NCBI GenBank assembly: GCA_020446045.1
Contig: JAGRFM010000195.1
Location: 1-32,466 of the forward strand
Direction: 5' to 3'
Source: Nitrosomonas sp.
GTDB lineage: Bacteria > Pseudomonadota > Gammaproteobacteria > Burkholderiales > Nitrosomonadaceae
Length of the DNA: 32,466 nt
A program made the position numbers and the translations under genes. Shown one piece after another: positions 1 to 32,466 of this stretch; position 1 is the stretch's first letter; every line of letters begins with the position of its first letter. A model generated the notes under the pieces. It worked only from the letters and a program-made list of their open reading frames with translations, did no database searches and had not been told where the DNA came from.

Positions 1-89
1 ACAAACATTTTTATTTCTCCCTTGTTAGATTCTTCAGCATATAATAAAAATAACCGTAGGGGGTGTCGTCATGTGTTATGTACAGTTCT

Positions 90-189
90 GTTTGTTTTTC
101 GGACAAAAGAATCAAGTTTTTGGGCCGCAGGACATGCTAAAGCATATTCAAGGTGCAAAAACGACGATAATTTTGTTCGAAAAGCAAAC
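90..189. repeat. Inverted-repeat-bounded module, orientation A
   Basis: This 100-bp module has ends GTTTGTTTTTCGGACAAAA (90-108) and its near-perfect inverse (171-189, 17 of 19 matching). The 62-bp interior (109-170), read as reverse complement, matches the interior of the corresponding module in copy 2 (4192-4253) with one mismatch. The flanking parts of the two elements are collinear, so this segment has been inverted in one copy relative to the other. Confidence 0.85.
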
Positions 190-196
190 TCGAAGG

Positions 197-297
197 GCGT
201 GGCATATTTTTGCGCCTGCTTGTTCAAGGTACTTGGACATAGCTAAGGCTATGCCCTGCGCACTTTTCATAAACATTCATCAAAAATATGCACACGC
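197..297. repeat. Second inverted-repeat module of MITE copy 1
   Basis: The left end GCGTGGCATATTTTTG (197-212) pairs with CAAAAATATGCACACGC (281-297), allowing a small bulge. Between them a small hairpin around CATAGCTAAGGCTATG is visible. This module is in the same orientation in both copies (about 4279-4382 in copy 2), unlike the 90-189 module. Confidence 0.6.
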
Positions 298-343
298 ATA
301 AATGCACATAACACATGACGCCCCCCCCTAGAGTGGGTGATAT

Positions 344-349
344 TATAAT
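344..349 (+). promoter_or_regulatory. Candidate -10 box upstream of folX
   Basis: TATAAT lies 60 bp upstream of the folX start, immediately after the right end of the MITE. No good -35 box stands 16-18 bp upstream, because that position falls in the C-run of the MITE end. Transcription of folX may therefore depend on sequence delivered by the insertion. Weak evidence. Confidence 0.3.
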
Positions 350-408
350 TAGATAATGCAGTATATAGGGTTGTGTCGGGCAAAACACTGCCAAATGCAT
401 GCAACATT

Positions 409-771
409 ATGGCTATTATTCGTATTAAGAACTTATTGCTAAGAACCTATATCGGGTTTAATGAAGAGGAAATCAGTAAATTACAGGATGTCATCATTAA
501 CATGACTATTGAAGTCGATTTGTCGCACGCTATCCGACATGACTCGGTGGATGGTTCCTACAATTACAAAGTAATTACAAAAAAAGTAATTGCTTTGGTT
601 CAGGAGCAAAAATTCATGATGTTGGAAAAGCTAACGCAAACTATTTTGGATGAGATCATGAAAAGCAAGGAAGTCTGCTTTGCCAAAGTTGAAGTTGACA
701 AGCCGCATGCACTGCGATTTGCTGAATCAGTATCGGTAGAATTGTCTGCTACGCGTAATGTTTCTGGCTAA
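409..771 (+). CDS. folX: Dihydroneopterin triphosphate 2'-epimerase (FolX)
   Basis: This 120-residue protein of the dihydroneopterin aldolase/epimerase T-fold family is close to E. coli FolX rather than FolB. It opens MAIIRIKNLLLRTYIGFNEE and carries LLEKLTQ in the middle and HALRFAESVSVEL near the C-terminus, all strongly FolX-like. FolX converts 7,8-dihydroneopterin triphosphate to the monapterin form, feeding tetrahydromonapterin, a cofactor for example of phenylalanine hydroxylase. The ATG at 409 gives the same length as the E. coli protein; an in-frame GTG at 373 would add 12 residues without family support. No clear ribosome site is visible. It lies 5 bp before the folK homologue, so the two are probably co-transcribed. 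Confidence 0.88.
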   Translation: MAIIRIKNLLLRTYIGFNEEEISKLQDVIINMTIEVDLSHAIRHDSVDGSYNYKVITKKVIALVQEQKFMMLEKLTQTILDEIMKSKEVCFAKVEVDKPHALRFAESVSVELSATRNVSG

Positions 772-776
772 ATATC

Positions 777-1169
777 ATGAATGAGGTTTGCCACGAGATT
801 AACGTTTGTATCGTTGGCGTTGGTTCCAATATCAATCCAGGCAACAATATTCAGGCTGTACTTGCTATTTTGCAGCGTGAAATGGTTGTTAAAGGTGTTT
901 CAGAATGGATTAAAACGTCTCCTGTTGGGATTATTGATCAAGATGATTTTATAAATGGTGCTGTCAAAATACATACCGCAATGTCGCAGGAGGCGTTTAA
1001 GAACTACTTAAAAAATCTGGAGGACAGATTGGGGCGCGATCGTGAACTTCCAAAATTTGGCCCTAGGGTTATTGATCTCGATATTGTTGTATGGAACGAT
1101 AAAATTATTGATGACGATTACTATACAAGAGATTTTGTAAAAAATACCGTTGATGAGTTGATGCAGTAG
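777..1169 (+). CDS. folK: Short FolK-like pterin pyrophosphokinase (HPPK)
   Basis: A 130-residue homologue of 6-hydroxymethyl-7,8-dihydropterin pyrophosphokinase, which transfers pyrophosphate from ATP to the pterin in folate synthesis. Visible motifs are the N-terminal VGVGSNI (residues 14-20), the basic RLGRDRELPKFGPR stretch and the metal-binding DLDI of VIDLDIVVW, all conserved in HPPK. The usual C-terminal part of the roughly 160-residue E. coli enzyme, with its HxRxFxLxPL-type segment, is missing: after DLDIVVW only about 30 unrelated-looking residues follow. The gene starts 5 bp after folX. Pairing with FolX suggests a specialised paralogue in monapterin metabolism, but a compact true FolK is also possible. 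Confidence 0.75.
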   Translation: MNEVCHEINVCIVGVGSNINPGNNIQAVLAILQREMVVKGVSEWIKTSPVGIIDQDDFINGAVKIHTAMSQEAFKNYLKNLEDRLGRDRELPKFGPRVIDLDIVVWNDKIIDDDYYTRDFVKNTVDELMQ

Positions 1170-1198
1170 GTTAGGTAGAAGTGAGACTGAAAAACAAA

Positions 1199-1230
1199 CC
1201 GGTTAATTTCTTGTATGAGAAATTAACCGG
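1199..1230 (-). terminator. Rho-independent terminator of the DUF2490 gene
   Basis: A perfect 12-bp stem (CCGGTTAATTTC at 1199-1210 with 1219-1230) and an 8-nt loop. On the minus strand the stem is followed by TTTGTTTTT, a good U-tract, about 60 bp beyond the stop of the minus-strand gene. On the plus strand there is no U-tract, so it would serve folK less well, though it separates the two convergent units. Confidence 0.75.
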
Positions 1231-1292
1231 ATATAAATCAGGTTACAATACCGTTTAACGGATAACCTTAAAAGAGCAGTTTTCTTATTTTA

Positions 1293-2036
1293 TTAAAAGT
1301 TTAAGAATAGATTGACTGCTAAAATATGCTGTTGTTGATCAGGGCGTGGGCTGGCTGGTCTATTGAAGTATTGATGGAGGTAACCAATTTCCCCAACTGT
1401 GAATTTGTTAAATCGCCATGCAAAACCCCCAAATGCACGATTTTGATTAAAACCAGCTCTTGCGCCTGTATCAACATTATTCATATTGATAAAAATCTCA
1501 TCTAAAACAACAAAACTGAGATTGGGTGAAACTGATGGCATAGGCACGGTCAATTTAAGAAATTGACGGAAACGATGTCCGTGTCCATCCGCTGTGCTGC
1601 CAGATCTATGGAAATCGAAAAAGCGTTGTTCTAATCGCGTGCGACTGGTAATGCTACCGAAAGAATATCTTTTGCTCCAAAGTAATTGCTGCCAAATGCG
1701 ATTTTCATTAAATGCTTTGTTAGCGGCAAATGGCCTGCTCGTCGGAATCCAGGCATAACCCAGCCAAACGCTGGTGTTTTCGGTTAATGCATAACCTATA
1801 CCTGGTCTGATGATGCCTTGCGAAAATCTGGATGAATCATTGCCAAAACGTCCTTGGCCTTCCATCCACCATTTTAATTTTGGGTTGATCGCGTCAAACG
1901 AACCGGTAGCAGTGATATTTCCCCAAAATTGGAAGTCATCCACAACATCATCGGCAAGTGTTGAATTACTAATGCCAATGGTTAGTGCAAGTATGGTTGA
2001 TACTAAAAAAATTTTTATCCTAATTTTCCTTAACAT
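1293..2036 (-). CDS. DUF2490 family outer-membrane beta-barrel protein
   Basis: A 247-residue exported protein. The start at 2036 is chosen because AAAGGGGAG lies just upstream of this ATG; an upstream in-frame start would add 15 residues before the signal peptide. The N-terminus has a basic LRKIRIK stretch, a hydrophobic core and a probable cleavage site after SNSTLA. The mature part opens with DDFQFWGNIT and continues with WWMEGQGRFGND, GIGYALTENTSVWLGYAWIP and RTRLEQRFF, the alternating aromatic pattern of DUF2490 barrels. It ends in VNLFLNF, with the terminal phenylalanine typical of outer-membrane barrels. The function of DUF2490 proteins is not known to me. Confidence 0.8.
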   Translation of the reverse strand: MLRKIRIKIFLVSTILALTIGISNSTLADDVVDDFQFWGNITATGSFDAINPKLKWWMEGQGRFGNDSSRFSQGIIRPGIGYALTENTSVWLGYAWIPTSRPFAANKAFNENRIWQQLLWSKRYSFGSITSRTRLEQRFFDFHRSGSTADGHGHRFRQFLKLTVPMPSVSPNLSFVVLDEIFINMNNVDTGARAGFNQNRAFGGFAWRFNKFTVGEIGYLHQYFNRPASPRPDQQQHILAVNLFLNF

Positions 2037-2491
2037 TTTCTCCCCTTTAAATTGTTTGTTTTTGAAATCTTTTGTCAACACAGGTTATTTTGATTTTTTT
2101 AAGTCACAATGAGTGTTTGATCTTAGAGTTTGTGTACTGTAATTTTCATTAACCAAATGAAAATAATAGGAAAATAAATCAAACATTCCTAAATTCAGGA
2201 TAACATAGCAAATGTCAAAAAATTGTTAAGAAAAATGATGCTGACACTCCTTCAACTTATTTACGGATACTACATTTTATGTTTTGAAATGATGGATTGA
2301 ACTTTCAGCCTGAACATGTGAATTCATCGTTATATTTCTATTTGACAAGTAACCGCCATACTGGGTATGGTTGTTTGGTTCAAGATATGAAACGGTTAAT
2401 CGTGTTAAATTTTGTTTCAATGATCCTGAAAAGTAGGTGTATATAAGATGATAAATTGTGATTGTTTAAAAATGGAAAATGGGAGTGAAAA
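2037..2491. other. Divergent intergenic region, DUF2490 / cytochrome c
   Basis: This 455-bp AT-rich stretch contains no convincing gene. It should hold promoters for both divergent genes. On the minus strand a TTGACA (plus-strand 2073-2078) lies close to the DUF2490 start but lacks a clear -10 box at the right distance. I found no FNR-type palindrome here. Confidence 0.5.
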
Positions 2492-2800
2492 ATGAAAAAA
2501 TCAAGCGTTCTGTTAAGTTCATTTGCTCTGTTGGCATTGGTAGGTTGTGGGGCTAGTAACGACTATACTCCTCCAGCCGATGCAACCGGAGAAAGAATTT
2601 TTAGTACCGCCTGTACGGAATGTCATAAGCCATTAAGGGGTGATGTGGCCATGATTTTGAGTGAAAAAGTGGCAAACAAAGATGCTTTGAAAAACAAATT
2701 TCAGAACGGCAGCATGAGAATGCCGGCGTTTCCGAATATTCAAGGTGAGGCGGCTGATCGTCTGGCAGATTACCTGCTCGCAAATAGTGAAGTTAAGTAG
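2492..2800 (+). CDS. Small monohaem c-type cytochrome lipoprotein
   Basis: A 102-residue protein with a lipoprotein signal peptide: KK, a hydrophobic core, then the lipobox LVGC (modified Cys near residue 19). A single haem-binding CTECH motif sits around residues 41-45. MRMPAFPNI near residues 75-83 is a plausible distal Met ligand region, and DRLADYLLA is the usual C-terminal helix of class I cytochromes. It should be anchored in the envelope as a periplasmic electron carrier; its partner is unknown. GGGAGTG lies just upstream of the ATG. It sits alone, about 590 bp upstream of the fnr-type regulator. Confidence 0.85.
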   Translation: MKKSSVLLSSFALLALVGCGASNDYTPPADATGERIFSTACTECHKPLRGDVAMILSEKVANKDALKNKFQNGSMRMPAFPNIQGEAADRLADYLLANSEVK

Positions 2801-2816
2801 GTCAGTGCGGTAAATT

Positions 2817-2851
2817 TTGGCGTCAGAGTAATAAAGTAAATCTGACGCCAA
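2817..2851 (+). terminator. Hairpin after the cytochrome gene
   Basis: A perfect 11-bp stem (TTGGCGTCAGA at 2817-2827 with 2841-2851) 16 bp after the stop codon. No U-tract follows on the plus strand, so it may act as an mRNA-stabilising or Rho-assisted terminator rather than a classical intrinsic one. Confidence 0.55.
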
Positions 2852-3387
2852 CAAAGTAGTTGGTAATGCATCGTGTCAATAGTTTAAAAATGCTCAACAA
2901 CGTTTGTTGAAACCAATGTATATATCGTGGTGCGGTTCATAAGCTACTGAAGTATGGCTTCTCACGACATGCCTCTCTAATGACTTTGCGGGTTAATCCT
3001 GTTTGATTGGATTGTATGTCACTTACTCCTTGTGTTTCTCATTTTCGCTATAACACAAGCTATTTGAATATCTGGGCGTAATGCGGATAAGCTTTTGTTC
3101 GGCAGTCTTTTTAGATACCCGCCTTTCATTTATATACAGCAAAACAGCCAAGCAATGAAGGTGAATGTTATTTTTTGATGCGAAGCGTTTATCTTGCGGA
3201 AAACAGAAGAAAATGAATGTGTGATTCAAACGTGTATCCGGGTTTTTTTATAAATAAAGCAACACATACCTTCTTATTGGAAGTATCATTATAATGATAG
3301 TTTGGTCTTTTATTTTGATTAAAGTCAATAAAAATAAGCATTAAATCATCCCAATTTAACTGATAATTCTGAAAAACGGAAAATATC
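2852..3387. other. Long intergenic region before fnr
   Basis: No supported gene in 536 bp. A 17-bp palindrome, TCAACAA-CGT-TTGTTGA, lies at 2894-2910, and an FNR-type site at 3315-3328 is listed separately. Minus-strand open frames of 68-73 codons here have no recognisable domain, no clear ribosome site and no family resemblance, and are left out. Confidence 0.5.
3315..3328 (+). promoter_or_regulatory. FNR/ANR box upstream of fnr
   Basis: TTGAT-TAAA-GTCAA matches the FNR consensus TTGAT-N4-ATCAA at 9 of 10 half-site positions. It lies 60 bp upstream of the fnr start, so the gene is probably autoregulated according to oxygen, as in E. coli. No unambiguous -10 box was seen beside it. Confidence 0.7.
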
Positions 3388-4140
3388 TTGTTACCAGAAC
3401 GGTTCTCCACAAAAGATTTTGATGTTGCGCAAATTCGTTCGAGTTGCTCTAGTTGCAGCTTGAGAGAATTATGTTTGCCTGTTGGGTTAAATGATGAGGA
3501 GGTTGAATCGCTTGGAGAGGTGGTGGCTCACAAACGCAAAATACTGCGTGGAGGTTATCTCCATCGAACAGGAACAAAATTTCAGGCCTTGTATGCTGTC
3601 AAAAGCGGTTTTCTGAAAACATGTGTCTTGGAAGAAGACGGGCGTCAGCAAGTGACTGGTTTTCATATGACTGGAGAGTTGCTCGGGCTGGATGCAATCA
3701 GTGCCGATATGCACACCTGTGATGCAATTGCTTTGGAGGATAGTGAGGTGTGCGAAATACCCTTTTCTAAACTGGAGGATATCAGTCGGACAATACCTTC
3801 TCTGATGCATCGTTTTCATAAAATTATGAGCCGGGAAATTGTCCGTGATCATGGTGTTATGCTGTTGCTCGGCAGTATGAAAGCAGAAGAGAGACTTGCT
3901 TCGTTTTTATTGAATATGTCTCGCCGGTTTGCAATTCGTGGTTATTCCGAAACTGATTTTAATTTGAGAATGACGCGCGAAGAAATTGGCAGTTATCTTG
4001 GTTTAAAACTGGAAACGGTAAGCCGGGCTTTTTCAAAATTGCAAGAGGAAGCAATTATTTCGGTCAATAACAAACATATTCAAATTTTGGATCTTGAGCG
4101 TCTGAAATTGAAGATGGGGAATATTTCCTGTTCGACTTAG
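3388..4140 (+). CDS. fnr: FNR-type oxygen-sensing transcription regulator
   Basis: A 250-residue CRP/FNR family protein. Counting from the TTG at 3388 puts cysteines at residues 20, 23, 29 and 122, exactly the four that bind the [4Fe-4S] cluster in E. coli FNR, which supports this non-ATG start. The cyclic-nucleotide-like beta-roll spans about 45-150; MKAEERLASFLLN begins the dimer-to-DNA-binding segment; the recognition helix LKLETVSR keeps the E-x-x-S-R specificity of FNR. It probably switches genes for low-oxygen respiration. An FNR box lies upstream. A MITE sits exactly at the stop codon: the T and A of TAG are the MITE target site and the G is its first base. Removing the element restores TAA, so the protein was not altered. 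Confidence 0.9.
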   Translation: MLPERFSTKDFDVAQIRSSCSSCSLRELCLPVGLNDEEVESLGEVVAHKRKILRGGYLHRTGTKFQALYAVKSGFLKTCVLEEDGRQQVTGFHMTGELLGLDAISADMHTCDAIALEDSEVCEIPFSKLEDISRTIPSLMHRFHKIMSREIVRDHGVMLLLGSMKAEERLASFLLNMSRRFAIRGYSETDFNLRMTREEIGSYLGLKLETVSRAFSKLQEEAIISVNNKHIQILDLERLKLKMGNISCST

Positions 4141-4413
4141 AGGGGGCGTCGCCATGCATTATGTACAATTCTATTTGTTTTTCGAACAAAATTATCGTCG
4201 TTTTTGCACCTTGAATATGCTTTAGCATGTCCTGCGACCCAAAAACTTGATTCTTTTGCCCGAAAAACAAACCCGAAGGGCGTGGCATATTTTTGTGCCT
4301 GCTTGTTCAAGGTACTTGGACATAGCTAAGGCTATACCCTGCGTACTTTTCACAAACATCCATCAAAAATCTGTACACGCATAAATGCACATAACACATG
4401 ACGACACCTCCTA
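4138..4413. mobile_element. MITE-like element, copy 2
   Basis: A second copy of the element at 57-330, in the same overall orientation. TA flanks (4138-4139 and 4412-4413) enclose 272 bp. The right terminal repeat reads inward from 4411 as GGAGGTGTCGTCATG; the left carries two extra bases. Outside the central module it is collinear with copy 1, whereas the central 100 bp (4173-4272) are inverted. It occupies the fnr-rpsB intergenic space, about 70 bp upstream of the rpsB promoter, and may serve as a transcriptional spacer or fnr terminator. Confidence 0.85.
4173..4272. repeat. Inverted-repeat-bounded module, orientation B
   Basis: Ends ATTTGTTTTTCGAACAAAA (4173-4191) and TTTTGCCCGAAAAACAAAC (4254-4272) are inverted repeats. 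The interior is the reverse complement of that in copy 1 with a single mismatch over 62 bp, while sequence on both outer sides matches copy 1 directly. Confidence 0.85.
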
Positions 4414-4484
4414 AGAATTGTTCCTTGTTTGTAATCAGGCTGATTAAAGATTTCTTCTATTGATTTTTCGGGCATTGCGCCTGC

Positions 4485-4512
4485 TTGAGTGCTGTTCTGA
4501 AAATGTTATAAT
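4485..4512 (+). promoter_or_regulatory. Sigma-70 promoter for rpsB
   Basis: TTGAGT (4485-4490), a 16-bp spacer and a perfect TATAAT (4507-4512). Transcription would start near 4519, giving an mRNA leader of about 140 nt before rpsB. This probably drives rpsB-tsf and much of the downstream run. Confidence 0.75.
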
Positions 4513-4562
4513 GCACGGTTGCTGACCTTGAATAAGGGCGGCAATTTAACATTTAGAACACA

Positions 4563-4631
4563 CATCTGCTTCTTACGAGGGTGTTTGAAATGCCATCTCA
4601 ATTGGGTGGCTAAAAATTCACAAGGCAGATG
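4563..4631 (+). promoter_or_regulatory. Structured rpsB mRNA leader, candidate S2-binding site
   Basis: The leader can form an outer stem CATCTGC (4563-4569) with GCAGATG (4625-4631) and an inner hairpin GCCATC (4592-4597) with 4605-4610. In E. coli rpsB-tsf is repressed by ribosomal protein S2 acting on the rpsB leader; this structure is the likely counterpart, inferred only from position and pairing. Confidence 0.5.
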
Positions 4632-4659
4632 GAGGCTCAACCCTTTTAGGAGAATTTTT

Positions 4660-5376
4660 ATGTCAGTAACAATGCGGCAAATGCTGGAAGCGGGTGTCCA
4701 TTTTGGTCATCAAACCCGTTTCTGGAATCCCAAAATGGCTCCCTATATTTTTGGCCATCGCAACAAGATTCATATCATCAATCTGGAACGTACCCTTGAA
4801 TTGTATGAAGACGCCATGAAATATGTGCGCCAGTTATCAGCCAATAAAGGTGTTATTTTATTCGTTGGCACCAAGCGTCAGGCACGCGATATTATTCGTG
4901 AAGAAGCGGCGCGTTGTGGTTCGCCTTATGTAGATCAGCGCTGGCTGGGGGGCATGTTGACTAATTTCAAAACCATCAAGCAATCAATCAAACGTCTTCA
5001 TGACATGGAAACGATGGTGCAGGATGGTACGCTGGAAAAGATGATCAAGAAAGAAGCGCTTGATTTGCAACGTGAATTGGATAAGCTGAATGCAAGTCTG
5101 GGTGGCATCAAGGACATGAAAAGCTTGCCGGATGCCTTGTTTGTCGTGGATGTGGGATACCAGAAAGGCGCCATCACTGAAGCGAAAAAGCTGGGTATTC
5201 CTGTGATTGGCGTCGTAGATACGAACCATAATCCTGACGGTATGCATTACATCATTCCAGGAAATGATGATTCAAGCCGGGCGATACGGTTGTATGCCCG
5301 TGGTGTGGCGGATGCTGTTTTGGAAGGGCGTAATCAGGCGATTCAGGAAATCGTAGAGATGGCTGCAGAAGACTAA
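4660..5376 (+). CDS. rpsB: 30S ribosomal protein S2
   Basis: 239 residues, beginning [20 protein letters not shown], the classic S2 N-terminus. [39 protein letters not shown] and DTNHNPDG are conserved. S2 binds the head-body junction of the small subunit late in assembly. The start at 4660 has AGGAGA 6 nt upstream; the open frame extends 47 codons further but the extra residues are leader sequence. It is the first gene of the long operon and is followed by tsf after 130 bp. Confidence 0.98.
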
Positions 5377-5407
5377 AAAATGTGTCTTCTCTGATCGCCT
5401 GTTATTT

Positions 5408-5461
5408 GATGAGTTTTGTAACATTTCAGTTGTATAGAGATAATATGTGACAAAATTCATC
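5408..5461 (+). terminator. Hairpin in the rpsB-tsf gap
   Basis: GATGAGTTTTGTAACA (5408-5423) pairs imperfectly with TGTGACAAAATTCATC (5446-5461). No U-tract follows. It may attenuate transcription into tsf or stabilise the upstream message; a partial terminator between these genes is known in E. coli. Inference from structure only. Confidence 0.4.
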
Positions 5462-5506
5462 AACTGTGGCGCGCTGAATTTTAATATAGTTTGGAGTAAA
5501 TGAAAT

Positions 5507-6391
5507 ATGGCGGCGATTACCGCAAGCATGGTAAAAGAATTGCGTGAGTTAACAGGGCTGGGCATGATGGAATGCAAGAAGGCTCTGGTCGAAACTGACG
5601 GTGATATGAAAGCAGCTGAAGATCTGCTTAGAATTAAAAGTGGTGCGAAAGCAAATAAAGCGGCCGGCCGGATAGCAGCCGAAGGTGTTGTGGGCGCATT
5701 TATTGCGACAGATGGGAAGAGTGGCGCATTGGTCGAAGTAAACTGTGAAACCGACTTTGTGGCTAAAAATGACGATATCGTCAAGTTTGCCAATGATCTT
5801 GCCGAGCTTGTGGCGGTAAATCAAATTAGCGATGTGCAGGCTTTGAATGAGGTGGCGTTTTCATGTGGGGAAATCGTTGAAGATGCCCGTAAAGCGCTTG
5901 TCATGAAATTGGGGGAAAATATCAGTATCCGTCGTTGTGTGAATTACAAGACCGATGGAAAGCTGGCCTCTTACCTGCATGGCAGTAAAATTGGCGTGAT
6001 GATTGATTATAGTGGCGGGGATGAAACCCTGGGCAAGGATCTGGCCATGCATATTGCCGCAAGCAAGCCGATGTGCGTCAATAAAGATCAGGTTTCGTCA
6101 GAAGTACTTGAACATGAGCGGCAGATTTTTGCGGCACAAGCTGCAGAAAGCGGGAAACCGGAAAACATTATCGAAAAAATGGTTGAAGGCCGGATCGCGA
6201 AATATCTTGCCGAAGTTACCTTGGTGGGGCAGCCCTTTGTGAAAGATCCTGACATAACTGTGGAAAAATTACTGGCGCAAAAATCAGCGTCAGTGAAAGA
6301 CTTTACATTGTTTGTTGTGGGAGAGGGCATAGAAAAGAAAGTTGAAAATTTTGCCGAAGAAGTTAAAGCGCAGATGGGACAGGCCAAATAA
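5507..6391 (+). CDS. tsf: Elongation factor Ts
   Basis: 294 residues, the usual length. The N-terminal UBA-like domain contains [19 protein letters not shown] and the key TDFVAKND motif (about residues 81-88), which inserts into EF-Tu to release GDP. The dimerisation and C-terminal modules follow, ending in [29 protein letters not shown]-Ts recycles EF-Tu-GDP during elongation. GGAGT lies upstream of the ATG at 5507. It forms the conserved rpsB-tsf-pyrH-frr order. Confidence 0.98.
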
Positions 6392-6427
6392 GCTGAGAGA
6401 AAATTGTGACCTTTAATTACCAAACCA

Positions 6428-7141
6428 ATGTCGTCACAGTATAGACGCATACTGCTGAAATTATCCGGGGAAGCCCTGATGGGAGACAACAGCTATGGTA
6501 TTAATCAGACTGTTGTCAATCGAATAGTTGCCGAAATCAAAGATGTCAATAAAATGGGCGTCGAAATCGCTATTGTCGTTGGCGGTGGAAATATATTCCG
6601 TGGCATGAAAAGCAAAAATGACAGCATAGAGCGGGTAACTGCGGATTATATGGGTATGTTGGCAACGGTAATGAATGCCTTGGCGTTACAGGATGCGATG
6701 AAACAGGCTGACCTGATTCCGCGAATACAGTCGGCATTGCGTATAGAGCAAGTCGTTGAGCCTTATGTACGCAATAAGGCTTTACGTTATCTAAAAGAAG
6801 GCTGGATAGTCATTTTTGCTGCCGGTACGGGAAATCCTTTTTTTACCACGGACACAGCGGCTGCGCTTCGTGGTATGGAAATGAACGCAGATATTATGCT
6901 AAAGGCGACCAAAGTTGATGGAATTTATTCGAATGATCCTACAATAGATCCTCAAGCAACGCGCTTTCAGGAAATATCGTTTGATGAGGCAATTGCCAGA
7001 AATCTTCAAGTAATGGACGCAACGGCTTTGACACTCTGCCGGGATCAGAAGTTACCGCTCAATGTATTCAGCATCTTCAAAGCGGGTGCGCTAAAACGCA
7101 TTATAATTGGTGAGGATGAGGGTACTTACGTAACGGTATAA
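6428..7141 (+). CDS. pyrH: UMP kinase
   Basis: 237 residues of the amino-acid-kinase fold. Evident motifs: [13 protein letters not shown] (phosphate-binding), [10 protein letters not shown], the acceptor region [36 protein letters not shown] and [12 protein letters not shown]. Phosphorylates UMP to UDP in pyrimidine nucleotide synthesis in the cytosol; bacterial PyrH is a hexamer activated by GTP and inhibited by UTP. It lies 36 bp after tsf and 81 bp before frr. Confidence 0.97.
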
Positions 7142-7151
7142 ATAGTCAGGA

Positions 7152-7199
7152 ATCAGCGTAAAACAAAGCAATCGCTTTTTTGCGATGTTGAGTGCTGAT
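7152..7199 (+). terminator. Stem-loop in the pyrH-frr gap
   Basis: An outer stem ATCAGC (7152-7157) with GCTGAT (7194-7199) encloses an inner hairpin ATCGC-TTTTTT-GCGAT (7171-7186). No U-tract follows the outer stem, so this is more likely an mRNA processing or stability element than a full terminator. Confidence 0.35.
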
Positions 7200-7222
7200 G
7201 ATTTTGCTTAGTAGGGAAAACT

Positions 7223-7780
7223 ATGATTGCTGATGTAAAGAAATCTGCGGAACAGAAAATGCTGAAAAGCCTTGAAGCGCTAAAAGTTGATTTGAGTAAA
7301 GTCAGGAGTGGTAGAGCGCATACCGGTTTACTTGATCATGTAATGGTGGATTATTATGGTGCGCCGACACCGATAAATCAGGTGGCGAATGTTAACCTGA
7401 TAGATGCCCGTACAATTGGTGTTATTCCTTGGGAAAAGAAAATGGCCAGTACCATTGAGAAAGCGATACGTGATTCAGACCTGGGGCTTAATCCCATGTC
7501 AGTAGGAGAAGCCATTCGTGTACCGATGCCGCCACTAACAGAAGAGCGTCGTAAAGAACTAACAAAGGTCGTTAAACACGAAGCTGAAAATGTTCGTGTT
7601 GCGATGCGAAATATCCGGCGTGATGCTAATGCTCAACTCAAGGAATTATTGAAGAGCAAGGATATTTCCGAAGATGAAGAGCGGCGTGGTGAAGATGAAA
7701 TCCAGAAGCTAACGGATCGTTATATTGCTGAAATAGAAAAAATTTTACAGAATAAAGAAGCAGAATTGATGGCAATTTGA
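7223..7780 (+). CDS. frr: Ribosome recycling factor
   Basis: 185 residues, the standard length. The N-terminal helix holds [19 protein letters not shown] with the conserved arginine used against 23S r[18 protein letters not shown] and the beta-domain [10 protein letters not shown] follow, then [20 protein letters not shown] and the long C-terminal helices. It splits post-termination ribosomes together with EF-G. Start ATG at 7223 after TAGGGA. The next gene, uppS, begins 1 nt after its stop. Confidence 0.98.
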
Positions 7781-7781
7781 T

Positions 7782-8531
7782 ATGTCTCAGGGTACAAGCG
7801 TTGCGCGTGACATGCCTGAACCGGAGCCGGTGCCAAAACACATCGCAATTATCATGGATGGCAATGGACGTTGGGCCAGAAAACGGTTAATGCCACGAAT
7901 GGCGGGGCATAAGCAGGGTATCGAGGCGGTTCGAAGTATTATCAAAGCCTGTTCGGAGCGTGACGTAAAATATTTGACGCTTTTTGCCTTCAGCAGTGAA
8001 AACTGGCGTAGGCCTGCGGAAGAAGTTACATTTTTGATGCAGTTGTTTGCAGGCGCCCTGGAACAAGAAATGGACAAGTTGCATGAAAATGGTATCTGCT
8101 TCAAGGTAATAGGCGATATAACACGTTTTGAGCCCAGAATCATCGAATTCATTCAACAAGGAGAACGATTGACAGCAAACAATTCCAGGCTAACGCTTAC
8201 AATTGCAGCAAATTATGGCGGGCGCTGGGATATTTTGCAGGCAATGCGGAAAATGATCGAAAAATCTCCAGTGATGCCTGCTCAATTCAAAGAAGCAGAT
8301 CTTGAGCGCTACTTATCAATGCATTATGCACCTGAACCGGATTTGTTTATCCGTACCGGAGGAGAGTATCGTATCAGTAATTTTCTATTATGGCAGCTTG
8401 CTTATACGGAACTATATTTTACCGACACACTCTGGCCGGATTTTAACGAGCGGGAATTTGAGTTGGCTATTCAATCGTATCGGGTACGCGAACGTCGTTT
8501 TGGAAGAACTAGTGAGCAAATACAACAATAA
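7782..8531 (+). CDS. uppS: Undecaprenyl diphosphate synthase
   Basis: 249 residues, cis-prenyltransferase family. IAIIMDGNGRWA places the catalytic Asp at residue 26, as in E. coli. LTLFAFSSENWRRP, the IPP-binding DLFIRTGGEYRISNFLLWQ and ELYFTDTLWPDF are all present. It condenses eight isopentenyl diphosphates onto farnesyl diphosphate to give the C55 carrier for peptidoglycan and O-antigen. The start follows the frr stop by one base, implying translational coupling. Confidence 0.97.
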   Translation: MSQGTSVARDMPEPEPVPKHIAIIMDGNGRWARKRLMPRMAGHKQGIEAVRSIIKACSERDVKYLTLFAFSSENWRRPAEEVTFLMQLFAGALEQEMDKLHENGICFKVIGDITRFEPRIIEFIQQGERLTANNSRLTLTIAANYGGRWDILQAMRKMIEKSPVMPAQFKEADLERYLSMHYAPEPDLFIRTGGEYRISNFLLWQLAYTELYFTDTLWPDFNEREFELAIQSYRVRERRFGRTSEQIQQ

Positions 8532-8633
8532 AAACGGACTGTCTATTTATCGTCGATGTAAATAATCATTCATCCTATCCGCGCCATGATTCCAGTAAGA
8601 AGTTAAAAATTTTCCTTTAACAAAAGTATATTC

Positions 8634-9458
8634 ATGCTAAAAGTCCGTATTCTTACAGCTGCAGTTGTGCTGCCGCTCTTTTTGTTGGCGCTATTGTATC
8701 TGCAGGATATTTTCTGGGCGACATTGTTGTTGGTCTTGACCGTCATCGGATCGCGTGAATGGTGCAATCTGGCCCAATTCTCAGTAAAAAATACGATTTT
8801 TTTCATGATTATAACCACCCTCCTGGGAGGGGAGCTGTTGTTCCTGCTGGGTGAAGCGGCAGAGATTGATGCATATTCAATGGCGCTGATATGGATTTAT
8901 AGCTTATCCGCAGTTTTTTGGATTGTTTATGTTCCTGTTCACTTAACGCAGTCATACAAGATCAATAATACAATTGTGTTAATGCTGATCGGATGGCTAA
9001 TATTGCTTCCAACTGCGTTGGCTTTATATCAGTTACGCGCGATAAGCCCGATACTCCTCCTGGGTTTCATGGGTACGATTTGGATTTCCGATACGGCTGC
9101 CTATTTTGCCGGTAAAGCTTATGGAAAGCATAAACTGGCCTATCACATCAGTCCGGGGAAAACCTGGGAAGGTGTTGCCGGTGCAATAGTTGCGGTAATT
9201 CTGTATGGTTTTGCCTGGGTGTTTGCATTTGCTAATGGCATGTATTTAATCACACTTATCCCGTTGCTGGTGTTGTTGACTGTGTTAGGTATTCTCGGAG
9301 ATTTGTTCGAATCCCTGGCTAAACGGCAGGCTGGCATGAAAGACAGTGGCAATATTCTTCCCGGCCACGGCGGAATTCTGGATCGTATAGACGCATTAAC
9401 TTCTTCGTTACCAGTTGCCATGCTGGCATTATTGATTTTCAATTCTTCTCAATTATGA
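8634..9458 (+). CDS. cdsA: Phosphatidate cytidylyltransferase
   Basis: A 274-residue polytopic inner-membrane protein with several hydrophobic helices in the first 150 residues. The CDP-alcohol synthase signature GDLFESLAKRQAGMKDSGN followed by LPGHGGILDRIDAL is intact near the C-terminus. It makes CDP-diacylglycerol from CTP and phosphatidic acid, the entry point to phospholipid synthesis. No strong ribosome site precedes the ATG. Its last four bases overlap the dxr start (ATGA). Confidence 0.96.
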   Translation: MLKVRILTAAVVLPLFLLALLYLQDIFWATLLLVLTVIGSREWCNLAQFSVKNTIFFMIITTLLGGELLFLLGEAAEIDAYSMALIWIYSLSAVFWIVYVPVHLTQSYKINNTIVLMLIGWLILLPTALALYQLRAISPILLLGFMGTIWISDTAAYFAGKAYGKHKLAYHISPGKTWEGVAGAIVAVILYGFAWVFAFANGMYLITLIPLLVLLTVLGILGDLFESLAKRQAGMKDSGNILPGHGGILDRIDALTSSLPVAMLALLIFNSSQL

Positions 9459-10642
9459 ACACGATACGTCATATAACTATTCTGGGATCGACCGGAAGCA
9501 TTGGTGAAAGCACGCTGGACGTTGTGCGCCGGCACCCAGATCGTTTTAAAGTTATCGCGCTGACAGCCAATAACAATGTTGAAAAAATGTTGGCGCAATG
9601 CAGTCAGTTCAAACCGCAATTTGCTGTCATGCTTGCCCCGCAGGCTGCACAAAAACTTGAAGAAGTCGTTAAGCAGCAACAATTAAACATTCAGGTTTTA
9701 TCAGGTGTGGAATCCTTGGAAAAGGTGGCTTCGTTGCCTGAAGTTGATGCCGTAATGGCTGCTATTGTAGGAGCGGCCGGAATACGGCCAACCTTTGCAG
9801 CCGCACAGACTGGCAAGCTGGTATTGCTGGCCAATAAAGAAACATTGGTGATGGCGGGCCGGATATTCATGGATGTGGTCAAAAAGAATCATGCCACGTT
9901 ATTGCCCATCGATAGTGAACACAATGCCATTCATCAGTCGCTGCCGTACGACTTTAATGGAAATCTGACAGAAAAAGGAATAAGACGGATTTTATTGACG
10001 GCTTCCGGTGGACCGTTTCGCCAGGCTTCATTGGAATCATTGGAACAAGTTACGCCCGAGCAGGCTTGTGCGCACCCTAATTGGGATATGGGGCGAAAAA
10101 TTTCTGTCGATTCTGCAACCATGATGAATAAGGGCCTGGAGGTTATTGAAGCGCATTGGCTGTTTAATGCGTCTCCTGAAAATATTCAGGTTGTGATTCA
10201 TCCGCAAAGCGTGATTCATTCTATGGTTGAATATGTTGATGGATCGGTTCTGGCGCAGCTGGGTAATCCCGATATGCGAACACCGATAGCGCATGCCATG
10301 GGATATCCTGAAAGAATAGAGAGTGGTGTTGCATCACTCAATATGTTTGATGTTGCACATCTGGACTTTGAATCACCTGATTTTGAGCGTTTTCCCTGTT
10401 TGCGCCTGGCTTATCAGGCGCTTGAAATGGGTGACAATATGCCAGCGGTGCTGAATGCGGCTAACGAAGTTGCTGTCGCATCATTTCTTGACAAAAAAAT
10501 GGCATTTACCGCTATTCCGGCCATGATTGAACATGTCATGAAAAATGTGCAACAACAAACGATGAATTCATTAAATGATATCTTGAATGTGGATCACAAC
10601 GCGCGTGAAATCGCTAAGGATTGGCTTGCAGCATCACAATAG
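9455..10642 (+). CDS. dxr: 1-deoxy-D-xylulose 5-phosphate reductoisomerase
   Basis: 395 residues. The NADPH-binding ITILGSTGSIGESTLDV opens the protein; LLANKETLVMAG, the metal-binding PIDSEHNAIHQ, LLTASGGPFR and HPNWDMGRKISVDSATMMNK are the active-site segments of DXR/IspC. It converts DXP to MEP, the committed step of the non-mevalonate isoprenoid pathway, which supplies the substrate that UppS uses. It overlaps cdsA by 4 bp; a 153-bp gap follows before rseP. Confidence 0.98.
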   Translation: MNTIRHITILGSTGSIGESTLDVVRRHPDRFKVIALTANNNVEKMLAQCSQFKPQFAVMLAPQAAQKLEEVVKQQQLNIQVLSGVESLEKVASLPEVDAVMAAIVGAAGIRPTFAAAQTGKLVLLANKETLVMAGRIFMDVVKKNHATLLPIDSEHNAIHQSLPYDFNGNLTEKGIRRILLTASGGPFRQASLESLEQVTPEQACAHPNWDMGRKISVDSATMMNKGLEVIEAHWLFNASPENIQVVIHPQSVIHSMVEYVDGSVLAQLGNPDMRTPIAHAMGYPERIESGVASLNMFDVAHLDFESPDFERFPCLRLAYQALEMGDNMPAVLNAANEVAVASFLDKKMAFTAIPAMIEHVMKNVQQQTMNSLNDILNVDHNAREIAKDWLAASQ

Positions 10643-10795
10643 AAAATATAAACATTCCCGTTTTAAATTGTTTTCTAATGGTAAGATAGCATTAGCGTTA
10701 CTATCGAAACATCGATCAAAAAAGTAAAAAGAGTGTTCAATTCATTGGACGGATGGCTAGAATAAAAAAAGTTTTGCGCTTCATGACGATCTGAT

Positions 10796-12163
10796 ATGTC
10801 TATATTTTTTACGTTAATTGCTTTTATCATTGCTTTAGGCATATTGATAACCTTCCATGAGTTTGGGCATTATCTGGTAGCCCGATGGAATGGCGTCAAG
10901 GTATTGAGATTTTCAGTTGGTTTTGGAGAGCCGGTTTTTCGAAGGCGTTTGGGGAAAGATCAGACAGAGTGGGTGGTTGCGGCTATTCCTTTGGGCGGCT
11001 ATGTCAAGATGCTGGATGAGAACGAAGGCCGGGTGCCTGAGAAGGATTTGTCCCGGGCTTTCAATCGCCAACCCGTTGGGCGCCGGTTTGCTATTGTCGC
11101 TGCGGGGCCGCTGGCCAATTTTCTATTGGCAATTTTCCTCTATTGGTTGATGTTTATACTGGGCGTCGATGGCATTAAACCGATTCTTGGTCCGGCAATA
11201 GCAGAGACGCCTGTGGCGCAGGCGCAGTTTGAAGAAGGGGAAACTATTGTTCGAATTGAAAACGAAGCGGTTGAAAGTTGGCAGGACGCACGTTGGACAC
11301 TGCTGCGTTATGCCGTCAATCAATCCTCGGATGTCACGGTTGAAACAGTCAATCAACGTGGAGAAATCAATTGGCGGCAACTTGATTTAAGTAGTATTCA
11401 TCCGGACGAATTGGATGGCGATGTACTCGGAAAAATCGGATTTAGTGCCTATCAGCCGGAAATTAAACCGATTATCGCGGAGGTCATGGCCGGAAGTGCG
11501 GGTGAACAAGCAGGTTTGCAAGCAGGCGATGAGATTCTTGCTGTCAATGATAAAGAAGTTTATAGCTGGATTGAATTCGTGCCCGAGATTCAATCAAATC
11601 CTGGGCGGCCTCTGATTCTGGAAATTTTCCGCCAGGGTCGAATTTTTCAATTGGATATTACACCCGAAGTCGTAACTGAAAATGGAAGAACGGTAGGCCG
11701 CATCGGTGTCATGCCGGTTGTAGATCAATCGATATTTGAAGCCATGCGCGTCATCGTGACTTACCCGGCGGGTGAGGCTGTTAAAAAAGCCATGGAAAAA
11801 ACCTGGGAGACAACAGTTCTAACGTTGCGCATGTTGTACAAAATGATCGTCGGCGATGTTTCCTGGAAAAATGTCAGTGGGCCGATCTCGATTGCGGATT
11901 ATGCCGGGCAGTCGGCACAAATGGGATTGGTTTCTTATCTGGCGTTTCTGGCGCTGATTAGTGTCAGTCTGGGAGTGCTGAATTTGTTACCCATACCGAT
12001 TCTGGATGGCGGGCATTTAATGTATTATATGATCGAGATAGTGAAGGGATCTCCTGTTTCTGATAAAACAATGATAATAGGTCAGAAGGTAGGGCTCATT
12101 ATGTTGTTTACCTTAATGGTGTTTGCTATCTATAACGACATTACTCGCATTACCTCCGGTTAA
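10796..12163 (+). CDS. rseP: RIP metalloprotease RseP (site-2 protease)
   Basis: 455 residues. The zinc-binding HEFGH sits at residues 21-25 in the first membrane helix, and LLPIPILDGGH near the C-terminus supplies the third ligand, as in the E. coli enzyme. Two PDZ regions lie between (the clearer one around AGSAGEQAGLQAGDEILAVN). In E. coli RseP cleaves anti-sigma factor RseA after DegS and clears signal peptide remnants. The 153-bp gap upstream could carry an internal promoter, but I saw no convincing one. bamA starts 3 bp after its stop. Confidence 0.96.
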   Translation: MSIFFTLIAFIIALGILITFHEFGHYLVARWNGVKVLRFSVGFGEPVFRRRLGKDQTEWVVAAIPLGGYVKMLDENEGRVPEKDLSRAFNRQPVGRRFAIVAAGPLANFLLAIFLYWLMFILGVDGIKPILGPAIAETPVAQAQFEEGETIVRIENEAVESWQDARWTLLRYAVNQSSDVTVETVNQRGEINWRQLDLSSIHPDELDGDVLGKIGFSAYQPEIKPIIAEVMAGSAGEQAGLQAGDEILAVNDKEVYSWIEFVPEIQSNPGRPLILEIFRQGRIFQLDITPEVVTENGRTVGRIGVMPVVDQSIFEAMRVIVTYPAGEAVKKAMEKTWETTVLTLRMLYKMIVGDVSWKNVSGPISIADYAGQSAQMGLVSYLAFLALISVSLGVLNLLPIPILDGGHLMYYMIEIVKGSPVSDKTMIIGQKVGLIMLFTLMVFAIYNDITRITSG

Positions 12164-12166
12164 AGC

Positions 12167-14536
12167 ATGCTATTCAAATACCTAGCTGTACTGGCGTTAT
12201 TGCTCACACCCTATTTGTTCACCAACACAGTCTGGGCTAGTGAATCATTCGTAATTGTCGATATCCGGGTTGAAGGCATACAGCGGACTGAAGCCGGTAC
12301 GGTTTTCAGTTATCTGCCGGTAAAAGTCGGCGATATTTTAGACGAAGCCAAAGCAACAGCTGCGGTAAAAGCTTTATATGCAACGGGTTTTTTTAAAGAC
12401 GTCAAGTTGAAGGCTGAAAATGGCGTATTGATCGTGGAGGTTGAAGAACGCCCGGCGATTGCCCAGATAAATATAACCGGAGCCAAAGCATTTGATAAGG
12501 AAAAGCTTAAAGATGGCCTAAAACAGGCCGGGCTCTCAGAATCCCGTATTTTCAGTCGTTCCATGCTTGATCGTGCCGAGCAGGAACTGAAAAGACAGTA
12601 CATCAGCACCGGTAAATACGCCGTTAAGATAACTACAACGACCACGCCGCTGGAACGTAACCGGATTGCGATCAACTTTGACATTAAAGAAGGACGCACA
12701 GCACGTATCAAGCAAATCAGTTTTGTCGGCAATGAAACGTTTGATGATAAAACATTGCGCAGCAATTTTGTATTGACAACACCGGGTTTGATGACCTGGT
12801 TTACCAAGAATGATCAGTATTCCAAGCAGAAATTGTCTGCAGACTTGGAAACGCTTCGGTCTTACTATCTTGATCGCGGGTATCTGGAGTTTAATATCGA
12901 ATCTACCCAGGTTTCGATCACGCCCAACATGCAGGATATTTATATCACCATCAATCTTGTTGAAGGGAAGCAGTATAACGTATCGGAGATAAAGCTGGCA
13001 GGTGAGCTGCTGGTTCCCGAGGAAGAACTCAGAGCACTTATTTTATTGCAGCCTGGTGATGTTTTTGCACGTGAAAAACTGACTGAATCGGTCAAACTGA
13101 TCACTGACCGTCTCGGTGATGATGGCTATGCCTTTGCCAATGTCAATGCGGCGCCTGAACTGGATCATGAAAGCCAGCAGGTTGGTTTTACATTTTTTGT
13201 TGATCCCGGGCGTCGTGTTTATGTCCGGCGTATCAATATTTCGGGTAATGACCGCACCAAGGATGAAGTTATACGCCGGGAATTTCGTCAGATGGAGGGC
13301 GCCTGGCATTCGACATCGAAAATCAATCTTTCCAGACAGCGCGTGGACCGTTTATTCTATTTCACCAGTGTCGATATTGAAACACCGCCGGTATCCGATG
13401 CCCCGGATCAGGTGGATGTTAATATCAATGTAACGGAGCGGCCAACAGGGGCCGTAATGTTTGGTGCCGGGTTTTCAGATCGGGAAGGTCTGATACTCAA
13501 TGGTTCTATTTCGCAGGATAATATTTTTGGCACCGGGAATCATTTCAGTTTGCAGGTGAATACGGGGCGGATCAACCGTGTTTTCTCGGCATCATTTACT
13601 AATCCCTACTATACTATTAACGGTGTGCGACTGGGGGCTGATGTATACAGAAGAAGTCTGAATACATCCCGTTTATCGAGAGTGAATGCGTTCAGAACGA
13701 CAACTGCTGGTGCTATTATGCGTTTTGGCATCCCCATTGCTGAAAATGATATTGTATCGTTTAGTGCAGGGGTCGAACAAACCAGTATCAAGCTTTCACC
13801 GAACAGTTTGCAGAGGACGATAGACTTTGTAAAAGATGTTACAAACAATCCTGACAGTCAAAGTGCTACGGTTTATAGTTTACCTGTTACGGTAAGCTGG
13901 GCTAGGGATAGGCGGGATAGTGCGATCTACACCACATCGGGCACGACGCACCGCTTATTTGCCGAAGCCAGTGTTCCGGGCGGAGATCTGAATTATTATA
14001 AAGTCAGCTATAATCAAAGAACTTATTTTCCATTAACTGAAACCTTCACATTATTTCTGAATACTGAATTTGGATACGCTGATGGATATGCAGGGAAGTC
14101 ATTACCTTTTTTCAAAAACTTTTTTGCTGGCGGTAATAACTCAATACGGGGCTATGATTTAAATTCATTGGGCCCCAGGGAACAAGTTCCTAATGCAGAC
14201 GGAACGCTTTCAGATAGAAGGTTTTCGTTAGGTGCAAGTAAACGCCTTGTAACAAACCTTGAGCTGTTATTCCCGATGCCTTTCATGAAAGACGACCGGT
14301 CAATACGACTGGGTGCTTTTGTTGACGCAGGTACGGTATTTAATCAATTCAAATCAAAGCATGATGCTAATGGCCGGCCTGTTGGGTTTATGGATTTGAT
14401 GCGCTATTCTGCAGGATTGTCAGTCATGTGGATTTCACCCATGGGGCCACTTCAAGTCAGTGTTGCCAAGCCGCTTAATGCAGAAGATGAAGATAATTTA
14501 CAATTGTTCCAGTTCAGGTTTGGACAGCAGTTCTAA
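12167..14536 (+). CDS. bamA: Outer membrane protein assembly factor BamA
   Basis: 789 residues. A signal peptide ends about VWA (residue 20); five POTRA domains follow over roughly residues 25-420, then the 16-strand barrel. NNSIRGYDLNSLGP holds the conserved RGY/RGF motif of the loop 6 that reaches into the barrel. The protein ends QFRFGQQF with terminal aromatic residue. It is the core of the BAM complex that inserts beta-barrel proteins, presumably including the DUF2490 protein encoded in this window. skp follows after 28 bp. Confidence 0.98.
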   Translation: MLFKYLAVLALLLTPYLFTNTVWASESFVIVDIRVEGIQRTEAGTVFSYLPVKVGDILDEAKATAAVKALYATGFFKDVKLKAENGVLIVEVEERPAIAQINITGAKAFDKEKLKDGLKQAGLSESRIFSRSMLDRAEQELKRQYISTGKYAVKITTTTTPLERNRIAINFDIKEGRTARIKQISFVGNETFDDKTLRSNFVLTTPGLMTWFTKNDQYSKQKLSADLETLRSYYLDRGYLEFNIESTQVSITPNMQDIYITINLVEGKQYNVSEIKLAGELLVPEEELRALILLQPGDVFAREKLTESVKLITDRLGDDGYAFANVNAAPELDHESQQVGFTFFVDPGRRVYVRRINISGNDRTKDEVIRREFRQMEGAWHSTSKINLSRQRVDRLFYFTSVDIETPPVSDAPDQVDVNINVTERPTGAVMFGAGFSDREGLILNGSISQDNIFGTGNHFSLQVNTGRINRVFSASFTNPYYTINGVRLGADVYRRSLNTSRLSRVNAFRTTTAGAIMRFGIPIAENDIVSFSAGVEQTSIKLSPNSLQRTIDFVKDVTNNPDSQSATVYSLPVTVSWARDRRDSAIYTTSGTTHRLFAEASVPGGDLNYYKVSYNQRTYFPLTETFTLFLNTEFGYADGYAGKSLPFFKNFFAGGNNSIRGYDLNSLGPREQVPNADGTLSDRRFSLGASKRLVTNLELLFPMPFMKDDRSIRLGAFVDAGTVFNQFKSKHDANGRPVGFMDLMRYSAGLSVMWISPMGPLQVSVAKPLNAEDEDNLQLFQFRFGQQF

Positions 14537-14564
14537 TTAAGCAATGATCAACCGGAGGTATCCG

Positions 14565-15137
14565 TTGAGTGTAAAGATACAATGGCTATATATGCTTTTG
14601 ATAGCATTTGTTTTATTGCCATTAACGAATGTTAAAACGCTGCATGCAGAAAGCATCAAGATAGGTGTGGTCAATACTGAGAAAATTCTGCGTGAGTCTC
14701 TGCCAGCCCTGGAGGCCCATAAAAAGATTGATGAGGAGTTTCTACCGAGGGACGCTGAAATCAAAGAAATGGCGGAACAGGCCAGAATCTTACAGGATCA
14801 GCTCGAAAAAAATGACTCGACGATGGAAGAGATTGATCGAAGAGAACTTGAACGGGAATTGGCCAATTTAAGTCGCAGCTATCAACGTGCACAACGTCAG
14901 ATGCGCGAAGATTTAACCGTTCGTCAGAATGAGGAATACAGTATCATTCTGGACTTGATCGATAAAACCATCGAACATATAGCTGAGAAAGAGCAATATG
15001 ATTTGATACTGCAATTAAAAGATTCGGTTTATCGCAGTCAGCGTATAGATGTCACTGATAAGGTAATTGAAGCGTTGGATAGCAAAAGCGTATCTCAATA
15101 TCCTTTGGATCATGAATCAGATAAAAAGGAAAAATGA
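14565..15137 (+). CDS. skp: OmpH/Skp family periplasmic chaperone
   Basis: 190 residues with a signal peptide (cleavage near LHAES) and [15 protein letters not shown], the typical start of mature Skp. The middle is a long charged coiled-coil that forms the chaperone tentacles. Skp holds unfolded outer-membrane proteins on their way to BamA. The TTG at 14565 is chosen since GGAGG (14554-14558) lies 6 nt upstream; an ATG at 14544 would add seven residues but has no ribosome site. The stop overlaps the fabZ start. lpxD, often found between skp and fabZ, is absent. Confidence 0.9.
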
Positions 15138-15580
15138 AAATGGATATTCATGAAATTCTTAAATACTTGCCGCATCGGTACCCAATATTGTTAGTGGATA
15201 GAGTAATTTCCATCGATGCCGGGAAAGAAATAGTCGCATTGAAAAATGTATCCATCAATGAACCTTTTTTTGTTGGGCATTTTCCGCATCATCCGGTTAT
15301 GCCTGGTGTGCTTATTGTTGAAGCGTTGGCGCAGGCAGCAGCACTGCTGACGTTGAAGTCTGAGGATAATACCACTAATAAGGAAGATTCGGTTTATTAT
15401 TTTGTTGGTATTGATGGCGTGCGCTTTAAAAAGCCGGTAACGGCGGGCGACCAGCTCATTCTAAAAGCAACGATTGATCGTCAGATCAAAGGGCTGTGGA
15501 AGTATTCGGTGAGGGCAGAGGTTGATGATCAATTAGTGACCGAAGCCAAATTGATGTGTACAGTAAGAAGTGTGTCATAA
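15134..15580 (+). CDS. fabZ: 3-hydroxyacyl-ACP dehydratase FabZ
   Basis: 148 residues, hot-dog fold. The catalytic histidine is in [11 protein letters not shown] (about residue 49) and the catalytic glutamate in [11 protein letters not shown] (about 63). [13 protein letters not shown] opens the protein. It dehydrates beta-hydroxyacyl-ACP in fatty acid elongation. The ATG at 15134 overlaps the skp stop; a second ATG at 15140 would remove two residues and cannot be excluded. lpxA and lpxB, commonly following fabZ, are missing, and rnhB comes 41 bp later. Confidence 0.97.
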
Positions 15581-15621
15581 GCACATTTTGGTGTTTGTGA
15601 AATAAAACGGATTGATTTGCC

Positions 15622-16185
15622 GTGCTTCAATTAATCGGAGGTGTTGATGAAGCCGGGCGTGGTCCGCTTGCCGGCCCAGTGATGGCTGCCTGTGTGATTC
15701 TGGGTCCGGATCATAACATCCAAGGTATTGCAGATTCGAAACAACTCAGTGAGAAAAAACGCGGTGAACTCGCATTGCGTATTAAAGAACGTGCAAGAGC
15801 CTGGACGGTTGCATCGGCCAGTGTCGCTGAAATAGATCAATTAAATATACTGCAAGCGGCTTTACTGGCTATGAAAAGAGCGGTTGAACGTTTACCGATT
15901 ATACCTGATGTCATTTTAATCGATGGTAAACATAGCCCAGAAATCAGTGTTCCGGTAAAAACAATTGTAAAAGGTGATAGCCAAATCAAAGAGATTTCAG
16001 CAGCGTCTATTTTGGCTAAGTCAGCCCGTGATGCAGAGATGTATAAACTGCATCAGCGTTTTCCTCAGTATGGATTTGATCAGCATAAAGGATATCCCAC
16101 AAAAGCGCATATTGCAGCGCTCAAGATGTATGGTATAACAGAAGTGCACCGGCAAAGTTTTTCACCTGTAAAACATTTAAAGTGA
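15622..16185 (+). CDS. rnhB: Ribonuclease HII
   Basis: 187 residues. [14 protein letters not shown] carries the Asp-Glu pair of the active site; [35 protein letters not shown] and the C-terminal GYPTKAH are typical of RNase HII. It removes ribonucleotides and RNA-DNA hybrids. The start is GTG at 15622: an in-frame stop lies three codons upstream, and no ATG precedes the DEAGRG motif. This is the last gene of the long plus-strand run; an accessory island follows at once. Confidence 0.96.
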
Positions 16186-16188
16186 TTA

Positions 16189-16426
16189 AACCTAAAAACC
16201 TCAGTTGACCGTTACAAGGAAATACAACCTAATGAATAGAAATATAAATTTTTTCAAAATGCCTTAACCTGAATGGTGACCAACACTATGATGCTTATAG
16301 TCCATTGTTTTTTACTTTTTGCGGTGTTGCAATTCGTTGTAATAACGGGTTATTACGCCTCATTGCGCCTTGCCAAAAATAATAAACAAAGCGCTCTAAA
16401 CACCATCCAACTGAGGTTTTTAGGTT
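16189..16426. mobile_element. 238-bp element with perfect 19-bp inverted repeats
   Basis: AACCTAAAAACCTCAGTTG (16189-16207) is repeated exactly in inverse at 16408-16426. The interior has no transposase; a 51-codon plus-strand frame starting near 16272 and a minus-strand frame over 16295-16495 are not recognisable. No obvious target duplication is visible. It begins 4 bp after the rnhB stop and ends where homology between the two flanking direct repeats begins. Probably a small non-autonomous mobile element or an internally deleted IS. Confidence 0.6.
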
Positions 16427-16778
16427 GAACATGTTCATCAACACGGTAGATTGGAGCAACGTTAAGTCCCAACAAATTTGCTCTTCTTTCAGCAAAATAT
16501 TGCTGGATTATTTTTCGATACACAGGATTTTCCGTTACGATAATAGTTCCTTGACCGTGACATACTGATATTTACCAGGATAGATAGGAATCATAATCAG
16601 CCCTATTGCAGCACCAGAACTCAGGAGTGTTAGTCCTGCCCTCGAAGTCGATTAATTGGGCTAATAGAATGGCCAGGATTAACCAGATAAAAAGAAATAC
16701 CAGCATCAGGGCAAGGCGACACCCCATGAAACCAGGCGGCCCGATCGGCTTTCCCACTGGTACCGGGCTCCACAAGGC
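16426..16778 (-). pseudogene. Decayed copy of the zinc-ribbon membrane gene
   Basis: Nearly collinear with 18744-19094, which contains the 3' two-thirds of the intact gene at 18826-19188 plus about 80 bp downstream. The hydrophobic LVFLFIWL-ILAILLAQLI segment is still readable (frame over 16572-16775). An extra C near 16635 (TAGTCCTGCC against TAGTCTGCC) shifts the frame after FEGR, and the zinc-ribbon N-terminus is missing. It lies directly downstream of the DUF4157 gene, suggesting a past duplication or cassette replacement. Confidence 0.75.
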
Positions 16779-16817
16779 TGACTTTAGCGTTAAACAAGCC
16801 GATCGACCGATTCAAAA

Positions 16818-18488
16818 TTAACCCTGAATATTTTTTTCCAGCTCTGCTAATCTATTTTTGGCGCCTTGGTAGTATTCAACATTATATTCATCAATACCAC
16901 TTTCCTCTATCATTTGAATTAGTTGCGTGATTTCCTTTATTTCGTTTATTTTTTTAATCTTTTGCTTCATGATTTCATCAACAGCTTGTTGCATAGCTTG
17001 TTGTCCTGCCACGGTTTGATTATATCTTTTAGCTTTGGCTCTATTTTTTGTTATGACTTCACGATTTTTCGCAACATCAGCCATGGTCGTCGTCCCATTC
17101 GGATGCGTAGGCTTTGCAACATGCTTTACTTTAACATTTTTATCTCCGTTAATAATACGTGACGCATTTATTGTATGATGACTATCGAGAAGAACTAACC
17201 CTCTTGTATCTGCTGTTTTGGCTGCTCGAGTAACAAAGGCTACCGGAGGTGGAGTCATGATGAAAGATCCTTCCAAAATTTTTGCTGCTCTGGCAACGAC
17301 TTTCTTGGCCTCAATGGGTTGAAGTAAATTGAACCTCGAGCCTCCCAAATGTACAGATCCTTCGTGCTCTAATCCTGCCCATGCCTGCTGGTCTAATAAT
17401 CCATCAATCGGCACGTCCAATTCTTGACCATCCATTGGCCCTAATATTTTCTGCGCTTCCGTTTCTTCAGTTTCGTTCCATGTCATTTGCACTACAAGTT
17501 GAGACTTTCGTTGAAAAACGGTCCTTAGTTGACTGCTTTCCATATGGATAGCAGCATTTGAAACGACTGTATTTTTATCGGTGAATAAAGTGGAACGGAT
17601 AGGGTCTGAACCTAAGGCGTCAGACACGATTGGATTTCCCAAGTATTGCTGCTCCTGCACCACCCCAGCAGAAACCGCCCGCTCCCCCATCACATCCGCC
17701 TCAGCCTCCAACGACTCATCATCATTAACCTGCTGCCCTGCCATCTGCATGGTGGGTTTCACCCGTCCCTGAGCCTGCTGCACCACATGCCACGCCTCGT
17801 GTGGCAAATGTTTTTCCTGCCCCGGCGCCAGATGAATATCCGTCCCTTGCGCATAAGCATGCGCATTTAATTGCTCGGGTTGTGAAGAATTGTAATGGAC
17901 TTTCACATTGTCCATCGACATGCCGGACAGGTGTTCGATGCCGGACTTGAGGTTGTCGGGCAACCCGGTGTTGTTTTGTTTTGCTGCCGGTACTTCTGTC
18001 AACTGAGCGGTTTCAAATTTCCCCTGCACCAACTCGTCTTCCTCCACGCGTTGCACCGGGTCGAATTTTCCCTGAATCAGCTCGTCTTCATCTTCAACTC
18101 GCTGGCTGACTTCGAACTTGCCCTGCAACAATTCTTCATCCTCAACACGCTGAATGGGCTGGGATTGGAACAGACCCTGCACCGGTTCTTCCTCGTCACC
18201 CATCCGCTGCACCGCAGCCCCCGTGATTTGGGTAAATTGTTGACGTTGCGGAATCATGCGCGGGCTGTTGCTGAATTGTTCGCTGAGTGTGCGTTGCGCT
18301 ACGGCCTGCAGGCTGTTATTGGCCATCGCGGCCAATTGCGCCAGTTCATTGACCTGCGGATTATTGTTCGCCATCGCCTCGAGTTGCGCGATCTGTTCTC
18401 CCTGAGGCGATTCGAGCGACGCACCCTTGTCTTTGCGTTGCGCCTGCTGGTTTTGGGTATGGTTGTGTTGCGGTTCGGCTTTTTGCAT
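16818..18488 (-). CDS. DUF4157 (HEAWH) protein, putative exported effector
   Basis: 556 residues. The ATG at 18488 has GGAGAGGGG just upstream; a GTG at 18551 is less likely. No signal peptide. The N-terminal 90 residues are Gln/Asn-rich with a tandem QLEAMANN/QLAAMANN repeat. Residues about 94-160 hold four repeats of the QRVEDEELLQGKF type. A DUF4157 domain (about 175-250: LPDNLKSGIEHLSGMSMDNV, then HLPHEAWHVVQQAQGRV) carries HEAWH at 230-234, a possible zinc-metalloprotease site. The C-terminal 200 residues, with LLDSHHTINASR (about 433-444) and a lysine-rich coiled tail, are unassigned. DUF4157 proteins are known cargo or toxins linked to extracellular contractile injection systems; none is in this window. 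The C-terminal half is much more AT-rich than the N-terminal half. Confidence 0.85.
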   Translation of the reverse strand: MQKAEPQHNHTQNQQAQRKDKGASLESPQGEQIAQLEAMANNNPQVNELAQLAAMANNSLQAVAQRTLSEQFSNSPRMIPQRQQFTQITGAAVQRMGDEEEPVQGLFQSQPIQRVEDEELLQGKFEVSQRVEDEDELIQGKFDPVQRVEEDELVQGKFETAQLTEVPAAKQNNTGLPDNLKSGIEHLSGMSMDNVKVHYNSSQPEQLNAHAYAQGTDIHLAPGQEKHLPHEAWHVVQQAQGRVKPTMQMAGQQVNDDESLEAEADVMGERAVSAGVVQEQQYLGNPIVSDALGSDPIRSTLFTDKNTVVSNAAIHMESSQLRTVFQRKSQLVVQMTWNETEETEAQKILGPMDGQELDVPIDGLLDQQAWAGLEHEGSVHLGGSRFNLLQPIEAKKVVARAAKILEGSFIMTPPPVAFVTRAAKTADTRGLVLLDSHHTINASRIINGDKNVKVKHVAKPTHPNGTTTMADVAKNREVITKNRAKAKRYNQTVAGQQAMQQAVDEIMKQKIKKINEIKEITQLIQMIEESGIDEYNVEYYQGAKNRLAELEKNIQG

Positions 18489-18647
18489 ATCCCCTCTCCA
18501 TTGTCCCTGTGATGTGGCGAGTAGCTGCACGTTGTCGTTCCAAGTCGTCACGGTATCGTCGCACCATCACTTTTGCGGTACAGGCAGTGCACATTACCCG
18601 GCTGGATAGACTGAATATAGGAAAAACACCATTTTTCCCGAAAATTG

Positions 18648-18676
18648 AATCTACATAAAACCACATCGGTTGTCAA
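18648..18676 (-). promoter_or_regulatory. Candidate sigma-70 promoter of the DUF4157 gene
   Basis: On the minus strand TTGACA (plus-strand 18671-18676), a 17-bp spacer and TAGATT (18648-18653). The start would lie about 150 nt upstream of the chosen ATG, so the gene probably has its own transcription independent of the upstream zinc-ribbon gene. Confidence 0.55.
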
Positions 18677-18743
18677 ACACTTGATAATCAATCGAAAAAT
18701 GACTGCACACCGGTCCAGCAAGCAGCCTGGATAAGTTTACGCC

Positions 18744-19094
18744 TGAACATGTTCATCAACACGGTAGATTGGAGCAACGTTAAGCCCCAACAAATTTGTT
18801 CTTCTTTCAGAAAAATATTGCTGGATTATTTTTCAAGGCACCGGGTTTTTCTTTTCGACAACAGTTCCTTGACTGCGGCATACAGATATTTACCCGGATA
18901 GACAGGAATCATAATCAGCCCTATTGCTGCACCAGAACTCAGGAGTGTTAGTCTGCCCTCGAAGTAAATTAATTGGGCTAATAGAATGGCCAGGGCCAAC
19001 CAGATAAAAAGGAATACCAATATAACTGGCATGGCGATACACCATGAAACCAGGCGGCCCAAGCGGCTTTCCCGCTGGTGCCGGGTTCCACAGG
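18744..19094. repeat. Direct repeat flanking the DUF4157 gene, right copy
   Basis: A segment of about 350 bp homologous to 16426-16778 in the same orientation. It begins with TGAACATGTTCA, itself a palindrome, and runs through the 3' part of the zinc-ribbon gene. The two copies bracket the DUF4157 gene and its promoter, and recombination between them could delete or exchange the gene. Confidence 0.8.
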
Positions 19095-19188
19095 ACGGGC
19101 AGTTAAGCACCGGTTCGCGCCAAAACGAACCCTCAGCATCCGGGAGCATATGATCGCAGCGACTGCACTGATTATTGGAATTCGTCAT
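18826..19188 (-). CDS. Zinc-ribbon membrane protein of unknown function
   Basis: 120 residues. Two CxxC pairs (Cys 8/11 and 30/33) form a probable zinc ribbon with a short spacer. Two hydrophobic segments follow: about 50-72 (VILVFLFIWLALAILLAQLI) and about 78-100. The tail is basic (KELLSKRKTR). Not a family I can name. The start lies 2 bp after the stop of the DUF2513-like gene, so the two are translationally coupled. A broken copy lies on the far side of the DUF4157 gene. A two-helix membrane protein beside a putative effector could be an immunity or accessory protein, but nothing in the sequence proves that. Confidence 0.7.
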   Translation of the reverse strand: MTNSNNQCSRCDHMLPDAEGSFWREPVLNCPSCGTRHQRESRLGRLVSWCIAMPVILVFLFIWLALAILLAQLIYFEGRLTLLSSGAAIGLIMIPVYPGKYLYAAVKELLSKRKTRCLEK

Positions 19189-19190
19189 GC

Positions 19191-19619
19191 CTAAAACTCA
19201 AGATATTTGTTGATCTGTTTTTTCGCAAACGCTTTAAGAAGGGTGGAAGCGGCGGATTTTAGCGTGGATAACGACGCATCCTTGAATTCGTGTTTCAGAA
19301 TCTCCCATATCTCTGATTGATTCATCGCCTCGGCAAATTCATGCCCGGCAGCAGTGAGTCTCAGCGGACGGCTGTGCCATTTGTATTCACCACCCAGCGT
19401 GATTTCATACCCCAGATCGCTCATTTTATCCAGGCATTCGATCAGCTTCTGGTCTTCGAGTATTTGAATATGGAACAGGAATTTATCGTCCATAGCCATT
19501 CCTTTATCCAACAAAGCATTGACCCAGATAAACGAACGCGGCGCTTCGACAAACGTATTCAGCATTAATTTCAAATAGTCCTGGTCAATTTTCAAAGTAA
19601 AACGCTCCGAAAAAATCAT
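19191..19619 (-). CDS. DUF2513-like protein
   Basis: 142 residues, no signal peptide or membrane segment. The layout is that of DUF2513 proteins: an N-terminal helical part, HIQILEDQKLIECL (winged-helix-like), then RPLRLTAAGHEFAEAMNQSEIWEILK and a C-terminal ASLSTLKSAASTLLKAFAKK. DUF2513 proteins are common in mobile regions and have no established function; the fold suggests DNA binding. The gene is coupled to the zinc-ribbon gene 2 bp downstream. The 140 bp between this gene and ybbA hold nothing I can identify. Confidence 0.65.
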   Translation of the reverse strand: MIFSERFTLKIDQDYLKLMLNTFVEAPRSFIWVNALLDKGMAMDDKFLFHIQILEDQKLIECLDKMSDLGYEITLGGEYKWHSRPLRLTAAGHEFAEAMNQSEIWEILKHEFKDASLSTLKSAASTLLKAFAKKQINKYLEF

Positions 19620-19761
19620 TCACCAAGTATACAGATTATTTTCGGTGGATGACGCTACGCTCATTCCCACAATCACGATTGATCATTCGCGAACCACGCA
19701 GCACATATATCTGTTATTCACCTGTAGCATGAACCAATAACCGGATATGAAATTGAACAGT

Positions 19762-20433
19762 TTAAGCCAGCATACCATCGACCAGCCGGATCTGGCGTGA
19801 ACAGCGTTGCGACAGGTGTTCGTCGTGCGTGACCAGCACAAGTGTCGTGCCCAGTTCGCGGTTGAGTTCGAACATGAGTTCGATGATTTGCTTGCCGGTG
19901 GTGGAATCGAGATTGCCGGTCGGTTCATCGGCCAGCAGGAGTTTGGGGTCGGTGGCAAAGGCGCGTGCGATGGCGACACGCTGCTGCTCTCCACCGGACA
20001 GTTGTTTGGGATAATGCTGCAAACGCTGTTCGAGACCAACGCGTTGCAACAGCTTCCGCGCGGTCGATTCGGCGGAATTGACGCCGGACAGTTCAAGCGG
20101 CAGCATGACATTCTCGAGCGCAGTCAGTGCCGGGAGCAATTGAAACGATTGAAAAACGAAACCGAGTATTTTTCCGCGCAAAGCCGCACGGCTGTCCTCA
20201 TCAAGCGTAAAAATATCGGTGCCGTCCAGATGAACTTTACCCGAAGTCGGTGTATCCAATCCTGCAAGAAGGCCCAGCAGGGTCGATTTTCCAGATCCGG
20301 ACGCGCCGACAATGGCGACGGCTTCACCGGCATTCACTTCAAGCGTGATGTTCCGTAGAATTGTCAGTTGCTCATCACCGGTGTTGACCTGTTTTGTCAG
20401 TGCATCCGTCCATAAAATAGGCTTATTGATCAT
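19762..20433 (-). CDS. ybbA: ABC transporter ATP-binding protein, YbbA type
   Basis: 223 residues from the ATG at 20433, with TTAGGA about 9 nt upstream. Walker [11 protein letters not shown]-loop [11 protein letters not shown], signature [14 protein letters not shown], Walker [13 protein letters not shown] and the H-loop VTHD are intact. The sequence resembles E. coli YbbA throughout, including the C-terminal RLVDG. YbbA works with the large permease YbbP in a MacB/LolD-like system, and divergence from tesA matches E. coli. Here the permease is not downstream; the accessory island begins instead. Its start codon shares two bases with the tesA start on the other strand. Confidence 0.93.
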
Positions 20434-21109
20434 GAAAAAATTCCTAACTTTATTCCTTTTATTGGGTTTGATTATACCGGGTACTGCCCCGGTAGCGGCT
20501 CCGGCCCAGCAAACGGCAACTAAAACAGCAACCATTATGATATATGGCGACAGCCTCTCGGCAAATTACGGCATCCCCACCGAAGCAGGTTGGGTTGCAT
20601 TGCTGGAAAAGCGTTTGCATTCCAAATCATCGTCTTTCCGGGTTGTTAATGCCAGCATTAGCGGCGAAACAACACTGGGCGGACGCAATCGCATTGAACA
20701 GGCTTTAAAACAGCACCGCCCGGACATTATCATCCTGGGACTGGGTGCTAACGACGGCTTGCGCGGTTCTTCCATCAAAACCATTTACAACAACCTGGCC
20801 GAGATTATCACAATCTGCCAGCAGCATAACACGGCGGTTCTGCTTGCCGGGATGCAATTACCGCCCAATTATGGCATGACCTATACGCGAAAGTTCCGCG
20901 AGCTTTATTCGCAACTGGCAGAAGATTATCAGATCGGCCTGATCCCGTTTTTATTGGACGGTTTTGCTGAAAACCATGATTTTTTCCAGCCGGACGGCAT
21001 TCACCCCACGGCTGAAGCACAGGAAATCATCGCAGATAATGTCTGGCTGGTGTTGCAAACCATGCTGCACAAGCACTTTGCGGCAATCAGCACCCCAGAT
21101 GATTTATAA
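20432..21109 (+). CDS. tesA: Acyl-CoA thioesterase I / lysophospholipase (SGNH hydrolase)
   Basis: 225 residues. A signal peptide ([20 protein letters not shown], cleavage near AAPAQQ) sends it to the periplasm. SGNH blocks: IYGDSLSANYG (catalytic Ser), the glycine in ISGETTLGGR, LGLGANDGLRG (Asn) and PDGIHPTAEAQ (Asp and His). It hydrolyses acyl thioesters and lysophospholipids. The ATG at 20432 lies in the CATG that also contains the ybbA start, so the mRNAs of both genes overlap in the starts. The 3' end overlaps convergent rluC by 23 bp. Confidence 0.93.
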   Translation: MKKFLTLFLLLGLIIPGTAPVAAPAQQTATKTATIMIYGDSLSANYGIPTEAGWVALLEKRLHSKSSSFRVVNASISGETTLGGRNRIEQALKQHRPDIIILGLGANDGLRGSSIKTIYNNLAEIITICQQHNTAVLLAGMQLPPNYGMTYTRKFRELYSQLAEDYQIGLIPFLLDGFAENHDFFQPDGIHPTAEAQEIIADNVWLVLQTMLHKHFAAISTPDDL

Positions 21110-22067
21110 ACGCCTGCAAATCGGCGGGCAGTGGCGCAGTCAATTTCAGCACCTGCCCGGTGAGCGGATGTTTAATCCGCATACTGGATGCGTGTAAAAA
21201 CATTCGGCTCAGGCCGGAATCTCCCGATGCCCTAGCCAGCCGCTTGTTGAGTGCAAAATCACCATATTTATCATCGCCGACTATAGGATAGCCCAGATGC
21301 GCCAAATGCACGCGTATCTGGTGTGTCCGTCCTGTTTTCAGCTCGGCATCCAGCAAACTGTAATCCTGCCATGCTTTCTGAAGCGTGAAAATGGTATGCG
21401 AGGCCATTTCCTTGCTCCCCGCCATATTTTTTGGCTTCCGTTTCCCTCCGGCAACGCTAACGCGTCGTTCTCCTTCATCAGTCACAAACTTGATCAATGG
21501 CAGTTTGACATGCTGCTTCGCATTGGCCCATCTCCCTTTAACCAGTACCTGGTAATGCTTTTCAGTCTGACCGGAAGCAATCTGTTGATGCAAGGCGACC
21601 AGCGCACTGCGTTTTTTAGCAAGACATAATACGCCTGAGGTTTCACGGTCCAACCGGTGAACCAGTTCCAGAAATTTCTGATTTGCCCGCTGTGCTCTTA
21701 ATTGTTCAATAACGCCAAAACTGACCCCGCTGCCCCCATGCACCGCCATCCCGGAAGGTTTGTCAATCACCAGCAGCGCTTCGTCTTCAAAAAGGATACG
21801 GAAAGAAAAAAATTGCTGCCGCTTATTTCCGTGCTGTTTCGATAATCGGGTTGCATTTAATGTGACGGGGGGAATCCGGACAGAATCCCCGGATACCAGA
21901 CGATGATGAAAAACTATCCGTTTGCCATTGACACGTACCTGCCCGCTGCGCAGTAACTGGTAGATGTGACTTTTGGGTATATTTCTAAAACGTTTGAATA
22001 AAAAATTGTCAATGCGCTGATTGTTGCTATCTTCACTAATAATTTCGTTGATAACTTCCGTTTTCAA
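21087..22067 (-). CDS. rluC: 23S rRNA pseudouridine synthase RluC
   Basis: 326 residues. An N-terminal S4 RNA-binding domain (QRIDNFLFKRFRNIPKSHIY to GDSVRIPP) precedes the RluA-type catalytic domain: DKPSGMAVHGGSG, the catalytic HRLDRETSGVL, GRTHQIRVH. In E. coli RluC modifies positions 955, 2504 and 2580 of 23S rRNA. The start is TTG at 22067, where MKTE aligns with the E. coli start; no ATG is available before the S4 domain. Divergent arrangement with rne matches E. coli. The 3' end overlaps tesA by 23 bp. Confidence 0.93.
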   Translation of the reverse strand: MKTEVINEIISEDSNNQRIDNFLFKRFRNIPKSHIYQLLRSGQVRVNGKRIVFHHRLVSGDSVRIPPVTLNATRLSKQHGNKRQQFFSFRILFEDEALLVIDKPSGMAVHGGSGVSFGVIEQLRAQRANQKFLELVHRLDRETSGVLCLAKKRSALVALHQQIASGQTEKHYQVLVKGRWANAKQHVKLPLIKFVTDEGERRVSVAGGKRKPKNMAGSKEMASHTIFTLQKAWQDYSLLDAELKTGRTHQIRVHLAHLGYPIVGDDKYGDFALNKRLARASGDSGLSRMFLHASSMRIKHPLTGQVLKLTAPLPADLQAFINHLGC

Positions 22068-22556
22068 TCGATTTTTTTTGCCTATATGTTGAGTTTTTTT
22101 TATAATCCGCAGCAGCGGAATAAAAGCCTAATTCTTTTCTATAACGAATTATAGATCATTATTTATCCACTGTAGTTTCCTAATATCATCTTCACTATCT
22201 TTGAATAAAGAAACAACCGGTTCAATAATATCTTATAATAAAAACTAAACAATGATTTCTTTAGGAAAATTTCCCTATTCAAAGGTAAAAAAATACTGAC
22301 ACATTATGTAGATAAGCATTCGGACTTATACCGAAGCTTTATTTACATAAAATATTTTTCTGTATATTGATTATAAGCAAGCTGGATTATTTACACTACA
22401 CCAGTTATCATATTCACTTAGCGAAAAAAAACATAATTATTAACATAAATTGTTAAACAAAAATACGATTAAACGGGCAAATATTTCGTCGTCACAATTA
22501 TTTTTTTAGGAATTTTTAACAATACGCTTGTGTACCAGTACACGATAAGGCAATAA
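22068..22556. other. rluC-rne intergenic region and probable rne leader
   Basis: 489 bp, very AT-rich, no supported gene. It must hold promoters for both divergent genes. TTTACA at 22342-22347 with TATATT at 22363-22368 (15-bp spacer) is a possible but weak rne promoter. GTGTAC-CA-GTACAC (22530-22543) is a 14-bp palindrome just before the ribosome site AAGG. In E. coli the long rne leader mediates autoregulation by RNase E; the length here permits the same, unproven. Confidence 0.5.
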
Positions 22557-25229
22557 ATGAGACGAATGCTATTTAATGCAACCCAACCTGAAGAGTTGCG
22601 CGTTGCGATTGTTAATGGTCAAAAACTGATTGACCTTGATATAGAATCAGTTAATAAAGAACAACGAAAAAGTAACATTTACAAGGCTGTAATAACACGG
22701 CTCGAACCGAGTCTGGAAGCCGCTTTTGTTGATTACGGCTGTGAACGTCACGGTTTCCTTCCTTTTAAGGAAATATCTCCCTATTGCTTCGGGGAAAAAG
22801 CTTCTGAAATATCGACCAATCGCATTCAGGAGTTTCTGAAAGAGGGAATGGAACTCATTGTTCAGGTTGACAAGGATGAGCGTGGTACAAAAGGCGCCGC
22901 GCTAACCACGTATATTTCATTGGCCGGGCGTTATCTGGTATTAATCCCCAATAACCCCAACAGCGGCGGCGTTTCGCGCCGAATTACCGGTGATGAACGC
23001 AACGAAATGCGGGAAGTACTGGCCAAGCTGGAAATACCCAAGGGTATGAGCGTCATCGCACGAACTGCTGGAATCGGGCGTAGCGAAGAGGAATTACAGT
23101 GGGATCTGAACTATCTCGCGCAGTTATGGCATGCCATTGAAGAAGCAGCACATAATCAAAGCGGTGTTTTCTTAATTTATCAAGAGAGCAGCCTGGTTAT
23201 TCGCGCCATTCGTGATTACTTCAGCCACGAAATTGGTGAAATTCTGATTGACAACCGTGAAATATACGAACAGGCATGCCAGTTTATGCTGCATGTGATG
23301 CCGGCCAATGTCGACCGATTGAAATACTATCATGATGATGTTCCGCTATTCTCACGGTTTCAGATCGAACACCAGATTGAAACCGCCTATTCACGCCAGG
23401 TTACCTTGCCATCGGGCGGTGCAATTGTTATCGACCACACAGAAGCATTGGTATCGGTTGATGTCAACTCAGCCCGCGCCATACGCGGTGCGGATATTGA
23501 GCATACCGCACTGAATACCAATCTGGAATCTGCCGATGAAATTGCGCGGCAGTTGCGTTTACGCGACCTGGGTGGACTGATCGTCATCGATTTTATCGAT
23601 ATGGAGTCACCGCGCAATCAACGAGAAGTGGAAGCACGTCTACAAGAGGCATTACGCCAGGATCGCGCACGCGTCCAGGTCGGTAAGATTTCGCGTTTTG
23701 GCCTGTTGGAACTTTCCCGTCAGCGCCTGCGCCCGTCACTGGGTGAAAGTAACTATTCTTCGTGTTCTCGCTGCCACGGCACCGGATATATTCGCAGCAC
23801 GGATTCTTCGGCTTTGCATGTGCTGCGCATCATTCAGGAAGAAGTCATGAAAGAACATACCAGTGCACTGCATGTTCAATTACCCATTGAAGTGGCAACC
23901 TATTTGCTGAATGAGAAGCGTACCGAGATTTATGAAATTGAACAACGGCTTAAAGTCGATATCATACTGATTCCGAATATTCATCTGGAAACGCCCAAAT
24001 ACAAGATAACCCGTTTACGCCATGAAGAAGTAAAACAGGCTGAACCACAGACCAGCTACGCGATGATCGACAAAGCGGCTGAAGATCTTGTGCCGGATCT
24101 GACTGAACGCAAACAAAAAGCACAGCTTCCCAAGGCTGCCGTGCAAGGTATCACGCCAACCCAGCCCGTGCCTACCCGGGAAGAGAGATTAAAAGAAACT
24201 TCACTGCTGGATAAATTCTTCAGTTGGTTTAAACCGGCGCATGGCACCGAAGAAAAGATAGAAATCCAGGAAGCCGACAACGCAATACCTAAAGAAAAAG
24301 AAACACCTGCAACCCAGGACAAAGGTAAAAAAAGTGTGCGCAGCCGGGGGCGTTCGCGCAGTCGTACTGATAATCGTACAGACCGAAAAAGTCAGGCAAA
24401 AACAAAACAAAAGAATCCAGATCCGCAAGCCTTGGTTGAGAATGCAGTCATCGCAAAATCACCGGTAGATTTACCAGACGAAGACACTGTTAATAAAAAA
24501 CAGAAAACGGATTTGCAATCCGATCAGCATTCGCCCGACCAACCCACGTTATTGAGCGACGATACTACGGGTGTTGCCTCAGAAGGAGAATCGGACAATA
24601 TTTCCACCGAAAAACAGGATGAACAAAAACGTCCTCGCAGACGCCGCAGCCCAAGGCAAAGGGATCGTACTGCACGATCAACATCAGCTCAGGCAAAAAA
24701 AGAAGAAACTACTGAGCAAGCGTCTAGCCAGGAATCTGCAGAAGCCGAATTGGCACAGCCATCCGGCTCAAATTCCGGATCACAAACTGACAGAGATCAG
24801 GCGCATCCTGTCATAGCGAAGGAATCCACTGACAAGAAAACAGAAAATCAATCAGCACAACACAACACTGTTTTGGATAGGGTTGAACCTGCCAAAACCC
24901 AGGACAGCATTCAGGCGGAAATGGAAATTAAAGCGGTAGAGTCGAATGATGCAATTTCAGTTGTTGAAACGGCAAAACCACCGATTGATAGCACCCCTGC
25001 CCCGACACCTGAAGCATCCTCCGGTGCTGCAGCCGAAACCAGCAGCAAGCACACACCCGTAAACAAGCCGAATCTGGAAGAAAGTGGTTTGGTTATGATT
25101 GAGACGCCGGCGGAAAAAATCATACTTAGCGGCGATGAACCGCCTCCACTCCGGCGGCAAAAACGCCGTGTCAAAAGTGTAGCGACAGAAGAAATCGGCG
25201 AATTAAAACAGGTAGAAACACGGGAATAA
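22557..25229 (+). CDS. rne: Ribonuclease E
   Basis: 890 residues. [20 protein letters not shown] opens the RNase H-like and S1 domains ([20 protein letters not shown]). The catalytic DNase I-like region holds the metal-binding Asp in VSVDVNSAR (about 302) and VIDFIDM (about 345). The zinc-link [10 protein letters not shown] (Cys about 403 and 406) joins dimers. From about residue 510 the tail is charged, low-complexity and arginine-rich ([24 protein letters not shown]), suited to RNA binding and degradosome scaffolding. It initiates mRNA decay and processes rRNA and tRNA. Its 3' end converges on polA with 29 bp between. Confidence 0.97.
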
Positions 25230-25245
25230 AATACGATTCAGGACG

Positions 25246-25268
25246 GGCACAATTTTCACTAATGTGCC
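25246..25268. terminator. Weak hairpin between convergent rne and polA
   Basis: GGCACA (25246-25251) pairs with TGTGCC (25263-25268), with partial extension on both sides; it reaches into the last codons of polA. No run of T follows on either strand, so termination by it is doubtful. Confidence 0.3.
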
Positions 25269-27997
25269 TGTTCCCAGTTTTTACCCACGCCGATATCGAC
25301 CAGCAAAGGCACGTCGAGTTTGATCACATTACCCATGTACTGTGGCAGTTCTGACAACACCATGTCCACCTCTCGATCGGGCACTTCAAGCACCAGTTCG
25401 TCGTGAACCTGCATGATTAGTTTACTGTGCAATTTGGCTTCTGATAACCATTGCTGAACGGCAATCATCGCCAGTTTAATAATATCGGCGGCAGTACCCT
25501 GCATCGGTGCATTAATCGCCGCACGCTCTGCGCCTTGCCGACGCATACCGTTCGGACTGTTGATTTCCGGCAACCATAACCTGCGCCCGAGCACCGTTTC
25601 AACATAGCCTTCCGCTCTGGCTTTCTCGCGTGTTTTCTGCATATAATCGGCCACCCTGGGATAACGCGTAAAATACCGATCGATATACGCCCGCGCAGCA
25701 CTGCGTTCAATACCCAACTGATTGGCCAAACCGAATTCAGACATGCCGTAAATCAGACCAAAATTGATCACTTTGGCATAGCGTCTTTTTTCTGCATCGA
25801 TTTGATCCGGCGGCAAGGCAAAAATTTCCGCAGCCGTGGCGCAGTGGATGTCTTCTCCAGCCGCAAATGCCTTGAGTAACCCTTCATCTTGCGCAATATG
25901 CGCCATGATACGCAACTCGATTTGCGAATAATCCGCAGAAATTATTTTATGCTGCTCAGGCGCGATAAACGCCTCACGAATCCGCCTGCCTTCTGCGGTA
26001 CGCACTGGAATATTTTGCAGATTCGGGTCGGAGCTGGCCAGGCGGCCGGTTACCGCAACGGCCTGGGCATAATTGGTATGCACACGCCCGCTCTTCGGAT
26101 TAATCATCTGCGGCAATTTATCGGTATAGGTCGATTTTAATTTGGAAAGCGAACGGTATTCGAGCAGAATTTTCGGCAGCGGGTAATCCAGCGCCAGTTG
26201 CTGCAAGACATCTTCATTCGTCGAAGGCACACCTTTGGGTGTTTTTTTGATAACCGGCAATTTCAACTGGTTAAACAAAATTTCCTGTATCTGCTTGGGC
26301 GAATTCAGATTAAACGGTTGCCCGGCAATGCCAAATGCCTGTTGCTCCAGGGTATCCAGCTTCTGGCTGAGTTCCAGGCTTTGTTCGTGCAGCAAACGCT
26401 GATCCAGTAAAACACCTTGCCGTTCCATGGTAAAAAGCACTTCCATTGCGGGTATTTCGATATCCCGGTAAATAACCAATTGCTTTTCGTCGGCTTGAAT
26501 TTTCGGATAAAGATATTGATGCAGACGCAACGTGATATCGGCGTCTTCTGCAGCATAATGGGCCGCTTTCTCTACGGCAACCTGATCAAAACAGATGCGC
26601 TGAGCTCCCTTCCCGGCCACCTCCTCATAACTGATCGTTTTAATATCCAAATGCCGTAACGCCAGATTATCCATATTATGTGGCTTGTGCGATTCCAGCA
26701 CATAGGATTGCAACAACGTGTCATGTGCAATACCGTTCAAACCAACACCGTGATTGGCCAGAATATGTTTATCATATTTCAGATTCTGCCCTACCTTGAG
26801 CTTGTCCGGATTCTCCAGCCACGGTTTCAGTTTTTCCAGCACATACATTCGTTCCAGTTGCTTTGGCGCACCGATATACTGGTGCATTAGCGGAATGTAG
26901 ACCGCATGACCCGATTCGATACACAGTGAAATCCCAACCAGTTCGGCCTGCATGGGATTGAGACCGGTCGTTTCCGTATCTATGGACACCAACGACGCGG
27001 CATTCAGTTTTTTCAGCCAGTCGTCCAGTTGCGCCTCGGTCAGAACAGTCTGGTAATCAACCGGACAATCATTTCCACTTAAATTAGCACCTGAATTTAC
27101 GACTGAATCCGGTATAGCGTCATCACCCGCATCAGTCGAATTTGTTTTGCTTTGTTGCCGCAACTCCTGCAGCGATGTTTTCATACTGAGTTCTTCATAC
27201 AGTTTTGCCAGCCGTTCGGTATCCTGCGGTTTGAACTCCAGATCCGTAATCGTTACCGGCAAATCGACATCGCACTTAATCGCGACGAGTTTGCGCGACG
27301 TTTCAAACCAGTCAATCGCTTTGCGCAAATTTTCTCCGACCACACCCTTGATTTCATCCGCATGGGCAAGAAGATTGTCCAGAGAGTCGTATTGTGCAAG
27401 CCATTTGACTGCGGTCTTCGGCCCTACCTTTTCCACACCGGGGATATTATCCGAGCTGTCACCGACAAGCATCAGATAATCCAGCATACGTTCCGGACTG
27501 ACACCAAATTTGGCCTGGACTTTTTCGGTATCCAGCACCTCATTATTCATGGTATTTACCAGTGTGATATGAGCATTAACCAGTTGCGCAATATCTTTGT
27601 CGCCGGTCGAAATAATGCAGCGCATATCCTGTGCTTCGGCCTGCCTTGCCAGCGTTCCGATCACATCGTCTGCTTCCACACCTTCGACAATCAGCAACGG
27701 CCAGCCCATGGCTTCGATACAGGCATGTAACGGCTCAATCTGCGCGACCAGATCATCCGGCATCGATGGACGGTGTCCCTTATATTCCGGATAAATCTCA
27801 TTGCGGAAAGTTTTACCTTTTGCATCAAATACGCACGCGCTATAATCCGCTTGATAATCTTTGAATAAACGCCTGAGCATATTCAATACACCATGAATTG
27901 CGCCTGTCGGCTGATTCTGATGATTGCGCAAATCAGGCAGGGCATGATAAGCACGATAAAGATAAGACGAACCATCAACCAGTAATAACGTTTTCAT
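25259..27997 (-). CDS. polA: DNA polymerase I
   Basis: 912 residues, all three activities apparently intact. The 5'-3' exonuclease opens with LLLVDGSSYLYRAYHAL and contains GVEADDVIGTLA and GDSSDNIPGVEKVGPKTA. The 3'-5' proofreading domain has SIDTETTGL (about 339), NLKYDKHIL and YAAEDADI. The polymerase domain has motif A SADYSQIELR (about 687), the O-helix KRRYAKVINFGLIYGMSEFG and motif C QVHDELVLEVP (about 862). Used in Okazaki fragment maturation and repair. Divergent from the LOG-family gene, with only 12 bp between starts. Confidence 0.98.
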   Translation of the reverse strand: MKTLLLVDGSSYLYRAYHALPDLRNHQNQPTGAIHGVLNMLRRLFKDYQADYSACVFDAKGKTFRNEIYPEYKGHRPSMPDDLVAQIEPLHACIEAMGWPLLIVEGVEADDVIGTLARQAEAQDMRCIISTGDKDIAQLVNAHITLVNTMNNEVLDTEKVQAKFGVSPERMLDYLMLVGDSSDNIPGVEKVGPKTAVKWLAQYDSLDNLLAHADEIKGVVGENLRKAIDWFETSRKLVAIKCDVDLPVTITDLEFKPQDTERLAKLYEELSMKTSLQELRQQSKTNSTDAGDDAIPDSVVNSGANLSGNDCPVDYQTVLTEAQLDDWLKKLNAASLVSIDTETTGLNPMQAELVGISLCIESGHAVYIPLMHQYIGAPKQLERMYVLEKLKPWLENPDKLKVGQNLKYDKHILANHGVGLNGIAHDTLLQSYVLESHKPHNMDNLALRHLDIKTISYEEVAGKGAQRICFDQVAVEKAAHYAAEDADITLRLHQYLYPKIQADEKQLVIYRDIEIPAMEVLFTMERQGVLLDQRLLHEQSLELSQKLDTLEQQAFGIAGQPFNLNSPKQIQEILFNQLKLPVIKKTPKGVPSTNEDVLQQLALDYPLPKILLEYRSLSKLKSTYTDKLPQMINPKSGRVHTNYAQAVAVTGRLASSDPNLQNIPVRTAEGRRIREAFIAPEQHKIISADYSQIELRIMAHIAQDEGLLKAFAAGEDIHCATAAEIFALPPDQIDAEKRRYAKVINFGLIYGMSEFGLANQLGIERSAARAYIDRYFTRYPRVADYMQKTREKARAEGYVETVLGRRLWLPEINSPNGMRRQGAERAAINAPMQGTAADIIKLAMIAVQQWLSEAKLHSKLIMQVHDELVLEVPDREVDMVLSELPQYMGNVIKLDVPLLVDIGVGKNWEQAH

Positions 27998-28009
27998 TCA
28001 AATAATCCT

Positions 28010-28729
28010 ATGAGCCTGCTAAACAAACCACCTGCCGCACTCTCGCTGGACAAGTTATGGTCAGCGAAAGAATCGTGGCGCTTATTCGGCATTATGGCAG
28101 AATTTGTCGAAGGAACGGAACGCCTTGACACGATTCAACCCGCTGTCAGTATTTTTGGCAGTGCAAGAACCGATATCAATCATCCTCACTATCAACTCAC
28201 CGAACAAATTGCGCGCCTGCTCTCTAATGCCGGTTTTTCGGTAATTTCCGGCGGCGGGCCAGGCATTATGGAAGCCGCCAACAAAGGCGCTTTCTATGGA
28301 AAATCACCGAGTATCGGCCTGAATATCCAGTTGCCCAATGAACAACGTCGTAACGCCTATCAGGATATCAGCCAGTCTTTCCGCCATTTTTTTGCACGCA
28401 AATATATGTTCGTTAAATTTGCCACCGCGTATGTCGTGATGCCAGGCGGATTCGGCACACTCGATGAACTCATGGAAGCGCTCACACTGGTACAAACCGG
28501 AAAAACACGTAAAATGCCTATCATACTGGTCTGCTCGGATTTCTGGGATGGATTAATCGACTGGTTCCGGAAAACACTGGTTACTGAAAACTTTATCTCG
28601 CCGGATGACATGGACCTGATACAAATCATTGACGAGCCGGCTGAAGTTGTAAACGCCATTTTCAAATATTATGAAACGCGCGGCTTTGAACCGAGCACCG
28701 AAGAACGTGAAATTCAGTTGAATCTGTAA
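28010..28729 (+). CDS. LOG family protein (TIGR00730)
   Basis: 239 residues, Rossmann-type lysine-decarboxylase-like fold. VSIFGSARTD, ISGGGPGIMEAANKGA and the signature PGGFGTLDELMEALTLVQTGK are diagnostic of the LOG family, which hydrolyses nucleoside 5'-monophosphates (cytokinin riboside phosphates or related nucleotides) to base and ribose phosphate. The exact substrate cannot be told from the sequence. Divergent from polA and followed by the DUF2782 gene. Confidence 0.9.
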   Translation: MSLLNKPPAALSLDKLWSAKESWRLFGIMAEFVEGTERLDTIQPAVSIFGSARTDINHPHYQLTEQIARLLSNAGFSVISGGGPGIMEAANKGAFYGKSPSIGLNIQLPNEQRRNAYQDISQSFRHFFARKYMFVKFATAYVVMPGGFGTLDELMEALTLVQTGKTRKMPIILVCSDFWDGLIDWFRKTLVTENFISPDDMDLIQIIDEPAEVVNAIFKYYETRGFEPSTEEREIQLNL

Positions 28730-28791
28730 CCAATCCGCGTGAATTTGGGTAAAATAACCCCTGCGCCAAACACGAATTACCGGAATAAGCC

Positions 28792-29199
28792 ATGTACCGA
28801 ATGCAACAATCATTAATAATCCTGTCGTTTAGCTTTTTGCTATCGTACACTTTACCCCTCTTGGCGCAATCCGACAGACCGAAAGACCTGATACCGATCC
28901 CCGAAATTCCTGAACTACCGGATCTTGATGAGTCAGAGTTTCCCGAATTAGCCACTCCGCCGCCTCTGCCACCCGATATGGAACTGGACCCCGATCTTGA
29001 GCCGCAGATTACCATTATCAAGCGTGGAGAGGATGTCATCGAAGAATACCGTGTCAATGGTGAACTGTATATGATCAAAGTCACCCCGCGCATCGGCCTG
29101 CCTTACTACCTGGTCAAAAATCGCGGCCGGGCCCATGAGCATTCCGGAGAACCGGGAAGTAATGTCAGTGCGCCCATGTGGAAACTTTTCGAATTCTGA
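28792..29199 (+). CDS. DUF2782 domain protein, exported
   Basis: 135 residues. An N-terminal signal peptide (cleavage near PLLAQSDRP) is followed by a proline/glutamate-rich stretch (IPEIPELPDLDESEFPEL, PPPLPPDMELDPD) and a C-terminal DUF2782 core with ITIIKRGEDVIEEYRVNGEL, MIKVTPRIGLPYYLV and a tail with W near the end. The function is unknown. The polA/LOG/DUF2782/thrB neighbourhood recurs in betaproteobacteria as I recall it. An alternative start one codon group later (MQQSL) is possible. Confidence 0.8.
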   Translation: MYRMQQSLIILSFSFLLSYTLPLLAQSDRPKDLIPIPEIPELPDLDESEFPELATPPPLPPDMELDPDLEPQITIIKRGEDVIEEYRVNGELYMIKVTPRIGLPYYLVKNRGRAHEHSGEPGSNVSAPMWKLFEF

Positions 29200-29293
29200 T
29201 AATCAAACAATGCTTACTTGAACGACTCATTCCATTTTCATCATGTTTCATTACGCCACGAGCATACTTAGTTTATTTTAAAGCTACTACCGC

Positions 29294-30244
29294 ATGTCTG
29301 TTTTCACACCTGTATCCGAAAGCCAACTTTCCGGCTGGCTGAAAAACTACGCATTGGGAGAATTGATCGATTTTCAAGGTATTTCATCCGGCATCGAGAA
29401 TACCAATTTTTTTGTGACGACTTCCGAAGGCAAATTTGTCCTGACACTATTCGAAAAATTGACTGCGGATGAACTGCCTTATTACCTGAATCTGATGGCG
29501 CACCTGTCGGCGCATCAGATTCCCTGTCCCGCACCGGTTCCCATGCATGACCGGCAATTATTCGGCGAACTGAACGGAAAACCGGCAACCATAGTCACTT
29601 GCCTGCCCGGAAAATCGCTTGAAAACCCCGCAACATCCCACTGCAAAGCAGTCGGCGCCATACTGGCAAAAATGCATCTGAGCGGTCAGTCTTATTCCGT
29701 CAAGATGGAAAATCCGCGCGGCCTGAACTGGTGGCAGGCCAGGAAACCGGAGATCGAACCATTCCTGAATCAGGAAGAACGCCGGTTACTGGAAGATGAA
29801 TTAAGCTTCCAGTCAGCGCATCAAACAAACGAGCTACCCAGCGGCGTCATTCATGCCGACCTGTTTCGCGATAATATTCTTTTCACCGACCACACCATAG
29901 GCGGCGTCATCGATTTCTATTTTGCCTGCAATGATAATCTGTTATACGATTTAGCCATTGTCATCAACGACTGGTGTGTCACTGAACACAGTGTTTTACA
30001 TGAAGAACGTACTTTAGCGCTGCTGGAGGCTTATCACACAATACGACCGTTAACCGATGCTGAACACGGGTTCTGGCCGGTTATGCTGCGCGCCGGTGCA
30101 TTGCGTTTCTGGATTTCCCGTCTGTACGATTACTATTTACCCAGAGCGGGAGAACTGACACATGCCAAAAACCCGAATGCTTTTAAAATGCTGTTACAAC
30201 ATCATGCCGGAAATCAGGATAAACTACAGCAACTCTGGTTATAA
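29294..30244 (+). CDS. thrB: Homoserine kinase, ThrB (APH-fold type)
   Basis: 316 residues, of the aminoglycoside-phosphotransferase-like homoserine kinase class found in betaproteobacteria and pseudomonads rather than the GHMP class of E. coli. It opens [34 protein letters not shown] is the nucleotide loop, [14 protein letters not shown] the catalytic loop with Asp, and [12 protein letters not shown] the metal-binding segment. It phosphorylates homoserine in threonine synthesis. It lies 94 bp after the DUF2782 gene. Confidence 0.95.
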
Positions 30245-30338
30245 CACCTGAAAAGATTTATAACCGTATATTCAGCCTCTATAATACACGCAAGACAATA
30301 AAAATCGTCATATCGAATTTAAAACTGGAGAAGTACTA

Positions 30339-31400
30339 ATGGAAATTCGTCAAGTCAGCGCCATACATGGATGGTATTGGATCACACAGGGCTTTCAAAT
30401 GTTTCGTAAAGCACCAATGGTCTGGATGTTGATTTGTTTTATTCCTTTTCTGATTGCGGTCACCATTTCTTTGATGATGCCTATGGCCGGGCCTGTTATT
30501 TTTTTGCTTTCCGCACCGATTTTTTTAGCTGGCGTCATGGTGGCGTGTCGCGAACAGGAACAAGGGCGGCAAATAGAAGTTTCACACCTGTTTATCGGTT
30601 TTAAAACCCATTTGGCGCCACTCGTCACGGTCGGCATTATCTTTCTCCTGGGGTTAGTGACTATCTACAGCCTGTTTCTGTCAACCGGCGGTGGTGACCT
30701 GATCGCCATGCTCGAAGACGGCAAACGCTACGACAGCAGTGAAATCGGAGAAATATCCAGCGGCATTCTGTCATCTTTTCTGATGGTCATTGTGCTGCAG
30801 ATCCCATTGTTAATGGCTGTTGTTTTTTCACCGGTATTGATCATTCTGCATAATTTCTCGCCGCTCAATGCGATGAAAAAAAGCTTTCTGGCCTGTATCC
30901 GCAACATTATTCCGTTCTTTGTCTACAACCTGATTTTAAATATGTTATCCGTTATCGTGCTGCTGCTGCCGTATATCGGACTGGTGATATTGAGCCCCGT
31001 GATTTTTGCCTCCATTTATGTCAGCTACAAGGAAATTCTGCTGGGCGAGCCGGTCAAAATGCTGGAAGAAGCCTATCCCCAAGTAGATTATCAGAAAGCC
31101 AACTGGGCCAATACCGACGATGAACAGGCCAAACAGGAGCAGGAACAAGAACAGGAATCATCCTCTGCAACTGCGAAAACTTCAGCCCCAGCACCCGAAG
31201 AACGCCCCAAGCGAACCCCACCAGCCGAGAGCAGTTCAGAAATGCCCGAAGGCGACATTATTCACTGTTATCAATGCGAAATTCTGATACCCAAAGAAGA
31301 AGCCATTCGCTTTGACGGAAAATACTTTTGCAGCAGCGAACATTTTCAGGAATATCAGGACAGCATGACCGCGAAACCGAGGAATGAGCAAAATAATTAG
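30339..31400 (+). CDS. BPSS1780-type membrane protein with zinc-binding tail
   Basis: 353 residues. It opens MEIRQVSAIHGWYWITQGFQMFRKAP, typical of BPSS1780-family inner-membrane proteins. Hydrophobic helices lie at about 28-50, 52-70, 88-110, 143-175, 186-210 and 205-230. A charged, Gln/Glu-rich linker (about 255-310) leads to a compact domain with CYQCEILIPKEEA and YFCSSEHFQEY, a CxxC...CxxxH zinc-binding pattern that in other proteobacteria appears in small stand-alone proteins of the PP0621 type. Function unknown. GGAG lies upstream of the ATG. Confidence 0.75.
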   Translation: MEIRQVSAIHGWYWITQGFQMFRKAPMVWMLICFIPFLIAVTISLMMPMAGPVIFLLSAPIFLAGVMVACREQEQGRQIEVSHLFIGFKTHLAPLVTVGIIFLLGLVTIYSLFLSTGGGDLIAMLEDGKRYDSSEIGEISSGILSSFLMVIVLQIPLLMAVVFSPVLIILHNFSPLNAMKKSFLACIRNIIPFFVYNLILNMLSVIVLLLPYIGLVILSPVIFASIYVSYKEILLGEPVKMLEEAYPQVDYQKANWANTDDEQAKQEQEQEQESSSATAKTSAPAPEERPKRTPPAESSSEMPEGDIIHCYQCEILIPKEEAIRFDGKYFCSSEHFQEYQDSMTAKPRNEQNN

Positions 31401-31468
31401 TGGTTGGTATGGTAAGCAAAACAATTGAATTTAACACCTTTGATATGGCGGATATTTAGAGATAGACG

Positions 31469-31699
31469 ATGGATATAGAACCGAATTGGTTTATTCAAAT
31501 TGTCATTGGAGTTACATTGGGGTTGTTAGCACCATCAATAGGCAGAGTTGCTTTCTGGCCGTTTCGATATCTTAAAAAACACGTATTGAAATGGAAGTGG
31601 TGTGAATATCATTATTCAGTCAAGGATGGTGTGAATCAAATCTTTAAAAGTGACCTACTCATAAAACGGGATTTAAAGGTGACCTTGTGTGGAAAATGA
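31469..31699 (+). CDS. N-terminal part of a split membrane-anchored protein
   Basis: 76 residues with one N-terminal hydrophobic segment (FIQIVIGVTLGLLAPSIG) and then a basic, soluble-looking region (YLKKHVLKWKWCEYHYS). The frame ends in TGA at 31697, and the next open frame continues in the -1 frame with similar composition. I read the two as halves of one former gene broken by a single-base change near the GGAAAATGA at 31691-31699; ATGA-type coupling of two real genes is the alternative. No family recognised. Transcription signals were not found. Confidence 0.5.
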   Translation: MDIEPNWFIQIVIGVTLGLLAPSIGRVAFWPFRYLKKHVLKWKWCEYHYSVKDGVNQIFKSDLLIKRDLKVTLCGK

Positions 31700-32034
31700 A
31701 ACAGGAAATTACAAATCTTGAATACAAAGGGGCTGTTACATTTGAGAGTGGCACTGATCAATTTATTCTTTCAGGTAACTCAACTGACCGACAAAACGAA
31801 GAATACATGTATTGGAGATTTTATCTTCCACTAGAATCTAACTCTGAAACAATTAAAGGTATAGTGACATCCTATACACATGATAAAAACCCCTACTCAT
31901 CTGCCGCTGTTTTATCTAAAAAAAGATTAAATTTAGCGCAGGCTGAAAACATACTAAAGGAAATATCCATAGATACGGGTGATTTACCTTTATTAAGGAT
32001 AAAAAAAGTGGCTCTTCTCCGGTTATATGTATAA
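31687..32034 (+). CDS. C-terminal part of the split protein
   Basis: 115 residues from a GTG at 31687, or 112 from the ATG at 31696, which overlaps the upstream stop as ATGA. It looks like a beta-rich soluble domain: EYKGAVTFESGTDQFILSG, YMYWRFYLPLES, then AAVLSKKRLNLAQAENILKE. No signal peptide, no recognised family. Its last 119 bp are antisense to the tail of the RAYT frame, so its final residues may come from a rearranged junction. Confidence 0.5.
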   Translation: MWKMKQEITNLEYKGAVTFESGTDQFILSGNSTDRQNEEYMYWRFYLPLESNSETIKGIVTSYTHDKNPYSSAAVLSKKRLNLAQAENILKEISIDTGDLPLLRIKKVALLRLYV

Positions 32035-32466
32035 AAAAAGGATGGCACAAACTCATTAAACTGTTGAAATAAAAGGGCCATAGGATGTACTGAACAACGT
32101 GAAGCGCATCGTTCGAGTACTCTGCATCTTCAATTTCATATCGCTCATCATTTCCCCAATTCTCCGAATAAATACCTTGCCTGACATAACGGTGGAAACT
32201 GGAATACGGCCATTCCGCCACTCTTGCTACTTTGCTGTGCTTCACCGGATTCCAATGAATATAATCGAAATGGCGATTGTAGTCGTCTTGGTCTGTGATT
32301 AAATGCGCCCAAAATCGGCGCTGCCATATACCTCTTTCCCGGCGTTTTTGCCGACTTTTCGAAATGCTTTCACCATGGTCGATTGTCCTGGAAAATCGTC
32401 CTTTCAGCATATTCCACCGGATTGAATAATCACCATCGTCTTGCGGTAATGTCCAAATGCAATGTA
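31916..32466 (-). CDS. RAYT (REP-associated tyrosine transposase), partial
   Basis: The gene enters from beyond the right edge of the window; 183 residues are visible. The first complete codon is His, followed by CIWTLP, so the edge falls within the HUH metal-binding motif (usually DHLHC). RWNMLKGRFSR, WQRRFWAHLITDQDDY and the catalytic-tyrosine region FDYIHWNPVKH are intact. RAYTs belong to the IS200/IS605 Y1 transposases and are linked to REP palindromes; none was seen here. After VAEWPYSSFHRYVRQGIYSE and WGNDERYEIE, where family members normally end soon, the frame runs on for about 70 residues antisense to the neighbouring gene, suggesting that the native stop was lost. Confidence 0.8.
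   Translation of the reverse strand, partial: HCIWTLPQDDGDYSIRWNMLKGRFSRTIDHGESISKSRQKRRERGIWQRRFWAHLITDQDDYNRHFDYIHWNPVKHSKVARVAEWPYSSFHRYVRQGIYSENWGNDERYEIEDAEYSNDALHVVQYILWPFYFNSLMSLCHPFFIHITGEEPLFLSLIKVNHPYLWIFPLVCFQPALNLIFF

Follow-up and report, generated by a model that had tools for sequence, protein, structure and literature searches.

Correia repeat enclosed elements of Neisseria, which insert at TA, resemble the Nitrosomonas miniature inverted-repeat element (MITE) described here in being short, multicopy and bounded by terminal inverted repeats. Inversion of a Correia element has been reported (Elbeyioglu et al. 2017, as cited in PMC10969869); by that citation the whole element inverts, whereas in the Nitrosomonas MITE an internal hairpin is inverted and the outside stays collinear, and the two are likened by description only. 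The same source ascribes stable transcript folds to Coxiella QMITE2 and other prokaryotic MITEs. By description only, QMITE2 is in a similar size range to our element and shares a very stable predicted fold, but the accessible portion of PMC10969869 makes no mention of an inverted internal module in QMITE2 or the other MITEs.

Template switching at inverted repeats is an already known mutational process. In the parts of PMC8604942 available to us, switching at short imperfect inverted repeats leads to arm homogenisation and spacer inversion, and the available text of PMC8794818 gives template-switch loop inversions, two of them drawn from bacterial rRNA. As in the Nitrosomonas MITE, inverted repeats flank the flipped segment in these quasi-palindromes and the arms can converge, and one MITE copy (L109, below) has perfected arms as well. 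The spacers or loops inverted in those excerpts are of 2–5 bp and up to 7–8 nt, whereas the MITE interior is 62 nt; unlike those systems, the MITE, being multicopy and bacterial, offers many unflipped sister copies for comparison. Human/chimpanzee microinversions flanked by inverted repeats measure 17–33 nt, against 62 nt for the MITE interior, and in the accessible part of PMC8755829 the authors regard many of them as not easily explained by template switching and propose a break-induced mechanism instead.

The element and its two copies in the window

The window (the whole 32,466-nt stretch of Nitrosomonas sp. DNA that was analysed) holds two 274-bp copies of the MITE, at 57-330 and 4140-4413. 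The host genome gave 77 BLAST matches to the element and 84 matches to its terminal repeat, compared with 5 for a reversed control, and the element was matched in 5/85 genomes of the genus, in one of them (G006) by trace only. In many full copies the 34-nt ends match each other at 85–91%, and most of the 22 copies inspected have TA at both ends, with no longer duplication seen. With terminal inverted repeats, many dispersed copies and a length of 274 bp, too short for a transposase, the family is a non-autonomous, TA-bounded MITE of Nitrosomonas. The TA ends fit derivation from IS630/Tc1-mariner elements, but a search around three DDE_3 (PF13358) loci in the host genome (a 242-contig draft) turned up no matching IS630-type transposase and no autonomous partner with matching ends; the best terminal-repeat matches there had 5 substitutions, the limit of the search. 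Neither viral contigs (0 matches) nor plasmids matched the element, and Rfam returned none at gathering scores. Judged by title and start of abstract among the matches listed, the literature searched showed no description of the family and nothing on Nitrosomonas repeats; "Nitrosomonas" with "miniature inverted-repeat" retrieved integron work alone, and "miniature inverted-repeat" with "template switch" retrieved nothing on bacterial MITEs.

The two copies form a direct repeat (58-330 and 4141-4413, 81% over 273 nt), within which 90-188 and 4174-4272 form an inverted pair of 99 nt at 97%. Compared in the direct sense, the modules of copy 1 and copy 2 are identical at 65/100 positions; as reverse complement they agree at 96/99. 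The outer parts match in the direct sense, at 93% on the right and 84% on the left. The first-pass annotation's description of a collinear outside around a reverse-complemented module is thus borne out, and its count of one mismatch in the 62-nt interior holds (61/62 identical once reverse-complemented). The 19-nt inverted repeats that it placed around the module are present in both copies, though imperfect, with 2 mismatches in copy 1 and 3 in copy 2; the second element is also where it had been placed, except that its start, given as 4138, is better taken as 4140. The features are as follows.

57..330, + strand: MITE copy 1, subfamily A, canonical module, bounded by TA (repeat comparison; RNA fold)
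57..90, + strand: left terminal inverted repeat of copy 1 (85% match to 330-297 in reverse)
297..330, - strand: right terminal inverted repeat of copy 1 (pairs with the left terminal repeat)
90..189, + strand: 100-bp module of copy 1, hairpin 1, canonical (repeat match; DNA fold)
90..108, + strand: left arm of the copy 1 module, 19 nt (arm comparison)
171..189, - strand: right arm of the copy 1 module, 19 nt (arm comparison)
197..297, + strand: hairpin 2 of copy 1 (predicted fold; limits approximate)
4140..4413, + strand: MITE copy 2, inverted module within outer parts collinear with those of copy 1; TA degenerate at the left end (repeat comparison)
4173..4272, - strand: inverted 100-bp module of copy 2 (repeat comparison; interior scores)
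4173..4191, + strand: copy 2 module, left arm; left-arm type (subfamily A) at position 6, right-arm type at positions 13-14 (arm comparison)
4254..4272, - strand: copy 2 module, right arm; carries T at position 6, the letter of subfamily A left arms (arm comparison)

Orientation of the module across the family

Interior scores for 52 copies leave no place for chance as the source of the inverted match: 48 of these copies gave 35–62 in the forward sense and at most 20 as reverse complement. Copy 2 gave 12 forward and 60 as reverse complement, and L045, L046 and L033 scored below 35 either way because their interior is deleted or cut off. Across four Nitrosomonas genomes, one per species, 136 loci were examined; of the 64 that could be scored, 62 were canonical and 2 inverted. 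A further 67 were not scorable and 5 lacked an element segment; L073, L091 and L092 had no element hit. The two inverted loci are window copy 2 and L151, a copy in Nitrosomonas sp. Nm51 that is independent of it and has lost part of its sequence. L151 was absent from our first count (39 canonical and 1 inverted in the host genome, 18 canonical in relatives) and surfaced in a search for inverted junctions in 85 genomes of the genus, allowing at most 3 mismatches. Two places had the inverted left junction: 4169-4197 in the window, with 0 mismatches, and G086:C77:109982-110010 in Nm51, with 1; by their letters, the remaining hits were canonical arm ends, except for the loop deletion of L046. Loci were picked from the matches listed and are not always distinct copies, as several lie at contig ends and may be parts of one copy. 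Since L151–L155 were added from a search that targeted the inverted junction itself, the share of 2/64 is, if anything, too high.

Several loci flagged as inverted proved not to be. Early automatic scoring listed four such loci, but in three of them (L034, L042 and L080) the query for the right module had hit nothing beyond the terminal repeat. L034 and L042 were rescored as canonical. L080 has too little interior to score, but the 38 bases of the module that it shows lie next to the left repeat in canonical orientation. L046 (scores 11 and 11), likewise flagged, is a loop deletion with no interior.

Module inversion is therefore rare in the family, since 62/64 scorable loci are canonical, and it recurs at low frequency, as two singletons in different species. 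That the module has inverted within the family at its internal inverted repeats, as first proposed, was confirmed, with the limits falling inside the arms; the further suggestion of ongoing inversion was not. Nor did we see two fixed, separate subfamilies of opposite orientation, the pattern named beforehand as speaking for a single ancient event: the scorable copies of subfamilies A and B, of G069, of G081 and of Nm51 are canonical except for the two singletons.

These counts bear on whether a site-specific recombinase acts at the 19-nt arms to make the segment invertible and phase-variable. Inverted repeats do bound the copy 2 segment, and by eye the arms carry an imperfect internal dyad. 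In a phase-variable switch, however, both orientations would be common among the copies, and we counted 62 against 2, which rules out a freely flipping switch for the family; under free flipping, at most 1 inverted copy among 40 in the host genome has a probability of about 4e-11. A rarely used switch fares better, as with an inverted share of 10% the same outcome has a probability of 0.08. The non-conservative structure of L151 also speaks against a recombinase, and a Pfam scan of seven window translations (of 39 ORFs of at least 120 aa) revealed none. We give this explanation very little credence.

An assembly artefact in copy 2 is equally hard to credit. The family is hard to assemble, with many copies at contig ends in the 242-contig draft. 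Copy 2, however, sits inside a 32-kb contig; the inverted left junction occurs nowhere else in the host genome, which rules out borrowing from a different assembled copy; and an inverted junction was found in a second genome, that of Nm51.

Arm signatures and the route of inversion

In L151 (L151:253-408) the right half of the module runs as its reverse complement (94% over 52 nt), and the copy then joins back to the right part at the 9-nt microhomology TATGCTCTG, where L151 itself reads TATACTCTG. TATGCTCTG is the longest word common to the reversed module and the right part in Nm51 copy L096; for the Nm51 copies L099 and L105 the corresponding words reach only 7 nt. Conservative inversion alone would not yield a half inversion with such a rejoining; a full inversion with a later slippage deletion at the 9-nt repeat could. 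We also compared arms among copies no shorter than 220 nt, including a few truncated ones. The Nm51 copy L109 has perfect arms of 19 nt in hairpin 1 and 32 nt in hairpin 2, whereas the other 34 copies measured reach at most 12 and 11, respectively. Two copies, L046 and L045, carry loop deletions at or near the arms of hairpin 1.

At arm position 6, subfamily A right arms have C in 18/18 readable cases and left arms have T in 18/19. Copy 2 has T in both arms, with the subfamily types at positions 13-14 exchanged, so that its left-arm exchange point lies between arm positions 7 and 12. A single reciprocal exchange in a subfamily A copy would leave T and C, whereas two separate switch points can give T in both. 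From the 12/236 sites outside the arms at which copy 2 departs from the consensus of subfamily A, we estimate a later transition to be a very unlikely source of its T/T state. The same state is found in seven of the Nm51 copies listed (L096, L099, L102, L105, L107, L109 and L112), and the possibility that copy 2 descends from such a form slightly lowers our confidence in template switching.

Copy 2 shows a precise inversion of a segment flanked by inverted repeats, as in quasi-palindrome template switching, and arm position 6 alone speaks for arm homogenisation or non-reciprocal switching in it. On the sequence evidence, we consider it probable that DNA-polymerase template switching at the inverted repeats inverted the module of copy 2. 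The nascent strand would have left its template inside the left arm, at arm positions 7-12, and the module would then have been copied off the complementary strand; a return switch towards the outer end of the right arm, ahead of position 6, would leave the interior inverted and arm position 6 equal in both arms. Template switching is favoured over a recombinase by the exchange within the 19-nt arms of copy 2, the half flip of L151 with its 9-nt rejoining and the perfect arms of L109. Among the three mechanisms that the first-pass annotation had offered, hairpin-mediated strand switching is the best fit.

Reciprocal recombination, RecA-dependent or not, could have inverted the module in one event between the 19-nt arms or between inverted copies elsewhere. 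In its favour, the exchange falls within near-identical arms, and a T/T ancestor like the Nm51 copies would explain the arms of copy 2 without further mutation. Differences from consensus at 1/62 interior sites compared with 11/174 outer sites might hint at a younger donor (Fisher p = 0.19). For homologous recombination, however, the shared arm is short and imperfect, and in its other features copy 2 belongs to subfamily A, in which right arms have C. As reciprocal recombination by itself also leaves the half inversion of L151 and the arms of L109 unexplained, we regard it as unlikely.

The 9-nt microhomology at the return point of L151 would also suit microhomology-mediated break-induced replication after the loop had broken, a mechanism that the accessible part of PMC8755829 proposes for microinversions between inverted repeats. 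This route is hard to separate from template switching at the fork by sequence alone, but arm perfection as in L109 is, in the available text of PMC8604942, the usual mark of fork switching, and we hold break-induced replication to be quite improbable here.

Predicted fold and neighboring genes

As a single strand the MITE is predicted to form a three-way junction, composed of a terminal-repeat stem and two hairpins, one of which is the module. The RNA fold of copy 1 has this terminal stem and two hairpins (-118.5 kcal/mol), and the DNA fold of its module gave z-scores of -5.2 (+ strand) and -3.5 (- strand). The reverse complement of a hairpin is still a hairpin, so inversion of the module keeps the outline of the fold and is probably near-neutral; we infer that the inverted form has no function. 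The evidence points to copy 2 as a rare slip of DNA copying at a hairpin and not a working genetic switch, and a flipped module with inverted repeats on either side is not necessarily a phase switch.

Among 30 canonical copies, 26 hairpin-arm pairs had changed on both sides, compared with 12.2 in shuffles, a figure that relatedness among the copies inflates. Such covariation in MITE hairpins need not signal selection for RNA structure. Multicopy MITEs with long imperfect hairpins provide dozens of parallel quasi-palindrome copies per genome, in which the outcomes of template switching (spacer inversion, arm correction and loop deletion) can be counted against the majority form. Tentatively, and with the odds somewhat against it, the MITE could be read as a natural recorder of template switching, its hairpins kept, corrected, inverted and deleted by strand switching and not by selection on the fold. 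If so, the arm covariation would be a trace left by mutation, and the spectrum of inversion, correction and deletion in a wild bacterium could be estimated directly from the family.

Positions 412-771 match Pfam FolB (dihydroneopterin aldolase) and 4660-5376 match ribosomal protein S2 (Pfam). One further feature lies between copy 2 and the latter gene.

4485..4512, + strand: sigma-70-like promoter match before rpsB, outside the element (promoter scan)

An effect of the module on rpsB is unlikely, judging from the position of the promoter-like block, which starts after 71 bp beyond the end of the element, and from its match (4480-4521 or 4483-4521) in 2/8 relatives, G006 and Nm51. Each of the two stretches scanned had 2 promoter-like sites, about the number in shuffles (1.6), and the two had 0 and 1 terminators, compared with 0.6 and 0.7. 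From the end of an fnr-like match to the block before rpsB, the distance is 68 nt in Nm51, which is 276 less than the 344 nt of the window.

Two copies of the element with opposed modules

According to the first-pass annotation, two MITE copies (57-330 and 4138-4413) have collinear outer parts but carry segment 90-189 in opposite orientations, and this was confirmed by repeat search and alignment. The repeat search of the window returned a direct repeat of 273 nt (58-330 / 4141-4413, 81%) and, inside it, an inverted pair of 99 nt (90-188 / 4174-4272, 97%). On alignment, the 100-bp module of copy 1 (57-330) matched that of copy 2 (4140-4413) at 96/99 positions in the inverted sense and at 65/100 in the direct sense. 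The 62-nt interior, between imperfect 19-nt arms, was identical at 61/62 positions in the inverted sense, and the right-hand outer part of the two copies showed 93% identity in the direct sense.

The module is an imperfect palindrome with a hairpin fold (DNA fold z of -5.2 for the + strand of 90-189, -3.5 for its - strand and -5.1 for the + strand of 4173-4272). With RNA parameters, copy 1 was predicted to form a terminal stem and two hairpins (-118.5 kcal/mol, z -10.5), hairpin 1 being the module, and copy 2 to have the same outline plus one further small hairpin (-88.3, z -7.3). As the reverse complement of a hairpin is again a hairpin, the predicted architecture would survive inversion of the module. 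Across 30 canonical copies 91.6% of structure cells were paired, the structure having been derived from one of these sequences, and 26 pairs were changed on both sides vs 12.2 in shuffles, a test that relatedness inflates.

Distribution of the family and orientation of the module

The host of the MITE is a Nitrosomonas, and no description of this family was found in the literature searched. Its own genome (3.57 Mb, 242 contigs) gave 77 BLAST matches to the element, and the terminal repeat (up to 2 mismatches) matched 84 times there vs 5 with the reversed control. Full-length copies are about 274 bp, TA to TA in most, and in this genome fall into subfamily A, to which both window copies belong, and subfamily B, the two being about 85% similar. 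The element was matched in 5/85 genus genomes (its own, G069, G081, Nitrosomonas sp. Nm51 and, as a trace, G006); a module-core pattern search also matched in Nm51. No autonomous partner element was found around the three DDE_3 transposase loci examined. The family breaks the assembly of the own genome, where many contigs stop inside this MITE (at about element position 174 in C156, C219 and C145, for example), so that a single copy may be represented by more than one locus. Short copies were seen in Nm51 (L114 and L134, about 145-155 bp, without hairpin 1) and in the own genome (L074 and L075, about 160-171 bp, with most of hairpin 2 missing). At L085:87-464 (own genome, C180) about 230 bp interrupt the right part of a copy, and some 6 bases of the element recur at either edge, a pattern that insertion of a further small element might have left.

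Orientation was scored with anchors specific to the left and right sides, together with the two halves of the interior, at 136 loci (65 in the own genome, 41 in Nm51, 29 in G081 and 1 in G069), of which 64 were scorable, 67 were not and 5 lacked an element segment. The module was canonical in 62 of the 64 and inverted in 2: the own genome had 42 canonical and 1 inverted (window copy 2), Nm51 13 and 1 (locus L151), and all scorable loci in G081 (6/6) and G069 (1/1) were canonical. L151 came from a junction search, after a count on a smaller locus set had given 39 canonical and 1 inverted in the own genome and 18 and 0 in relatives. At most 1 inverted of 40 has a probability of about 4e-11 under free flipping and 0.08 at a 10% inverted share. 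The first-pass annotation had envisaged an invertible segment or, failing that, two fixed subfamilies of opposite orientation; these counts exclude both the latter and a general 50:50 switch, and a very rarely used switch would be compatible with the numbers alone.

The inverted left junction (85 genomes, up to 3 mismatches) was found at 4169-4197 of the window with 0 mismatches and at G086:C77:109982-110010, in Nm51, with 1. The remaining matches (2-3 mismatches) had the letters of canonical arm ends or of a loop deletion at locus L046, and the reversed-pattern control gave no match in the 85 genomes. The canonical junction gave 42 matches in the own genome, 2 of them copy 2's own junctions, and elsewhere 14 in Nm51 (one being L151), 4 in G081, 1 in G069 and 1 in G077, where the element search had found no element. 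Inversion of the module is real and rare.

Arm patterns and the origin of the inversion

Template switching, a known mutational process, is the best explanation of module inversion. In subfamily A, arm position 6 is C in 18/18 readable right arms and T in 18/19 left arms, and positions 13-14 are AA in right arms and GG or GA in left arms. Copy 2 has T in both arms at position 6, with AA at 13-14 in its left arm and GG in its right. Taken as a member of subfamily A, it would have undergone exchange between arm positions 7 and 12 on the left and before position 6 on the right. Template switching readily accounts for two such separate points. A single reciprocal exchange between the arms would need either an added point mutation, for which our own estimate is about 5% (12 differences over 236 sites), or an ancestor with T in both arms, a state present in seven of the Nm51 copies listed. 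Position 6 differs between the subfamilies (mostly T left and C right in A, C left and mostly T right in B), while the interior has the same orientation in both.

The second inverted copy, L151:253-408 (G086:C77:109952-110107), has half of the module flipped. Its left end and left arm are followed by module positions 100-49 in reverse complement (94% over 52 nt) and then by the right part from about position 61 of that part. The join lies at TATGCTCTG, a 9-nt microhomology and the longest word that the right part of Nm51 copy L096 shares with the reversed module, and L151 itself has TATACTCTG there; with the right parts of L099 and L105 the longest common words are 7 nt. Either one switch returning at microhomology or an inversion followed by deletion at the 9-nt repeat could have produced L151. 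We take it as independent of the window event, since its sequence follows the Nm51 copies and it belongs to another species.

Another Nm51 copy, L109 (G086:C115:47374-47615), has perfect arms of 19 nt in hairpin 1 and 32 nt in hairpin 2, the latter with a loop of 5 nt; among the other 34 copies measured, which were 220 nt or longer and included a few truncated ones, the maxima are 12 and 11. Loop deletion is also an outcome at hairpins, and the hairpin 1 loop was lost at or near the arms in L046 and L045.

The inversions and perfected arms of the family belong among known template-switch outcomes. Passages of PMC8604942 describe arm homogenisation and spacer inversion by template switching at imperfect inverted repeats, and according to passages of PMC8794818 it can invert the loops of RNA hairpins or introduce compensatory changes, although the 62-nt interior here is longer than the inversions in either. 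For microinversions of 17-33 nt between inverted repeats, PMC8755829 proposes break-induced replication instead, and we keep that process as a rival for the module inversion. Given template switching, the remaining interest of the family is as a natural record of its outcomes in bacteria.

Neighboring genes and other features of the window

The distance separating the end of the fnr-like match from the block that precedes rpsB is 344 nt in the window vs 68 nt in Nm51, a difference of 276 or about one element, and the window flanks, joined without the element, align to Nm51. Between the fnr-like gene and rpsB no element was matched at E 0.01 in 8 relatives, the fnr-like gene being unmatched in two (L143 and L145); another relative's locus, L148, has a 21-nt terminal-repeat-like match upstream of its fnr-like gene. 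The promoter-like site of rpsB (4485-4512) falls outside the element. Of the 8 relatives, G006 and Nm51 matched the block that contains it and the remaining 6 did not. A promoter scan of 1-480 found nothing promoter-like on the strand of the FolB-type gene. The first-pass annotation had suggested that the segment could affect local transcription; nothing in these analyses suggests that module orientation would matter to genes.

Two other features were recorded:
16818-18551, - strand, 577-aa protein with the eCIS core domain PF13699; visual inspection showed repeats in the N-terminal half
31916-32410, - strand, ORF with no Pfam match at 0.001

One stretch of the latter resembles REP-associated tyrosine transposases.
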